Source: an uncultured Vicinamibacterales bacterium (GTDB taxonomy: Bacteria > Acidobacteriota > Vicinamibacteria > Vicinamibacterales > UBA8438). From it: 64,000 nucleotides of DNA. The first letter of the stretch is position 1. Each line of letters starts with the position of its first letter. This document shows, piece after piece, positions 1-64,000 of the stretch. The stretch is from assembly GCA_958295905.1 (NCBI GenBank), contig OY282382.1, positions 2,256,001 to 2,320,000 of the forward strand, given 5' to 3'. A program made the position numbers and the translations under genes. Under the pieces are notes generated by a model. The model saw only the letters and a program-made list of their open reading frames with translations. It did no database searches and had not been told where the DNA came from.

Positions 1-2
1 TC

Positions 3-356
3 TTCATCCGTACCGGCCGGTGGGCGCGGCGCGCCGAGGTCGGTCCGTGGAACATCTCCCAGAACGCGGCGGGGCTCCACGCCTCGACGATACCGTGGTT
101 CAAGTCGCGCGACGTTTCGTTCATGGGCAGCGACGCGGCTCTCGACGTCGTGCCGTCGCTGGTCGAAGGCGTCCGCCTGCCGGTGCATCTGCTGACGATC
201 GTGGCGATGGGGGTCGACCTGTTCGACAATCAAGACCTGGAGGCGCTGGCGGAGACCGCGGCGTCGTTGAACCGCTGGGAGTTCACGCTGGTTGCGGGGC
301 CGCTCGCGGTGGAGAACGGCACGGGGTCGCCGGTCAACGCGCTGGCGATCTTCTGA
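3..356 (+). CDS. Cyclase family protein, C-terminal part (cut by window edge)
   Basis: The reading frame is open from the window edge to a TGA at 354-356. It encodes the end of a cyclase (kynurenine formamidase-like) metal hydrolase. Visible family features are the AGLHAST segment, the stretch around SDAALD, the LFDNQDLEAL segment and the closing PLAVENGTGSPVNALAIF, which fits the usual C-terminus of these secreted or cytoplasmic amidohydrolase-like proteins. The start and the HxGTHxD metal site lie upstream of the window. The last 30 bases of the gene form the first part of a 216-bp tandem duplication, so a copy of its 3' end also sits downstream. Substrate cannot be told from sequence. Confidence 0.85.
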   Translation, partial: FIRTGRWARRAEVGPWNISQNAAGLHASTIPWFKSRDVSFMGSDAALDVVPSLVEGVRLPVHLLTIVAMGVDLFDNQDLEALAETAASLNRWEFTLVAGPLAVENGTGSPVNALAIF

Positions 357-757
357 TTCGGGGCGGCCGTGCGGCGACAGGAGCCCTTGGTGAGAACACG
401 CGTCGCGCCGAGACCGTGGCGCGGCGCGGCGGCGCCTGATGGGACGCGCGGCAGCGCAGGCCCGCGGAGCCACGCAGGCCACCGCGGGCTGTTACGGCGC
501 CCGGCGGGACGCATCGCCGGTCGAATGCGGCGGGGCCTTGGGTCGCCGGTCAACGCGCCGGCGATCTTCATGATTCGGGGCGGCCGTGCGGCGACAGGAG
601 CCCCGGGTGAGATCACGCGCCACGCCGAGACCGTGGCGCGGCGCGGCGGCGCCTGATGGGACGCGCGGCAGCGTAGGCCCGCGGAGCCACGCAGGCCACC
701 GCGGGGTGTACGGCGCCCGGCGGGACGCATCGCCGGTCGAATGCGGCGGGGGCCTTG
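324..757. repeat. Tandem duplication of about 216 bp
   Basis: Two consecutive copies, about 324-540 and 541-757, share nearly the whole sequence. The unit starts inside the 3' end of the cyclase gene (GGGTCGCCGGTCAACGCG) and ends with GTCGAATGCGGCGGGG. The copies differ by a few substitutions and small indels. This fills the gap before soxC and no convincing gene is seen in it. Confidence 0.85.
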
Positions 758-833
758 CGCCACGGGTTTTCCAGGCGTGCGGTCGTTACGGTGAAGGCTT
801 CGTGAAGCGGACGAGACCGCGGGGAGGAAGACG

Positions 834-2144
834 ATGAGCGGCACACACCCGAGCCGGCGGCGGTTTCTGAAGAAGGGCGCGGCGGCGGCCGGCCTCGTCG
901 CGGCACCGGGGGCGCTGGAACTGACCGGCGGCTCGTCCACGGCCGCCGCGCAGGCGCCGGTGGTCGACAACAACGCCATCGAGAGCGTGCTCTACGGCCG
1001 GCGGTCGCGGTTCGTCACGACGACCCGCGAGATCGAGGGACGGAGCCACAGCGAGACCGCGCGCATCCGCCCCAACCCGCAGCGGCCGAGCGCGCGGACC
1101 CCGCTCGCGGAGCTGACCGGCGCCATCACGCCCACGTCGCTGCACTTCACGACGCAGCACTACTACGGCATTCCCGACATCAACCCGGCCGAGCACACCC
1201 TGCGGGTCGAGGGGATGGTCGACCGGCCGCTGGTGTTCACGATGGACGAGCTGCGCCGGCTGCCGTTCGTCTCGCGCGTGCACTTCCTCGAGTGCGTCGG
1301 CAACCGGCCGAACCCCCGGGGCGCGACGGTCACCGCGACGCACGGCCGCATGGGGTGCAGCGAGTGGACCGGGGTGCCGCTGTCGGTCCTGCTCGGCGAG
1401 GTCGGGGTGCGCGGCGGCGCGTCGTGGATCATCGCGGAGGCGGCCGACGGCGGGCGGCACACCAAGAGCGTTCCCCTCGCCAAGGCCCTCGACGACGTGC
1501 TCGTCGCCTACGGGCAGAACGGCGAGCCGGTGCGGTCCGACCACGGGTTCCCGCTGCGGCTGCTGGTGCCGGGGTTCGAGGGTATCTACAACGTGAAGTG
1601 GCTCAAGCGCATCAAGGTCGTCGACCAGCCGTACCTGTCGTTCCAGGAGCACTCGCGCTTCCTGACCCCCGACCCGAAGACGCAGCGCGACAGCTACGAC
1701 TTCGGACCCAACTCGGTCATCACCCGGCCGTCGGGCGCCCAGCGGCTGCCGGCGCACGGCCTCTACGCCATCAGCGGGCTGGCGTGGTCGGGCAGCGGCG
1801 CGGTCAGCCGGGTCGAGGTCTCGACCGACGGCGGCGCGACCTACCGCGGGGCGGAACTCGTCGGACCGGCGCTGCCGAAGGCCCACACCCGCTTCTGCCT
1901 GCCGTGGCGCTGGAACGGGGAAGAGGCGGTGCTGCAGTCGCGCTGCCTCGACGAGCGCGGGCAGCTTCAGCCGACGGAGGCCGAGTACGCGCACTACTGG
2001 GGGCTCACCCGGGGGCAGCTCTACGGGACGATCCAGAGCCAGCTCGGGCACTGCAACTGGATTCAGCCGTGGAAGGTAGGTTCCGATGGCGAGGTCACGA
2101 ACGGGCTGGCGCCGACCGACGTGGTGGTCGACGTGCATGCGTAG
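834..2144 (+). CDS. soxC: SoxC-like sulfite dehydrogenase, molybdopterin subunit
   Basis: This is a periplasmic molybdenum oxidoreductase of the sulfite oxidase family; SoxC works with the cytochrome SoxD to oxidise sulfur-oxidation intermediates. The 436-residue protein begins with a Tat signal (SRRRFLKKG, residues 7-15) and an AQA cleavage site near 40. The molybdopterin domain holds the Mo-binding cysteine at 154 in FLECVGN. The C-terminal Mo-co dimerisation domain ends in HCNWIQPWKV. The start is supported by GGGAGGAAG just upstream of ATG. Its stop overlaps the start of the downstream cytochrome gene, as in soxCD operons. No other sox genes are in the window, so the pair may act as a stand-alone sulfite dehydrogenase. 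Confidence 0.92.
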   Translation: MSGTHPSRRRFLKKGAAAAGLVAAPGALELTGGSSTAAAQAPVVDNNAIESVLYGRRSRFVTTTREIEGRSHSETARIRPNPQRPSARTPLAELTGAITPTSLHFTTQHYYGIPDINPAEHTLRVEGMVDRPLVFTMDELRRLPFVSRVHFLECVGNRPNPRGATVTATHGRMGCSEWTGVPLSVLLGEVGVRGGASWIIAEAADGGRHTKSVPLAKALDDVLVAYGQNGEPVRSDHGFPLRLLVPGFEGIYNVKWLKRIKVVDQPYLSFQEHSRFLTPDPKTQRDSYDFGPNSVITRPSGAQRLPAHGLYAISGLAWSGSGAVSRVEVSTDGGATYRGAELVGPALPKAHTRFCLPWRWNGEEAVLQSRCLDERGQLQPTEAEYAHYWGLTRGQLYGTIQSQLGHCNWIQPWKVGSDGEVTNGLAPTDVVVDVHA

Positions 2145-2715
2145 CGGTGCGCGCGGGGCGCGCCTGCGAATCGCGGGCGCGCTCGTCGCGGCCGGCGTGT
2201 CGGCCGCGGCGGCGCAGGCGCAGGAGGCGGCGCCCTCGGGGCTCGGCCGTCCTCCCACCGCGGCCGAGCTGGGCGACCGCATCGTCGGGCCGGACGGCGC
2301 GGACCTGCCGGAGGGCAGCGGCAACGCGGCCGAGGGCGCGATGGTGTTCGCGCGCCGGGGCTGCCCGACGTGCCACGGCCCGACCGGGGACGAGGGCCCC
2401 TCCATCGCCCTCGTCGGCGGCGACGTCACCACGCGCACCAACTACTGGCCGATTCGGCACTGGCCGTTCGCGCCGAGCATCTGGGACTACATCCGCCGCG
2501 TCATGCCCTACGACCGGCCGGGCATCCTCACCGACGACGAGGCCTACGCGGTGACCGCGTACCTCCTCTATCGGAACGACATCATCTCCGAGGAGGACGT
2601 CATGGATGCGCAGACCCTGCCGCAGGTCCGCATGCCGCGCCGCGGCGACTACGTGATGCCCGGCACGTGGACGCCGGAGACCCGGCGCGGGTTCCGCATC
2701 GAGTCGGGCCGGTAG
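2137..2715 (+). CDS. SoxD-like cytochrome c subunit of sulfite dehydrogenase
   Basis: This is an exported mono-haem cytochrome c, probably the electron acceptor partner of the preceding SoxC. I chose the ATG at 2137, which overlaps the soxC stop (2142-2144). It gives 192 residues beginning with a Sec signal that ends near AAAAQAQ. The haem motif CPTCH lies near residue 75. The following segment NYWPIRHWPFAPSIWDYIRRVMPYD is typical of SoxD-type cytochromes and supplies a Met ligand candidate. A longer frame starting at 2086 would lose the signal peptide. Translational coupling to soxC is likely from the overlap. Confidence 0.85.
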   Translation: MRSGARGARLRIAGALVAAGVSAAAAQAQEAAPSGLGRPPTAAELGDRIVGPDGADLPEGSGNAAEGAMVFARRGCPTCHGPTGDEGPSIALVGGDVTTRTNYWPIRHWPFAPSIWDYIRRVMPYDRPGILTDDEAYAVTAYLLYRNDIISEEDVMDAQTLPQVRMPRRGDYVMPGTWTPETRRGFRIESGR

Positions 2716-2778
2716 CGTCCGGCGGCGGCCGCCGCCGAGCGCCGGACGCCGCGGGCGCGATCCGCACCGGGCCGCGTC

Positions 2779-3834
2779 TCAGTTGTAGTCGGTGCCGCCC
2801 TTGCGCGTCAGGTAGTCGCCGGAGACGCTCTTCAGAATCACGCGTCCGAACTCGGCGGACTCCCGTTCCGCCGCCGGCTTCACCACAACGCCCTCGCGGA
2901 GATGCTTGCCGCCGAGGGTGGTCGCGCCGTCGGTCTGCTGGAGCAGCGCCGCCGTGCTGAACGGCCCCCGGTAGAGGACGGGGACGAGCGGAAACAGGCC
3001 GCCCAGCGACGCTTCGATCTCGGCGGGGTCGAGATAGCGGCCGCGCCGCGGCTCGCCGACGTAGGCGTCGAACACCCGGAACGCGGGGTTGGGCTCGTCG
3101 TAGTGCAGGTCCTGCACGCCCCGGCCGTACACCTCGCCGAGCACGTAGAACGGCTGCCCGTCCCCGGCGAGGCGGGCGCGCGCCGTCTCGAACGCCGTCT
3201 CGAAGTTGCGCCACGTGCGCACGTATAGATTGTTGTGGTTCGCCTCGTTCAGGATCAGCGCCATGCCGCGGTCGGACATCCCCTTGGACGTGACGATCGG
3301 GCCGTGGTCCGGATGCCAGCCCAGGCAGCACCACGAGCCGTGCAGCTTCTCGGTGATGACGACCGGCTCGTCCTCGCGGAGCTCGTTCGGGTACTTCTTG
3401 ACGTTCTCGATGTCGTAGTGGAGCGTCGCGCCGTGCACCGGCCGCACCTCGCCCTGCATGGCGATCGGGATCGGCGGCTCGTATTTCACGAGCTCCAGCA
3501 GCTCGGTCACCGTGTCGCCCTCGGCGACCGGCCGGCCGCGAATCATGCCGTCCCGCACCGGGTACACGATCCCCTGCGACAGCGCGCCGCGCAACTTCAC
3601 GGCCTTGACGCGGTTCTTCCGCTTGCCGGCGAGCTTGCCCTCAAGACCGAGATCGGCGATCAGCCAGTCGGGGCAGACAGACCCCTCCGGGATGTAGGCG
3701 GCGAGGTCGCCGTCGGCGAACGACCCCTTGCCGACGACGCACCGGAAACCGCCGATCGCCGCGAGCTCCAGCCGGTCGGCGTTGGGGTGGGGTTCGATAC
3801 GCAAGGCATGGATTCGGGATTCGAAGGTCGCCAT
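2779..3834 (-). CDS. RNA ligase of the DRB0094 (Rnl5) family
   Basis: This is an ATP-dependent RNA end-joining enzyme related to Deinococcus radiodurans DraRnl. The 351-residue protein has an N-terminal OB-like domain (about 1-110) that resembles a tRNA-binding fold, as is usual in Rnl5. The nucleotidyltransferase domain follows. Motif I is EKLHGS with the adenylation lysine at 163, SKG is at 183, GEVYG is at 233-237, motif IV is EGVVVKP at 314-320, and motif V is ILKSVS at 333-338. All catalytic motifs look intact. It stands alone and points towards the sox genes. Function in RNA repair, including nicks at 3'-OH/5'-phosphate junctions, is known for the family; its biological role here is not evident. 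Confidence 0.9.
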   Translation of the reverse strand: MATFESRIHALRIEPHPNADRLELAAIGGFRCVVGKGSFADGDLAAYIPEGSVCPDWLIADLGLEGKLAGKRKNRVKAVKLRGALSQGIVYPVRDGMIRGRPVAEGDTVTELLELVKYEPPIPIAMQGEVRPVHGATLHYDIENVKKYPNELREDEPVVITEKLHGSWCCLGWHPDHGPIVTSKGMSDRGMALILNEANHNNLYVRTWRNFETAFETARARLAGDGQPFYVLGEVYGRGVQDLHYDEPNPAFRVFDAYVGEPRRGRYLDPAEIEASLGGLFPLVPVLYRGPFSTAALLQQTDGATTLGGKHLREGVVVKPAAERESAEFGRVILKSVSGDYLTRKGGTDYN

Positions 3835-4242
3835 GAGTGCTCCGCGTGACGCCGGGAGAGGACTGTCGCCAAGAACGCCAAAAGAGAATTATCGCCCATT
3901 CGCAGACGAGAGAGCGACGGTGTTCGGGTGCCGAGGACGATGTTGTGTGATATGGTGTCAGGTGTCATGCAGGGGCCTCCGTTGTGGCTAAAGCGTTGTG
4001 TGCACTACGTTTATACCACACGGTGGCTCCTGTGTCCCCTCCAATTCAACTCCTCGCGCATAATCCAGGCTAAAGGGGCGCGCTTCACGCCGAGCCCTCA
4101 AACGCCCGATGCCGTCCAAGATGCCGTGCGTCGCCGGGGCGGGGGGCCGGCCGGATCGGTCGAGCCGTGATCCTCTGCGGCACGTCGCTTCGATCCGGCG
4201 CCGGCGTCGCAGTCGTCTCATGTTGACCGTGGAGAGCAGCCC
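3835..4242. other. Intergenic region between divergent genes
   Basis: This 408-bp gap lies between the divergent RNA ligase and PQQ-like protein genes, so it must carry both promoters. It is locally less GC-rich around 3880-4060. I see no gene, and no clear promoter boxes that I would defend. Confidence 0.5.
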
Positions 4243-5610
4243 ATGTCTGACCGTCGCTTCCCGACCCGGATGACCATCGCGATCGCGTGTGCGGCCGCCT
4301 GTCTCGCGACCGCCGGCCTCGAGGCGGAGGACTGGCCGCAGTGGCGGGGCGTCGACCGGGACGCGGTGTGGCGCGACACCGGCATCGTCGAGCGGTTCGC
4401 GGACGACGGCCTCGCCGTGAAGTGGCGGACGCCGATTCGCGGGGGCTTCGCGGGGCCGGCGGTGGCCGGCGGCCGCGTCTTCGTTCTCGACTACCAGGAG
4501 ACGCCGGGCAGCCGCACCATGGACGGCCGCGAGCGGCTCCTGGTCCTCGACGAGGAGACCGGCGGGGTCCTCTGGACGCGGGAGTGGCCGGCCGCCTACC
4601 GCAACATCCACTTCAAGTTCGCGATCGGCCCGCGCGCGACGCCCACCGTGGACGGCGGCCGCGTGTACATCCTCGGGGCGGCGGGGACGCTGTCGTGCTT
4701 CGACGTCGCGACCGGCGATCTCGTCTGGCGCGTCGACACCGCCGCCGACTACGGCGTGACGGTCCCGGTGTTCGGCGTCTCGCAGTCGCCGCTGGTGGAG
4801 GGCGATCACCTCATCGCGCTGCTCGGCGGCGAGCCGGATGCGATGGTGGTGGCGTTCGACAAGGCGACCGGCGCCGAGGCGTGGCGCGCCATCGAGACGA
4901 CCTCCGAGCCGGGCTACTCGTCGCCGATCGTGATAGACGCCGGCGGCGTGCGGCAGTTGATCGTGTGGCACGCGGCGGCGGTGACGTCGCTCGACCCGGC
5001 GACCGGCGCGGTCTGGTGGCAGCACGACTTCGTGGTCCCGAGCGGGCTGACCATCGGGACGCCGGTCCGCAGCGGGCGCTACCTGCTGGTGACCCAGGTG
5101 GAGAACGGCGGCCTGATGCTGGCCCTGAACTCGGACCGGCCGGCGGCGCGCCCGCTCTGGACGGGCGAGAACCCCAGCCGCACCGACCGGCCCCCGCAGG
5201 GGGCGACGCTGTCGACCCCGGTGGTCGCCGGCGACGCCCTGTACGGCCTCAGCAGCTACGGCGAGTTCCGCGGCCTCGACGCCGCGACGGGCGAGCGGCT
5301 CTGGTCGACCGACCGGCTGACGCCGCACGAGCGGTGGGCGAACTCGTATCTGGTGCGGAACGGCGACCGCTGGTTCGTCGTCAACGAGACCGGCGAGCTC
5401 GTCATCGCCCGCTTTACGCCGGCGGGGTACGAGGAGGTCGACCGGACGCTGCTGCTGACGCCGACCACCCGCACCCGCGGCGGCGCCTCCGGCCGCTGGG
5501 ACGACCGGGCCGTCCTCTGGGCGCACCCCGCGTTCGCGAACCGCCACGTGGTGGCGCGGAACGACGCCGAGGTCGTGCGCCTGTCGCTCGCGGCCGAGGA
5601 CTACGAATAG
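4243..5610 (+). CDS. Secreted PQQ-like beta-propeller repeat protein
   Basis: The 455-residue exported protein has a signal peptide (IAIACAAACLATAGLEAEDW) followed by WPQWRGVDRDAVW, the usual opening of outer-membrane or periplasmic PQQ-like WD40-fold propellers. Repeated propeller blades with A-x-D-x-x-T/K-G-x-x-x-W elements are visible, for example DKATGAEAWRAIE and DPATGAVWWQHDF. It lacks a cytochrome domain and the full active-site signature of PQQ alcohol dehydrogenases, so it is more likely a scaffold or lyase-like propeller than a proven quinoprotein. GAGCAGCCC precedes the ATG; an in-frame ATG ten codons later is also possible. It is monocistronic as far as can be seen. Confidence 0.8.
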   Translation: MSDRRFPTRMTIAIACAAACLATAGLEAEDWPQWRGVDRDAVWRDTGIVERFADDGLAVKWRTPIRGGFAGPAVAGGRVFVLDYQETPGSRTMDGRERLLVLDEETGGVLWTREWPAAYRNIHFKFAIGPRATPTVDGGRVYILGAAGTLSCFDVATGDLVWRVDTAADYGVTVPVFGVSQSPLVEGDHLIALLGGEPDAMVVAFDKATGAEAWRAIETTSEPGYSSPIVIDAGGVRQLIVWHAAAVTSLDPATGAVWWQHDFVVPSGLTIGTPVRSGRYLLVTQVENGGLMLALNSDRPAARPLWTGENPSRTDRPPQGATLSTPVVAGDALYGLSSYGEFRGLDAATGERLWSTDRLTPHERWANSYLVRNGDRWFVVNETGELVIARFTPAGYEEVDRTLLLTPTTRTRGGASGRWDDRAVLWAHPAFANRHVVARNDAEVVRLSLAAEDYE

Positions 5611-5656
5611 CCGAACCGCGCGGCGCGGCGCCCGTCCGTGGTGCTGCGCCGTCGGG

Positions 5657-5943
5657 GCCGGCACCCGCGGCGCCGCGGTCCGCAAGGCCTTCAAGGCCGC
5701 CCCCTGCGGCTGGCCGCAGGACGCCGTCGACACCGTGCTCATCGCCCTGCACCGCGTCGGCCATCTGCGCGCGACCCGGCACGGGCAGCCGGTGGCCGCG
5801 GGCGCGCTCGACTAGGCCGGCGTCAAGATCGCGGAGTCCGCCCCGAGAGGGTCCGGCTGACCACCGGCCAGCGGATCGCCTTGCGCGGGCTGTTCGGGAA
5901 GCTCGGCATCAACGCGAAGAGCGTCGCAAGCTGGACCTGCTGA
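5657..5943 (+). pseudogene. Remnant of BREX brxC C-terminus
   Basis: Translated pieces match the C-terminal part of the BREX P-loop protein BrxC: VRKAFKAAPCGWPQDAVDT, VLIALHRVGHLRATRHG, then after a frame change RVRLTTGQRIALRGLFGKLG. The coding frame is broken by a TAG where CAG is expected (after GALD) and by a one-base deletion after GVKIAE. Only the last 90 or so residues survive. No brxA, brxB, pglX or pglZ is in the window. This is decay of a former phage-defence locus, recognised from memory of the family rather than from a search. Confidence 0.65.
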
Positions 5944-6074
5944 TCAACCTGCGTTTGCGAGAAGCGACGCAGGCCGAACGAACGCTGCGCGATATGATGC
6001 GGGAGGTCAGCCGGAACGCGCAACGGCGTGGCCTGACTCCCGAGGTCCTGCAGTCGATCCTGAACGAAGAATGA
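5920..6074 (+). pseudogene. C-terminal fragment of an unrecognised small protein
   Basis: A frame overlapping the end of the brxC relic encodes about 50 residues ending QRRGLTPEVLQSILNEE and a TGA at 6072-6074. It has good amphipathic helix character (LRLREATQAERTLRDMMREVS). It has no start of its own and is joined abruptly to the brxC relic near 5925. The tail resembles those of small antitoxin-like proteins, but I cannot name the family. Confidence 0.4.
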
Positions 6075-6132
6075 AGCATGATGGGCTCTCTTCGAACGCG
6101 CGTGGGTGGGTTGAGGCGCGATTGGCGGGGGG

Positions 6133-6311
6133 CTGCGGGGCGGGGTGGTATCCGCCGTTTGCGGGCTGCTCGGGCGGTTTGTGGGCCTGTGGAGCGGTCT
6201 GGAGCGGCTCTTGACGCGATTCCGGTCCCATTAGGCGCGGGTCGCCGCGCCATCGAGCCACCGGTCCCTCCAGCCAGCCATCTGAACACCGATGACCTCT
6301 ACCTCGGGCTG
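6133..6311 (+). mobile_element. Right-end remnant of an IS1182-like element
   Basis: These 179 bp align without large gaps to the last 179 bp (48063-48241) of the complete IS1182-like element in this window. The match includes the end of the transposase gene and the right terminal inverted repeat GACCTCTACCTCGGGCTG at 6294-6311, followed by CTAC. The left part of the element is gone. It abuts the brxC debris. Confidence 0.8.
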
Positions 6312-6867
6312 CTACGGCGTGCTGGAGCATATGTACGAAGAAATTAGGGAGGCACGTCAAAGGGAGGATTTCTAAATCTAAACACCTACATAAGGGATAG
6401 CTATCCGCACTCTCGGGTCGCGTGAGAGGTCGGCGGAACATGGGATCGCGGTGGTAAGGGCCAATCGGCGGGAGAGTGGGTATGCGGTCGGCTGCAATCC
6501 ACTGGAATCGGCGGTGTTCGAGCGGGAGCGCGGCGGGGAGCGGGGACCGAAGCGCGGATTGCCGATGCCGTCGTGGCGTGGAGGCGCGAGGGTCGGGACG
6601 TGGCACGGCGTGGAGCCATTATCGGTGGATGCGGGAGGCCGGCGAGGATAGAGGTGTGAGGGCGACTGAACACGGGGAACTGATGGAATGGCGTGACGTT
6701 CAGCGGCGCATCGCAGGCGGAGGGGAACACCGGCGACGAGCGCGACCGGTTCGTCCGGGTGACGTTCGAGCGGGACGGCGCGATGCCTGACGCGGCGGCG
6801 CTTGCGGGCGCTGTCACGCACCCGATGAGGGCGCACGGGCGAGCCGTGGGACGGGAGACACGCTGCG
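6312..6867. other. Intergenic region with an AT-richer stretch
   Basis: About 550 bp follow the IS remnant. The part at 6340-6400 is clearly AT-richer than its surroundings and contains the 12-bp palindrome GGATAGCTATCC. No coding region is convincing. It probably contains the promoter of the ATPase gene downstream. Confidence 0.4.
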
Positions 6868-8442
6868 ATGTCCATTCTTGACGCGTCGTTGCGAAAGACC
6901 TGGGACGCGCTGCGGGCGAAGAAGCAGGTGCAGGACGACTTCCTCGACGAGGTTCGGCTGAAGGGCCTGCGGGGAATCCGCAACCTGCGGGTGGCGTTCG
7001 ACTACCCGGTGTCGGTGATCGCCGGACCGAACGGGTGCGGCAAGTCCACGGTGCTGTTCGCCTGCGCGGCGGCGTATGCGCCGGCCGGCCGAAGCGGCCG
7101 CACTTACACGCCGGCGGCGCTGTTCCCCGGCTTCTCCGGCGGGGAGGGCGGGTTCGTCGATGAGGCGGGCGGGACGGGACTGGAGTTCTACTATCTCGCC
7201 GCCGGCGTCCGCTACTCGATGGTGTGGAAGAAGGGCCGGTCGTGGAGCCGGGGCTTCATGGGCCGGAAGGGCATGCGGCAGCCCGAGAGGGCGCTGTACC
7301 TCCGAACGCTCGCGAACCTCACGAATCCGTCCGAGGTGCGCGGCATTCTGCAGCTCGGTCGCGGGACGTTCGAAGCGGAGGAGATCACCCCCGATCTGCT
7401 GCTGTTCGCCCGCCGCATCCTGCCGCAGAAGTACCGCGGCGTCTTGTTGATTCGCGGGCGCAGCCGCGATCTCCTGTTCGCGGGGCTGGAGCATCGCCAC
7501 GCCGTCCGCTACTCCGAGTTCCACATGTCCGCCGGCGAACGCGCCATCCTGCGGATGTCCAAGGACATCTCCGGGCTGCGCCGCGCGCTGATCCTCATCG
7601 ACGAGGTCGAGGCGGGGCTGCATCCGTGGACGCAGCAGCAACTCATGCTCGAGCTGCAGCGTATCGCGTTGCGCAACGACCTCCAGGTGGTGGTGACGAC
7701 GCACAGCCCGGTGGTGCTCGACAGCGTGCCGCCCGAGGGGCGGATCTTCCTCGAGCGGAATGCGGCGACGCTCGACGTGACGCGCACGCCGGCTTGGCGC
7801 GACATCTTCCAGAAGGCGCTCTACGGCCAGTCGACCGACCGGCTGTCCATCCTCTGCGAGGACGAGGTGGCGGAAGGCGTGATCCTGGGCGTGCTCGACG
7901 TGCTGAACTACCGGAACGGCACCCGCCACGACGACTTCGTCGTCGGCCGGGATACCGGGAGCGACGAGTTCAGGGGCCACATCCACGCATTCGGCAAGTT
8001 CGGGAAGCTCGCCGGCTTCGTCTTCGTGCTCGACGGCGACGCGGCGGACCGGGCGCCCGCCCTGATCGAGGCGGCGAGTCAGTACGGCCACAAGCTCGAA
8101 CCCCTGTTTCTGCCGGGCCGCAGCGCGCCGGAAGCGTGGATATGGAACGCCGTGCGGGACCGGCCGGACGAGTACGCGCGCGAGTACGGACTGTCGGCGC
8201 CGGATCTGCGCGCACGTCTCGCGTCCATCGAACAGACGTTCGCCGGCGACGCGACGACCCGTCGGCAGGACGTGCCGAAGGCGATGGTGAGAGCCTTGTC
8301 CGACGAGTTGACGCGGGCGGTTCCGGAGATCGCTCGGATTGCCGGCAGGCTGGAGACCGAGGCGGCCCGCGGGGAGATGGCCGCGTTCAGCGTCGGGCTC
8401 ACGGAACAGATCGACGCGTGGCGGCAGGCGGGGGCCCGCTGA
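6868..8442 (+). CDS. OLD-like AAA ATPase with TOPRIM-type C-terminal domain
   Basis: The 524-residue protein has an SMC/ABC-type ATPase domain. The Walker A is GPNGCGKST (53-61), the signature-like SAGERAIL is near 220, the Walker B is LILIDEVEAGLHP near 241-255, and the H-loop THSP follows. It continues into a region with ILCEDEVAEG (near 328) and VLDGDAAD (near 387), which fit the acidic residues of a TOPRIM nuclease. This is the layout of OLD-family proteins, including Gabija GajA. No UvrD-like GajB partner follows, so it may be a stand-alone OLD nuclease. It sits next to brxC and IS debris, a position typical of defence islands. A spaced purine-rich stretch (GGGACGGGAGAC) precedes the ATG. 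Confidence 0.8.
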   Translation: MSILDASLRKTWDALRAKKQVQDDFLDEVRLKGLRGIRNLRVAFDYPVSVIAGPNGCGKSTVLFACAAAYAPAGRSGRTYTPAALFPGFSGGEGGFVDEAGGTGLEFYYLAAGVRYSMVWKKGRSWSRGFMGRKGMRQPERALYLRTLANLTNPSEVRGILQLGRGTFEAEEITPDLLLFARRILPQKYRGVLLIRGRSRDLLFAGLEHRHAVRYSEFHMSAGERAILRMSKDISGLRRALILIDEVEAGLHPWTQQQLMLELQRIALRNDLQVVVTTHSPVVLDSVPPEGRIFLERNAATLDVTRTPAWRDIFQKALYGQSTDRLSILCEDEVAEGVILGVLDVLNYRNGTRHDDFVVGRDTGSDEFRGHIHAFGKFGKLAGFVFVLDGDAADRAPALIEAASQYGHKLEPLFLPGRSAPEAWIWNAVRDRPDEYAREYGLSAPDLRARLASIEQTFAGDATTRRQDVPKAMVRALSDELTRAVPEIARIAGRLETEAARGEMAAFSVGLTEQIDAWRQAGAR

Positions 8443-8660
8443 TGGCCGACACGGTTCTCGACCGCCTCGTCGCCGGTCCGCGGCGGAGCCGGAGCGCGGG
8501 TGTCGGGCCGGCCGCGGAGCTTGGCCGCGGCGGAAGCGACCCGACGGCGCGACCTGCGGTGACGAAGACCTGACACGTAGCATCTGCCGATTTCAAGGAG
8601 AACGTCCAGCCTCGCATCGGTCCCGGTTCCGCCATCATCGTCGGACATGAGGTACAAATA

Positions 8661-9764
8661 ATGACCATGACTCTGCAGAGCGCCGTCGTGCGGTGGTTGT
8701 CTGGATCCTGCGTCGCGCTGTCGCTCGCGGTCGGCGCGTTGGCGCCGTGCCCCGCCGAAGCGCAGGAGGTTCCCCGGTACGAGCTCGATCCGCTGTGGCC
8801 GAAGCTGCCGTTCGGCGACCGGTGGCTCACCGGCGGCCTCGGCGGGATGTGCGCGGGCGGCGATCGGATCGTCATCCTGAACCGGCAGAACGTCGTGCCC
8901 GAGGACCTCGACGGGGCGCGCCCCGCGCCGCCGGTCATCGAGCTCGACGCCGCGGGCGGGGTGGTGCGGGGCTGGGGCGAGCCGGCCCTGATCGGCGACC
9001 GGCTGCACGACTGCCACGTCGGGGCGGACGGCAGCATCTGGCTCGTCGCGGCGGGGACCGGCGTGGTGCAGAAGTACAGCGGCGACGGCGAGCTGCTGCT
9101 GCAGATCGGGGAGACGGGGCAGTACGACTCGTCGGACGGCACGCGCCGGGGCCGGCCTCTGAACTCCGACCGCGCGCAGTTCTTCCTGCCCGCGAGCCTC
9201 GATGTTGACGAGGAGACCGGCGACGTTTACGTGGCCGACGGGGAGACCCCCGCCGGGAACCACCGCATCGCCGTGCTCGACCGCGACGGGAACTTCCTCC
9301 GCCAGTGGCCGCTGCACCGGACCGAAGCCGAGGTCGACGTCATCCCGCTCCCGCACTGCCTGCGCGTATCGAACGACGGCCTCGTCTACGTCTGCGACCG
9401 GCGGGCGGACCGGATCCAGGTGTTCGACCGGATGGGCGGGTTCGTCCGCAACATCGACGTGCCGTTCGACCCCGTCACCCCGCGCGACGCCACCCGCACC
9501 GGCACGCGGGGGACGGCGGTGGTGCTGGCGTTCTCTCCCGACCCCGAGCAGCGCCTGCTGTTCGTCGTCGACCAGAACAGCGTCATGGTCGCGGTGCTCG
9601 ACCGGCGGACCGGACAGGTGCTGACCCGCTTCGGCGGCGGCCCGGGGCGCTACCGCGGCCAGTTCACCCTGCCGCACGGCATCGGCGTCGACGCGGCCGG
9701 CAACGTCTACGTGGCCGAGCAGGAGGGCCGCCGCATCCAGAAGTTCATGCCCGTGGCGCCGTGA
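8661..9764 (+). CDS. Secreted NHL-repeat beta-propeller protein
   Basis: The 367-residue protein has a signal peptide (about residues 1-35, ending near AEAQ) and then NHL-type propeller repeats. Examples are LDVDEETGDVYVADGE, LRVSNDGLVYVCDRRADRIQVFD and the final IGVDAAGNVYVAEQEGRRIQKF. Such proteins are exported and mostly of unknown substrate; some are related to peptidyl-alpha-hydroxyglycine lyase propellers. The ATG at 8661 has weak Shine-Dalgarno support; two ATG codons are possible (MTMTL). The last 28 bp of the gene are repeated just downstream. Confidence 0.8.
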   Translation: MTMTLQSAVVRWLSGSCVALSLAVGALAPCPAEAQEVPRYELDPLWPKLPFGDRWLTGGLGGMCAGGDRIVILNRQNVVPEDLDGARPAPPVIELDAAGGVVRGWGEPALIGDRLHDCHVGADGSIWLVAAGTGVVQKYSGDGELLLQIGETGQYDSSDGTRRGRPLNSDRAQFFLPASLDVDEETGDVYVADGETPAGNHRIAVLDRDGNFLRQWPLHRTEAEVDVIPLPHCLRVSNDGLVYVCDRRADRIQVFDRMGGFVRNIDVPFDPVTPRDATRTGTRGTAVVLAFSPDPEQRLLFVVDQNSVMVAVLDRRTGQVLTRFGGGPGRYRGQFTLPHGIGVDAAGNVYVAEQEGRRIQKFMPVAP

Positions 9765-9839
9765 TGCGCCCTGTCCAGCATGCCGGCGCCGCGCAACAGG
9801 CGCCCCGCATCCAGAAAGTTCATGCCCGTGGCGCGCCTT
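9729..9839. repeat. Short direct repeat of the NHL gene 3' end
   Basis: The sequence CCGCATCCAGAAGTTCATGC (continuing CCGTGGCGC) occurs at the end of the NHL gene near 9732 and again near 9808 with one extra A. The copies are 76 bp apart, so a small segment containing the gene's last codons was duplicated. Confidence 0.7.
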
Positions 9840-9953
9840 GATGCGGGGGTGGCGTCGGTCCGCGGTACGCCCGGGGGTACCGGGCTCGCGGGACGGACCC
9901 GTGGCCGCGGTAGCATCATCGACATCAATGGCGACGATCCGTATGATGCGACG

Positions 9954-10223
9954 ATGCGAACCACCTTGACGATCGACGACGACATCGCCGTCCGGATCGA
10001 CGAGCGGCGGCGGCGCGACGGACAGTCGCTGAAGCAGGTCATCAACGCGCTGCTCCGCGAGGGGCTGCGAAGCGACTACCGGACGTCGAGGGCGAAGCGG
10101 TACCGCACGAAGACGCACGAGCTTCGCCTGCGGTCCGGTTTCGACGCGGCCGGGCTCAACCAATTGGTCGACGAGGTCGAGACCGAGACCTATCGGGAGC
10201 GCGAGGCCCGACGACGCGCATGA
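9954..10223 (+). CDS. VapB/CopG-like ribbon-helix-helix antitoxin
   Basis: The 89-residue protein begins MRTTLTIDDDIAVRIDERRR, the typical ribbon-helix-helix DNA-binding start of VapB-type antitoxins, followed by the helix segment QSLKQVINALLREGLR. I chose the ATG at 9954 because it opens the RHH motif; a longer frame upstream is not conserved-looking. In toxin-antitoxin operons the PIN-domain toxin VapC should follow, but the next gene is a PQQ dehydrogenase 70 bp away. It therefore appears to be an orphan antitoxin. Confidence 0.75.
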   Translation: MRTTLTIDDDIAVRIDERRRRDGQSLKQVINALLREGLRSDYRTSRAKRYRTKTHELRLRSGFDAAGLNQLVDEVETETYREREARRRA

Positions 10224-10296
10224 TGGGCCCGCGGTGGAAGAACCCGCTCAAGCCGGAACCGAAGCCGAAGTAGGAGAAGTGGGGGGAACAGAACCC

Positions 10297-12282
10297 GTGC
10301 CGATTCACGCTCTCGTGTCGCCGGCGCGCCCCAGGATGACTTGGCCCTGTCCATGGCCGGGCCTCGTGGCGGCGGGGGTCGTGCTCCTCGCCGCGGCGGG
10401 GGTCACGGCCCAGACCGGCGGCGGCGCGTCGAGCGCATGGCCGTATTTCGGGGGGACCCGCGCCTTCACCCGTTACGCGCCGCTCGACCAGATCGACCGG
10501 ACCAACGTGGCGCGCCTGCGGGTGGCGTGGCGGCGGCCGGGCGTCGACGCGTCGTTCACGCGGCCGTTCCCCGAGCTGGAGCCGTCCGGCTATCTGCGCG
10601 CCACCCCCATCCTGGTGGACGGCGTGCTGTATGCGTCGAACGCGGTGGGGCTGGTCGAGGCGTTCGATCCGGGCACCGGCGGGACCCTCTGGCTGCAACC
10701 GCCGCCGCTGCCGACCCTGGAGGGGGTCGCGGGGCGCGGCGCCCACGGCGTGGCGTTCTGGTCCGACGGTACGGACCGGCGCATCTTCGCGTTCCGCAAC
10801 CGGTTCCTGTACGCCCTCGACCCCGCGACCGGCGAGCCGATCGCAGGGTTCGGCGAGGGCGGCCGCGTCGACCTGACCCCGCCCGGGGCCGGCCGCGCCC
10901 ACGGCGGGGCGAGTCCGATCGTGGTCGGCGACGTCGTCGTGGCGGCGGGCACGGTGGACGGCGCCGGCGACAGCGGCGCGCGCTGGCGGGACAGCGCCCC
11001 GGAGAACGTGCGGGGCTACGACGCCCGGACCGGCGCGCTGCGGTGGACCTTCCACGTGGTGCCGCGTCCGGGCGAGGTCGGCGCCGACACCTGGGGCGGC
11101 GGCTCCCTCGGGGCGTCCGGCGACCTCGGGTCGTGGTGCTGCCTCAGCGCCGACCCCGAGCTGGGCTACGTCTACGTGCCCCTCACCGCGCCGACCGCCG
11201 CCTACTACGGCGGCCACCGGCCCGGCGACAACCTCTTCTCCAACAGTCTGGTCGCGCTCGACGCGGCCACCGGCGAGCGCGTCTGGCACTTCCAGATGGT
11301 GCATCACGACCTGTGGGAGTACGACACCGTCGGGCCCCCCACGCTGGGGGAGATCACGGTGGACGGCCGGCGCATCCGCGCCGTCATGCAGCCGAGCAAG
11401 ACGGGCTTCCTGTACGTCTTCGACCGGGTCACCGGCGAGCCGGTGTGGCCGATCGAAGAGCGTCCGGTGCCGCCGTCGACGGTGCCGGGCGAGCGGGCGT
11501 CGCCGACCCAGCCGTTCCCGACCCGCCCGCCGCCGTTCGCGCACCAGGGCGTCGGCGAGGACGATCTGATCGACTTCACGCCGGCGCTCGAAGAGCAGGC
11601 CCGCGAGATCGCCGGCCGCTTCGTCCTCGGTCCCCTCTTCACCCCGCCCACCGTCATCGGCGACGGGCCGGACGGCGCCGACGGCACCCTCGCCCTCCCC
11701 GGCTCCTGGGGATCGGGCAACTGGAACACCGGCGCCTTCGATCCCGAGACCGGCCTCTACTACGCCTTCTCGCACGTCGTGCCGCGCGTCTACCGGCTCG
11801 CCGACGCCTCCGGCCGGGAGAACGCGGAGATGGCCTACTACAGCCCGAACCGCGACGCGCCGTACCCCGACGGGATCCCCCTCGTGAAGCCGCCGTGGGG
11901 CCGCATCACCGCCATCGACCTCAACCGCGGCGAGCTCGCCTGGCGGGTCGCCAACGGCCGCGGGCTGCGCGACCACCCGGCCCTGCGCGGGCTCGACCTG
12001 CCGCGGCTGGGCATCGCCAGCCGCCCGGTGGCGCTGGTCACCGCGGCGCTGCTCTTCATCGGCGACGGCGGCAACGTCTTCGGCGGCATCCAGGACAACA
12101 TGTGGGGGGCCGGCTTCCGCGCCTACGACAAGGCGACGGGCGCGGTGGTCGGGGAGACGGAGCTGCCGGCGGGGACCACCGGCGGGCCGATGACCTACCT
12201 GCACGAGGGGCGGCAGTACGTCGTCGTCCCCGTCGGCGGGCGCGATCGGCCGCCCGAGTGGGTGGCGCTGGCCCTGCCTTGA
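10297..12282 (+). CDS. PQQ-dependent dehydrogenase (quinoprotein glucose dehydrogenase-like)
   Basis: This is an exported eight-bladed quinoprotein of about 660 residues that would oxidise a sugar or alcohol in the periplasm. I prefer the GTG at 10297 because AGGAGAAGTGGGGGG lies just upstream; the ATG at 10336 (MTWPCPWPG) is an alternative. A hydrophobic signal segment (LVAAGVVLLAAAGVTAQ) precedes WPYFGGTRAFTRYAPLDQID, the usual start of the propeller. Typical elements are QMVHHDLWEYD near the middle, GPLFTPPTV, WGSGNWNTGAFDPETGL and a final TTGGPMTYLHEGRQYVVV. No haem motif is present. The truncated fragment at 34.9 kb is the same subfamily. Confidence 0.88.
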   Translation: MPIHALVSPARPRMTWPCPWPGLVAAGVVLLAAAGVTAQTGGGASSAWPYFGGTRAFTRYAPLDQIDRTNVARLRVAWRRPGVDASFTRPFPELEPSGYLRATPILVDGVLYASNAVGLVEAFDPGTGGTLWLQPPPLPTLEGVAGRGAHGVAFWSDGTDRRIFAFRNRFLYALDPATGEPIAGFGEGGRVDLTPPGAGRAHGGASPIVVGDVVVAAGTVDGAGDSGARWRDSAPENVRGYDARTGALRWTFHVVPRPGEVGADTWGGGSLGASGDLGSWCCLSADPELGYVYVPLTAPTAAYYGGHRPGDNLFSNSLVALDAATGERVWHFQMVHHDLWEYDTVGPPTLGEITVDGRRIRAVMQPSKTGFLYVFDRVTGEPVWPIEERPVPPSTVPGERASPTQPFPTRPPPFAHQGVGEDDLIDFTPALEEQAREIAGRFVLGPLFTPPTVIGDGPDGADGTLALPGSWGSGNWNTGAFDPETGLYYAFSHVVPRVYRLADASGRENAEMAYYSPNRDAPYPDGIPLVKPPWGRITAIDLNRGELAWRVANGRGLRDHPALRGLDLPRLGIASRPVALVTAALLFIGDGGNVFGGIQDNMWGAGFRAYDKATGAVVGETELPAGTTGGPMTYLHEGRQYVVVPVGGRDRPPEWVALALP

Positions 12283-12618
12283 GCCTCGTCTTGACGGACG
12301 AGGAGGGGTCGTGTCGACGCCGGTGGCCGTCGTCGAGCATCCTCTTGCAGGTCGTCGTCGATGCGCAACGGTCTCAGAATCCGGCCCACCGAGACCAGGT
12401 TGACGTCGGCCGGGGAGGTGGCACGAGCGATTCGGCGCTCGCGGAACCGAAGCGCCCCACAGCTCGCAACTGGGCCGTTTCGCCTTTGTACGGACGGCGT
12501 TTTAACCCTCCACGCTACCGCGGGAAGAGGTGTCGGTGGGCCCCTGGCGGCAAGGTCAAGCCGGGAACCGCGGGTTTTTTCCGCCGAGTTCCTCCTGTTC
12601 CTACTGTATCCTGCAGTC
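12283..12618. other. Intergenic region
   Basis: This gap of 336 bp follows the PQQ dehydrogenase. Reading frames cross it on both strands but none has a start with good Shine-Dalgarno support or a recognisable product. A GC-rich inverted stretch follows the stop codon (GCCTCGTCTTGACGGACGAGG), a candidate weak terminator hairpin. Confidence 0.4.
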
Positions 12619-12870
12619 ATGCCGAGCCGTGATGCGCAATGGGTGATCGGTGTCCTCGTGGCCGCGGTCGTGGCCGTGAGCGTGCAGATCGGCGGCCTTC
12701 GGAATGAGTTCCGGGCCGAGATCGGCGGTCTCCGGGGAGAAATCGGGGAGCTGCGGACCGACCTGCGCCGGCTCGACGACCGTCTGCGGGCCGTCGAGGT
12801 TGCGTTGGGGAAGGTCGACCAACGCCTAGCCACGCTCGAACGGCTTCACCTGCCCACGTCGGCCGACTAG
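12619..12870 (+). CDS. Small membrane-anchored coiled-coil protein
   Basis: The 83-residue protein has one N-terminal membrane helix (VIGVLVAAVVAVSVQI) and then a regular coiled coil of repeated R-x-E-I-G-x-L-R heptads (RAEIGGLRGEIGELRTDLRR). The rest continues as a helix to the end. This architecture is common in small proteins of unknown role that may oligomerise at the membrane. I chose the ATG that precedes the membrane segment. A related tail, on the opposite strand and broken, is visible near 60.1 kb. Confidence 0.65.
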   Translation: MPSRDAQWVIGVLVAAVVAVSVQIGGLRNEFRAEIGGLRGEIGELRTDLRRLDDRLRAVEVALGKVDQRLATLERLHLPTSAD

Positions 12871-12949
12871 CTGGGCGTCGATCCAGCCTCGGGACGCCGC
12901 GCGGTTCCTGCAGGAAATGCAGAGCATCGTGATGCCCCGTTGGTAGATG

Positions 12950-13048
12950 TACCACCCGAACATCGCCCAGATCCACCGCATCGAGGACACCGACGGCGCC
13001 CCGCGCGCTGGTCCTGGAGCTGGTGGAGGGGCCGACCCTCGCCGATCG
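12950..13048 (+). pseudogene. Fragment of a Hanks-type Ser/Thr protein kinase
   Basis: The frame reads YHPNIAQIHRIEDTDGA and, after a one-base insertion, ALVLELVEGPTLADR. This is the N-lobe of a PknB-type kinase (helix C to the hinge, as in HPNI...LVMELVEG). No glycine loop, HRD or DFG motif is near. A short hydrophobic segment with stop follows at 13050-13122. It is a relic. Confidence 0.6.
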
Positions 13049-13129
13049 TCGCGATTCTGGTTCTCGTGGGCGTGATCGTCCGGGGTTGGAATCGTCGGTC
13101 GCAGACCGACAAACGAAGGTGAGGAGGGG

Positions 13130-13579
13130 ATGAAGCACGAGATCGACCGACAAGGCAAGGGTGAGAAGCCCATTCTCGTCGAGGGGAAGAGCCATCGAGG
13201 CTCGCGTGTGGTGGAGCTGCGTCGCGGGAAGCTACATCCAGGAGGGGGCACGCGCTTCTTGACCCTTACGCCGCATCACGCGCGGCTTGTAGCCTACGCG
13301 TTGCTCTCGGAGGCCTCGCAGGCTGAGCACGACACGGAGCAGGCAGAGCCTCAGCCCCCGTCGAAGGGGGGAAAGCTGTACGCCCTCGAGTGCACTGATG
13401 GGAAGGGCTGGCTCCGACGCCGCCCGCCCGCGAAGCGCGGCGACACAGCCACCTGGAGGGTCGTCGATGAGTCGAAGCGCGCTTCCACGTATACGCAGGG
13501 CTGGGTGGAGGAGAAGAGGGCTGAGGCCGCGAAATCGCTGCCCGACGTGCCCGTGAAGGTGGCGGTGGTTCCAGACTAG
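13130..13579 (+). CDS. Hypothetical protein
   Basis: The 149-residue protein is preceded by GAGGAGGGG directly before the ATG, so it is likely translated. It is strongly charged and has no membrane segment or signal peptide. The N-terminal half (GEKPILVEGKSHRGSRVVEL, then GGGTRFLTLTPHHARLVAYALL) looks like a small beta-rich domain. I do not recognise a family. It follows the kinase relic and another small broken frame, so it may be a survivor of an older gene cluster. Confidence 0.6.
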   Translation: MKHEIDRQGKGEKPILVEGKSHRGSRVVELRRGKLHPGGGTRFLTLTPHHARLVAYALLSEASQAEHDTEQAEPQPPSKGGKLYALECTDGKGWLRRRPPAKRGDTATWRVVDESKRASTYTQGWVEEKRAEAAKSLPDVPVKVAVVPD

Positions 13580-13845
13580 CGTGGTCGCTCGCGGCGCACA
13601 GGTCGCCGTGGCGGGGGGGCATTGATGGCGGAGGGCATCCGGCGCTGCATCACTGGGGCGCTGTCTCCATCCTCGATCTCATCGATGCGCAGAACGCGGC
13701 GCTGGTGGCGGAGCAGGGGCGCCGCGACCGCGGTCTACGACCTCGGTAGATGTCAACCTCGACGTAAAGGCGCTATGATCCAGTCGGGCAACGCGACGGC
13801 GTCCGACTCGGAACACGGCGCGTGGTGGAATGACGGGAGGTAGCG

Positions 13846-15042
13846 ATGACTTCCGCCGGCGTACGTCCTCGAAGGTTCTTCCGGGCGGGGTTGGCCGGCG
13901 CCGGGCTTGCCGCCGCTGTTCCGGCCCTGGTGCTGGTCCTGGCCGGTGCCCTGCCGGCCGCCTCCGCCGAGACCCGCGGCTACGTGATCTCCATGGTCCA
14001 CACCGCGACCTGGGGGGACACCGACACCTGCCCGCAGGGAGACAACGGCGGGCTCGCCGATCTCAAGATGCGGCGCCTCGTCCGCCGGGGCTTCAGCGAA
14101 GAGGAGGCCCGGGCCGTCCTCGCCGCCGGCGGCGTGGACGGGGACGGCAACCGGGTGCCGATCACGGCGCTTCCGCGCCTGAACGGCCGGGAGGTCAACC
14201 CCGGTAACGTGCCCGTTCTCGTCTCGGACCCGGAGATCCGTACCGCGCAGGGCCGGTTCGCCTTCGGCTTCAATCTGAACGGCCGGGTGGAGCCCGATTC
14301 GTTCGAGAATCCCGCCAGCGGCGAGCGCGGCGTCGACAACCGGATGTGGCGCGCCCTGGGCTGCTTCGAGGTCTATCAGGTCCGGCGGCCGGTGCGGCCG
14401 TACAACGAGGACATCGCCTGGGACACCGCGCTGGACGCGATGCCGGCGTGGCTGATGTCGGTGTCGGGCTCCGACCTCGCCCGCGGCGGCGGGGTCACCG
14501 TCACCTTCGACCGGGCCCTGAACGTCGCCATGCGCGACGCCCGCGGCGGGGTGCTGTCCGGGGCCACCTACGTCGTCGATCCCGACCCGCGATCGCACAG
14601 CGTGTTCGCGGGGCGCATCGAGGACGGGGTTCTCACCATCGAGCCCGGCGGCTTCTCGATGCAGGGCGAGTCGCAGTTCTACGCGATCCTGCGGTTCACC
14701 GGGACCCGGCTGCGCCTGGAGATGGCGGACGACGGCAGCGCGTCGGGCATCATCGGCGGCTATCAGCCCTGGCGCGACTACTTCCACTATCTGGCCATCC
14801 GCGGCGAGGAGAACGCCCAGGTCGACCTGCCCGGCGTGTACTACGCCATGAAACGCCTGGCCGACGGCGCGCCCGACCCCGAGACGGGAGAGAACACGGC
14901 GATCTCCGCCGCCTACTGGCTGGAGGCGGTGCCCGCGTTCCATGCCACCCCCGCCGGTGAGATCGTGGCCGAGGCGGTGGGCCCCGGCCCCGAGCTGAGC
15001 GGCCCCGCGGTGCGCGAGAACGTGACCCTGGATCCGAATTGA
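13846..15042 (+). CDS. Secreted protein of unknown function preceding DUF1592/DUF1552 genes
   Basis: The 398-residue protein starts with a twin-arginine-like or Sec signal (RPRRFFRAGLAGAGLAAAVPA, with AASAE as likely cleavage site). The mature part has HTATWGDTDTCPQGDNGG near the N-terminus. Mature cysteines are few, and there are aromatic-rich stretches (GGYQPWRDYFHYLAIRGEE). It is followed with only 4-22 bp spacing by the DUF1592 gene and then DUF1552, so the three are very likely one operon of exported proteins. Similar secreted proteins accompany DUF1592/DUF1552 pairs in other genomes. I cannot assign an activity. Confidence 0.75.
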   Translation: MTSAGVRPRRFFRAGLAGAGLAAAVPALVLVLAGALPAASAETRGYVISMVHTATWGDTDTCPQGDNGGLADLKMRRLVRRGFSEEEARAVLAAGGVDGDGNRVPITALPRLNGREVNPGNVPVLVSDPEIRTAQGRFAFGFNLNGRVEPDSFENPASGERGVDNRMWRALGCFEVYQVRRPVRPYNEDIAWDTALDAMPAWLMSVSGSDLARGGGVTVTFDRALNVAMRDARGGVLSGATYVVDPDPRSHSVFAGRIEDGVLTIEPGGFSMQGESQFYAILRFTGTRLRLEMADDGSASGIIGGYQPWRDYFHYLAIRGEENAQVDLPGVYYAMKRLADGAPDPETGENTAISAAYWLEAVPAFHATPAGEIVAEAVGPGPELSGPAVRENVTLDPN

Positions 15043-15064
15043 GGACATGGACGGGAGGTTTCAC

Positions 15065-16684
15065 ATGCGGCGGTTCCCGCGCCTGCCGGCCCTGCTGGCG
15101 GGTCTGGTCGTGGGCGTGTCGGCGGTGTCGAGCGCGGCGGAGGAGTTGACCTTCGTGCGCCTCACGCCGGCCCAGCATCAGCGCGCCATCCACGACGTCT
15201 TCGGTCCGGGCATCCGGGTCGACGGCAGCGCCGAGGCGCTCGGCGTCCGCGACCGGGGGCTGCTGGCTCTCGGGGCCCGGCGAAGCACGTTGAGCGCGGC
15301 GGAGCTGGAGCGCTACGAGGCGCTCGCCCAGCAGGTCGCCGCGCAGGTCACCGAGCCGGCGCGCCGGGCCACCCTCATCGCGTGCCGGCCCGCGGCGGAC
15401 GACGCGCCCGACGACGTGTGCGCCGCGCGGTTCGTCGCGCGCGCGGGCCGGTTCCTGTTCCGCCGGCCCCTGACCGGCGGCGAGACCGACCTGTACGTGG
15501 CGGTGGCGCGCACCGCCGCCGACACCCTCGACGACTATTACGCCGGGCTGCGCGCGGCCCTCGCGGGGATGCTCGTCGCGCCCGAATTCCTGTTCCGCGT
15601 CGAGCGCAGCGAGCCGGATCCCGGGGACCCCGGACGGCTGCGCCTCGACGCCTGGTCGCGCGCGTCGCGCCTCAGCTTCTTCCTCTGGGACAGCGCCCCC
15701 GACCACCTGCTCCTCGACGCCGCCGAGTCCGGCGGGCTTCTCTCCCCGGAGGGGCTCGACCGGCAGGTCGAGCGGCTGTTGGCGTCGCCGCGGGCCGAGC
15801 GCGGGTTGCGCGCGTTCTTCTCGGACCTGCTCGAGCTCGACCGCTTCGCGACGCTGTCCATCGACTCGAGCCTCTTCCCCCGGTTCACGAAGAACGTCGA
15901 GGACGACGCGCGCGAGCAGACCCTGCGCACCATCGCCGACCATCTGCTGAACCGGAACCGCGACTACCGCGACCTGTTCGTCACCCGCGACACGTTCCTG
16001 ACGCCGCCTCTCGCCGCCATCTACGGGGTGCCGCTGCCGCGCTCGCAGGAGCTGGGCGGCGCCGTGCCGTGGGTGCCGTACCGGTTCCCCGAGGGCGGCA
16101 GCCACGTGGGGCTGCTCGGGCAGGTGAGCTTCCTGGCCCTGCACTCGCATCCCGGGCGGTCGTCCCCCACGCTGCGGGGACAGGCGGTCCAGCAGATCTT
16201 CCTGTGCCGGACGGTGCCGCCTCCGCCCCCGGACGTCGACTTCAGCCTGCTGCAGGACACCTACAACCCCGACTTCCGGACGACGCGCGACCGCCTCGCC
16301 GAGCACCGGCGGAACCCGGCGTGCGCGAGCTGTCACAACCTGACGGATCCCATCGGGCTGACCCTCGAGGTGTTCGACGCGGCCGGGGGCTATAGGACCA
16401 CCGAGAACGGCGCGCCGATCGACGCGGGCGGCGCGCTGAACGGCAGGACCTACGCGGGTCCGGCGGGGCTGGCGGAGGCGCTGCGGGACGAGCCGCGGGC
16501 GGCGTCCTGCTTCATCGAGCGGACGTTTTCCTACGGCGCGGCGCGACCGCCGACGGACGGCGAGCGGGCTTGGCTCGCCGACGTGCAGGCGGAGCTCGTC
16601 GAGCGCGGCGTGAAGTGGCGCGACCTCGTGCGCCGCATCGCGCGGCATCCGGACTTCTACACCGTCGTGCCCGGCGCGTCCTGA
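15065..16684 (+). CDS. DUF1592 domain-containing secreted protein
   Basis: The protein shows the planctomycete-type domain series DUF1587-DUF1595-DUF1592-DUF1588-DUF1585. Visible pieces are FVRLTPAQHQRAIHDVFG at the start, RFLFRRPLTGGETD, GMLVAPEFLFRVE, LSFFLWDSAPDHLL, the DUF1588 signature GVPLPRSQEL with SSPTLRGQAV, and a CASCHNLTDPIGLTLE motif that can bind haem c. I chose the ATG at 15065 because GGGAGG precedes it at the right spacing; ATG 15047 is possible. The signal peptide covers about 25 residues. Product and redox partner are not known, but these proteins always pair with DUF1552 as here. Confidence 0.88.
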   Translation: MRRFPRLPALLAGLVVGVSAVSSAAEELTFVRLTPAQHQRAIHDVFGPGIRVDGSAEALGVRDRGLLALGARRSTLSAAELERYEALAQQVAAQVTEPARRATLIACRPAADDAPDDVCAARFVARAGRFLFRRPLTGGETDLYVAVARTAADTLDDYYAGLRAALAGMLVAPEFLFRVERSEPDPGDPGRLRLDAWSRASRLSFFLWDSAPDHLLLDAAESGGLLSPEGLDRQVERLLASPRAERGLRAFFSDLLELDRFATLSIDSSLFPRFTKNVEDDAREQTLRTIADHLLNRNRDYRDLFVTRDTFLTPPLAAIYGVPLPRSQELGGAVPWVPYRFPEGGSHVGLLGQVSFLALHSHPGRSSPTLRGQAVQQIFLCRTVPPPPPDVDFSLLQDTYNPDFRTTRDRLAEHRRNPACASCHNLTDPIGLTLEVFDAAGGYRTTENGAPIDAGGALNGRTYAGPAGLAEALRDEPRAASCFIERTFSYGAARPPTDGERAWLADVQAELVERGVKWRDLVRRIARHPDFYTVVPGAS

Positions 16685-16725
16685 CGGCGGGCTCCCGGCT
16701 TGCGAATCGGAGAGAGGAAACCGAC

Positions 16726-18087
16726 ATGAGCGCAACACGCGGGATCGGCCGCCGCACGGTGCTGCGGGGCATGCTGAAGGGCGGCGCCGCCGTCACCGTC
16801 GGGCTGCCGGTGCTCGAGTGCCTCCTGAACACGAACGGGACCGCCTACGCCGCCGGAATCGGCGGCGCCGCGGCCGGCGCCCCGCTGCCGCCCTGCTTCG
16901 GCACGTGGTTCTGGGGGCTCGGGCTGATCCCCAACCACTGGGAGCCGGCGGCCGCGGGCCCCGGCTACGAGCTGCCCGAGCACCTCGCGGGCCTGCGTCC
17001 CATCCAGTCGAAGATCAACCTGTTCAGCGGCATGCAGGTGTTCCTGGACGGCAAGGTCAACCAGAACCACTACTCGGGGGCCCAGGGCCAGGCCACCGGC
17101 AGGGTGTCGCGCAACGGCGGCGACTACTCGACGAGCATCGACACCCTCATCGGCGACCACATCGGCCGGGGCACGCGGTTCCGCTCGCTCGAGGTGACCT
17201 GCGACGGCGACAGCAGCGCGAGCTGGAGCGCGCGCGGGTCGAGCGGCCTGAACCCGTCCGAGACGTCGCCCCTCGCCCTCTACGCGCGCATCTTCGGCGA
17301 CGGCTTCCGCGACCCCAACCTCGCCGACTTCCAGGCCGACCCCGCGGTGATGGTCCGCCACAGCGTGCTCTCCGCCGTGTCCGAGCAGCGCCGGAAGCTG
17401 ATGACGGCGGTGTCCGCGTCGGACCGGGCGCGGCTCGACGAGTACTTCTCGTCGGTGCGCGACCTCGAGCAGAAGCTGGCGTTCGAGCTCGACCGGCCGG
17501 CGCCGCTGCCCGCGTGCACGGTGCCGGAAGCGGGGACGGAAGAGATCGGGGCGCTCGTCGAGCAGGTCGAGCGCACCCACCGGCAGTATGCGCGGCTTCT
17601 CGCCCATGCGCTGGCGTGCGGCCAGACGCGCATCTTCAACCTGACGATGGGCTCGGCCTTCTCGCGGCTGCGCCGGCCCGGCGAGGTGAACGCCTACCAT
17701 TCGCTGACCCACGAGGAGCCGATCGATCGGGAGCTGGGGTATCAGCCGACCTGCAAGTGGCTGGCCGAGCGGATGATGGACTTCTTCCGGGAGTTCGTCG
17801 AGACGCTGGACGGGATTCGGGAAGGCGGGGGCACGCTGCTCGACCGCACCGTCGTGTTCGCGTTCACGGACCACGGCGAGGCCCGCATGCACTCGATGAA
17901 GCGCTATCCGATTCTCACCGCCGGCAGCGGCGGCGGCCGGATGAAGACGGGCCTGCACGTCGCGTCGGAGGGCGACGCGGCCACCCGCGTCGGGTTCACC
18001 ATCCAGCAGGCGCTGGGGGTGGTGGGCGGCCGGTGGGGCGCCGAGTCGAACGAGGTGTCGCGGCCGTTCGGCGAGGTGCTGACCTGA
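16726..18087 (+). CDS. DUF1552 domain-containing Tat-exported protein
   Basis: The 453-residue protein starts with a Tat signal (GRRTVLRGMLKGGAAVTVGLP) and belongs to the DUF1552 family, which is related to alkaline-phosphatase/sulfatase-like DUF1501 proteins. Family features are FGTWFWGLGLIPNHWEP, the SGMQVFLDGKVNQNHYSG stretch, the SLTHEEP segment and FAFTDHGEARMHS with conserved Asp/His that could bind metal. The start is supported by GAGAGGAAA before the ATG. It is the last gene of the 13.8-18.1 kb operon, with 41 bp after the DUF1592 gene. Confidence 0.88.
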   Translation: MSATRGIGRRTVLRGMLKGGAAVTVGLPVLECLLNTNGTAYAAGIGGAAAGAPLPPCFGTWFWGLGLIPNHWEPAAAGPGYELPEHLAGLRPIQSKINLFSGMQVFLDGKVNQNHYSGAQGQATGRVSRNGGDYSTSIDTLIGDHIGRGTRFRSLEVTCDGDSSASWSARGSSGLNPSETSPLALYARIFGDGFRDPNLADFQADPAVMVRHSVLSAVSEQRRKLMTAVSASDRARLDEYFSSVRDLEQKLAFELDRPAPLPACTVPEAGTEEIGALVEQVERTHRQYARLLAHALACGQTRIFNLTMGSAFSRLRRPGEVNAYHSLTHEEPIDRELGYQPTCKWLAERMMDFFREFVETLDGIREGGGTLLDRTVVFAFTDHGEARMHSMKRYPILTAGSGGGRMKTGLHVASEGDAATRVGFTIQQALGVVGGRWGAESNEVSRPFGEVLT

Positions 18088-18218
18088 CGCCGCGCCGGCG
18101 TCGGCGACGGTGGTTGCCGCCGCCGGGCCTCGTCCCGCGGTGGCGGTGGTCGTTGCCGCCTTGCGGTCGGAAGGGGCGGTTCGGGGCCGTGTATTGAGGG
18201 GCTCGTGGCGGGTGTTCA

Positions 18219-18473
18219 GCGACACGGGGCGGTTCGATGTCGTGTTCGAGGGGCTCGTGGCGCAATCCGCGTTGCCCGAGACCGGCGGGGCGCAGGAAGT
18301 TCGGCGACGCGGGGCGGTTCGATGCCGTGTTCGAAGGGCTCGTGGCGCAACTCCGCGGTGCCGGAGACCGGTTAGGGGCGGGTGTTCAGCGACGCGGGGC
18401 GATTCGAGGCCGCGCTCGAGGGGTTCGTGGCGCAGCCCCGCGTTGCCGGAGACCGGCGGGGGGCGGGATGATG
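18219..18473. repeat. Three tandem copies of an 85-bp repeat
   Basis: Three head-to-tail units start at 18219, 18304 and 18389 with GCGACRCGGGGCGRTTCGA. Each continues through a GGGGYTCGTGGCGCA core to GAGACCGG. A partial unit lies upstream at about 18165-18218. Units differ by scattered substitutions. The tract fills the space between the DUF1552 and the next gene. It ends at a GTCGAATGCAGCGG sequence that is also found after the repeat at 324-757. Confidence 0.85.
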
Positions 18474-18532
18474 TTCGGCGGTCGAATGCAGCGGGCCCTT
18501 TCGCCCACGGGCGTCTGGGCTGGAGAGTCGCC

Positions 18533-19885
18533 ATGATGCGTTTGCGATGGGATGGGCCGGCGGTTCGGTGCGCGGTGGTTGCCGCGGCGTTCGCGGCGGG
18601 CGGGCCGTACCCGGCTCTGGCGGAGGAGAAGGCGGTGCCGCCGGCCGTGCCTCCCGGGGTGACCCTCGTCGAGGTCGTGCGCGAGCTGCAGGCGTCGGCC
18701 GCCCAGTTGCTCTGGACGCGGCTCGGCGATGAAGAGGGCCGGACGCTCCTCTTCGCGGAGGACGGTCACACCGGCGGCGCGGGCTGCGTGGACGGCTGCG
18801 CCGCCGAGTTCCCGCCGCTGCCCGCGCCCGCCGGCGCCGAGCCGTTCGCCGACTGGTCGCCGCTGCGCCGAGGGGACGGACGGCTGCAGTGGGCCTACCA
18901 GTCGCGCCCGCTGCACACGTGGTCGCGGGAGGAGGAGCCGGGCGAGGTCGCCACCAACGTCGGCCTCGCCGAGACCGCGAACCTGAAGCTCGCCGAGCGG
19001 CCGGAGGCGGCGGGGGCGTTGATGCCGCCGCCGGGGTGGCGGGTCGCCCGCTTCGAGCCGGCCCGGTCCATCACGATGCCGGACGGCATCGACGCGGGGT
19101 TGGTGTCGTCGGCGCAGGCCGTCGTCCTGACCGACTTCGCCGGGTTCACGCTGTACGCGTTCGACGGCGACGCCGCGTTCGACGGCCAGACGTGCTCCGA
19201 TACCGGGTGCGGGATGCGCTGGCTGCCGGTGCCGGCCCCCGCCCTCGCCCTCGACGTGGGCGGCTTCCGGGTCGTGAGCCGCGTGGACGGATCCCGGCAG
19301 TGGGCCTGGCGGGGACGGCCCCTCTATCGATACCGCGGGGACCTGCTGCCCGGCGACGCGCACGGCCGGGCCGCCGATGCGCGCTGGCGCCTGGCCGCGC
19401 TGTCGGAGAGCTTCCGGCCGCCGCGGGTGGCGGTGACCGCCCTCGAGGGCTACGGCGACGCCCTGTCGCTCGACGGCATCACCCTGTACTCCGGCTCCGC
19501 GTTCCAGAAGTACTGGGGCGGGCGCAACCTGCGCGGCAGCTTCAAGAACGCCTACCGCCGGGGGAAGCGGCTGGGCGGCGACGCGTGCGCGGACGAGGAG
19601 TGCCTGCGGCGGTGGCGCCCGTTCCGCGTGTCCGGCGAGGCCCGGTCGACCGGCTTCTGGGAGGTCGTCGCGCGCCGCGACGGCACGCGGCAGTGGGCCT
19701 ACAAGGGGTACGCGCTCTATACCTACGCCGATGACGAGGCGCCCGGGCAGAACCGGGGGCAGGCCACCTACACGTTCGCGAAGCTGGAAGGCGGCCCCGA
19801 CGACCTCGAACGCGCGGCGTGGCTGGCCGAGCTCGGCGAAACCTACGGCGGCGCGGGCGTGTACTGGAACGTCGCCAAGCCCTGA
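18533..19885 (+). CDS. Secreted protein with three COG4315-type repeats
   Basis: The 450-residue exported protein (signal ending near ALAEE) contains three copies of the secreted repeat found in COG4315/PF03640 proteins. Each has a L-Y/F-A-x-D opening, two cysteines, a W-P/L-P core and a closing RQWAYKGxxLYTY motif. Copies lie at about 60-140, 200-290 and 310-410 (for example TLYAFDGDAAFDGQTC and GTRQWAYKGYALYTYADD). The family is periplasmic or surface-exposed with no settled function. GGAGAG precedes ATGATG; either ATG could be used. It is preceded by the 85-bp repeat tract. Confidence 0.75.
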   Translation: MMRLRWDGPAVRCAVVAAAFAAGGPYPALAEEKAVPPAVPPGVTLVEVVRELQASAAQLLWTRLGDEEGRTLLFAEDGHTGGAGCVDGCAAEFPPLPAPAGAEPFADWSPLRRGDGRLQWAYQSRPLHTWSREEEPGEVATNVGLAETANLKLAERPEAAGALMPPPGWRVARFEPARSITMPDGIDAGLVSSAQAVVLTDFAGFTLYAFDGDAAFDGQTCSDTGCGMRWLPVPAPALALDVGGFRVVSRVDGSRQWAWRGRPLYRYRGDLLPGDAHGRAADARWRLAALSESFRPPRVAVTALEGYGDALSLDGITLYSGSAFQKYWGGRNLRGSFKNAYRRGKRLGGDACADEECLRRWRPFRVSGEARSTGFWEVVARRDGTRQWAYKGYALYTYADDEAPGQNRGQATYTFAKLEGGPDDLERAAWLAELGETYGGAGVYWNVAKP

Positions 19886-20023
19886 GCGAACCGCCGGCGG
19901 TTCCCGCGCGTATACCTCCACAGCGACCCGGAAACGTCCGCCCAACGCCCCGGGGCTTCTCCGGCGACGCGACGCGCTACGGGCGCAGCCGACCGACCCG
20001 TATCAACCGTCTGGAGAGCAGCG

Positions 20024-20512
20024 ATGGCGAACCTCAACACCCGCCGATGGTCGACCCCTCTCACGATGGGCGCGGGTATCTTCGTGGCGGCTACCGGCCT
20101 ACTCATGTTCTTCGTCGCGGAGCGGCCCTTCAAGTTCGCGCACGAACTGATGGGCATCGGGTTCTCCGCCGCCGTCGTTCTTCACGTGCTGACCCACCGG
20201 CGGTCGTTCAGCAACTACTTCTCCCAACGCGGCGCCGTCCGCGTGCTCGCGCTCGCCTGGACGCTCGGTATCGGCATGGTCGCGGCGTCCGCGGTCCTGA
20301 ACACGGGAGAAGCCGAGGCGCTGATGGTCGAGAGGATCGACGGCGCGTCCATCGCCGTGCTCGCCCCGGTCGTGGGCATGGACGTGAGCGCCCTCGTCGA
20401 CAAACTCGGCGGGGACGGCTTCGCCGTCGACGATCCGGAGATGTCCATCCGGCAACTGGCCGACCGGCACGGCGCCGAGACCGACGACGTTCTGCTCTCG
20501 GTGTTTCGGTAG
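20024..20512 (+). CDS. DUF4405-like membrane protein
   Basis: The 162-residue protein has two or three membrane helices in its first 95 residues: LTMGAGIFVAATGLLMFFV, a His-containing second segment FAHELMGIGFSAAVVLHVL with THRRSF, and VRVLALAWTLGIGMVAASAVL. The paired histidines in helix two resemble haem-ligand positions of cytochrome b-like DUF4405 proteins. The C-terminal 65 residues are soluble (RIDGASIAVLAPVVGMDVSAL). The ATG is preceded by TGGAGAGCAGCG. Function in membrane electron transfer is possible but inferred. Confidence 0.7.
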   Translation: MANLNTRRWSTPLTMGAGIFVAATGLLMFFVAERPFKFAHELMGIGFSAAVVLHVLTHRRSFSNYFSQRGAVRVLALAWTLGIGMVAASAVLNTGEAEALMVERIDGASIAVLAPVVGMDVSALVDKLGGDGFAVDDPEMSIRQLADRHGAETDDVLLSVFR

Positions 20513-20654
20513 GCGTCTGCGCTGCCGAACGGCGTGGACTCCGGGAGCGTCGGTCGGGCGGCAATCGGCGCCGCAGGCCGATTGCCGGGCCGGCGTGCGT
20601 TACATTGACGCGCCTTTCCCGATACGGTTGCGGCCGGGCCGGCGCGGGTCGAGG

Positions 20655-20924
20655 CTACGGCGGGAACGCCTCGAGGAAGTGGACCTCCCCGTCGATCGCG
20701 CCGGCCTCGACGCCCACCGCGGCCGATTCCGGCGACGCCATGTACGCCTCCGCTTTCTCCCGGTCTTCGACGTCCAGCAGGAAGAAGACCTGATCCGGCG
20801 CGTCCACCGAGCGCCACACGTGCAGGACGGTCAGACCCGCCGCCGCGCCCGCGGCCGCCTGGGCGTCGAAGACGCGCTTCCACCTGTCGGTGTCCTTCAC
20901 GCGATTGCGAACCAGCAGTACCAT
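20655..20924 (-). CDS. Small antibiotic-biosynthesis-monooxygenase-like (ABM/dimeric alpha-beta barrel) protein
   Basis: The 89-residue protein MVLLVRNRVKDTDRWKRVFD has the size and pattern of dimeric alpha-beta barrel proteins: VRNRVKD, VLHVWRSVDAPDQVFFLLDVED and a final GEVHFLEAFPP. The frame is open far upstream, but GGGAGAA lies close before this ATG and the family begins here. It lies 86 bp downstream of the usp gene on the same strand, so the two may be cotranscribed. Biochemical role unknown. Confidence 0.7.
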   Translation of the reverse strand: MVLLVRNRVKDTDRWKRVFDAQAAAGAAAGLTVLHVWRSVDAPDQVFFLLDVEDREKAEAYMASPESAAVGVEAGAIDGEVHFLEAFPP

Positions 20925-21010
20925 CGTGATTCTCCCAAGTTGAGGATCGTCTTGCCGCCGGGAAGCCCAGGCCGTGAAGCGGGGAACGCCTGCGGCCGGC
21001 GCCTCGAGCC

Positions 21011-21481
21011 TTACTCGCCGGTCGGCGGCGCCGGCATCTCGAAGGCGTGCCCCGGCTGTCTCACGGTGAGGACGGGGCAGGGCGCCTTGCGCACCACCTT
21101 CTCGGCCACGCTGCCGAGCAGCAGGTGCCGGACCGGGCCGCGCCCGTGCGTGCCCATGACGATCAGATCGATCGCGTTGTCCGTGGCGTAGCGGACGATC
21201 TCGACGAACGCGTGGCCGATGCGGAGCGCCCGCACCGTCTCGACGCCGCCCAGCGAGACCCGCTCGAGGTGCCGCTCGGCGTCGGCCTGCCACTTTTCGA
21301 GCAGATCGGAGACGATCGGCGCCGCCGCCCCGACCGCCCAGTCCTGCGGCGACGGGTCGGGCACCACGTACAGCACGTGCACCTGGGCCCCGAAGCGTTC
21401 GGCCATCTCGCGGGCGTAGCCCAGCGCGTGGCGGGCGGTGTCGCTGAAGTCGGTCGGCAGCAGGATTCGCTGGAGGGTCAT
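21011..21481 (-). CDS. Universal stress protein (UspA family)
   Basis: The 156-residue cytoplasmic protein has the UspA start RILLPTDFSDTARHALGYA and the ATP-binding signature MGTHGRGPVRHLLLGSVAEKVV (G-x2-G-x9-G-S type). The final VRKAPCPVLTVR strand is intact. Family members bind ATP or AMP and are induced by starvation and oxidative stress. The gene lies upstream of a small barrel-fold protein on the same strand. The region upstream contains a MITE-like element about 100 bp away, so its promoter may be affected by that insertion. Confidence 0.9.
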   Translation of the reverse strand: MTLQRILLPTDFSDTARHALGYAREMAERFGAQVHVLYVVPDPSPQDWAVGAAAPIVSDLLEKWQADAERHLERVSLGGVETVRALRIGHAFVEIVRYATDNAIDLIVMGTHGRGPVRHLLLGSVAEKVVRKAPCPVLTVRQPGHAFEMPAPPTGE

Positions 21482-21581
21482 GGGAAGTCTCCATCCCGGG
21501 CGGCATGCGCCGCCGCACGGCGCGGGCTCCAGGGATTCTGCCGCGCGCAGGGTTTAAGCCGCAAGGGGGCGGTCCAAGGGG

Positions 21582-21755
21582 CCCAGGAGCATCCCACGCT
21601 GACTGCGCGTGACGGCCCGCCCCGATTCGAGGGGTCGCCACCGTCTTGCCGACCGGCCGGCGCCGCGTGAGCCCCACGATTCCGACCGTCCGGAGCCCCA
21701 GGACCCGCCACGATTCCGCCTGCGCACGGCGGTGGCGGAGCGTGGGATGGTCCTG
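21582..21755. mobile_element. MITE-like element, copy A
   Basis: This element of about 174 bp is bounded by imperfect inverted repeats CAGGAGCATCCCACGCT (left) and AGCGTGGGATGGTCCTG (right). It is directly flanked by the 8-bp direct repeat CCAAGGGG at 21574-21581 and 21756-21763, a likely target-site duplication. The whole element is repeated in opposite orientation at 28063-28229 with high identity. It has no coding capacity. Confidence 0.8.
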
Positions 21756-21913
21756 CCAAGGGGGCGGTGTCGTAGTGCGCCACGGCGAACGAGTGCACCC
21801 CGGTGAAGGGCGCCGCCGAAGGTGATCGACGGCGGGGGCACGAGACTGGTGGCGCCCCCCGCCGTCGATTCAGCGCCAGACTCGGCGCACCGCGCCCCGA
21901 ACTCTCGGGGCGG

Positions 21914-22693
21914 TCACCGCGACGGGTTGACCAGTTCGGTCAGCAGCGCCGCCACGCGCTCTCTCGCCGTGGCCAGACGTTCCTGGAGCTGGTCGAAGAC
22001 GAAGCGGTGGCCGGCCCGCCGCGCCTCGATCAAGGGAACCTCGGTCTGCAGATACGCCTCTTCCAGTCCGTCCCGGCGATCCCCGTCGCGGACCCGGTCG
22101 ATCAGGTGCCTGGCCGCGTCGAGCGACTCCCGCACCTCGCCGATGCCCTCGAGGAGGAGCCGCGCGTCGGCGGCGCGTCCCGGACGGGGCTCGATGCCGC
22201 CGGGGCCGTGGCATTCCGAGCACTGCCGTTCGAGCCCCTCCGGCGACAGCAGCCGTCCGTTCACGCTGCCGTGACAGGTCGAGCAGGTCGGGACGCGGCG
22301 GTCGCCCTGGATCAGCAGCTCATGGTGCCGGCTCGCCTGGAAGTTGACGTAGGGGCCGATGTGGCAGGCGCCGCACGTCGACGGCAGCCGGGTGCGATGG
22401 ACGGGGCTCGAAGGATTCTGGCTGCCCAGCACGCCCCGATGCGCCTGCAACGACTCGAACGTGCCGGGGTTGCCGCCGTGACAGCGGTCGCACCCGACGC
22501 CGCCGCGGCGGTGCGGCGACATGCTCCACTCGTGCAGGTGGTTCTGGGCCGGCTCGGTGTAGGGGTTGGCGAAGTGACAGTCGGCGCACCGGCTCTGGTT
22601 GAGCTGGGCGCGCGCCGCCGGCGTTCCGACCGCTCCGAGGACGATCGCCGCGGCCGTAATCGACAGCAGGCGCAACCGGGTGGTTGAAGCCAT
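21914..22693 (-). CDS. Exported five-haem cytochrome c
   Basis: The 259-residue protein has a signal peptide (LSITAAAIVLGAVGTPAARAQ) and five CxxCH haem motifs: CADCH, CDRCH, CGACH, CSTCH and CSECH, all in the first 150 residues. The C-terminal part is helical and carries HxxFxFDQLQERLATARERV. I chose the ATG with GAGGAAAGAGAA before it; the frame is open further upstream. It would transfer electrons in the periplasm. The arrangement resembles NapC/NrfH-associated or tetrahaem-type cytochromes, but no redox partner gene is adjacent. Confidence 0.85.
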   Translation of the reverse strand: MASTTRLRLLSITAAAIVLGAVGTPAARAQLNQSRCADCHFANPYTEPAQNHLHEWSMSPHRRGGVGCDRCHGGNPGTFESLQAHRGVLGSQNPSSPVHRTRLPSTCGACHIGPYVNFQASRHHELLIQGDRRVPTCSTCHGSVNGRLLSPEGLERQCSECHGPGGIEPRPGRAADARLLLEGIGEVRESLDAARHLIDRVRDGDRRDGLEEAYLQTEVPLIEARRAGHRFVFDQLQERLATARERVAALLTELVNPSR

Positions 22694-23027
22694 TTCTCTT
22701 TCCTCTTGCAGAGGTCCGGCGCGCATGGAGGCCTCCCCATCACAGCGCGTCACGTGGCGGCACGATACCACGATTTCGGAATCAGCGGAGGACGCGCGCA
22801 GCGCGTTGACATGCCGTCCGGCCCCAGCTGCGCGGCCCCGAACGGGGAGCGCAACGCGGAGGCATCAAACGGCGGGCTCCCTTCATTGCCGCCCGTCGCG
22901 CCTAAGGGTCTGCGCCGCAGAACGGTTTGGGTCCGATCCGACACAATATTTGGCGGTCAATCGCCGGCGCTTGGGCAACATATGGTGGTCATAATTTCCT
23001 GCGGCGCAGACTCCCAGCCCGGAAATC

Positions 23028-23069
23028 GTCGCCGTAGGAGTTTCGCGCCAGCGAAACTCCTACGGCGAC
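23028..23069. repeat. Perfect 19-bp inverted repeat (hairpin)
   Basis: GTCGCCGTAGGAGTTTCGC at 23028-23046 is followed by the loop GCCA and its exact reverse complement at 23051-23069. It lies in the gap between the cytochrome and the glyoxalase-fold gene. There is no T tract, so it may be a REP-like element or a bidirectional transcript end rather than a classical terminator. Confidence 0.85.
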
Positions 23070-23097
23070 CGCAAGGTCGCGCTGCGGCCTCCGATTG

Positions 23098-23140
23098 CCG
23101 CCCAACCAACCCTCCAGGAATCCGCGCCGTTCTACGGCGC
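23098..23140. repeat. 43-bp direct repeat, left copy
   Basis: The 43 bp starting CCGCCCAACCAACCCTCCAG and ending TTCTACGGCGC recur exactly at 23727-23769. The two copies flank the glyoxalase-fold gene, 629 bp apart. Related short sequences (TTCCTGCGGCGCAGACT) occur at about 22995 and 25675. Confidence 0.85.
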
Positions 23141-23165
23141 AGACTCCTGGTTGCCGTCGCGCCGC

Positions 23166-23606
23166 TCACGAACAGCAGGTCTTGGATGCGTCCCCGGCCG
23201 CGGCGTCGGACACTTGGCGGCCCGCGACCGTCTTCCGGAGTTGGCCGGCGTCGCCCGACTTGACGTACCACTCCCAGCGCGCCCCGTCGGGGTCGGCCAG
23301 CCAGGTCTCCGTCTTCTCGGCGAAGCAGCAGACGGTTTCCTCGACGCCGGTCGTCTCGAGCCCGTCCGCGCGCAGGCGCCGCTCGGCCGACGCGACCTCC
23401 TCGGCCGTCTCCACCTCGACCCCCAGATGGTTGAGGGTCGCGCCCTCCGGACCCTCGAAGAGGACCAGCTTCAACGGCGGATCGGCGATCGCGAAGTTCG
23501 CGTAGCCGGGCTTCACCTTCGCGGGGGTGGCGCCGAACAGGCGGGAATAGAAGGCTATCGCCTTGTCGAGATCGGTCACGTTGATCGCAAGCTGCACTCG
23601 GGACAT
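23166..23606 (-). CDS. ArsI/CadI-like glyoxalase-fold metalloprotein
   Basis: The 146-residue protein belongs to the vicinal oxygen chelate fold. It begins MSRVQLAINVTDLDKAIAFYSRLFG, has H60 in LNHLGVEVE and E112 in RWEWYV as metal-ligand candidates, and a vicinal cysteine pair C93-C94 in VCCFAEKTETW. That cysteine pair is the mark of ArsI C-As lyases and CadI proteins, which act on methylated arsenicals or respond to metals. A second Cys pair is at the very end (KTCCS). No other arsenic genes are visible. It is bracketed by the 43-bp direct repeats, which hints at lateral movement or repeat-mediated rearrangement. Confidence 0.82.
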   Translation of the reverse strand: MSRVQLAINVTDLDKAIAFYSRLFGATPAKVKPGYANFAIADPPLKLVLFEGPEGATLNHLGVEVETAEEVASAERRLRADGLETTGVEETVCCFAEKTETWLADPDGARWEWYVKSGDAGQLRKTVAGRQVSDAAAGDASKTCCS

Positions 23607-23726
23607 GGTGTGCTCCTTTCAGGCGCGGTTCGGGGCGCGCAGGTTCGCCGGCCCGTCGGCGGGCGGGGCGGCGGCCTCCGGGGGGCCGGCGGCTAGCCCG
23701 GAGAGCGTCGCCTGCGGCTCCGCTCA

Positions 23727-23769
23727 CCGCCCAACCAACCCTCCAGGAATCCGCGCCGTTCTACGGCGC
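23727..23769. repeat. 43-bp direct repeat, right copy
   Basis: Identical to 23098-23140, with the same orientation on the other side of the glyoxalase-fold gene. The flanking GCCTGCGGCTCCGC also resembles the left flank, so the true repeat may be somewhat longer and diverged. The rest of the 23607-23896 gap shows no gene. Confidence 0.85.
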
Positions 23770-23896
23770 GAACGGCGCGGTAGACTACTCACGGCTTCCC
23801 GGGCAAGGGAACGGAGCGCCCAAAAAATCCTCTGCCGTAATCGGGTCAGGCGCGCCCGCGGGAAGCCTTTCATCCCTCCTTACCGCGGTAGAACTC

Positions 23897-24796
23897 CTAC
23901 CTGCGGGACGCCGCCTCGCTGCCCGTGATGATCGCGTCGCGCAACTGCGCGGAGACGTCGGCGACGTGGCCCGGCGAATGGGGCAGCAGGATGGTGTTGG
24001 CCTTCGACGACTGGCCGATGTCCTTGAGCATGTCGAAGTACTGGGTCATCAGGATCAGGTTCATCACGTCCTGGGCCGAGGTGCCGGGGACCGTTCTCTG
24101 GAACTCGTCCACCGACTCGCGGAGCCCCTCGACGATGGCCTGCCGCTGATCGGCAACGCCCTTGCCCGACAGGGCCTTCGCCTCGGCGTCGGCTTCGGCC
24201 GCCTTCACCTGCATGATCTTCTCGGCCTCGCCCTTCTCGGTGGCGGCGGCCCGCATGCGCTGCGCGGCGTTGATCTCGTTCATGGCCTCCTTGACCTTGG
24301 CGTCGGGGTCGATGTCGGTCACGAGGGTCTTGACGATGCCGTAACCGAAGTCGTCCATCACCTGCGACAGCTCGTTCTTGACGGCGCCGGCGATCTCGTC
24401 CTTCTTCTCGAAGACGTCGTCGAGCTTGATCTTCGGCACCCGCGCCCGCACGACGTCGAAGACGAACGCCTTGATCTGGTTGACGGGGTCGTCGAGCTTG
24501 TAGAACGCGTCGTAGACCTTGCCGGCCAGCACGAAGTATTGCACGGACACGATCACGCGGACGAACACGTTGTCGCGGGTCTTGGTCTCGACCTCGACGT
24601 CGAGCTGCCGCACCCGCAGGTTGACGGTGCCCGCCACCTTCTCGATGAACGGCACCCTGACGTGCAGGCCGGCCTCGGCCAGGCGGTCGAACTTGCCGAG
24701 CCGCTGGACGACGGCGACGGTCTGCTGCTGCACGATGAAGAAGAACGGTCCGACGGTGGCGCTGAACGGGTCGCGGCTCTGTCTCAGGCTCGGCAT
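23897..24796 (-). CDS. SPFH/band-7 domain protein (stomatin/prohibitin-like)
   Basis: The 299-residue protein has the SPFH domain from the start: FFFIVQQQTVAVVQRLGKF, then HVRVPFIEKVAGTVNLRVRQLDVEVETKTRDN, and a coiled-coil region (NEINAAQRMRAAATEKGEAEKI...KAAEADAEAKALSGKG) that is typical of band-7 proteins. The N-terminal hydrophobic stretch FFFIVQQQ is short, so membrane attachment may be peripheral or through a hairpin. Such proteins form large membrane microdomain scaffolds and often modulate proteases. It is monocistronic here, with a 378-bp divergent gap upstream. No NfeD or FtsH neighbour is visible. Confidence 0.85.
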   Translation of the reverse strand: MPSLRQSRDPFSATVGPFFFIVQQQTVAVVQRLGKFDRLAEAGLHVRVPFIEKVAGTVNLRVRQLDVEVETKTRDNVFVRVIVSVQYFVLAGKVYDAFYKLDDPVNQIKAFVFDVVRARVPKIKLDDVFEKKDEIAGAVKNELSQVMDDFGYGIVKTLVTDIDPDAKVKEAMNEINAAQRMRAAATEKGEAEKIMQVKAAEADAEAKALSGKGVADQRQAIVEGLRESVDEFQRTVPGTSAQDVMNLILMTQYFDMLKDIGQSSKANTILLPHSPGHVADVSAQLRDAIITGSEAASRR

Positions 24797-25174
24797 GTGC
24801 GGGTCTCCCTGCGACGACGCGGGACGGCCCGGCGCCGCTCCACCGCGCGGCGCTGCCGGTCCGTCGCTTCAGCAAAGGATACGCCGCAGTGCCGGGTTTG
24901 TTCGCGGATGATGGGCCGTTCGGTGACCGGCGGCCGGCGGTCGGCGCGTGGCGGGACGCGGTGTCCGCCGGTTGTCGCCGGCCGGCTCGCGAGCGCACCG
25001 GGACGAGGCGCGATAGACGCAGGGGGCGCGGGCAGTCTGTGGCGGACCCCGCCGCGGCCCCGGTCCACCCCCGCCTCGGGCGGCTGACGCGTCCTTCCGG
25101 ATTGCGTCTCGGCCGGCGCGGGTGTACCCTGCGATACGCAACTCGGTTTCTTCGAGACGGCAGGAGGTCAGGGC
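24797..25174. other. Divergent intergenic region
   Basis: This 378-bp gap separates the SPFH gene from the divergent DUF6152 gene and so must contain both promoters. No gene is convincing; frames that cross it are GC-rich shadows. AGGAGGT is present just before the DUF6152 start. Confidence 0.5.
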
Positions 25175-25582
25175 ATGAGAATGCTGTCTGTCGGCGTCGT
25201 GGCTCTCGGCGTGGTGCTGGCGGGGCCGGTGGTGTCGGCGCACCACTCGTTTTCGGCCGAATTCGACATCGACCAGCCGGTGACCCTCAAGGGCACGTTG
25301 ACCGAGCTCGAGTGGGTCAACCCGCACGGGTGGATCCACATGGACGTCGCCGGCCCCGACGGGGCGGTGGTGAACTGGGCGGTGGAGATGGGGAATCCGA
25401 CCGCGCTGCTGCGGCGGGGCCTGCGGAGGAGCGACTTCCCGCCGGGCACGGAGATCGTGGTCGACGGCTACAAGGCCAAGGACGCGACGCCGACCGCGAA
25501 CGGCATCACCATCACCTTCCCCGACGGCCGGAACGTGTTCGCGGGCTCGTCGGGAACCGGGGCGCCGGAGCCGAATCGCTAG
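25175..25582 (+). CDS. DUF6152 family secreted protein
   Basis: The 135-residue protein has a signal peptide followed by the family hallmark AHHSFSAEFDIDQPVTLKG, then LTELEWVNPHGWIHMDV, and the closing stretch DGRNVFAGSSG. DUF6152 proteins are small exported beta proteins that are common in Acidobacteriota and in some Proteobacteria. The two conserved histidines after the signal could bind metal, though this is inference. The start is supported by AGGAGGTCAGGGC upstream of the ATG. It is followed by the paralogous PPRT-type secreted proteins, with which it often clusters. Confidence 0.88.
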   Translation: MRMLSVGVVALGVVLAGPVVSAHHSFSAEFDIDQPVTLKGTLTELEWVNPHGWIHMDVAGPDGAVVNWAVEMGNPTALLRRGLRRSDFPPGTEIVVDGYKAKDATPTANGITITFPDGRNVFAGSSGTGAPEPNR

Positions 25583-25626
25583 GAGTCTGCGTCGTGTAAC
25601 GGATTTGAGCGCGATCAGACTTTGTA

Positions 25627-25654
25627 TGTGGTTGCGGTAGATCCTTCAACCACA
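25627..25654. terminator. Candidate transcript-end hairpin after DUF6152 gene
   Basis: TGTGGTTG at 25627-25634 pairs exactly with CAACCACA at 25647-25654 across a 12-base loop. It lies 45 bp after the DUF6152 stop. No T tract follows, so this is a weak call. Confidence 0.35.
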
Positions 25655-25917
25655 ACTAATAGGTGGGGGCGGGAATTCCTGCGGCGCAGACTTCCCGTGG
25701 GCCGTCTGGTAAATTCGTAACGTGCTTCTGCTCCCGCTCACCGTGACCCGCGCCGTTCGTCCGGGTCACCGCGTCTCAGTCGTCATCGGTGTCATCGGCA
25801 CGGGTGGCGCCGGTTGTGATGCGGATTCAGGGACCGGACACCGGCGACGGTTGCGAGGGCAGGTGGAGATTCCCGGGCCGGGCGCGGGGCGCCGAGCGGT
25901 TCGTGGTGGAGCAGCGG

Positions 25918-26715
25918 ATGATGACTTTCGGCAGGTGGGTACGACGGTGCGGTGAGGCGGTCCTCGTGCTGAGCCTGTTGGTGGTTCCGGTCGCCGGTCA
26001 GGCCCAGCCTGCGGCGTCCGGGGCCGAGGCCTACGTGCCGCCGAGGACCAGCGACGGCCACCCCGATCTGCAGGGTATCTGGCAGGCGTTGAACACCGCC
26101 GCGTGGGACATCCAGGACCACTCCGGCAGCCGGGGCGTCCCCGCCGGCCAGGGTGTCGTGGTGGGCAACGAGATTCCCTACCAGCCGTGGGCCCTGGAAC
26201 AGAAGCAGCGGAACTTCGAGAACCGGGCGACGGCCGATCCCGAGGCCCGGTGCGCCATGCCGGGGGTGCCGCGCGCCACCTACATGCCGTACCCGTTCCA
26301 GATTCTGCAGTTCGCCGACCGGGTGCTGATCCTCTACGAGTACGTCCATGCCAGCCGGACGGTGTACATGGACGGGACGCCGCATCCCGAAGGGCACATC
26401 GATTTCTGGATGGGCGACTCGCGCGGCCGGTGGGAGGGGGACACCCTGGTCGTCGACGTGATCCACTTCATCGACGAGACGTGGTTCGACCGGGCCGGGA
26501 ACTTCCACAGCGACGCGCTGCGCGTCGTCGAGCGCTACACGCCCACCGGCCCCGATCACCTGCTGTATGAGGCCACGATCGAGGACCCGAAGGTGTTCAC
26601 GGAGCCGTGGACGATGCGCATGCCGCTCTACCGGCGGCAGGAAGCCGACGTCCAGCTTCTGGAGTACGAGTGCTACGCCTATGCGGAGGAAGATCTGGCG
26701 GTCGGGGCGCGGTGA
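25918..26715 (+). CDS. Secreted protein of the PPRT-DGxPDLQG family
   Basis: The 265-residue protein has a signal peptide (AVLVLSLLVVPVAGQAQP) and then YVPPRTSDGHPDLQGIWQ, the hallmark of a secreted family that is abundant in Acidobacteriota and has no named function. Other conserved pieces are EIPYQPWALEQKQ, ADPEARCAMPGVPR, IDFWMGDSRGRWEGDTLVVDV and the closing LLEYECYAY. Start is ATGATG at 25918 after GTGGAGCAGCGG; the open frame further upstream is not used by the family. It is paralogous to the next gene, 66 bp downstream, so the two form a likely operon. Confidence 0.8.
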   Translation: MMTFGRWVRRCGEAVLVLSLLVVPVAGQAQPAASGAEAYVPPRTSDGHPDLQGIWQALNTAAWDIQDHSGSRGVPAGQGVVVGNEIPYQPWALEQKQRNFENRATADPEARCAMPGVPRATYMPYPFQILQFADRVLILYEYVHASRTVYMDGTPHPEGHIDFWMGDSRGRWEGDTLVVDVIHFIDETWFDRAGNFHSDALRVVERYTPTGPDHLLYEATIEDPKVFTEPWTMRMPLYRRQEADVQLLEYECYAYAEEDLAVGAR

Positions 26716-26781
26716 CGCGGGCGGCGGTAGCGATGTACGGTCTAAGGCGGGCTCCGCGGGGGCCCGGGGAGAGAGGGGCCG

Positions 26782-27714
26782 ATGATGCCGATGATGAAGA
26801 GCGGACACGCCGTCTGGGGGGCCCTGGCGGCCGCCGGTCTGATCGCGGGCGGCCTGCTGCCGTCCCCGGCGCTCGGGCAATCGACGTCCGCGTCGGGCCG
26901 GCCGGCGGCTTCGGAGTGGTCGCCGCCGCGTACGGCTGACGGCCGTCCCGACATGCAGGGGTACTGGGACGGGGGACCGGCCAACGCCTCGCACAGCATC
27001 GAAGAGGGTTGCTGCGATCCGATCCACGCGCGCATGCAGAGCCGCGGTCCGGACCGCCTGGGCCTGCCCGAGCAGTTGATCATCGACCCGCCCGACGGGC
27101 GCATTCCCTATCAGCCCTGGGCGGCGGAGCGGCGCACGGAGCTGCTCTACGACATGGAGACGCCGACCGAGCTCGCCCACATCGATCCCGAGGACCGGTG
27201 CCTGCTCCTCGGGGCGCCGCGCAGCAACTACCGCGGCGATCTGCAGATTCGCCAGACCGACGGCCACGTGGTGATCCTGTACGAATGGGCCCACGCCTAT
27301 CGGGTCATCCCGACCGACGGGCGCCCGCACGTGGGCGGCGGCATCCGGATGTACAACGGCGACTCCCGCGGCCGCTGGGAGGGAGACACGCTCGTGGTCG
27401 AGGTGACCAACTTCAACGACGAGCCGTGGCTCGATTCCCACGGCAGCTTTTACAGCGAGAACCTGCGGGTGGTCGAGCGCTACACCCTGCTCGACGGCGA
27501 CACCCTGCGCTACGAGGCGACCCTCGAGGACCCCACCGTCTTCACGAGCCCGTGGACGCTGAGGTTCGACATGGGCCGCATCGGGCGCGACGGGGAGTAC
27601 GAGTTCTTCGAGGAGGCCTGCTCGGAGGGCGTCACCAACGAGCACCGGCTGGCCGCGGGCCGGCAGGCGGTGGCGAGGGGCGAGCGGTACCTGCACACCC
27701 ACGGGGAGCCGTGA
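26782..27714 (+). CDS. Secreted protein, paralogue of the preceding PPRT-DGxPDLQG protein
   Basis: The 310-residue protein has a signal peptide ending near SPALGQS and shares with its upstream neighbour the blocks WSPPRTADGRPDMQGYWD, RIPYQPWAAERRT, IDPEDRCLLLGAPR, MYNGDSRGRWEGDTLVVEV and LRVVERYTLLDGD. It is longer because of an insert with two cysteines (EEGCCDPIHARMQSRGPD). The conserved block GDSRGRWEGDTLVV is probably part of a beta-barrel core. Start is the first ATG of ATGATGCCGATGATG behind AGAGAGGGG. Function is unknown; an outer-surface or periplasmic role is likely. Confidence 0.8.
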   Translation: MMPMMKSGHAVWGALAAAGLIAGGLLPSPALGQSTSASGRPAASEWSPPRTADGRPDMQGYWDGGPANASHSIEEGCCDPIHARMQSRGPDRLGLPEQLIIDPPDGRIPYQPWAAERRTELLYDMETPTELAHIDPEDRCLLLGAPRSNYRGDLQIRQTDGHVVILYEWAHAYRVIPTDGRPHVGGGIRMYNGDSRGRWEGDTLVVEVTNFNDEPWLDSHGSFYSENLRVVERYTLLDGDTLRYEATLEDPTVFTSPWTLRFDMGRIGRDGEYEFFEEACSEGVTNEHRLAAGRQAVARGERYLHTHGEP

Positions 27715-28062
27715 GCCGTGTTCCACGCCGTCCTGACCGGTTGTCCGGGTTTCCTGCCGGGACCGCCCGCCGTCTCCATCGTGGTCGAAGACCACTGGAG
27801 TGAGGTGGCGGAGGTCGTGCCGCGGGAACGGTTCTCACCGGTGCGGATTGCCGCCGGTCTCGAGGTGGGTCCGGTGCCCCCGGCGCGCCCGGCCCGCCGC
27901 GAGTACGCCACGCCGCTGCTCGGCACGGCCAGCGTCGTCGACGACGAGCCGGCGGCGGTTCGCCGGTGAGCCGTCCGCCCGCGGATTCGGGACACCGGTC
28001 GCGTCCGGCCGCCGGCCGGGACAGTGATCGGTTGCAGGTTGCAACCGCACCCCGGCGCAGCC

Positions 28063-28229
28063 CCAGGACCATCCCACGCTCCGCCACCGCCGTGCGCAGG
28101 CGGAATCGTGGCGGGTCCTGTCCGGACGTGCGGAATCGTGGGTCTCACGCGGTGCCGGGCGGTCGGCAAGACGGTGGCGACCCTCGAATCGGGGCAAGCC
28201 GTCACGCGCAGGCAGCGTGGGATGCTCTT
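28063..28229. mobile_element. MITE-like element, copy B
   Basis: This copy of about 167 bp is the reverse complement of 21582-21755 with high identity. Its ends are CCAGGACCATCCCACGCT (left) and AGCGTGGGATGCTCTT (right). It is flanked by the exact 9-bp direct repeat GGCGCAGCC at 28054-28062 and 28230-28238, consistent with target-site duplication. It sits in the 644-bp gap (27715-28358) upstream of the cytochrome-PQQ dehydrogenase gene. That gap holds no other convincing feature apart from the Shine-Dalgarno sequence. Confidence 0.82.
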
Positions 28230-28358
28230 GGCGCAGCCGAGCATTGCTGCGGACTCCCGGCCCGCGGGGGATCTCACGTCCGGCGGCGGGGCGGCGCCGC
28301 GCGGCAGTGCCCCGATGAACGCCCCACACCCTGTCGGTTTCGCCCTGAAGGAGTGTCC

Positions 28359-30557
28359 ATGTCGAGACAGATGCAGGCTGGCCGGTTCGGGGCGCTGGCG
28401 GTGGTGGTCACCGCCGGCCTGACCGCTCCGACGGTCGTCGGCGCGCCGCTGGAAGCCGCCGGCGCGCCGCAGGGAAGCGTCGGCGCGCCGCAGGAAAGCG
28501 GTGCGGGCGGGTTCACGGCGGCCCAGGCCGCGGCCGGGCGCTCCGTCTATTCCCGCGGCTGCTCCGAGTGCCACGGAGCGGCGCTGGAGGGCGGGTCGCA
28601 CGGGCCCGCCCTGACCGGTTCGGGCTTCGCGGGCGGGTGGGGCGGGCGGACCGCCGGCGAGCTCTTCGATTACATCCGGCGCGAAATGCCGCCGGGCTTG
28701 GGCGGTTCGCTGGGCGACGAGGCCTATCTGAACGTCGTGGCCCTGGTGCTGCAATCGAACGGACATGCGGCGGGAGACGGCGGGCTGACCGCCGACGCCG
28801 CGGTCGTCATCGGCGGCGATGCCGTTCCCGCCGCGGCGGCGGCGTCCCCGCCGGCGCCCGCCCCGGCGGGGCCGGCCGACGGCGCCGAGGCGGACGACGC
28901 GGCGGCGCGGACCCGGCGGTACGGCCCTCCGCGGGCGCTGGGACTGACCCCGGTCACCGACGCGCTGCTGCAGCAGCCCCCGCCGGGCGACTGGCCGAGC
29001 TGGCGCCGGACCCTGGACAACCACGGCTACAGCCCCCTCGATCAGATCGACCGCGGGACCGTCGGCGACCTGCGGCTCGCCTGGGCCGTCGCGATGCAGG
29101 ACGGCAACAACCAGACGACCCCCCTGGTCCACGACGGGGTGATGTTCCTCGCCCACCCCGGCAACGTGGTGCAGGCGCTCGACGCGGGCAACGGCGACGT
29201 GTTGTGGGAATACCGCCAGCCCCTGCCGGAAGACGCGGCGCGGTTCGGGGCGACCCGCACCCTCGCCCTGTACCGCGACAAGGTGTTCCTCGCCACCTAC
29301 GATGCGAGGCTGGTGGCGCTCGACGCCCGCACCGGCGATCGGGTGTGGGAGACGGTCAAGGCCGACTACACCCAGGGCTTCATGCAGTTCGGCGGTCCGA
29401 TCGTGGCGAACGGGGTCGTCGTGAGCGGCATCAACGGCTGCCAGCGCTACAAGGACGAGACCTGCTTCATCACCGGGCACGACCCGGATACCGGCGAAGA
29501 GCTCTGGCGCACCTCGACCATCGCCCTGCCCGGCGACCCGAACGACGCGTCCTGGGGTGACGTGGCGCCGTACCTGCGGGCGGGGGGCGACGTGTGGATC
29601 CCGGGCAGCTACGACCCGGGGCTCGACCTGTTCTACATCGGCACCGCGCAGGCCAAGCCGTGGGTGGCCGCGAGCCGCGGCATGTCGACGAGGCAGGATG
29701 CGCTCTACACGAACTCGACGCTGGCCCTGAATCCGGGCACCGGCCGGGTCGAATGGTACTTTCAGCACGTGCCGGGCGAGACGCTCGATATGGACAGCGT
29801 GTACGAACGCGTGCTGATCGACGCCGGGCCCGAGCGGTGGCTGTTCACCATCGGCAAGGACGGCATTCTGTGGAAGCTCGACCGGCGGACCGGGCGCTTC
29901 CTCGACCTTCGGGAGACGGTGTTCCAGAACATCTTCGAGTCGATCGACCGGGAGACGGGGCGGGTCACCTATCGGCAGGACATCCGGGACGCCGGCATCG
30001 GCGACGTGGTGGCCGCCTGTCCCGGGCTGTACGGCGGGCACAACTGGCAGGCGACCGCGTACCACGCGGAGACCGGCGCGCTGATCATCCCGCTGCACCA
30101 GATGTGCATGACGATGGCCGGCCGCCAGGTGGAGTTCGTGGACGGGGGAGGCGGCGAGGCGGCCGAGAGCGTCGAGATCCTCGAGATGCCGGGGACCGGC
30201 GGGCGCATCGGCCGGCTCGCCGCCTACGATGTGCATACGATGGAGGAGCTCTGGAGCCGCGGGCAGCGCGCGGTGTTCCTGACCGCGGCCCTGGCGACGG
30301 CCGGCGGACTGGTGTTCGCCGGCGACGCCGACCGCTACGTGCGGGCCTTCGACGTCCGGAACGGCGACGTCCTGTGGGAGACGCGTCTCGGCCACGCCGT
30401 CCACGGCTACCCGATCACCTACGCGGTCGGCGGCCGGCAGTTCCTGGCCGTCCCGACCGGGCTCGGCATCTTCCGGGGGCTGACCGCCACGCTGAACCCG
30501 GAGATCCACCAGGCCGCCACCGGGAACGCACTCTACGTTTTCGCGCTGCCGGAGTGA
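28359..30557 (+). CDS. PQQ-dependent dehydrogenase with N-terminal cytochrome c domain
   Basis: The 732-residue exported quinohaemoprotein has a signal peptide and then a small cytochrome c domain (about 50-130) with CSECHGAALEGG near 68. An Ala/Pro-rich linker follows, then an eight-bladed PQQ propeller beginning DWPSWRRTLDNHGYSPLDQID. The usual family order puts the cytochrome at the C-terminus; here it is N-terminal. Propeller elements include GNNQTTPLVHDGVMF, GYPITYAVGGRQFLAVPTG and the closing YVFALPE. AAGGAG lies eight bases before the ATG. It is followed 45 bp later by a second PQQ dehydrogenase without haem; both probably oxidise alcohols in the periplasm. Confidence 0.88.
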   Translation: MSRQMQAGRFGALAVVVTAGLTAPTVVGAPLEAAGAPQGSVGAPQESGAGGFTAAQAAAGRSVYSRGCSECHGAALEGGSHGPALTGSGFAGGWGGRTAGELFDYIRREMPPGLGGSLGDEAYLNVVALVLQSNGHAAGDGGLTADAAVVIGGDAVPAAAAASPPAPAPAGPADGAEADDAAARTRRYGPPRALGLTPVTDALLQQPPPGDWPSWRRTLDNHGYSPLDQIDRGTVGDLRLAWAVAMQDGNNQTTPLVHDGVMFLAHPGNVVQALDAGNGDVLWEYRQPLPEDAARFGATRTLALYRDKVFLATYDARLVALDARTGDRVWETVKADYTQGFMQFGGPIVANGVVVSGINGCQRYKDETCFITGHDPDTGEELWRTSTIALPGDPNDASWGDVAPYLRAGGDVWIPGSYDPGLDLFYIGTAQAKPWVAASRGMSTRQDALYTNSTLALNPGTGRVEWYFQHVPGETLDMDSVYERVLIDAGPERWLFTIGKDGILWKLDRRTGRFLDLRETVFQNIFESIDRETGRVTYRQDIRDAGIGDVVAACPGLYGGHNWQATAYHAETGALIIPLHQMCMTMAGRQVEFVDGGGGEAAESVEILEMPGTGGRIGRLAAYDVHTMEELWSRGQRAVFLTAALATAGGLVFAGDADRYVRAFDVRNGDVLWETRLGHAVHGYPITYAVGGRQFLAVPTGLGIFRGLTATLNPEIHQAATGNALYVFALPE

Positions 30558-30602
30558 CCGGCCGGCGCATCGGTTTTCACCGTCTTCGTCTAAGGAGCAG
30601 AC

Positions 30603-32378
30603 ATGCGCGCACGCCGCCTCGTCCTGTCGTCCCTCGCCGCCCTGGGGTTGCTGGCGCCCGCCGGATTCCCGGCCGCCGCGCACGCCCAGGCCCCCGCCGA
30701 CATCGTTCCCGTCACCGACGCGATGCTGCAGGATCCGGATCCGGACGACTGGCTCATGTGGCGGCGCACCCTCGACACGTGGGGCTACAGCCCCCTCGAC
30801 CAGATCGACCGCGGCAACGTCGGCGACATCCGCATGGTGTGGACGCGGGCGCTGGGGCCGGGGCTGCAGCAGGGGACCCCGCTCGTCTACGACGGGGTGA
30901 TGTACATGCCGAACCCGCGGGACGTCATCCAGGCCCTCGACGCGGTGACCGGCGACCTGATCTGGGAGTACCGCCGCGACCGGCCCGACGACCTCGCCGA
31001 GTACATGATCGGCAGCCTCACCGACACGAACCGCAACATCGCCATCTACGGCAACCTGATCATCGACACCAGCGGCGACGACTACATCTTCGCGCTCGAC
31101 GCGAAGACCGGCGAGCTGGTGTGGGAGACGCAGGTCCTCGACTACCGGGTGCATCCCGCCAACCAGACCTCGGGCCCCATCGTGGCCGACGGCAAGGTGG
31201 TGTCGGGTCGGAGCTGCGCGCCGAAGGGCGGCCCCCACGCCTGCGTCATCGTCGCCCACGACGCCATGACCGGCCGGGAGCTGTGGCGCCGCCGGCTCAT
31301 CCCCGGTCCCGGCGAGCCCGGCGACGAGAGCTGGGGCGGGGTCCCCTTCGAGGAGCGGAAGCACGTCGGCTCGTGGATGGTCCCGAGCTTCGACCCCGAG
31401 CTGAACCTCGTCTACGTGGGCACATCGGTCACCTCGCCGGCGCCGAAGTTCATGATCGGCGGGACCGACCTGAAGCACCTGTACCACAACTCGACCCTCG
31501 CCCTCGACGCCGACACCGGCGGGATCGTCTGGTACTACCAGCACCTGAACGACCACTGGGACCTCGACCATCCGTTCGAGCGGCTGCTCGTCGATACGGC
31601 GGTGGCCCCCGACCCGGCCACCGTGCCCTGGATCAACCCGCGGCTGCAGCCGGGCGAGGTCAGGAAGGTCATGACCGGCATCCCCGGGAAGACCGGCATC
31701 GTCTACACCCTCGACCGCGCGACCGGCGAGTTCCTCTGGGCCACGCCGACCACCGCCCAGAACGTGGTCAGCGCCATCGACGGCGCGACCGGCGCGGTCA
31801 CCGAGAACGCCGAGCTCGTCTTCGAGCGCGAGGGGCAGGAGATGCTGATCTGCCCGAGCTTCGTCACCGGCGGCAAGGACCACGAGGCCGGCGCCTACAG
31901 CCCCCTGACCGGCCTGATGTACTACCCGCTGCGCAACGTGTGCGCGCGCATGATGGCGACCACCGAAGGCGGGCTGACGCTCTACAATCTCGCCCAGCGG
32001 CAGCAGGTCGCGCCGGGCACCGACCAGGTCGGCATCGTGCAGGCGATCTCGGCCGAGACCGGGAAAACCGCGTGGGTCTACGAGCAGCGGGCCGGCACCA
32101 CCTCGCTGATCGCGACCGGCGGCGGGCTGATCTTCGGCGGCGACGGCAACGGCCGGTTCCGGGCCCTCGACCAGGAGACCGGCGAGTCGCTCTGGGAGAT
32201 CAACCTGGGGACGTCGGTCACCGGCTTCCCCATCACCTACGCGGTCGACGGCCGGCAGTACGTCGTCGCCAGCACCGGGTCGTCGCTGAGCTCGCGCGAC
32301 AACATGCGCCTGACCCCGGAGCTGCGGCCGAGCAACGGCAACAACATTTTCGTGTTCGCCCTGCCAGAACGTAACTAA
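30603..32378 (+). CDS. PQQ-dependent alcohol-type dehydrogenase
   Basis: The 591-residue exported protein (signal ending near AAHAQA) has a full PQQ propeller. It starts DDWLMWRRTLDTWGYSPLDQIDRG, which closely parallels the preceding gene. It also has IVWYYQHLNDHWDLDHPFE, a segment with the active-site-type Asp, CPSFVTGGKDHEAGAYSPLTGLMYYP and a C-terminal TSLIATGGGLIFGGDGNGRF. No haem motif is present, so electrons could pass to the haem domain of the upstream protein. AAGGAGCAGAC precedes the ATG at good spacing. The two genes form one operon and look like duplicates that diverged. Confidence 0.88.
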   Translation: MRARRLVLSSLAALGLLAPAGFPAAAHAQAPADIVPVTDAMLQDPDPDDWLMWRRTLDTWGYSPLDQIDRGNVGDIRMVWTRALGPGLQQGTPLVYDGVMYMPNPRDVIQALDAVTGDLIWEYRRDRPDDLAEYMIGSLTDTNRNIAIYGNLIIDTSGDDYIFALDAKTGELVWETQVLDYRVHPANQTSGPIVADGKVVSGRSCAPKGGPHACVIVAHDAMTGRELWRRRLIPGPGEPGDESWGGVPFEERKHVGSWMVPSFDPELNLVYVGTSVTSPAPKFMIGGTDLKHLYHNSTLALDADTGGIVWYYQHLNDHWDLDHPFERLLVDTAVAPDPATVPWINPRLQPGEVRKVMTGIPGKTGIVYTLDRATGEFLWATPTTAQNVVSAIDGATGAVTENAELVFEREGQEMLICPSFVTGGKDHEAGAYSPLTGLMYYPLRNVCARMMATTEGGLTLYNLAQRQQVAPGTDQVGIVQAISAETGKTAWVYEQRAGTTSLIATGGGLIFGGDGNGRFRALDQETGESLWEINLGTSVTGFPITYAVDGRQYVVASTGSSLSSRDNMRLTPELRPSNGNNIFVFALPERN

Positions 32379-32537
32379 GGGAATAGAGCGGCACTATACG
32401 GAACACAATGAACGGTATATAGTTGTAAAATAAAGGTTTTTCACAGCATCCTACGTTCCATGCCGTTCCGTGGACCGCGCCTCTGTTCCACCCCCAAATG
32501 TGGTAGTGTTGTGGGATAGACAAAACGGGAGGGGGCG
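32379..32537. other. AT-rich gap before the integrase
   Basis: This short gap is AT-rich compared with its surroundings, with TATATAGTTGTAAAATAAAGG at about 32415-32436 forming a plausible promoter region, and GGGAGGGGG just before the integrase ATG. An attachment site may lie here but no matching repeat was found. Confidence 0.4.
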
Positions 32538-33671
32538 ATGGAACGCATCACCGCGAAGCGGCTCCAATCGTTGCGCAAACCGGGACGGTACCGCGCCGAC
32601 CAGACGCTGTACTTGATCCTGGAACCGTCCGGCAGCCGGCATTGGGTGCAGCGCATAGTGGTTGGCGGCCGGCGGCGGGATCTCGGCTTGGGGTCGTATC
32701 CGTTGACGTCCTTGGCCGAAGCGCGGGAACGCGCGTATGAGAATCGCCGGCGGGCCCGTCAGGGCGGCGATCCGCTGCCGCGGGTGCCGGCGGCGCCGAC
32801 GTTCCGGCAGGCCGCGTCAAAGGTCCAGCAGGGCACACACTGGCGCGGGCGTACTCGTGAGAACCGGCGCGCGGCGCTGGAGACCTACGCGGCCGGACTG
32901 CTGGATCGAGGTGTCGACCGGATCAGGCGTGAGGAGGTGCTGCGGATTCTCGTTCCGGTCTATCACGAGAAACCCGCGACCGGTCGCCGGCTGCGCGGCT
33001 GGATTCGCGGGGTGCTGGCCTGGGCGCAGGCTCATGGCCACGTCGAGGCGAACGTGTGCGGGGAGATGATCGACGCGGCCCTGCCATCGGTCCCGAAAGT
33101 GAAGGAACACCGGGAGGCGCTGCCCTACGCGCAGGTCCCGGCGGCGCTGGCCGCTGTCGCCGCGAGCACGGCGAGCGCGTCGACGCGGGCCTGCTTGCGG
33201 TTCGTCGCGTTGACCGGTGTCCGGTCGGGCGAGGCGCGGGGCGCGAAGTGGTCCGAGCTCGACCTCGACGCGCGCACGTGGACGATACCCGCCGCCCGCA
33301 TGAAGACGGGCGTATCGCACCGGGTGCCGTTGTCGGAGGCTGCTGTGCGCATCGTGGAGTCGATGTGCACGCTGCGGGGGGTGTCCGACCTGGTGTTCCC
33401 GTCGGCGCAAGGCAAGGCGCTGAGCCCCTCGACGCTGGTCAAGGCGCTGCGCGCAATCGGCTGCTCGGCGACGGTCCACGGATTCAGGACCAGCTTCCGC
33501 ACGTGGGCGGCCGAGAAAGCGGACACGACACGGGACATTGCCGAAATGTGCTTGGCGCATGTTGTCGGCTCGGACATTGAACGCAGTTACAGCCGGACCG
33601 ACTTGTTCGAGAAGCGCCGCCTGTTGATGGAGCAGTGGGCGGCTTGGTGCTTGGGCCTTCACGCATCTTGA
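32538..33671 (+). CDS. Tyrosine-type integrase (P4-like)
   Basis: The 377-residue protein has an N-terminal arm-binding DUF4102-like domain (LILEPSGSRHWVQRI... LGSYPLTSLAEARERA), a SAM-like core-binding region (about 90-190) and a tyrosine recombinase catalytic domain. Active-site residues are R229 (TGVRSGEARG), K256, H314 and R317 (HGFRTSF), H341 (LAHVVG) and Y351 (RSYSR). All are present, so the enzyme may be active. It is preceded by a strong GGAGGGGG. It sits at the left edge of a region of broken and foreign genes. It is a candidate for the integrase of an integrative element, with the AlpA-like gene at 59.0 kb as possible partner. Confidence 0.9.
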   Translation: MERITAKRLQSLRKPGRYRADQTLYLILEPSGSRHWVQRIVVGGRRRDLGLGSYPLTSLAEARERAYENRRRARQGGDPLPRVPAAPTFRQAASKVQQGTHWRGRTRENRRAALETYAAGLLDRGVDRIRREEVLRILVPVYHEKPATGRRLRGWIRGVLAWAQAHGHVEANVCGEMIDAALPSVPKVKEHREALPYAQVPAALAAVAASTASASTRACLRFVALTGVRSGEARGAKWSELDLDARTWTIPAARMKTGVSHRVPLSEAAVRIVESMCTLRGVSDLVFPSAQGKALSPSTLVKALRAIGCSATVHGFRTSFRTWAAEKADTTRDIAEMCLAHVVGSDIERSYSRTDLFEKRRLLMEQWAAWCLGLHAS

Positions 33672-34061
33672 CGCGTGTGCGTGGGGTACAGCGAGCCCGG
33701 CGGCACGGCTGATGCACTTCAACACAGCCTCATCGACAGTCTTTTCCAAACCCTCATGATCGGTGCGTCGTTCACCCCGACGTCATGAAACACGTATTGC
33801 TCGTCCCGCGGCGTTGAGCAGCCGAGTCGCGGGCGTTGTGGCATCCTCAAGGGGCGGAGGCGGGAGTCAGTCGTCGTAGTTCCGATCGGGGCAGAGCAAA
33901 CTCTTTCCCCGTTTCCAAACTGACGCTGCCGCGCCCGGCATCGAGCCCCGAACCGTCCCGGCGCAAACCGTGGACGAGCAGCAAATCGAACCCCGCTGCG
34001 AAGCGAGTGGTTTCCTGCACCGGGCGCGCCCTCCCGCTTCCGCCTGCAAGGAGGGTATCCG
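33672..34061. other. Intergenic region between integrase and IS110 fragment
   Basis: This 390-bp stretch contains no convincing gene. Its right half presumably includes the left end of the IS110-type element. AAGGAGGGTATCC precedes the transposase start. No clear attachment-site repeat was found. Confidence 0.4.
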
Positions 34062-34736
34062 ATGCCGTTCGACACGATCCACACGGAATCGCTGTCCGTC
34101 GACGACCTGCACGTGGTCGAGCCGCGGGCTGCCGGCCTCGATGTCCACAAGATGTGCATCACCGCCGCCGTCCGCCTGTACGAGACCGGCAGCGGCTTGG
34201 CGCGCGCGGTCGTGCAGGAGTTCAGCGCGCTGCCCGACGGGTTGCGGGCGATGACCGACTGGCTGCGGGCGCATGGCGTCACCGCCGCCGCGATGGAGGG
34301 TACCGGGGTCTACTGGAAGGCTCCGTTCGAGGCGTTGGAGGATGCCGGTATCCGCGCCGCACTGTTCCATGCCCAGCACGTCAAGCAGATCCGCGGCAAG
34401 AAGACCGACGTCAACGACAGCCTGTGGCTGGCCCGCATCTGCCAGTTTGGTCTCGCCCAGCCGAGCTACGTGCCCCCGCGGCGCTTCCGCCAACTGCGGC
34501 AGTTGACCCGTTACCGCCGCAAGCTCGTCGCCGAGCGCAGCCGGAACCGCAACCGGGTCCACAAGACCCTCGACCACGACGGCCTGCGGGTCGGCGGCAT
34601 CCTGTCCGACATCTTCGGCGTCAACGGACGGCGCATCCTCGACGGGCTGATCGCCGGGCGCCCGCCGAGCGCCATCCTGGCCGGTCTGACGAACCATGGT
34701 AGCGGCAAGATGAAAAGGGACCCCGTGGCCATCTGA
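34062..34736 (+). pseudogene. Truncated IS110-family transposase
   Basis: The 224-residue frame is the N-terminal DEDD (RuvC-like) domain of an IS110-type transposase. It has Asp in GLDVHKMCITA, Glu in EGTGVYWKAPFE, and the KTDVNDSLWLAR motif that carries the second Asp pair. It ends abruptly at NHGSGKMKRDPVAI, where IS21-like end repeats begin. The C-terminal Transposase_20 domain with the serine is missing. It is therefore a dead copy, probably broken by the neighbouring insertion. Confidence 0.82.
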
Positions 34737-34747
34737 AAAGGGACCCC
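34711..34747. repeat. IS21-like terminal repeats
   Basis: The 14-mer TGAAAAGGGACCCC occurs at 34711-34724 and 34734-34747, 23 bp apart, with GTGGCCATC between. A similar pair with 23-bp spacing (AACTGGGGCCG, with GTGGCCCTC between) lies at 48246-48279. IS21-family elements carry such multiple end repeats, so this is a plausible end of a lost IS21-like element. Confidence 0.6.
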
Positions 34748-34859
34748 TGAGCACTCAAGAAATGCGGTCCTGGGGCGATGAATTGATGGGACGAGACACG
34801 GGTCGTCTCGTCGACATCGCCAAGGAGGCCGCGGAGGTGATCAGGATGAGTCAGTGGGC

Positions 34860-35270
34860 CGAGATTCGCCACCGCCCTACGGCGTCATCGCCGCCCTCGA
34901 CATGGACCGCGGGGAGATCCTGTGGCGGATTCCGCACGGCGAAACGCCGGACAACGTCCGGAACCACCCCGCCTTGCAGGGACTCGACGTCCCGCGCACC
35001 GGACAGCCGGGCAGCGTCGGCACGCTGGTGACCCGCACGCTGCTTGTTGCGGGCGATCCGCAGACGCACACTACGCCGTCGGGCGAACGCGGCGCGATGC
35101 TCCGCGCCTACGACAAGGCGACCGGCGCCGAGGTGGGAACCGTCCGCCTGCCGGCGCAGCAGTCCGGCTCGCCGATGACGTATCTCCTCGACGGCGTGCA
35201 GTACCTGGTGGTCGCCGTCAGCGGCGCCGGCTATTCGGGGGAGCTGATCGCGTTCCGGCTGCCGGCGTGA
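34860..35270 (+). pseudogene. C-terminal remnant of a PQQ-dependent dehydrogenase
   Basis: The frame encodes about 130 residues from YGVIAALDMDRGEILWRIPHG to GELIAFRLPA. This is the last blade region of the glucose dehydrogenase-like quinoprotein subfamily seen at 10.3-12.3 kb (there: GRITAIDLNRGELAWRVANG). The 5' part is missing and the fragment begins just downstream of IS110/IS21-like debris, so it was cut by insertion and deletion. The stop and 3' end look normal. Confidence 0.8.
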
Positions 35271-35505
35271 GGCGCCGTGCGGGTCCGTCGCCGTCGCGAC
35301 CGGGCGGCCTTCTCACGGCGCGGACGCGGACACGGCGGCGGGACTCCCGCGCCGTCTCTTGATGTGCAGACGGGAGTTCGGCGTAGCGGTTGCTTGCGCG
35401 TCCGGTTTGCCGCTAACGCGGCGCGCCGGTCTTTCGAGAGCCTGCTGCTCCTCGACATCACGCGTCAGTCAGGGTTACCGGCGCGGGTGTTCGGCCGCAG
35501 GTGAG

Positions 35506-35817
35506 TCAGGAGGGTGCGACGACGTGAGATTCCAGCAAGAACGAGCGCGCGCGGCGGTCGCCGGCGCCCTTGAGACGATAGATCCAGGTCGAGACGGCCA
35601 ACCATGCCCAGATGCGCCATGGCGCTCGCCGTGTCAGCAACCGCCCGCGTTCATCTGCCGGCAACTCGGCGACGCGTTCCAGGTACAGGTCGATGCAGGT
35701 CTCGAGCGACGCAACGACCGCCGGGGAAGATTCGCCGTCTACAGCGATGTCGAGATCGATGCAGATGGCGTGCCACCGCTGGCCGCGTCTGTAGGCGTAA
35801 CACTGCAAGGCGGCCAT
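35506..35817 (-). CDS. HicB-like fold hypothetical protein
   Basis: The 103-residue protein begins MAALQCYAYRRGQRWHAICIDLDIAVDGES and continues SLETCIDLYLERVAELPADERGRLL, the pattern of the partial RNase H (HicB/UPF0150) fold followed by a C-terminal helix-rich tail. I chose the ATG at 35817 with GGAGCC upstream instead of the longer frame start. No HicA toxin is beside it. It sits between two truncated dehydrogenase genes on the opposite strand, so it probably arrived with the rearrangement that truncated them. Function is uncertain. Confidence 0.6.
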   Translation of the reverse strand: MAALQCYAYRRGQRWHAICIDLDIAVDGESSPAVVASLETCIDLYLERVAELPADERGRLLTRRAPWRIWAWLAVSTWIYRLKGAGDRRARSFLLESHVVAPS

Positions 35818-35854
35818 GTCGGCTCCGCGCGCCGCCGGACCTACCCACACACAC

Positions 35855-36729
35855 TAGGTAAACTCCTTCGCATCGAGATCCGGACCGGCGCCGCCGAGAC
35901 GCTGACGCGCGGGCATCGCAATCCGCAAGGGCTGGCGCGCGACGCGGCGGGCGACCTGTGGGCCACCGAACACGGGGGACGCGGCGGCGACGAGCTCAAC
36001 CTGCTCGAACCCGGCGAGCACTATGGCTGGCCGCAGGTCAGCTACGGTTTCCCGTATACGGGCCCGGGCTCGGGGGGGCGGCACGACGGTTTCACGCGGC
36101 CCGTTTTCGCCTGGGTGCCGTCGCCGGGGGTCTCCGCTCTGGTGGTGAACGACCCGGGGGCGTTCCCCTTGTGGGACGACGATCTGCTGATCGCCTCGCT
36201 GAACGGAACGTCGTACACCCCGGAGATCCTGGAGGCATCCCCCCGCGGCCAGTCGATCTACCGGGTGCGCCGCCGCGGCCGGGTCGTCCAGTACGTCGAA
36301 AGGATCCTGGTCGGCGACGGGCCGATCCGCGACCTGGCCTTCCTGCCCGACGGACAGCTGGGCCTCCTGCAGGAGTCATTTCCCCAGATCAAACTGTTGC
36401 GCCGCATCGGCGAGAGGTGCGCCTTCGAGAATCTCCGCGTCGGCGCCGAAGAGCGGACGGACGGGCGCGGGGACCGGAGCCTCTCCCACCGGATCCCGGG
36501 CATCACGCCCGGATGGCGATACTACGCGCAACTCCGTACGCGCGGGGCGGACGGCGAAGAGGCATACAGTGAGGTCGTCGCCGCGGAGCCGGACCGCGAC
36601 GGCGGCTTCGTGCTGCGCTGGGAAGCGCCGGAGCCTTTGGTATGCCGCGCCACCCACGAATTCCGGCTGCGGGCGGACGGGGAAACGGAGTGGCGGCCAT
36701 GGCGCAGGTTCGTTCCCCGATACCAATGA
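35855..36729 (+). pseudogene. 5'-truncated PQQ-dependent sugar dehydrogenase
   Basis: The frame encodes about 290 residues of a soluble glucose/sorbosone dehydrogenase-type propeller. It starts LLRIEIRTG, then GHRNPQGLARDAAGDLWATEHGGRGGDELNLLEPGEHYGWP, which carries the conserved NPQG and EHG...GDE signatures including metal-site residues, and continues VGDGPIRDLAFLPDGQLGLL. The first 150-200 residues and any signal peptide are missing. The open frame upstream runs antisense across the HicB-like gene and does not encode the domain. It ends normally at 36729. Confidence 0.8.
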
Positions 36730-36780
36730 CCCGGCAGCCGGCGCCGGCGCCGAGTACACCCGCCGAGCCAACCGACCCGG

Positions 36781-37190
36781 ATGCCCGCTGCCGGACGGCT
36801 GGTGTCCGCTGGGCATCGGGTCCGAAGGCTGCAGCGGCTCCGGGGCGAGTTGGTGGAACGGCCGTTCGCCCACCCGTTCGAGACGGGGGGCTTGCGTCGG
36901 GTGTGGGTGCGGGGCCGGGAGAACGTGCGCAAGCGGGTGCTGGTCCAGGCTGCCTGCTGCAACCTCGGGCTGCTTCTGCGCCGTCTGACGGGCATCGGCA
37001 CGCCCCGGAGCCTGCAGGGGCGGGCTCTTGCGGTCATTTTCCGGCTGATCGGGCGTTGGATCGACCGCTGGAGGCGTCTGACACGCGCTTGGGGGTTCAA
37101 ATGGACAGCGACGGCGCTGGTCGGCGCCGTCGCTCCTCGTCAAGCTGCCTGAACAGGTGTGCTCAGTGGACAGACTTCTTCCACGGGCTG
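36781..37190 (+). mobile_element. Truncated IS1182-like element, right end
   Basis: The translation (RGELVERPFAHPFETGGLRR, then NLGLLLRRLTGIGTPRSL) matches the C-terminal third of the transposase at 46.8-48.2 kb. The element's right inverted repeat GACTTCTTCCACGGGCTG is at 37173-37190, followed by CTAG. The left part is missing. The right end abuts the cbiX-like gene: its TAG stop (complement of 37191-37193) lies within the CTAG target sequence. It is a more diverged member of the family than the other two copies. Confidence 0.8.
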
Positions 37191-38084
37191 CTAGCGCTCG
37201 ATGGCCTGCAGCAGCACCCATTCGGACAGGCGTTCGTCCGGCAGCAGCGCCTGATCGGCCATCCGGTAGGGCAGCCCCGCGAGCCGCTGGCGGATACCGG
37301 CTTCGATGCCGCCGAAGGACAGCAGCAGCGGCACGATCAACACGGACTTCCCTTCCTGCACGGCGTTCTCCACGACGGCGCGCAGCTCTGCTGTGGCCTG
37401 TTCCCGAACCGGATCCGATGCATCGTCACGCACCGTCAGGCGTTCGATGCCGCGGAAACGCGTGCGTGCGCGCATCCGCTCGACCAGGACGTCCATGTTC
37501 TCCAGCCAGAGATCGTTGTCTTCGTCCGAGCCCGGGCCGTGCGCAACCACCACAACGACTTCTTCGTCCGGTGTCCGGCTGACGTCCACGGCGCGGGAGA
37601 TCAGAATTTCGGAAACCAGCGCGTGACCGTCCAGCGCGGTCGTCACCGCGATCGGCACCGTCGTTTCGATCGACGTGGTCCAGTCGAAGCCGGGGTCGCC
37701 GCCGGTCTCACCGGCGGAGCGGCGCGCGCCCATGCGGGCGAACGCCTCCAGTTGCGGCGGCGCCTCACCGCGGCTTCCCAGCAGGTACTCGGTGGCGCGC
37801 ATGACGCTGCTGTGCGACGAAATGAACAGCGGAACGGCGACGATTTCCGTGACGTTCCGTGCCGTCAGGCGCTCCACCGCGTCCTGGATCGTGCGCTTGT
37901 TCGCCATCCCGAACGCGACCTCGACCGGCCGCGTCGAGTCGACCTGCGAAGCCAACTCGATAACTTCCCGGTTCCAGTCGGCGCGGCCCCCGTGCGCGAG
38001 CAGCAGGATTCCCTGGGCCTCGACGATGCCGGGCGTCAGCAGCGCCGGAGCCAGTGCAAGCAATAGTCGCGCTCGTTTCGCCAT
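37191..38084 (-). CDS. Exported CbiX-type chelatase-fold protein
   Basis: The 297-residue protein has a signal peptide (RARLLLALAPALLTPGIVEAQG) and two chelatase-like halves. The first has ILLLAHGGRADWN and VAVPLFISSHSSV; the second has VVVVAHGPGSDEDND and IVPLLLSFGGIE. CbiX/SirB chelatases insert cobalt or iron in sirohydrochlorin and are normally cytoplasmic. The N-terminal export signal suggests a periplasmic metal- or tetrapyrrole-handling role, next to a TonB receptor of haem-uptake type. AAGGAG precedes the ATG at 38084. The stop codon lies in the CTAG sequence that borders an IS1182-like end, so the insertion just missed or slightly altered the C-terminus. Confidence 0.8.
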   Translation of the reverse strand: MAKRARLLLALAPALLTPGIVEAQGILLLAHGGRADWNREVIELASQVDSTRPVEVAFGMANKRTIQDAVERLTARNVTEIVAVPLFISSHSSVMRATEYLLGSRGEAPPQLEAFARMGARRSAGETGGDPGFDWTTSIETTVPIAVTTALDGHALVSEILISRAVDVSRTPDEEVVVVVAHGPGSDEDNDLWLENMDVLVERMRARTRFRGIERLTVRDDASDPVREQATAELRAVVENAVQEGKSVLIVPLLLSFGGIEAGIRQRLAGLPYRMADQALLPDERLSEWVLLQAIER

Positions 38085-38119
38085 GTCTGCTCCTTGCATT
38101 TTCATTCGTGGGTGCGCCT

Positions 38120-38340
38120 TCAGTGCGTGGCGCAGGCGCGCAGGGCTTCCCGGGTGCCCAACCGGATGTGCGCTTCGCCGACGAGCGTCGCCAGCCGGCT
38201 GAACTCCTCCGGCTTGAGCGTCAGGGTCACGCGGTTCACACGCAGTTTGGAGCAGGCCGTGTCTGCACTGGTACACCGCCAGGCTCCGCCACCCTGGCCA
38301 ACACCTCCGACCCGCCGTCGCCGTGCATGGTCGACTCCAT
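38120..38340 (-). pseudogene. Small frameshifted gene between cbiX-like and TonB genes
   Basis: One frame opens MESTMHGDGGSEVLARVAEPGG and a second frame continues SKLRVNRVTLTLKPEEFSRL to GTREALRACATH and a TGA at 38120-38122. Joining them needs one frameshift near 38255. The second half resembles a small ribbon-type or HmuP-like protein in a haem-uptake setting, but that match is tentative. It lies 36 bp upstream of the cbiX-like gene and would be part of the same operon. Confidence 0.4.
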
Positions 38341-38413
38341 TCCGGACACTCTCCTCTCCGCCGGACGCAAGGCGCCTCGCGTCGTGCGCCCGACGCCGTG
38401 GCCCGTGCTTGTG

Positions 38414-40600
38414 CTACCAGTCGTACCCAAGTGACGCGACGACACTGAACCCGGGACTCGAATACCGGTCGATCACCGGGTCGTTCGCCAAGCGGCCCCG
38501 TACGTTCCACCACTCGAAGTACTTGCTGGCGGTCAGGTTCAGCAGGCCGAGGCGGAACGTCAGCGATTCCGCGAGCGAGACGAAGCCGACCAGATCGACG
38601 ACCTGGTAGGCATCCGGCGCGAACTGCTCTTCGCTGCCGTGCTGGTAGGCCTCCACCATGCGGACGGACAGCTCGCTGCCCCAACGTCCCGACGGACGGA
38701 CGTAGCGGAGGCCGACTACCCCGTCGTTCGGAGCGATTTCGCCGAGTTGCGTTTCTTCGGCGAGCGGGGGCACCACCGTGTCTTCGAAGATCTCCACGCC
38801 ATTGATGCGGGCATAGCTCCAGCGCAGCATCACGCTGTCGGAAAGGTAGGCCTCGCCCCGCAGCTCGACGCCCTCGATCCTGGACTCGTCGAGGTTCCCG
38901 GCTCTGGAATTCCAGCAGTCGCGTCACCGGGTTCGGGCCGAGGGAGGTGCTCGCGATGAAATCGTCGTAGCGGTTCGAGAAGACGGTGAGCCCGAGGCTC
39001 GCCCGGTCGAACGCGGCGCGTACTCCCACCTCGACGTTCTGGCTGGTCTCGGCCCGCAGATCCGGATTCGGCAGCGTTGTATAGCCGCCGCGGGGATTGG
39101 TGAACCCGGTGTTGACGGCGCTGTACGGAGGGGCCCGGAATCCGCCGGAGTACTGCGCGTGCACGGTCAACGTGTCCGTCAGATTCGCTGCCACGCCGAG
39201 TTTCGGAGACACCGCTGCGTCCGAGAAGTCGGCTGCTTCGGGGGCGAGGCTCGCGATGAAGACCGGATCGTTCTGGTTGGCGTCAAGCGCGAAGTGGTCG
39301 TACCGGACGCCGGGCACGAAGGAGAGGCGGCCGAACTGGAACTCGGCCTGCAGGTAGGCGCCCGCCTCCGAGACGGTGCTCTCCGGGAAATACTTGGTGG
39401 GGAAGATCAGGCTCGTCGGCACCGGGTCCCCGGTAATGGCGTGCGTCTCGGTCCGGTCGCGCAGAATGTCGAAGTAGTCGTTCTTGTAGCCGGCGCCGGC
39501 CGTGATCAGCACCCCGCGCTCCAGATCGCCGATCCGCTGCCGGCCCTGCACCGACGTGCCGTAGCCGACCTGCTCGAAGTCGAGCGTGCCGTGACGTAGC
39601 GACGGCGTTGGGGGACCGAAGCCGAACGTCATGCGCTCGCGGTCGATCACTTGCGCCGTGTCGTTGAACTGACCGTAGGCGCGCCACGAGAACAGGTCGG
39701 GGCCGCGGTCGACGAGTGTGTGATCCACGGACACGCGCAGGCGGTCCTGGGTGTCGACCGCGTCCGAGTCCGCCGTGTGGTACTGGAAGCGGCCGAAGTC
39801 CAGCAGGCCGCGGTCCGAGAACCACTCCGTCTCGATACGTGTGTCGTAGGCCTCGACGCTCGTCCGCAGCCTGTTGCCCGGCGACGGCGTGAAGACGAGC
39901 TTGGCCAGGACTTGCAGGCCCATGACGTCCTGCGGATTCGGCGCCGTGCGGGTGTCGTCGGTGGTCTCGACGGTTCCCCGGTTGCGGATCTCGTTGCCGC
40001 GGTGCGCGCTCGCGAACAGCGATCCCCGCAGCCGTTCGGTGCCGGCGGCCAGCGCCAGGTTGCCGTTGATGGCGTCCGACCGGCCGTCCCAGGTCGTCTT
40101 GGCGCCGACGTGCAGCCCTCGCCCGCGCAGGTAGTCCGCAGGGTCCTTGGTGAAGAGCGACACGACGCCGCCCAGGGCGTCGCTGCCGTAGAGCGCCGAG
40201 TTGGCGCTGCGCACGATCTCGACCGACTTCAGGGCGTCGACGTCGAGCCCCGCCTGGTGGACGTTGAACGGGCCGAAGTCGAACTGCTCCGACGTCTGCA
40301 CGCCGTCCACCCGGGTCATCACCCGATTGCCGCCGATGCCGCGGATGTTGAAGCCGTTGAGCCCGAGCCGGGTGACGTTGTTCTCGACGTAGACGCCCGG
40401 CTCGTACTTGACGAGGTCGGCGAAGTTCTCGACCAACCGCTCCTGGATGGTGTCGGCGTCGATCACCGAGACCGTGCCGGGCGTCTCCCGCACCGGCGCC
40501 GGACGGAGCGTCGCCGAGGGACTGTCGGGATGAGCGGCCTGCAAGGCGTCCCGGCCGGCCGCGCGTGCGGCGCCCCGCCGCCGTGCTATAGTGCCGCGAG
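38414..40600 (-). pseudogene. TonB-dependent receptor (haemoglobin/transferrin type), frameshifted and N-terminally truncated
   Basis: Plug and barrel are clear: TVSVIDADTIQERLVENFADLV, GLNGFNIRGIGGNRVMTRVDG, VDALKSVEIVRSANSALYGS, DALGGVVSLFTKDP, then barrel strands up to LLEFQS. Near 38898 one extra G breaks the frame. The barrel continues in another frame from NLDESRIEGVELRGEAYL to the terminal strand GFSVVASLGYDW at 38414. The N-terminus lacks a signal peptide: the frame runs out at about 40600, where the oppositely oriented rhomboid gene starts. Both defects suggest loss of function, unless the single-base insertion is a sequencing error. Ligand probably haem or a metal chelate, by family. 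Confidence 0.75.
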
Positions 40601-40601
40601 C

Positions 40602-41787
40602 ATGTTCCTTCCGCTCGGCGACGAACCGAACCCCGCGCGGCGTGCCGTGGGTCACGTACGGCCTGATCGCCGCCAACACGGCGGTATACCTGCTTGTCTC
40701 GCTGCCGCTCAGCGCCGTCCGGCCCGACGTGGGCGACCCGGCGCTGGCCCGCTACATCGGCGTACTGCTGGAGCAGCTCGGCGGGCGGCTGTCGGCGGCG
40801 GAGCTGCTCGGGCAGGTGAGCGCCTACGACCTCGTGGTGTTCACCCACGGGTTCCGTCCCGCGGACCCTGTCGTGACCGCGCTCTTCACCTTGATGTTCC
40901 TGCACGCCGGATTCATGCATCTCGCCGGCAACATGCTCTTCCTGTGGATCTACGGCGACAACGTCGAGCACCGCCTGGGTCCGTTCCGCTACCTGCTGGC
41001 GTATCTGGCCACGGGCGTGGCGGCGACGCTGTTCCATACCGCGTTCGATGCCGGGTCCGAGTTTGCCCCTGGTCGGGGCGTCCGGGGCGATTTCCGGGGT
41101 GCTCGGCTTCTACTTCATCTGGTTTCCCCACAACCGGGTCCGGCTCTGGATCGCGCTGTTCCCGTTCTTCATGCAGGTGGTGCGCTGGCCGGCCCGCATG
41201 GTCCTGGCGGTCTATCTGTTTCATTGACAACGTCATGCCGTTCCTGATCGCCCAGGGGAATGGAAAGCGGCGGCGTGGCGTACGGCGCCCACATCGGCGG
41301 TTTCCTGGGCGGTCTGGGCTGGGCATGGTGGACCGGACGCCAGGAGGTGGCGAGCAGCCCGGCGGAGTATCGCCGGGCGGGTCACGCCGGCGGGCCGTCG
41401 CCGGGCGAAGCCGTCGCCGGGCTGGTCGCGGCGCGGCGCTTCGACGAGGCGGCGCCCGCCTACTTCCGGCTGACGCCCGAACAGTCACGGCGCCTGCTCC
41501 CGGCGGCGGATTCGATGGCGCTGGCGAACTGGCTGGCCGCCGGCGGCCACCCGGCGGCGGCGCTCGTCGTCTACCAGCGGCAGTTGCGGGACGATCCGCT
41601 CGGCGAGCTGGCGGCCGAGGCGCACCTCGGGGCGGGTCTGGTCCAGTTGCACGCGCTCGGACAGCCGACGGCCGCCTATCAGCACCTGGTGGAAGTGCTC
41701 GACCTCGACCCGCAACCGGACACCGCCGCGCGCGCCCGGCAGGCGCTCGCCGAGATTGCGGCCGTGCAGAAGTTCGGAGGCTCGTGA
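40602..41787 (+). pseudogene. Rhomboid-family serine protease gene with four frameshifts
   Basis: An intact protein of about 395 residues can be rebuilt by removing single bases. It would read MFLPLGDEPNP, RGVPWVTYGLIAANTAVYLL, a long first loop, [26 protein letters not shown], then [21 protein letters not shown] with the catalytic serine in GASG, then IDNVMPF and GGVAYGAHIGGFLGG with the catalytic histidine, followed by a TPR-like tail. One-base insertions lie near 40638, 41073, 41221 and 41262. All four are insertions, which is unusual for random decay. The first half is homologous to membrane proteases that cut substrates inside the bilayer. The gene starts where the TonB receptor gene loses its signal sequence. 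Confidence 0.75.
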
Positions 41788-41827
41788 GAGCCGCCCGCGC
41801 CGGCCGGCCCGCAAGGGAGACAGAGTG

Positions 41828-43027
41828 ATGCGTGGATTGGCGTTGCTGTTGCTCTTCGGTACGTTGTGCTTGATGGCTCCTGCCGCGGCGGCCCAGGAAC
41901 TGGAGTCCTTGCAGGTACATGCAGGCTCGCTGAGCGAACCGCCTGACGACCTGCCGCTGCAACTGCCGGCGGTCTCGCTGGATCCCGTCTTCGACGATGA
42001 AACGAAATCCTACACGGCGGTCCTGCCTTATTCGGCAGATGGAGTCTCGCTGGTGGCCGAAACCTCAATCGTTGATGAGATTGTGGCGGCCGAAGGCAAA
42101 GCCGCCGACGGTACCGAGCTGGAATTCTCCTCCTGGAGCTACTCGCGCAACTTGACGGGGAACAAGGGCGCGATCATTTCGTTCGATGACCTGCCGGACG
42201 GTGAGACCACCATTCGCATCGCGGTCGAAGGTTTCCGGCGCCGCACGATCTATTCGGTCGTCGCGAGCCGCGCCGCCACGGCGTCCGGCAGCGCAAGCCT
42301 CACCCGGCTCGAGCTGGCGCCCGCCGGGGGACGCTCGGGCACGTATACGCTCACGCCTGAATTCGGGACTGCCACGACGCAGTACGCGGCCGACGTTCCC
42401 GCCGACGCGGATAGTCTCATCGTGAACACGGCAGCGGAGCACGCCGGGAGCGAGGTGGAGGTTGGCGGCGTGGCGGCGGACGGAGAACCACTGGCGCTGG
42501 ATGGCTCGCGCGTATCGGGCCTTGCTCCCGGTACCAACACGCTGGAGATCGCGGTGGCCGCCGAGGACGGAGCGACGACATCCGTCTACACCGTGGCGGT
42601 GACGCGTCCGGTCCCCAGCGATGACGCCACGCTGCACGGCCTCCGCCTGTCGGAAGGTCCACCGTCGCCGGGCTTCATGTTGACCGCGATGGCCGGAGAG
42701 TTGCCGGAAGGCGACGTGGCGCCGTCGCCCGCGTTCGACCCGGGAGTGACTTCCTACGCGGTTGCCGTGGGTGAAGCCCAGCTTACCGTCCGTTCGCGCG
42801 CGGCCGGCCAGGCGGGCATGTCTGTATCGGGCCGCTCGCCCGCGGGAGCGGAATTGTCTGTCGGCAACACTTCCTACATAGGCGATGTCTCCAGCGGTGG
42901 CGTGTCTCACGGTTCGTTTCTGAGCGCCACGGTGTCGGGTCTCTCGGCCGGTGAGAACGTCATTGAAATCGTGGTAACTGCCGAGGACGGGACGACGCAG
43001 TCCTACACGCTGATCGTGACGCGCTAA
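41828..43027 (+). CDS. Secreted cadherin-like beta-sandwich repeat protein
   Basis: The 399-residue protein has a signal peptide (LALLLLFGTLCLMAPAAAAQE) and three or four cadherin-like beta-sandwich domains (PF12733 type). Each has a L-x-x-L-x-L/A-x-x-G opening, a F-x-P/D-x-x-x-x-Y-x-x-x-V core (for example LDPVFDDETKSYTAVLPYS) and an N-x-I/L-x-I-x-V-x-A-E-D-G-x-x-x-x-Y-x-x-x-V-T-R end. Such domains are non-enzymatic extracellular modules. Its start has GGGAGACAGAGTG upstream. It follows the rhomboid gene closely (40 bp) and could be cotranscribed with it. Confidence 0.75.
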   Translation: MRGLALLLLFGTLCLMAPAAAAQELESLQVHAGSLSEPPDDLPLQLPAVSLDPVFDDETKSYTAVLPYSADGVSLVAETSIVDEIVAAEGKAADGTELEFSSWSYSRNLTGNKGAIISFDDLPDGETTIRIAVEGFRRRTIYSVVASRAATASGSASLTRLELAPAGGRSGTYTLTPEFGTATTQYAADVPADADSLIVNTAAEHAGSEVEVGGVAADGEPLALDGSRVSGLAPGTNTLEIAVAAEDGATTSVYTVAVTRPVPSDDATLHGLRLSEGPPSPGFMLTAMAGELPEGDVAPSPAFDPGVTSYAVAVGEAQLTVRSRAAGQAGMSVSGRSPAGAELSVGNTSYIGDVSSGGVSHGSFLSATVSGLSAGENVIEIVVTAEDGTTQSYTLIVTR

Positions 43028-43058
43028 GCTCGGCGTGTCCGGACCCCTCATTGGACGC

Positions 43059-44552
43059 TTACGGAGCCCGTTCGGCTTCCATGAGGTACCCCAGCGGCTC
43101 CCGCCGCCACCAGTCGCCGGTTGCGCGGCCCTCGCCGGGGGTGGTGAACTCGTAGCGGTAGTACGCCAGCCTGACGTGGCGCGGCGGCGTGTCCTTGAAC
43201 GGCGGCTCCCCCAGCAGGCCGGTCACCGCGGGAGAACCGGCCAGCAACCCGTCCATCAGCGCCTGCAGCCACGGTTCCGCGCCAGCGGGGTCCAGCGCCG
43301 CGAACCACATCTGCCAGTCGAGCCGCGGCATGTGCGGCTGCACGAAGCGGGGCGCCCGGCCGGGGTCTCCCGGTTTCCAGCGGAACGGCTGTTCCCGCCA
43401 GTCGGTCCCGTCGAGACTGACCTCCACCACGATCTCCGGCCGCGACGTGGTCATGGAACGGAACAACCCGTAGCCGTTGATGGAGCGGAACGGCGCGACC
43501 AGGCGCGCCACCTGATGCGACCAGCCGTCCCGAGGTTGCCGGTAGGTGGCTTCGTGCCACAGCGCCAGCGTGCTGAGAACCGCTACGACCGCCGCTACGA
43601 GCGCGACCAGCGTCCGCCACGGCCGCGGCTCGAGACGCAGGAAGCCGGCTTCCGCGCGCATCTTCAGCGACCGCGGCAGGCAGCGCGCCAGCGTCGTGTC
43701 GTCGAGCAGCGCCAGGTACAGGACGACGGCCAGCAGGTTGAAGAAGCCGAAGTTGCCGGTGGCGGCGATCCCGAGCTGCAGCAGGCACAGCAGGCCGCAC
43801 GCCACGACCCGCGTCCGGCGCAAGCGGCTCGGGGCCAGCACCAGGAACGGCACGAGCAGCTCGACGGCGAGCGTGACGGCGGCCGTTCCCACGTGCATCC
43901 AGACCGGGGCGTGATGCATGTACCAGCTTGTCCACGCGGGCAGCGGCTGTGTCTGGTAGTGGTACGTCAGCGCCGTCAGGCCCGACCAGGTCGGGTCGCC
44001 GCTGACCAGCTTGGTGATGCCCGACAGGAACGTCAGCTTGAAGGCGAGCGCCCACACGAGCCAGCGCGCCGCGTCCGACGGGTCCCGGCCGCCGCCGAGG
44101 TCCGGCCGCCAGCCGAGCGGCGCATAGAGGCTTGCCAGCAGACCGACCTCCAGCAGCAGCGTGTCCCACTGGAACGCGAGAAACGTCTGTCCGGCCACGG
44201 ACAGGGACAGGTAGAGCAGCCAGAGCAGCGGGAACGTCACTATCGGCGCGCAGCCGGCGAGCGCCAGCAGCGCGGTGAGCATGCCGGCCCAGCCGAGCGC
44301 CAGCAATCCTGCGTCGCCGGGGTTGAGCCAGGCCAGCGTCGGAAACTCGTAGTAGGCGCCCGCGCCGTAGAAATCGGCCGCGCGCAGCAGGTAGTCCGCG
44401 GCCGGCAGCAGGCCGTCCGCGCCCTCCAGGCCGAGGATCTGCGGCGTCAGGGAGGCGAAGGCAAGCAGGTAGACGAACGCGACCAAGCGGAGGAACAACC
44501 AGCGCGAGAGGCGAAACCGGGGAGGTTCGAGCACCGGGCCGGTGGCGGTCAT
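43059..44552 (-). CDS. Lipase maturation factor family membrane protein
   Basis: The 497-residue protein has about seven to nine membrane helices in its N-terminal 320 residues (LFLRLVAFVYLLAFASLTPQ, then others) and a soluble C-terminal part. It matches the LMF1-like family: WDTLLLEVGLLASLYAP, WALAFKLTFLSGITKLVSGDPTW, TALTYHYQTQPLP, then the C-terminal INGYGLFRSMTTSRPEIVVEVS and the FVQPHMPRLDWQMWFAAL block. In vertebrates LMF1 is needed for folding of lipases in the ER; the role of the bacterial homologues is not established. The ATG at 44552 was chosen over an upstream start because MTATGP follows a purine-rich stretch. The gene is divergent from tRNA-Gln. Confidence 0.85.
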   Translation of the reverse strand: MTATGPVLEPPRFRLSRWLFLRLVAFVYLLAFASLTPQILGLEGADGLLPAADYLLRAADFYGAGAYYEFPTLAWLNPGDAGLLALGWAGMLTALLALAGCAPIVTFPLLWLLYLSLSVAGQTFLAFQWDTLLLEVGLLASLYAPLGWRPDLGGGRDPSDAARWLVWALAFKLTFLSGITKLVSGDPTWSGLTALTYHYQTQPLPAWTSWYMHHAPVWMHVGTAAVTLAVELLVPFLVLAPSRLRRTRVVACGLLCLLQLGIAATGNFGFFNLLAVVLYLALLDDTTLARCLPRSLKMRAEAGFLRLEPRPWRTLVALVAAVVAVLSTLALWHEATYRQPRDGWSHQVARLVAPFRSINGYGLFRSMTTSRPEIVVEVSLDGTDWREQPFRWKPGDPGRAPRFVQPHMPRLDWQMWFAALDPAGAEPWLQALMDGLLAGSPAVTGLLGEPPFKDTPPRHVRLAYYRYEFTTPGEGRATGDWWRREPLGYLMEAERAP

Positions 44553-44576
44553 CGATCCTCGTTTACTATAATGCCG

Positions 44577-44582
44577 GTTTCG
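44577..44582 (+). promoter_or_regulatory. -10 box of the tRNA-Gln promoter
   Basis: A consensus TATAAT lies 18 bp before the tRNA start. A matching -35 box is not obvious (GATCCT at the right distance is weak). Given the position, it is the likely tRNA promoter. Confidence 0.55.
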
Positions 44583-44599
44583 GGCGCCCACCTTTCCGC

Positions 44600-44673
44600 T
44601 GGGAGGTCGTTCAATGGTAGGACACGTGGCTCTGGACCACGGTATCGGGGTTCGAATCCCTGCCTCCCAGCCA
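44600..44673 (+). tRNA. tRNA-Gln (CUG anticodon)
   Basis: The 74-nt sequence folds as a cloverleaf. The acceptor stem TGGGAGG pairs with CCTCCCA. The D arm carries AATGGTA. The anticodon stem CGTGG/CCACG encloses CTCTGGA, which places CTG at positions 34-36. The T arm is CGGGGTTCGAATCCCTG, with discriminator G and an encoded CCA. It reads CAG glutamine codons. It is the only tRNA I found in the window. Confidence 0.92.
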
Positions 44674-44706
44674 AGTACCGTTTAGCTTCTGAGTAGCGGC
44701 TCGGCC

Positions 44707-44963
44707 GGCGATGCATCCCGCCTGGCGGCGTTGCTCGTCGGTCACGGCCTGTTCGGCCGCATCCCTCCTCGCGCCTTGCCATGCGGGCGCCTCACCGGCC
44801 ACTTGGTTGGGGCTTGGCAGTCCTGGTTGCTGTTGCCGAGTCGCGGCGGTTGTGATTACGGCTACGCCGCGTGGCGATGCATCCCGCCTGGCGGCGTTGC
44901 TCGTCGGTCACGGCCTGTTTCGGCCGCATCCCTCCTCGCGCCTTGCCATGCGGGCGCCTCACC
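44707..44963. repeat. 90-bp direct repeat pair downstream of tRNA-Gln
   Basis: GGCGATGCATCCCGCCTGGC and the following bases run from 44707 to 44796, and recur at 44873-44963 with one extra T. The period is 166 bp. The repeats contain GTTGCTCGTCGGTCACGGCC and GCCTTGCCATGCGGGCGCCT. They start 34 bp after the tRNA end. No gene is seen in them. Confidence 0.85.
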
Positions 44964-45391
44964 TGTCAGCGCTCACGAATTCCTGAAGGAATCTGAACGC
45001 GGGTCGGTTCCAGTCGCTTTCTGAAGAAGCAGAAGACCAAGCGGAGCGAACGTTCGTCTGCGGACGTTTGCGGAGTGCGGTAGCCGAGCGCGGGACCGGC
45101 AGCGGAAGAGGCTGTACGCGACTACGCGAGGGGCTGTGAGACGGCCGGGGAGGCTGTACGGATCGTCGTCGGCGCCCGTGCCTGAGCGGACGGAGCCACC
45201 GCGACGCCCGGGCTCGCAAGCGCCGGGGCGTTCGGATACCGTTGGAACGGACGCAGACGGGGGGTGAGGGCCCGGAGTGAGCCGGACCCTCGTGACCGCC
45301 CCGAGCTCCGACAGACCGAGCCGGTCCCTGCTGTTGCGCCACGGTTCAGGCTCGTTGTCCAGTCGGAGACCGCCCCGCGCGCTCCGACGCC

Positions 45392-45871
45392 GTGGACCCG
45401 CCCCTTCGCCAGAAGACCTGCCGACGCTGCCACCGACTCTTCGCCATCTGCGCGGCGTGTTACCGCGGCCAAGCCTATTGCACGCCGCGGTGCCGGGCGG
45501 CCGGTCGTCGCCGGGCGGTTCGAGCCGCCAAGGCCCGCCATCAGCACAGTCCCGAAGGGCGCCTCGACCACCGCGACCGGCAACGCGCCTACCGCGCCCG
45601 GCGTCGCGTGACGGATCACACTTCCCCCGCACCCCGGCCGTCGGACAGACTCCCCGTTCCTGACGCCGCCCCGGTTCCCGCGCCTGCGCCCACGCGCTGT
45701 GTGGTCTGCGGCCGGCAGAGCCGGTGGCTGGTCCCGATGCCGGAGCCCGGCGGCGTTCGGAGGAGGAGGGACGATGATCACGCCCGCACAACGCGCCGAG
45801 ATCCGGCGCCTCTATTACGGCGAGCACTGGAAGCTCGGCACCATCGTGGCCCAACTCGGCCTCCACCGTGA
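45392..45871 (+). CDS. Cys-rich zinc-ribbon protein of an IS21-like element
   Basis: The 159-residue protein has zinc-ribbon cysteines CRRCHRLFAICAACYRGQAYC and a second CVVCG near the middle. Between them is a basic stretch (AGRRRAVRAAKARHQHSPEGR). Small basic proteins with this C-x2-C...C-x2-C pattern, beginning CxxCxxxF, often precede IstA-like transposase genes of IS21-type elements. Its 3' end overlaps the transposase start by 98 bp. Role in the element is unknown. The start codon is uncertain. A 400-bp stretch without genes lies upstream (44990-45391). Confidence 0.55.
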   Translation: MDPPLRQKTCRRCHRLFAICAACYRGQAYCTPRCRAAGRRRAVRAAKARHQHSPEGRLDHRDRQRAYRARRRVTDHTSPAPRPSDRLPVPDAAPVPAPAPTRCVVCGRQSRWLVPMPEPGGVRRRRDDDHARTTRRDPAPLLRRALEARHHRGPTRPPP

Positions 45872-46715
45872 GACCGTCCGCGCCGCCGTCGAGCGCGAGT
45901 CGGGGGGCGTCCGCCGGGGCGCGTGCCGGCCCAGCGCCCTCGACCCCTATCTGCCGTTCCTCCGCGACACCCTGGCCCAATACCCCACCCTGCGCGCCAC
46001 CCGCATCCACGAGATGGTCCTGCAGCGCGGCTATCCCGGCTCGGTCATCCAGGTCCGACGCCTCGTCAGGCGCCTGCGGCCCGAGACCACCCGCACCGTC
46101 TACCGCCGCGTCGTCACCCTGATCGCAGAGCAGGCTCAAGTCGACTGGGGCTCCTTCGGCAAGGTCCGCATCGGACGCGGCACCCGCGCCGTCTCCGGAT
46201 TCGTCATGGTCCTCGGCTACTCCCGCGCCATCGCCGCCCTCTTCACCCTCGACCAGACCCTCGAGAGCTTCCTCCGCGGACACGTCGATGCCTTCCAGGC
46301 CCTCGGCGGCGTCGCCCGCACCCTCGTTTACGACAACCTCCGCAGCGCCGTCCTCGACCGCCGCGGCGCCGCCGTCCAGTTCCACCCCCGCCTGCTCGAA
46401 CTCGCCGGCCACTACCACTTCGCGCCACGACCCTGCACGCCGGGACGCGGCAACGAAAAAGGGAAAGTCGAACGCCAGATCCAATACCTGCGCCATGCCT
46501 TCTTCGCCGCCAGGCCCTTCCGAGACCTCGACGACCTCAACACCCAGTTCCGACGCTGGCGCGACGAGGTCGCCCACCAACGGCGCCACCCCGAGATGCC
46601 GGACCGTACCGTCGCCGACGCCTGGGCCGAAGAGCAGCCCCGGCTGCTCCCGCTCCCCGCCCATCCCTTCGAGACCGAACTCGTCCGCGCCGTCCGCTCC
46701 GGAAAGACACCCTAT
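45774..46715 (+). pseudogene. IS21-family IstA transposase, truncated by IS insertion
   Basis: The frame starts MITPAQRAEIRRLYYGEHWKL behind AGGAGGGACG, and carries a helix-turn-helix (LGTIVAQLGLHRETVRAAV) and the DDE core. Catalytic residues are D in EQAQVDWGSFG, D in LVYDNLRSAV and E in GNEKGKVERQIQYLRHAF. After about 314 codons it is interrupted at SGKTPY by an IS1182-like element. Sequence on the far side of the insertion joins at once to IS21-type end repeats, so the C-terminal domain and the istB ATPase were already lost before the insertion. Confidence 0.82.
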
Positions 46716-48241
46716 CAGCCCGTGGTGAAAGTCGGCATTTCGGGGGATCGACACGGCGGCTCTCACGTTCTACACTGGCGGGCATGGCGATGGGCACGAC
46801 GCGCGACGACGGGTCGCAGCAATCGATGTGGGTCTCGACGGCGGATCTGCCGCGGAGCGCGGGGCATCCGTTCTACGAGCGGCTGAACGGGATTCTGGAG
46901 GCGGCCGGGTTCGACGCGTTCGTCGAAGGCCAGGTGGCGGTGGCCGGCCGGCCCAACGTGGGCAAGTCGTCGGCGCAAAGGCGGCCGGCGCGGAAGCCTG
47001 TGCGCGCCGTTCTACGCGCTGATGGGCCGGCCGAGTCTGGCTCCGGGACGCTACTTCCGCTTGCTGCTCATCGGGTATTTCGAAGGGCTGGACTCGGAGC
47101 GGGGCATTGCGTGGCGCGCGGAGGATTCGCTGAGCATGCGGGCGTTTCTGCGTTTGGCGGCGCCGGCGGCTCCGCCGGACCATTCGACGATTTCGCGGAC
47201 GCGTCGGCTGTTCCCGGTGGAGACTCATCAGGCGGTGTTCACGTGGGTGCTGGAGCAGTTGGCGGGGTCGGGCCTGGTTGCGGGGAAGACGTTGGGCGTC
47301 GATGCGACGACGCTGGAGGCGAACGCGGCGCTGCGGAGCATCGTGCGTCGTGACACGGGCGAGGATTACACGGCGTTCCTGACCCGTTTGGCGAAGGCTT
47401 CGGGCATCGAGACGCCGACGGCGGAGGAGTTGGCGCGTTTTGACCGGAAGCGGAAGAAGAAGACGTCGAACAAGGATTGGACCCACCCCCACGACCCGGA
47501 CGCGAAGGTCGCGAAGATGAAGGACGGCAGCACCCACTTGGCCCACAAGATGGAGCATGCGGTGGATCTGGAGACGGGTGCGGTGGTGGGTGTGACGATC
47601 CAGGGGGCGGACAAGGGGGATACGACGACGATGGTCGAGACCCTGGTGACGGCGGCGGAGCAGGTGGAGGCGGTGTTGCCGGCGGCGTCGGGGGTTTCGG
47701 AGGTGGTTGCGGACAAGGGCTATCACAGCAACGGGACGCTGGTGGATCTGGCGGCGGTGGGGGTTCGGAGCTACATTGCGGAGCCGGATCGGGGCCGGCG
47801 GTGCTGGAGGAACGCGCCGCAGGCTCGGGACGCGGTGTATGGGAACCGGCGCCGGATCCGGGGCCGGCGGGGCCGTCGTTTGCTGCGGCGTCGTGGGGAG
47901 TTGGTGGAGCGTCCGTTTGCGCACCTGTTTGAGACTGGTGGGATGCGCCGGGTGCGCCTTCGGGGGCATTCGAACATTCTGAAGCGCCTGCTGGTGCACG
48001 TCGCGGGCCTCAACCTCGGGCTGCTTCTGCGTCACGTGATCGGCGTCGGCACGCCCCGCGGCCTGCGGGGCGGGGTGGTATCCGCCGTCTGCGGGCTGCT
48101 CGGGCGGTTTGTGGTCCTGTGGAGCGGTCTGGAGCGGCTCTTGACGCGATTCCGGCCCAATTCGGCGCGGGTCGCTGCGCTATCGAGCCACCGACCCCTT
48201 CAGCCAGCCATCTGAACACCGAGGACTTCTACTACGGGCTG
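46716..48241 (+). mobile_element. IS1182-like insertion sequence, full length with target duplication
   Basis: The element of 1,526 bp has terminal inverted repeats CAGCCCGTGGTGAAAGTC (46716-46733) and GACTTCTACTACGGGCTG (48224-48241), matching at 16 of 18 positions. The 4-bp direct repeat CTAT lies on both sides (46712-46715 and 48242-48245). It has inserted in the istA relic. The transposase inside is broken by a 68-bp insertion. Right-end relics of related elements are at 6133-6311 and 36781-37190. Confidence 0.88.
46784..48215 (+). pseudogene. IS1182/IS5-like transposase, frame broken near the N-terminus
   Basis: The N-terminal part STADLPRSAGHPFYERLNGI and GFDAFVEG is followed by an extra 68 bp (46925-46992) bounded by GAAG repeats, which shifts the frame. 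The rest continues from CAPFY and MGRPSLAPGRYFRLLLIGYF at 47022 to 48215. The DDE residues are in LGVDATTLEANAAL, VVADKGYHSNG and LVERPFAHLFETGG. The extra segment encodes VAVAGRPNVGKSS, a P-loop-like sequence found in Era/Der GTPases. Without the insert, a protein of about 450 residues would be made. Confidence 0.8.
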
Positions 48242-48245
48242 CTAT

Positions 48246-48285
48246 AACTGGGGCCGTGGCCCTCCAGAAACTGGGGCCGCGGCGC
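48246..48285. mobile_element. End repeats of the interrupted IS21-like element
   Basis: AACTGGGGCCG occurs at 48246-48256 and 48269-48279, 23 bp apart, with GTGGCCCTC between them. The layout is the same as the pair at 34711-34747. It lies directly after the target duplication of the IS1182-like element, so it marks the right end of the IS21-like relic that began before 45.4 kb. Confidence 0.55.
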
Positions 48286-48351
48286 GCGTCAGATCCGGTA
48301 CATGTCCATGCCACGTGTCCACGTGACCACCGGATCAAGCCTTCCCGCAGG

Positions 48352-48395
48352 GAAAAATATTGGGTGAGCGACGCCGGAACCGGGGTCGCTCACCC
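48352..48395 (-). terminator. Rho-independent terminator for minus-strand transcription
   Basis: GGGTGAGCGAC (48362-48372) and GTCGCTCACCC (48385-48395) form a perfect 11-bp stem. On the minus strand the stem is followed by AATATTTTTCCC, a T-rich tract. This marks the 3' end of a transcript that comes from about 49 kb leftwards and contains the two palindromic elements. Confidence 0.7.
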
Positions 48396-48410
48396 TCTGT
48401 ACGTTCTTCT

Positions 48411-48540
48411 TCTGGAGGGGTGCGTACCGTGCAATGTTGCACTGAATACGGGGGTCTGGGGACTCAGAGTAGTGCACTTCTCTGAGCCCTCGGCTTATTA
48501 GACGCCCATTCCACAGGGTTTGTTCCCGACGATTCACGTT
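48411..48540 (-). repeat. Structured palindromic element, copy A
   Basis: On the minus strand this copy has GGGCGTCTAATAAGCC, then GGGCTCAGAG and a loop around GTGCAC, then CTCTGAGTCCCC. The palindrome is centred on GTGCAC. It shares its order of blocks (GTCTAA, GGGC, arms around AGTGCACT, CCCC) with copy B at 48668-48790. It lies just upstream of the minus-strand terminator. No coding region covers it. Confidence 0.65.
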
Positions 48541-48667
48541 TTTCCAACTCTATGCATTTCCCCGGCGACTGTCCCACTCAAGCGCATCCGTAGCACCTTT
48601 GGAGGGCCCGGCAACAGACGCCTTCCACGGCCCCAGTTCGGTTTCAGGGCAATGTGACACCGTGACA

Positions 48668-48790
48668 TTGCACGGTGAATTATGCACGCGGACACGTGCA
48701 ATTTGGATGGCTGAAATGTGGGACTGGGGGTATCGAGCAGTGCACTGCTCGACGCCCTCCAGTTAGACGAAATTTCGCAGGATCTGGTTC
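48668..48790 (-). repeat. Structured palindromic element, copy B
   Basis: The centre is the perfect 20-bp palindrome TCGAGCAGTGCACTGCTCGA (about 48733-48752), lengthened by a CTGGAGG/CCCCCAG outer stem. On the minus strand GTCTAAC precedes the hairpin. The plus strand shows a second small hairpin next to it (CACCGTG, loop, CACGGTG). Copy A has the same order of parts. No protein-coding function is visible. Confidence 0.7.
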
Positions 48791-48799
48791 CAGGTTGCG

Positions 48800-49140
48800 A
48801 CTTCTGTCGCTGTGCTCGGCGTTTGGCGGCGCACCTCGAGCATCGCTGCTGACCGTCTCTGCTTCCGCCGCGGCGCATACGATGCAGATCCCTTCTCGAC
48901 TCAGCCGCTCGCGTCTTGCGTTCGAGAATCTGCGCTGGCGTCGTGCGTGCGTGCGCTGGCCGGCACACCTCGCATCGGGGGGCGGCGTTCGGTTTCCCGC
49001 AACCGCGGCATGCGCCCTCGGTTGCCAAGCGGCGGCGGTCGCGGTGCTCCGCGTCGATGGTGGGTCCGGTCGCACGTGTCGCAGAGTCGGCGGCCATCTG
49101 CGGGAGGATGGCGCCGGCAGCCTGAACATGTGCCTGGTGG
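48800..49140 (-). pseudogene. Decayed Cys-rich zinc-ribbon repeat region
   Basis: On the minus strand three consecutive units encode paired CxxC knuckles, but in different frames: PGTCSGCRRHPPADGRRLCDTCDR (49138-49068), EGACRGCGKPNAAPRCEVC (49025-48959) and EGICIVC followed after a shift by RCSRCAAKRR (about 48905-48826). This resembles proteins with repeated C-x2-C-x9-12-C-x2-C zinc ribbons. The frame changes make an intact product unlikely unless the gene is spread over indels. A minus-strand terminator lies downstream. Confidence 0.45.
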
Positions 49141-50098
49141 CGCTGCTGACTCCGGCGAGGGTACCTGGACGCCGGAGCGCCATTCCCACGGGTCTGGACT
49201 TGTGGTGGTGCGAATACAGCAGTGGATGGTGCTATCGGAGAGCTGTTCGGTGGTGAGGATGTCCTTCCGGTGGATGATCTTCGTCGCTTCGTGGGGTGCG
49301 GCGTCGCTCTATGCCTGCCGGGCGCGGTGTACTGCTCGAGGCTCTCGCCCGGTAACGCCTGAGTGTGGAGGGTGTCCCTTCGCGTGGTTCGCTCGACGGA
49401 TGTGGACCACGGCGCGCGTCTGTACGCCCCGCCGGCGGTTCGTCCCCGGCGTATTTCGTGCGTCGGGGGGGTGGCCGTCACTGTACGCCTCGTCACGGCG
49501 ATCCGCGGCTGCACGCCCTCTGCCTGCTGTACGGCGCGAGGGCGCGGTCGCTGGACGCGCGTTTGTGCAAGCACGTTCTGCTGTGCGGCGTGGAAGGCGT
49601 GTCTGTTGTATGCGTCATCAGCACGTAGCTGGTTGTAGGCGCTCGGCGTCGGCGGTCATCAAGCGGGTCCGGTCAGGGGGCTGCCTCGGCGTCGGCGTCG
49701 GCGCGCTCACGCGTCGGTTGTCGGCGCTGCCCTGCTGCTGGGACCTGGCGACTCGGGGGGGATGACGGAGTGCGTTACGTCGCGGACGCCTGGCGCGCGA
49801 TGCTGGCCGACTGGATTGCAGGCTGCCGGCGGCATGGTGTGCGATCGGTGGTGTGCCCAACCTGCGGTCCACATGGCGGCCGCGTTGCGTGCGGTTGGGG
49901 GGGGCATCCCGATCAGGCTCACGTCGAGTCGTCGGCGCGCGCGGCGCGGGAACGTGCGCGGGATAGACCATCGGATGGGAACCCGGATCAGCCGACGCCT
50001 TCGTGTCGCCGAGATCGCGCCAGCGAGCCCAGAGGACACGCTGCAGTGTGTCGTGTTGTCGCCGCCCCGAATCGTCCGGGTTGTCCTCGCGGTCGGCT
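49141..50098. other. Accessory stretch without a convincing gene
   Basis: Frames run in both directions but none is recognised. A plus-strand frame at 49770-50138 opens with GTG (VRYVADAWRAMLADW) and contains CPTCGPHGG, but start and length are doubtful. At 49300-49610 the plus strand has five irregularly spaced LYA-type codon groups (for example SLYASSRRS and LLYASSARS), which may be a decayed short repeat. Confidence 0.35.
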
Positions 50099-50405
50099 GC
50101 CGTGGCCAGGTCGCTTCCGCTCGGCGCCGATGTGGTGATCGCGGCAGAGCGACCCTGGCCGCTATGCCCGAGTGCGCAGCCGGGGCGTGACGGCGGTCGA
50201 GTTGCAGGTCAGGATGATCACGCCTGTGAAGTCGGCAGACGTGTCGCTCGATGACCGTGACTCGGTCGTGGACCGAAGCCGTTGACGCTCGACGCCGGCT
50301 GCGGCGTCGTCGCCGGCGGGACGCGACGTCATGCGGGATGGTGTTCGGCGTCAGGGCTGTCGGCTCGACTATCAGGGGGGCGGCAGGCGCCGGCGGCGGG
50401 CGCGG

Positions 50406-50666
50406 TCATCGCCGTCGCGCGGGCGGTCGCCGCAGGCGTGCGTTGCTGCGTCGTGTGGCCGGTGCGCGGAATGTGCGGAAGAGGAAGAGGGCCGCATGGG
50501 CGAGGGCGGCGGGTCCGTAGAACACGTGGGCACGGACGCGGTGGGCGCCCACGAACTGGATCGTGACCCGGTTGCGGCCGGCGCACGCGGTCTGCTGTTG
50601 GATGCGGCTGAGGTTTCGGTTGGGGCCGGGGGTTGCGCCGCGGCAGGGCTGATTGCGGTTGGGCAT
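50406..50666 (-). CDS. Small hypothetical protein
   Basis: The 86-residue protein begins MPNRNQPCRGATPGPNRNLS behind CAGGAGACGACC, a good Shine-Dalgarno placement. The middle has a hydrophobic-aromatic stretch VTIQFVGAHRVRAHVFYGPAALAHAALFLF that could be a short membrane helix or beta-rich core, followed by a strongly basic tail (RTFRAPATRRSNARLRRPPARRR). I do not recognise the family. It lies downstream, on the same strand, of a lon C-terminal fragment, between the two diverged repeats. Confidence 0.45.
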   Translation of the reverse strand: MPNRNQPCRGATPGPNRNLSRIQQQTACAGRNRVTIQFVGAHRVRAHVFYGPAALAHAALFLFRTFRAPATRRSNARLRRPPARRR

Positions 50667-50704
50667 GGTCGTCTCCTGGGGGTGTACGGTCACAGGGCAT
50701 ATCG

Positions 50705-50755
50705 CCGGGCCGGAGCGGCTCATCGACCCGCGTCAGGTAGTCGACGGCGACCACG
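50705..50755 (-). pseudogene. Fragment of a lon-like 3' end
   Basis: The minus strand reads RVVAVDYLTRVDEPL, which parallels RRAVEVDYVTRVDELL near the C-terminus of the Lon-type protease gene at 55.6 kb. About 12 of 15 residues agree. It is a short piece, so the call rests on that local match. Confidence 0.45.
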
Positions 50756-51146
50756 CGCCGAGGGGGGCCTCGTCCTCCTCGGCGCGGCGGCGCTCCACTT
50801 GCCGCACACGGCGTGGTCATGCTCGGGCGCCGTGGCCGGGTCGCTCCGCTCGATGCCGATGCGGTGGTTCTTCGGATGCTCGACCCTGGCCGTTTCTGCT
50901 CGACGGCGCCGCCGGGTGTGACGGCGGCGGTGTTGCAGGTGATGATGACCGCGCCTGTGCAGTCGGCGGGCGTGGCGCTCGATGACCGCGAAGCGGTCGT
51001 GGGTCCTGGAGGTCGTCCCCGCGGCTGGGTCGGACGGCTTCGCAGGGGTCGCACACCGGCACGCCGGCGCGCCTTGTCGTGCGGGCGGCGCGCCGCGATC
51101 CGGGGCGTTCGCCGTGGCCGGCGGGCGCAAGTCGGACGGTGCGGCG

Positions 51147-51173
51147 GAAAACCGGCGGCGGGCGCCGGTTTTC
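51147..51173. terminator. Bidirectional hairpin
   Basis: GAAAACCGGCG (51147-51157) pairs exactly with CGCCGGTTTTC (51163-51173) across GCGGG. The T run in the right arm and A run in the left arm fit a bidirectional rho-independent terminator shape, though the T tract lies within the stem. Confidence 0.5.
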
Positions 51174-51581
51174 TGAGGGCGCGTCGGTACGTCCGATGCC
51201 GGTCCATCGCGGTTTCGGGCGCCTCGGATCGGGCGGCGGCACGGGAGGGGTTGCCGAGCGCGCCCGGACGCCGGGCGGCTTTCGCCCGTCTCGGTTCGGG
51301 TGGCGGGCGGTCGGAGTCGGGCGTCGGGCGCCTGCCGCTGCTACTACTTGAGCGAACGGTCGCGAGGAGACCTTCGTCGTGGTGTCCACTACATCGAACC
51401 TGTTCGGCAGGGGAACGACCTGCTCCGGAACGGTCTCCACACTCGAGGAGAACGCCGACCCGGCCCTCCACCCCGAGGCCGCCGACGACTGATCCGGACG
51501 CCACAGGGCGACTGACAGCGGCAACGGGCTGGAATGGCAGTTCCCGCCGCCGGGGGCCGCAGACGCCAGACAGGAACCGGA

Positions 51582-52469
51582 ATGTCCAGGAGCGACGACG
51601 AACGAGCCGCCGGACGGGCCGAGTGCTTCGCCCGGCTGGTCCTGGCCGGACAGGAAGACGCGCACGGCCGCAGCCTGCTCGACAACGCCGAGCGGCTGAC
51701 CGACCGACTCCCGATGTGCTGGGAGAAGGAGGTCGGCTGGCTGACCGCATCACTGGGAGCCGACCGGGTCGACGAGACCACGCTGCTGGGGGTCGGCTTC
51801 AACATCCAGCAGGTGCGCCACGCCACCGTGGTGAAGCCGCGCGAGGGCGAGCGTCCCGGCGACTACGCCGAACGCATCGCGATCTACAACGAACCGGACG
51901 CCTTCGCGGTAGCGGGGGCAATGCTCGAAGACGCCGCGGCCATCAACCCGGCAGTCCCGATCGAGACCACCGACGCCGCGCGACGCAACGCCATCGAGCG
52001 GCTGGACCACGCGATGGAGCAGTGGTATGCGGACAGCCGGGAAGGAAAGCCGCCTCCAGCCGGCGGGATGGCCGGCGGCCAGCCCACGGCTCCCGGACTC
52101 TCGGCGGCGCTGCTGCGGATGCGGCGCCACACGCAGATGGCGCTGCTGAGCCTCGACGAGATGACGCGGGGGCCGAGCAACAAGCGCTGGGGAATCATCG
52201 AGCGGCTCGACGCCGGCGACGTCATCGTGTTCATCGACGCTGCGTTCGAAGCGCTCCGACTCGCCGCCGCGATCGTCGCGGAGACGTCCATCGGCACACC
52301 GGCCCCGGCGACGAACGAAGACCGGCAGGCTCTGCAAGCAGCGCGCGAGGCCCGCCAGACCGGCCTGCAGGCAATCAGCGCGACAGCCTCGATCATCGAG
52401 CGGATCGCCACGCGGATCCTCGAATTGCCAGCACCAGAGGGCAACGACGACAGCGCGATGGTCCACTGA
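51582..52469 (+). CDS. Hypothetical protein, mostly helical
   Basis: The 295-residue soluble protein begins MSRSDDERAAGRAECFARLVLAG; a longer start at 51534 is possible. Helical segments with regular Ala/Leu/Glu spacing fill the C-terminal half (ALLRMRRHTQMALLSLDEMTRG, AFEALRLAAAIVAETSIG, then ASIIERIATRILELPAPEG). It has no membrane span and no recognised motif. The codon pattern is convincing in a surrounding where most frames are poor, so it is one of the few intact genes of the accessory region. It precedes the ParB-like relic and the methyltransferase-like gene on the same strand. Confidence 0.6.
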   Translation: MSRSDDERAAGRAECFARLVLAGQEDAHGRSLLDNAERLTDRLPMCWEKEVGWLTASLGADRVDETTLLGVGFNIQQVRHATVVKPREGERPGDYAERIAIYNEPDAFAVAGAMLEDAAAINPAVPIETTDAARRNAIERLDHAMEQWYADSREGKPPPAGGMAGGQPTAPGLSAALLRMRRHTQMALLSLDEMTRGPSNKRWGIIERLDAGDVIVFIDAAFEALRLAAAIVAETSIGTPAPATNEDRQALQAAREARQTGLQAISATASIIERIATRILELPAPEGNDDSAMVH

Positions 52470-52639
52470 GCGACAAGAGGATCTGTCCAATCGTTTGGGA
52501 TACGCTCGCTCACTCCCGCGCGCGGAGCTCCCGTTCGCGGCTTGCGCGCTGATACCGTGGTTATTGCCTCAATTGAAGCAATTCGCGCGGGCCGGTCCCC
52601 TCCAGGGTTGGTATGCCCGCCGCGTTTTGTTCATGCCGG

Positions 52640-52790
52640 TCGCGGTTTCTCACGGTGGTCCAACTCGTTGACGGCGTGCCGTGGCTTATCGATGGGCAGC
52701 ATCGGATCCGATGCCCTGAAGACCGTGCCGGTCGACAAGGGCGGCCAGACCGGTCTGGACTGCGAGGTCTACGTGGGCTGAACGAGCGGC
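52640..52790 (+). pseudogene. ParB-like nuclease-domain relic
   Basis: One frame reads VVQLVDGVPWLIDGQHRIR and the next reads TVPVDKGGQTGLDCEVYVG. Together they match the ParB/Srx-like core (strand, then DGQHR, then CxVYxGLT) of DUF6551-type proteins found in phages and plasmids. A frameshift separates the halves and neither has a proper start or end. Confidence 0.55.
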
Positions 52791-52905
52791 AGACGGCCGG
52801 ACGGCCTAGTCCCTTCCGGTTGCGGGGCCGGGTCCGGCGGCCGGGAGCAGTGGACGCCAAGTCCCCCGCGTGGGGCGGCCAAGCGGCGGAACCCCGAGGT
52901 GGAAG

Positions 52906-53692
52906 AAACCTGGGGCGGCGACCCACATTTTCCCCGAAGGCGACCCGGCGCCGCGATCCAGATCAACCATGCGGGGGCTGCCGCCTGCGGCAGCTCTCGC
53001 GCTCCGCTTCAGCGGACCGCTTCTGCGTCGGCGAAGACACCGCGCGGTCGTCGCGCTGCAGGATGGCGAAGTATTGGTGCGCGAGAGCATCGCCTTGCTC
53101 AGCCGCGCGGCGATACCCGAGGCCGTGAAGATGTTGCCGCGTCACCATCGGCCGCCGCTCCAGGACGGCCCCTCGGCCGCTACGGCGTCCGGCCGGCTGC
53201 TCGTGCGGCGGCCATCGGCTGCCTGCATGCCGAGCTGGCGATCCATCGGCCGGCCGCAGATGGCCAGCGTCCCGAATACTTGCTCCATACGCGGACAGTC
53301 ACGTCCGGAAGGGAGGCGGTATGGATGACAGGAGCACGGTGACGGCGGTCGATGCCGAACGGGCGCCAAGCGGCAATGACGGGACCACGCCACCACCGCC
53401 GTCGGTGGCGCTGGCCAGGATGGACCCGGCCGACGTCGAGACCGTCTTCGCGCGGGTCGAGCAATCGATCGCAGACTTGCCGAACACCGTCAAGGCGATC
53501 GAGTGGCGCGACGGACTCAAGGCGGTAGAGGCGGCGGCGGCGGTGCTCGACCGGCACGATATCCGGGCGGCGGCGGCGCGGGCGGTGGCCGAAGTCGAGC
53601 AGTGGATCGCCAAGCGGCATCCCCCGCGTCCGGTGGGCAGGCCGCCGAAGACGGAAGCGGACGAAAACCTGGGGCGGCGACCCACATTTTCC
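52906..53692. repeat. Exact 28-bp direct repeats
   Basis: A 28-bp sequence beginning AAACCTGGGGCGGCGACCCA lies at 52906-52933 and again at 53665-53692. The second copy is inside the methyltransferase-like gene, where it encodes NLGRRPTF. The bases around the two copies also resemble each other weakly, so the left copy may be a decayed paralogue of that part of the gene. Confidence 0.75.
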
Positions 53693-54607
53693 GCGGGCGA
53701 CAGCGGGTCCGGCGAAGCGGCCGACGCGGTGTCGGCAGAGGAGCTGCGCGACATCCGGCGCGCGCATCCCGACCCCGAGGATGACGCGGCGCTGCAGGCG
53801 CGGATGCAGCGCATGGAGGCGGCCGGCAAGGTCGTCTCCCGGCGGGCGCTGCGTGAGCAGGTTCGCCGGGAACGACAGGGGGCGTCGGCAGAGCCTGCGC
53901 CGCAGGACGCCCCGAGTGCCGAGCGGCCGAAGGACGGTGCTTGCGCGCCGTCGGCGCCGGCGGATGCGGCGGCGGCGCCTCTGCACGCGTGCGCCGTAGA
54001 GGCGCTGCGCGAGCAGGTCGACGAGGACTCGGTCGACGCCGTCGCCGTCGCGCTGCACCGTGCCGACGAAGCCCTGATCGCGGAAGTGCTCGGGTTTGGG
54101 GAATGGGCCGTACGGCCGGGTGGGCTGGTGCTGGTTCAGTGCGCCGTGCGGGCCGTGGCCGAGGTCACGAGCCTGGCCGCCGAACCCGACAAGAACGACA
54201 ACGTGTGGCTGGACTACGAGTCGTTGCTGGCCTGCGTCGGAAGCGGTACGAACTGGTTCCCGGTGCTGGTGTTCAGGCGGCGGGACTACGATACGGACTC
54301 GGCGGTGGAGGATGGCGGCGATGCGGATTCGGCCGTGGCGGGTCCGACCCTGTTCCGGGCCGACACCGGTAGCGATGCGGCCGATGCGTGGCGGCAGGTT
54401 CTCGGCGCGTGGCTCCCGGCCGGCTCCGAAGTGTGGGATCCGTGCTGCGGGTCCGGACAGGTGCTGGCAGGCGCGGCGGCAGCCGGGATGCGGATAGTCG
54501 GCGCCGACACCGACGCCGCCAACATCGCGGCGACACGCGCCGCGCTGCAAGCGGCGGCGGGTGTCGCGCCGACGCGGGGGGTGGGCCCAGACCACGGGAC
54601 GCGCTGA
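53321..54607 (+). CDS. Methyltransferase-like protein of phage/plasmid type
   Basis: The 428-residue protein starts behind GGGAGGCGGT. The N-terminal half is helical (VEQSIADLPNTVKAIEWRDGLKAVEAAAAVL), like the non-catalytic leader of phage adenine methylase/ParB-associated proteins. It is followed by a linker with GRPPKTEADENLGRRPTF and a coiled coil (LQARMQRMEAAGKVVSRRAL). The C-terminal region has WDPCCGSGQVLAGAAAAGMRIVGADTDAANI, SAM-binding motif I and II of DNA methyltransferases. The catalytic DPPY or NPPY motif that should follow is absent: the frame stops 25 residues later. It may be a truncated enzyme. A decayed copy of its SAM-binding end lies just downstream. Confidence 0.6.
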   Translation: MDDRSTVTAVDAERAPSGNDGTTPPPPSVALARMDPADVETVFARVEQSIADLPNTVKAIEWRDGLKAVEAAAAVLDRHDIRAAAARAVAEVEQWIAKRHPPRPVGRPPKTEADENLGRRPTFSAGDSGSGEAADAVSAEELRDIRRAHPDPEDDAALQARMQRMEAAGKVVSRRALREQVRRERQGASAEPAPQDAPSAERPKDGACAPSAPADAAAAPLHACAVEALREQVDEDSVDAVAVALHRADEALIAEVLGFGEWAVRPGGLVLVQCAVRAVAEVTSLAAEPDKNDNVWLDYESLLACVGSGTNWFPVLVFRRRDYDTDSAVEDGGDADSAVAGPTLFRADTGSDAADAWRQVLGAWLPAGSEVWDPCCGSGQVLAGAAAAGMRIVGADTDAANIAATRAALQAAAGVAPTRGVGPDHGTR

Positions 54608-54795
54608 CAAGCCTCGCCGCCTGACCCGCGCCGGTTACGACTCCCAGGCAAAGGGGCGCCGCACGCGGTGCGAGGACACGCAGCGGCAGGGTGGTTTCAC
54701 GGCCCGTCGCTTGACACGGCGCAGCTGCCGTCGCCAGCCGGCGAGGTGCGCCCGTGCTCTTGCGGCCCGTCGCGAGGGCGCTTCGCGGCAGCGGC

Positions 54796-54965
54796 GTGGT
54801 TCCGCACCGACGCGGGTGACGTGTGGGCTCCGTGCTGCGGTTCCGGCGAGGTGCTGACAGGCGCGGGTGCCGGGGATGCGGATAGCTGGCGGCGGATGCC
54901 GGCGCCGCCAACGTGGCGTCTGCGCGGGCAGCCCTGCAAGCGGCGAGACGGCCTGGTTGCGCCGC
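54796..54965 (+). pseudogene. Decayed duplicate of the methyltransferase SAM-binding end
   Basis: The segment reads VWAPCCGSGEVLTGAG and, after frame changes, AANVASARAALQAA, paralleling VWDPCCGSGQVLAGAA and AANIAATRAALQAA in the gene that ends at 54607. At least two one-base indels are needed. Beyond it (to about 55140) the frame GRAELATTGAGRLAAAVAATW still looks coding-like, so more of the ancestral gene may persist. The 54966-55632 interval has no other clear gene. Confidence 0.6.
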
Positions 54966-55632
54966 GACCCGTTCGGCCGCGCGGAGCTCGCGACGACCGG
55001 TGCTGGACGACTGGCGGCGGCCGTCGCTGCAACCTGGCATGGCCGCGGGCCGGAACGACTGGATCCTCTCGCGGCGGAAGTCGCCGACCGCGCGCGTGCA
55101 ACTTCGTGTCGTGGTGGCGCGACGCTGACGAGGGAGCAAGGGTGTGCCACCCGCGCTGGCGCTGCGCGGGTAGGTACGCCGAGCAGACCCAGCTTGCGAG
55201 CACGAGCCCGATCTGACAGGGTGGGTCGCCGCCGTCCCATGCCGTTCGGCCTGGCGGCTGGGGGAGAGCCGTCGGATCTGCGCAGATGCCTGGAGCGGGA
55301 GCGTTTTCTCCGGAGGACATCCCTGTTCAAACCCAGTGTGGCGGCGCTCCTGCTCACGACCAGCGTGAACCGACGAACATCCTCGGGCAGGCGGCCGTGG
55401 AGTATCGCGGGGACCGAGTGTACGCCGTCGTCACTTGCTATGACCGTGGTCAAACCCCGCAGAGCCCTGGCTGCTGATCCGCCTCGGCTTGACGTTGAAG
55501 ACTCCCGCGTGGATCACGCGAGACGATTTCACGCTGACGAGGCCGGACGGTCGTATTGTCGGGACGCCGTCGGTCTCCGAGGGGCGCCGAACGCGGTCAG
55601 CATCATTGCGATGCTGGCACGGGCTCGGTCGG

Positions 55633-57559
<1,927 letters not shown>

Positions 57560-57721
57560 CCTTTCCACGGTCGTCTTGCTCTTTCCACGACGGGACCAGG
57601 ACGGTCCGCCGGGCATCGGGGACGGCAGTGCGGGCTTGTAGCGCTTCGAGGTTCGCGCCGAGGCGCAGCCGTCCAGCCGGCCGCCGCCGCGGGGCGGAGC
57701 GGCTTCGGACGCCTGCAGCCG

Positions 57722-58111
57722 CTACCACCGCAGGCAGGGGTCGCCGAGAGCGGACAGGTCGTCGAGGACGGGGACGGCGGCGGGGATGTGGGCGGGCGCG
57801 TCGGCGTGCTGCCGTGCGTCGTCTTCGAGAGCGGCGTTCTCGAGCAGGGCGGTGATGGCGACCTCGGCTTGGTTCAGCGCGTACTTCAGGAGCCACGTCC
57901 GGCGGTTGTGGCAGTAGATGCAGCGGCTGCTCTCGGGCCAGATGAGGCGGCCGCAGGTGCCGGCCTCGATGGGCAGGTCGACGCCGGGGCACAACAACTT
58001 GCGGTTGATGTCGGCGCGGGTGCGGCGCATCAGCTCACGGTTGGCGATGCGCCGGCGGAGCCTGCGCAGCCAAGCGCGCTGTTCGGGGCGGAGCAGTTCG
58101 ATGAGGGGCAT
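57722..58111 (-). CDS. Small zinc-ribbon hypothetical protein
   Basis: The 129-residue protein starts behind GGAGGACAACC. It has an N-terminal basic helix (PEQRAWLRRLRRRIANRELMRR), four cysteines in a ribbon-like arrangement (LLCPGVDLP, GTCGRLIW, SSRCIYCHNR) and a helical tail (ALNQAEVAITALLENAALE). It lies upstream of the lon-type gene on the same strand and could share its operon. The family is unknown to me. The cysteine spacing suggests zinc binding rather than haem, as the protein has no export signal. Confidence 0.55.
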   Translation of the reverse strand: MPLIELLRPEQRAWLRRLRRRIANRELMRRTRADINRKLLCPGVDLPIEAGTCGRLIWPESSRCIYCHNRRTWLLKYALNQAEVAITALLENAALEDDARQHADAPAHIPAAVPVLDDLSALGDPCLRW

Positions 58112-59028
58112 GGTTGTCCTCCGGGAAAGGGAATGGCCCGGCAGGGCCGGGCGGAGCGGGCCGTCGGCCCAGGGCGTGCCGTCTCGCGGCGGTCTGCCGC
58201 GTCGGGCGTGGAGGGAGCGCGTAAGCGGGAGGCGTGGAGAAAGGGCGCAAAGCGGGGCGTTGCCTTGCCCGCCGGCGCCGTTCCCGTGTGCCGCTACGCT
58301 TGTTCCTGTTCCATTGTCGTTCCGCCCACCTGCTCCTCCGTGGTTCGTTTCCGCGCCGACTCGGGGAGGCGCGGCGGCTTCGCCGGCGGGCGGTTCGTCA
58401 GGTCAGGCGGTCGCGCGCGGCGGCGGGCGTCCGGCGCTTGTGGCCGTGTGGACAACCGGGCGCGGGTATCTGCGGTGGTTGCTCGGTCCAGCAGTTTCCG
58501 GCGGGCGCCGGTGGGCGTGGGCGTGGGCGTGGCCGTTCAACTCTGCGCGAGCGGGAGCTGGCGCCTGGTCTTCAACCGCGCACCTCCGGTCTGCGCGGCG
58601 CGTGGACAACAGGATGGCCCCACGGGACGCCAACAACACCGGGGACGCCGGGGACAGCCGGCGCCCGGGTCGGCTTCGCCGCGAGCGCGACACCCCGGTC
58701 CTGCTGGACATCTTCCTGAGGTCTTTCCCCGGGCGGTGATCCAGCGCGACTCGACGGCCATCCCCGCGCCGGCAATCCGCCCCTGCAAATCTGTGCGGTT
58801 CCGTCTCCCCACATCGCCGCCTCTCCGGGTAGACGACCGGGGTCACCTGCTCGACGAGCTGTTGCTGGCCGGCCGGAACGTGGAGTCGGACGCATTGGAC
58901 GCGCCGACGGTGGCGATCCGCTGCCGACCGACAATGCTCACCACCCTGCGCGCCGCTGCCAGTTGCCGACAGGGACGCATTCCGGTCCACGCTGCGCAGG
59001 AGGAAGCCCTGAAGGGGGAGGTGCAGGC
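58112..59028. other. Gap between zinc-ribbon protein and AlpA-like gene
   Basis: No frame in this stretch of about 900 bp has a convincing start and product. It contains a hexanucleotide run of about four GTGGGC-type units near 58512. The upstream promoter of the minus-strand zinc-ribbon/lon pair should be in its left part. Confidence 0.4.
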
Positions 59029-59223
59029 ATGTCTGGCATTCCGAAGAAGGATAGATTCTTGACCCGTGCCCAAGTCGAGCAGCGCACCGGCTTGAAAAGG
59101 TCCGCTCTCTACCGCAAGATACGCGCCGGCGAATTTCCGGCTCCGTTCCGCGTCGGGCGCAGGGCGGTTCGATGGTCCGAGCGCGAAGTCGACCTGGATC
59201 GCCGCGGCGCGGGTGGTTCGTGA
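59029..59223 (+). CDS. AlpA-family phage-type transcriptional regulator
   Basis: The 64-residue protein has a winged helix-turn-helix of the AlpA/excisionase type: DRFLTRAQVEQRTGLKRSALYRKIRAGEFPAPFRVG followed by RRAVRWSEREVDLDRR. AlpA-like proteins activate integrase genes or act as excisionases for P4-type elements. The ATG is preceded by GGGGGAGGTGCAGGC. It lies at the right side of the accessory region whose left side has a P4-type integrase, which is the only functional link visible. Confidence 0.85.
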   Translation: MSGIPKKDRFLTRAQVEQRTGLKRSALYRKIRAGEFPAPFRVGRRAVRWSEREVDLDRRGAGGS

Positions 59224-59870
59224 AGGCCCGGACCTGTTCAACTCCCGTGATATCGCGCGGGCTCGAACTTGGCAGCTCAAGTGCGTGAAACCCGGCGTAT
59301 CATTGACTCGTCGGTGAGCCCGAACCAACGCTGCCCGGCTGAATGAGAACCTTGGCCGGCGCCGCGTCGGGCCGGCGCCACGCGATGGATGGATGCCGGG
59401 TAATGGCCGGGGTCTCTGCAAGCCGCCAGCTCGCCGGCCTCGGCGCCGTGATCGTGTGGGCCGCAGCTTTCATCGCTCCGACGCAGAAGACGGCAACCGC
59501 TCGGAGGCTTCCGCATGTGTGGCTACCTCCTGCTCCAGGTGTGGCGGGGCAGGATCAAGTGTTCCCCGACGACGCCGGTACTGGCGTCAACGACTTGGCG
59601 TCAACGACCATGATGCGCGATTCGTCGGCGCGATGCGGCGTTCGAATCCGTTGGGTCGATGCCCCGAGCTACGGCGCCAAGCGCGTTCCTGACGTTGTGG
59701 GTTGCGTTGTGGGATACCGCTTCACGGAAAGACGATAACCTTTTAGTATGCAATCACTTGCAGGAACAGTCGTGCTTCCCCTGCCTTACTAGAATTACGG
59801 TAAAGGCGTGCGACCCGAGTCGGGCGGGTCGGGCGGACACGTGAACCCCGGTCGCGAGGAGACCTGGATC
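59224..59870. other. Intergenic region at the right edge of the accessory region
   Basis: A plus-strand frame at 59343-59738 is open but unrecognised and has no Shine-Dalgarno sequence. The sequence near 59740-59800 is AT-richer. No inverted or direct repeat that could mark an element end was found. Confidence 0.35.
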
Positions 59871-60040
59871 ATGAGAGTTGCCGCCTTCGTCGCCTCCATG
59901 CTGTGCGTCGCGACCGCCGCCCGAGCCGCAACCGCAGGAGATCCGGTTCGACTTCGAGCCGTCGCCGCCAACGCCGGAAGTGGTCTATCAAGGGGACACC
60001 GGCCACTTCCGTGCGCACGTCCCGCGTCCTGGCGATTCCC
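59871..60040 (+). pseudogene. Frameshifted start of a secreted protein
   Basis: MRVAAFVASMLCVATAARAA is a clean signal peptide behind GAGGAGACCTGGATC. One base later the frame changes, and the next frame gives PQEIRFDFEPSPPTPEVVYQ, GDTGHFRAHVPRP. The rest of the protein is not visible. It looks like a remnant of a small exported protein. Confidence 0.4.
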
Positions 60041-60073
60041 CGCAAGCGCGCGCCACGACGCCGGAGCGCCGCC

Positions 60074-60190
60074 TCACCCGGCGAGGAACCGCAGGATTCC
60101 GAACGTTAGAGCCGCTGTCGCGAGCACGGTTCCGACCATCCGGCGTATGAGCTTGGTTTCCAGGTTGGCGATCTCTGTGCGGATGCCGGC
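60074..60190 (-). pseudogene. Tail of a small coiled-coil membrane protein
   Basis: The minus strand reads GIRTEIANLETKLIRRM and VGTVLATAALTFGILRFLAG with a TGA at 60074-60076. This is the end of a small coiled-coil plus membrane-helix protein of the DUF1640-like kind. No start remains. Confidence 0.45.
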
Positions 60191-60223
60191 AGTTCGCGGA
60201 GTGCAGTAAGCCACTTATTCTGA

Positions 60224-61147
60224 ATGTTTTACGGGAATTATTCGACTCGCCCGGCCGTGAAGCCGGTTTGCGCCGGTTTCCCCGCGTCCGCCGGGGCTCT
60301 GTTCAGGCTGGTCGGCGGGGGAATCATCGTCCTGACCTTCGCGTTCTGGCAGATCTTCGGGATCTGCGTCAGGCGGTGGTTCCCCCGGGCCGCCAGACGC
60401 TGGGCAAACCGGGTCACCTCGCTCGGATGCCGGGCGTACCTGCGCCACTGGGGAATCACCGTCACCCTCCGGAACGCGCGTCACATGGCGCCGCGCCGGA
60501 CGTACCTCTACGCGGTCAACCACCTGTCCTATCTGGACGTACTCGTGCACGGGGCCCTCTTTCCCTCGACGTTCATCACGTCGCGGGAGATGCGCGGGAC
60601 CCCCTTTCTGGGGCACATCTGCCGGTTCGCCCAGTGCTTCTTCGTGGACCGGAAGAACCGGAGACGGCTGGCGCAGGAGATCCGGGCTGTCGCCGCCCTC
60701 CTCGAGAGCGGTGTTCCCGTGACCCTGTTCCCGGAGGGCGCGGCCGGCGACGGCGCCGGGGTCCAGCCCTTCAAGAGCCCCCTGTTCAAGGCGTGCGCCC
60801 TCGCCGGGGTTCCGGTGCTGCCCCTGACCCTGAACTACCGGACCCTCGACTCGGTTCCCGTGGGTTCCGCGAACCGGGACGACGTCTGCTGGTACGGGCG
60901 CATGGCCTTCTTCCCCCACGTCTGGCGGCTGCTCCACCATCGCCGCATCGAGGTGGATGTCGTCGTGGCGCCGCCCCTCGTCGGGGGCGACTACCGGGAG
61001 CTCGCCGAAAAGACCCGCGAGGCCGTGGCCGGCGGCTATGCGCCACTGGTGGCGCCGCCCCGAGTCGGGCGGCGCGGCGGTGCTGACGGTCCGGCCCCCG
61101 GGAAGCCCGCTCGGTGGAGGGCCTGGACGAGGTCCGGCAGCGTGTAG
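60224..61147 (+). CDS. Lysophospholipid acyltransferase (PlsC-like)
   Basis: The 307-residue membrane-associated enzyme has an N-terminal hydrophobic segment (VGGGIIVLTFAFWQIFGI) and the acyltransferase motifs: NHLSYLD (H100 and D105), then STFITSREM, and LFPEGAAGDGAGVQPFKSPLF with the FPEG motif, and PVLPLTLNY. It would acylate lysophosphatidic acid or a related acceptor. The ATG has only weak Shine-Dalgarno support and later starts are possible. The last 35 residues, after VAPPRVG, look low-complexity and may be shifted. It converges with the next gene on the opposite strand. Confidence 0.85.
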   Translation: MFYGNYSTRPAVKPVCAGFPASAGALFRLVGGGIIVLTFAFWQIFGICVRRWFPRAARRWANRVTSLGCRAYLRHWGITVTLRNARHMAPRRTYLYAVNHLSYLDVLVHGALFPSTFITSREMRGTPFLGHICRFAQCFFVDRKNRRRLAQEIRAVAALLESGVPVTLFPEGAAGDGAGVQPFKSPLFKACALAGVPVLPLTLNYRTLDSVPVGSANRDDVCWYGRMAFFPHVWRLLHHRRIEVDVVVAPPLVGGDYRELAEKTREAVAGGYAPLVAPPRVGRRGGADGPAPGKPARWRAWTRSGSV

Positions 61148-61186
61148 GCGCGTTTTTCCAGCCGGCGCAACTGCTCCTGCCGCGGT

Positions 61187-62059
61187 TCAGCGCCCGCCGG
61201 CCGCGGCCAGCCATCGGTACACGCCTCGCACGTTGAGCGGGAACCACTGTTCGTAGTTGCCCCACCCCGAGTACGCGTCGAGACGGATCCGCTCGGCAGC
61301 CTGGTCCTCGGTCCATCCGGCGGCGACGGCCTCCCGAACGGCCGCCGTCAGGTCGTCGTAGTACGCGATCTGGCGCTGGATCGAGGCCCGGTCCCCGGGC
61401 GGCCCATGGCCGAAGACGACCGTCTCGAAGGGGATTCCGAGCAGACCCGACAGCGCATTGAAGAACGCCGGGAAGTGCCAGCTCGCCAGATCCTGGTACC
61501 CCGGTCGATCGTTCGAGGCGAAGTCGACCGCGAAGGCGACGCCGACGTCGGGGATGAACGGAACGGCGATGTTGTCCGTGTGGCTCGGCCCGAGATAGTG
61601 GAGCTCGATCCAACGTTCTCCCATCAGGAATCTGAGCTGGTCCGCGAACGTGACGTTCGGCGCCGGCTGGTCCGCGCTTGCGCGTTCCTCGATGGGCGCG
61701 ACCGCGAGCTCGTGGGCGATGATGGGAACGCCGGTCTGTCCCATCGCCTCCATCAGGGCGGCGGCGCCCGTCGCGTGGTCCGCATCGCTGTGGCTGTAGA
61801 CGATGGCGGCGAGCGGTGAGCCCGGCGCCGTGCGGTGGATCTCGGCCGCGAGCTGCCGCGCGGCGTCCACCCCGATCGGATCGAACGCCACGACGCCGGC
61901 GTCCGTGGTGACGAACATCGCGTTGTGACCGATCCAGCGGAACTGGTAGACCCCGTCGGCGATCTCGGTCGTCTCGTAGCGGTCCTGCGCCGCGATCCCC
62001 ATGCCTGTCGCGAGCGAGAGCGCGGCTGTGAGGACGGAGCGGGTTGCGAAGCTGACCAT
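61187..62059 (-). CDS. Secreted MBL-fold metallo-hydrolase
   Basis: The 290-residue protein has a signal peptide (LTAALSLATGMGIAAQD) and a metallo-beta-lactamase fold: IVYSHSDADHATGAAALM (HxDxDH-like metal site), HYLGPSHTDN, PDVGVAFAVDFAS with a later Asp, and VFGHGPPGDR with the terminal His. The fold is used by lactamases, quinoprotein relay proteins and others; substrate is not evident. GGAGGGAGACAAACG precedes the ATG. It neighbours an exported ThuA-DUF1080 protein on the same strand. Confidence 0.85.
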   Translation of the reverse strand: MVSFATRSVLTAALSLATGMGIAAQDRYETTEIADGVYQFRWIGHNAMFVTTDAGVVAFDPIGVDAARQLAAEIHRTAPGSPLAAIVYSHSDADHATGAAALMEAMGQTGVPIIAHELAVAPIEERASADQPAPNVTFADQLRFLMGERWIELHYLGPSHTDNIAVPFIPDVGVAFAVDFASNDRPGYQDLASWHFPAFFNALSGLLGIPFETVVFGHGPPGDRASIQRQIAYYDDLTAAVREAVAAGWTEDQAAERIRLDAYSGWGNYEQWFPLNVRGVYRWLAAAGGR

Positions 62060-62295
62060 CGTTTGTCTCCCTCCGGGCGCGCTGGCGCGGCCTTGCGGCC
62101 GTGTTGCGCACGGTTGGCGCGCACCGGCAAGTCCTTTGCTCGATCATCGACCGTGGCTGACCGGTAGCTTACCGCATGACCTCCGGGTCTGCGACCACGG
62201 CACTCGCATGGCGCGGACATCGAGTACGGGGTAGCCGCGTCACAAGCCGATCAAGGGCGTTCTCCGCCCCCGAACCCGAGCGTCACCGCCGGCGG

Positions 62296-63738
62296 TCAGT
62301 TCGCGTCGAGCCGGCGGATCTTGATGTTGCGGAACGCGACGGGGTCGCCGTGGTCCTGGAGGGCGATGTGCCCGCGGGGCTCGCGGCCGTAGCGGGCGAT
62401 CGAGGCGAACTTGCTGGCCATCCTGCGGCGCTCCCAGTCGGGGCTGTCCAACTCGTACTCCAGCAGCTTCCCGCCGTTCATCCAGTGCTCGACGTGGGCG
62501 CCGCGGACGACGAGGCGGGCGGTGTTCCAGGCCCCGACGGGCCGGGTCACGTCGCGGGCGGGGGGGTGGACGGCGTAATTGCTGCCGGCCGAGGTGATGG
62601 GCGCGCGCCCGTCGCGGTGGCCGGCGTTGTGCAGGAGTTGGAACTCGGGTCCGGTGTGCCACGGCGGGCCGTCGCCTTCCGCGACGCGGAACATCACGCC
62701 GCTGTTGCCGGCCTCCTCCACCTTCCAGTCGAACCGCAGCTCGAAGTCGGCGAACTGCTCGACGGTGATGAGGTCGCCCCCGCGGCCGACTCGGGCGATG
62801 GCGCCGTCGACCGCCTGCCATCCGTCGGGCACGCCGTCCCGCCGGTAGCCGCGCCAGGCCGCGAGGCTCCCGCCGTCGAACAGGAGCTTCCAGCCGTCGG
62901 CCCGCTCCTCGTCGGTCAGGGTGTTGGCGGCCGTGTCGTCGGCGCCGGCCGCGGGGTCGCCGACGGCCCATTCGACGCCCCGCAGCAGGTGGGTCTGGAA
63001 GCGCGGGTCGTCCCACACCTCCGGGCGGTGGCCGAGCGCGGTGTAGAAGACGCGGCCGGCGCCCTCCTCCCGCGTCCAGGCGAGGGCGAAGTCCCGGTCG
63101 TCGCGCCGGATGTTGCGCGCGTTCATGTCGACGGAGCCGACGTCGAGGCTCAGCAGCACGTCGACGTTGCCGCGGGACCATTCGCGGTGCTGATAGATCT
63201 CGTCGTGGATGCGGAACGACCCGCCGAGGTGCCGGGTGGCGGGGTGCTGCCCGTCCTCGACCCGCACCGTGACCTCCTGGTGCCAGGGATGGCCGTCGAA
63301 GTAGCCGCCGATCAACGCGGGATATTCCGGCCACTCGTAGAACGTGTCGGTGGCGCTGTGCACGCCGACGAACGCGCCGCCGCCGCGCACCCAGGCGAGC
63401 AGCGCCGCCTTCTGCGCGCCGTCCATCGGCAGTTCGCCGGTCGTGAAGAAGACGACCGCGTCGTACTCCGCGAGGGTGCCGGCGGAGAGGGTGGAGGCGT
63501 CGCGGGAGACGGTGACGTCGAGGCGTCCCGACTCTTTCGCGATGCGCGTGAAGACCGCTTCCGAATGCGGGAGGACGGGGTGCGCGAACGCGGCGGACTG
63601 CGTGAGATACAGGATCCGGGCCGGGGCGGTCTGCGCCGCGGCCGGCGCGGGGCTTGCGGAGAGCATGAGGGCCGCTGCCAGGACGATGAACAGATCCGCG
63701 TGTCGCACGATGCCACATCCTTTCCCGGTTGGCGTCAT
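62296..63738 (-). CDS. Secreted ThuA-DUF1080 (3-keto-disaccharide hydrolase-type) fusion
   Basis: The 480-residue exported protein has an N-terminal ThuA-like glutamine amidotransferase-fold domain: ILYLTQSAAFAHP, YDAVVFFTTGELPMD, GGGAFVGVHSATDT, and YFDGHPWHQEVTVRVED. A C-terminal DUF1080 concanavalin-like domain follows: WKLLFDGGSLAAWRGY, DFELRFDWKVEEAGNSGVMFRV, EFQLLHNAGH, and VAFRNIKIRRLD. ThuA takes part in 3-keto-disaccharide (for example 3-ketotrehalose) use and DUF1080 proteins are keto-glycoside hydrolases or lyases, so the fusion fits sugar catabolism in the periplasm. A GTG start at 63708 behind AAAGGATG is an alternative that gives a tighter signal peptide. Confidence 0.88.
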   Translation of the reverse strand: MTPTGKGCGIVRHADLFIVLAAALMLSASPAPAAAQTAPARILYLTQSAAFAHPVLPHSEAVFTRIAKESGRLDVTVSRDASTLSAGTLAEYDAVVFFTTGELPMDGAQKAALLAWVRGGGAFVGVHSATDTFYEWPEYPALIGGYFDGHPWHQEVTVRVEDGQHPATRHLGGSFRIHDEIYQHREWSRGNVDVLLSLDVGSVDMNARNIRRDDRDFALAWTREEGAGRVFYTALGHRPEVWDDPRFQTHLLRGVEWAVGDPAAGADDTAANTLTDEERADGWKLLFDGGSLAAWRGYRRDGVPDGWQAVDGAIARVGRGGDLITVEQFADFELRFDWKVEEAGNSGVMFRVAEGDGPPWHTGPEFQLLHNAGHRDGRAPITSAGSNYAVHPPARDVTRPVGAWNTARLVVRGAHVEHWMNGGKLLEYELDSPDWERRRMASKFASIARYGREPRGHIALQDHGDPVAFRNIKIRRLDAN

Positions 63739-63909
63739 TCCGTGCCCTCATGGTACCGCGTTTCCTGAGCAGCCTGTGGCAAAACTCCACGGCGCGCCTC
63801 GCCGGTCCCGGCACGCGCGGTCTTGCCACGCGCTCCCGTCGTGGAGAACGATGCCGCGCGGTCGGACCCGCGCCGGCGGGGCCGGCGGCCGGGGTATCCT
63901 GGGGGACCG

Positions 63910-64000
63910 ATGGCGGTACTGGGACTCGATGTCGGAACCGGCGGGTCGCGGGCGGTGATCGTCGAGGCGGACGGCTCGGTGACCGCGGCGGCCTCGGAGC
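63910..64000 (+). CDS. FGGY-family carbohydrate kinase, N-terminus (cut by window edge)
   Basis: The last 91 bases open a frame MAVLGLDVGTGGSRAVIVEA, the actin-like phosphate 1 loop of FGGY kinases such as xylulokinase and glycerol kinase. The rest lies outside the window. GGGGGACCG precedes the ATG. It is divergent from the ThuA-DUF1080 gene. Confidence 0.75.
   Translation, partial: MAVLGLDVGTGGSRAVIVEADGSVTAAASE

Follow-up and report, generated by a model that had tools for sequence, protein, structure and literature searches.

Positions 48339-48397 of the window, the 64,000-nucleotide stretch of DNA analysed here, very probably hold one copy of a non-coding element that is structured and strand-specific and belongs to integrative mobile islands of Acidobacteriota. 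We are equally confident that the element forms a real family, present in multiple copies and borne by mobile islands across this phylum. Within our scans of Rfam, plasmids and IMG/VR and a limited literature search, this hairpin-forming element was previously unlisted. The features discussed below are collected in Table 1.

Table 1. Position and strand of the element and of neighbouring features in the window
Feature	Position	Strand	Remarks
tRNA-Gln(CTG)	44600..44673	+	Left edge of probable island; island extent inferred at ~44.7-60 kb
IS1182-type transposase	47022-48215		Left of element
Iteron-like repeat AACTGGGGCCGTGG	48246..48259	+	23 bp ahead of next repeat
Iteron-like repeat AACTGGGGCCGCGG	48269..48282	+	
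Two-hairpin element, type 1 (short loop)	48339..48397	+	Core of the finding; matched by covariance models R1, R2 and R3
Hairpin 1, TTCCC-GCA-GGGAA	48342..48354	+	Covariation CG/TA/AT at the pair adjoining the GCA triloop
Hairpin 2, GGGTGAGCGACGCCGG-AA-CCGGGGTCGCTCACCC	48362..48395	+	16-bp arms; outer pairs covary among lineages; "terminator" of the preliminary description
Palindrome A, imperfect, CTCAGAGTAGTGCACTTCTCTGAG	48463..48486	.	Score 9
GTCTAAT box of A	48497..48503	-	TTAGAC on + at 48498-48503
Iteron-like repeat, inverted copy	48625..48638	-	Between A and B
Palindrome B, perfect 20-bp dyad, TCGAGCAGTGCACTGCTCGA	48733..48752	.	Score 10
GTCTAAC box of B	48762..48768	-	TTAGAC on + at 48763-48768
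Family c2 island gene, function unassigned	51534..52469	+	Intact ORF; 46-93% identity to relatives' island homologues
Truncated Lon-like AAA+ ATPase, island gene	55529..57616	-	Probably decayed

The element is laid out as GCCTTCC-N-GCA-N'-GGAAAAAT, with a long stem TGAGCGAC...GTCGCTCA next. Its invariant box GCCTTCCCGCAGGGAAAAA(T/C) itself folds into hairpin 1, the second hairpin completes the block, and loop and linker sequence is conserved (GCA triloop, GGAnnAAT). Hairpin 2 scored 12; the highest score among 300 dinucleotide shuffles was 7.5. The preliminary description had read it as a clear rho-independent terminator of the minus strand, closing a small RNA that would include palindromes A and B. 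The window's subtype does show a GC-rich hairpin followed on the minus strand by AATATTTTT, the complement of linker GGGAAAAAT. However, relatives carry GGGAAGAAT or GGGATCAAT in place of this linker, and the long-loop and distant lineages lack the T-run while keeping the hairpins. Hairpin 1, which lies past the end of the supposed terminator, is the most conserved part of the element, and wobble pairs favour the plus strand (see below). A terminator is thus very unlikely, and hairpin 2 is better described as part of a conserved element whose T-run is missing outside subtype 1.

Selection on structure, which the preliminary description had proposed, was borne out by an alignment of 17 elements in which long loops were cut to six bases. 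In this alignment 96.6% of pair cells were paired, and two-sided changes numbered 29 against a shuffled mean of 9.1, a count that none of 500 shuffles reached. The covariation score was 0.265 compared with 0.069 after shuffling, every slid register scored worse, and four stem pairs swap GC/CG/AT or TA. Compensatory changes therefore preserve the helices across homologues, as in a structured RNA or ssDNA element, and the original guess of a non-coding RNA, a recombination site or part of an unknown element was right. Among eight long-loop sequences, a tally by eye from the pair table gave about 31 G.U cells on the plus strand versus 2 A.C cells, a count that is indicative only because the sequences are related. 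In the basal helix alone (20 elements) wobble was balanced, with 4 G.U versus 4 A.C, so the third hairpin and the inner helices of the long-loop form account for the asymmetry. On this pairing pattern, the element points to a single-stranded molecule of the plus strand, either RNA or ssDNA.

A DNA search among 60 relatives showed that the repeated unit is the terminator-like block and not palindromes A and B. Block matches spanned 55-76 bp at 84-98% identity; two genomes of sister genera had them at many loci, a third had fewer and there is one here; the palindromes with their adjoining hairpin occur once in the window's own genome. We then relied on three covariance models: R1, built on the short-loop block with the window copy among its training sequences; R2, built from long-loop copies alone; and R3, built on a mixed set without the window copy. 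All three matched the window copy, with E-values of 1.5e-19, 3.9e-4 and 2.4e-7, respectively, single-genome values being rough owing to short calibrations. R1 also detected the long-loop form in further genera of the family, among them the window's own. This form has the same box, a stem CCCTGAGCGACCCC...GGGGTCGCTCAGGG around ~72 nt and a third hairpin after it, and is conserved over ~300 bp. R2, whose match to the window copy was independent, found further copies in other Acidobacteriota families, and R3 had matches in 13 of 396 genomes of the phylum, up to nine in each, some listed matches being the reverse strand of another. Sister genera carry up to ~20 copies per genome (full R1 matches at ~10 loci in genome G012 and 14 in G018), and distant Acidobacteriota families carry 1-9. 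Contigs 3 and 15 of G018 have more than 10 kb in common; the shared sequence stops at base +59 of the element, a break that shuffling or insertion at this site could explain.

None of the 4227 families of Rfam 15 exceeded its gathering threshold, with sub-threshold chance matches only. Plasmid blastn gave zero matches with the window region as query and short chance matches with the long-loop element, an IMG/VR pattern scan gave 0 matches, and our limited, not exhaustive, literature searches did not find a description of the element. An exact-pattern scan of GTDB recovered the sister-genus loci and a partial match in Gemmatimonadetes; its matches in Clostridia, Verrucomicrobia and one LaPlata Acidobacteria genome lacked the stem and were set aside as chance. 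We also set apart the order-wide hairpins GGCGTGAGCGACCCC-N36-GGGGTCGCTCACGCC flanked by GGCGGC hairpins, which have only the stem in common with the element. These occur near position 1501 of loci L111, L114 and L117-L132, with inverted GGCGGC hairpins on each side, and mostly adjoin AbiEii-like or recombinase genes or the same winged-helix protein family that neighbours the element.

The genes around relatives' copies are those of mobile islands. At sister-genus loci, small putative ribbon-helix-helix (RHH) proteins lie 300-560 bp downstream (most loci) and ~1 kb downstream, and further island genes, SSB and RecD2-like ones among them, are close by. The RHH label is putative, as it is drawn from the sequence pattern plus a single weak match to VapB, and an AlphaFold model of the RHH1-like protein had low confidence (pLDDT 69, pTM 0.38). 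Long-loop islands carry a P4-type integrase (PF13356), AlpA, ParA and RepA_C (PF04796, E 2e-30), and in them parA and the element are a few hundred bases apart. One of them holds the integrase, MobA (PF03432), MobC (PF05713) and AlpA, then a diverged element, and relics of the MobA N terminus are present in five element-bearing contigs of G018. In distant families a winged-helix protein neighbours the element, and a P4-type integrase often lies on the far side of that protein. This wHTH protein was found near 14 loci, plus 14 of the 30 loci of the phylum scan, and its gene is often convergent with the element. Its AlphaFold model (pLDDT 87) resembles a MarR-like wHTH (best Z 8.4, rmsd 2.4, 79 residues); the C-terminal domain gave no clear fold match, and the best match in a viral library was Gp146 of Bacillus phage G. 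A Replic_Relax (PF13814) identity for this protein was rejected, with no match at element-linked loci. No one neighbour gene was found in all lineages. At two loci of one genome (L036 and L037), near-identical type I-G (Csb1/Csb2/Cas3-like) CRISPR loci with long arrays occupy the stretch from about -11 kb to the element, at which both end.

The window copy sits in a decayed, IS-interrupted island adjoining the tRNA-Gln gene. An att direct repeat of this tRNA around the island was searched for and not found, nor were RHH genes found in the island. IS21- and IS1182-type insertions lie left of the element; at 46925-46990 a VAVAGRPNVGKSS stretch, GTPase P-loop-like, breaks the IS1182-type transposase frame in its 5' part. 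Further right, ACCTGGGGCGGCGA is repeated at 52908-52921 and 53667-53680 with similar flanking translations, and a minus-strand Cys-rich ORF (57720-58177; CPGVDLP..GTCGR..) has conserved counterparts in the islands of sister genera and looks intact in the window. The decayed Cys-rich gene proposed in the preliminary description (48534-49574, minus strand) is unsupported: it has no family match, no homologue in the compared loci and flat GC by codon position. Elsewhere, the window's longest palindrome is a 42-bp hairpin at 23028-23069, GTCGCCGTAGGAGTTTCGC-GCCA-GCGAAACTCCTACGGCGAC, which is REP-like or a terminator.

Palindromes A and B are secondary, subtype-specific features. Both score above 7.5, the maximum over 300 dinucleotide shuffles for each, and the perfect palindrome and the GTCTAA beside each copy were as first described, the latter on the minus strand. 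The distance between their centres is 268 bp, whereas 255 bp had been given for the copies, and the second small hairpin said to be shared is not constant. Palindrome B has no match elsewhere in the 6.3-Mb genome at up to three mismatches. Sister-genus loci repeat a box G(T/C)CTAA(T/C) and, after it, a palindrome with AGT(A/G)(C/T)ACT at its centre; the positions relative to the element are -103, ~+150 and ~+1500 to +1840. This pattern was absent from shuffled sequence. Across 10 genomes, GAGAAGTRCACTTCTC (up to one mismatch) occurred only within ~2 kb of the element, bar one place in genome G027, and a reversed control gave 0. This near-exclusive proximity indicates that the palindrome family belongs to these islands, within a single subtype, and is unlike the scatter of dispersed REP-like palindromes. 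Changes between the arms of A and B had been described as compensatory-looking and as suggesting selection on structure; the changes are symmetrical, and this suits a two-fold protein-binding site as much as RNA. A dimeric DNA-binding protein would suit their perfect two-fold symmetry, although they may instead act as RNA. Iteron-like repeats at sister-genus loci keep the same phase (-118/-95/-71) and a spacing of 23-24 bp, and are clear in one subgroup only.

The boxes raise the reading that we consider least probable of all, that A and B are integron attC sites or IS ends delimited by GTCTAA...TTAGAC. An attC site is a folded, strand-specific hairpin in which R'' (RYYYAAC) and R' (GTTRRRY) boxes pair at the base, a consensus that GTCTAAC/GTTAGAC matches, and integron integrases are present in the order. 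Yet direct reading of A, B and loci L031 and L041 showed a single box beside each palindrome, and inspection of the A and B hairpins by eye turned up no partner R' box. The region has GYCTAAY-type boxes near A and B but neither paired R''/R' boxes nor a cassette array, and no integron integrase exceeded the family cut-off in the window's own genome or in G012, G018 and G023. At L031 and L041 the boxes flank the element in inverted orientation and homology extends past them. No IS end turned up at either palindrome; the transposases of the IS1182 and IS21 types are on the left side of the element.

That the element is an origin of transfer on which a helper relaxase acts in trans, as in the oriT mimicry of SGI1-like islands and staphylococcal plasmids, is improbable. 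A conserved non-coding hairpin adjoining conserved short sequence, on islands of differing cargo, some with mobilization genes or relics of them, speaks for such mimicry. MobA/MobC islands, however, conserve a different palindrome directly upstream of mobC, R2 had no matches at E≤1 near the relaxase genes of L146-L148 and L150-L152, the relaxase region of L149 gave a weak partial match (E 0.14), and Replic_Relax had no match at element-linked loci. The palindrome in question, CCCAATGTACGCACATTGGG, stands directly upstream of mobC-mobA in L151 and L152 and is a likely oriT of Acidobacteriota mobilizable islands. Because relatives keep it just upstream of mobC, the element is probably not the oriT of that relaxase. 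In the SGI1-type and staphylococcal reports (PMC6414798, PMC8136818, PMC5704250), oriT mimics resemble the element as non-coding sequence common to islands of unrelated cargo, and SGI1-type islands likewise have a tyrosine integrase, with mobilization genes in some; the difference here is the separate presumed oriT-like palindrome and the cognate relaxase loci that lack the element.

Tentatively, and somewhat short of even confidence, we favour a strand-specific folded site of the excised island that would serve an origin-type ssDNA mechanism. The island would be excised and handled as single-stranded DNA in replication, maintenance or transfer, and its plus strand would fold into the hairpins as an origin-type landing site. 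The iteron-like repeats and A/B-type palindromes would be double-stranded sites for island DNA-binding proteins, with the putative RHH proteins, ParA/RepA partners or the adjoining winged-helix protein as candidates. Single-strand and rolling-circle origins of plasmids and phages have strand-specific long hairpins with conserved unpaired bases. The element has hairpins of this type, on islands with RepA, ParA or SSB-like genes, but a nick site and an HUH initiator were not identified and a sequence match is absent. The integrase, AlpA, RepA_C, ParA and Mob genes that accompany copies, the multicopy, mobile nature of the element with its break at base +59, and the regular spacing of the iteron-like repeats speak for an origin-type site, against which stand the different palindrome upstream of mobC, the lack of a constant neighbour gene, the restriction of clear iteron-like repeats to one subgroup, and a wobble asymmetry that suits RNA equally and is absent in the basal helix alone.

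Nearly as likely is an island-encoded non-coding RNA of the plus strand, for example one that regulates the integrase or AlpA or is paired with the winged-helix protein. It would account for the two-sided covariation, the plus-strand wobble, the conserved loop and linker and the frequent convergence with the winged-helix gene, but it has no Rfam relative, the U-tract after the last hairpin is not conserved, the downstream gene is not constant, and the flanking repeats and palindromes better suit a DNA site. Like RNA motifs from comparative genomics (approach of PMC2864571), the element has covarying helices and is intergenic and found in mobile elements; it differs in having no Rfam match. Still more speculative is the proposal that this phylum-wide structured RNA or folded ssDNA, the winged-helix protein and the P4-type integrase may form a minimal system for island mobility, maintenance or control, with A and B as subtype-specific recognition sites.

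If the favoured reading is right, what looks like an ordinary terminator would mark the functional core of a large and little-described group of Acidobacteriota islands, which includes genomes resembling sponge symbionts. The element would then provide a searchable signature for these islands, and a structured element with an unnamed wHTH protein that are open to direct functional testing.
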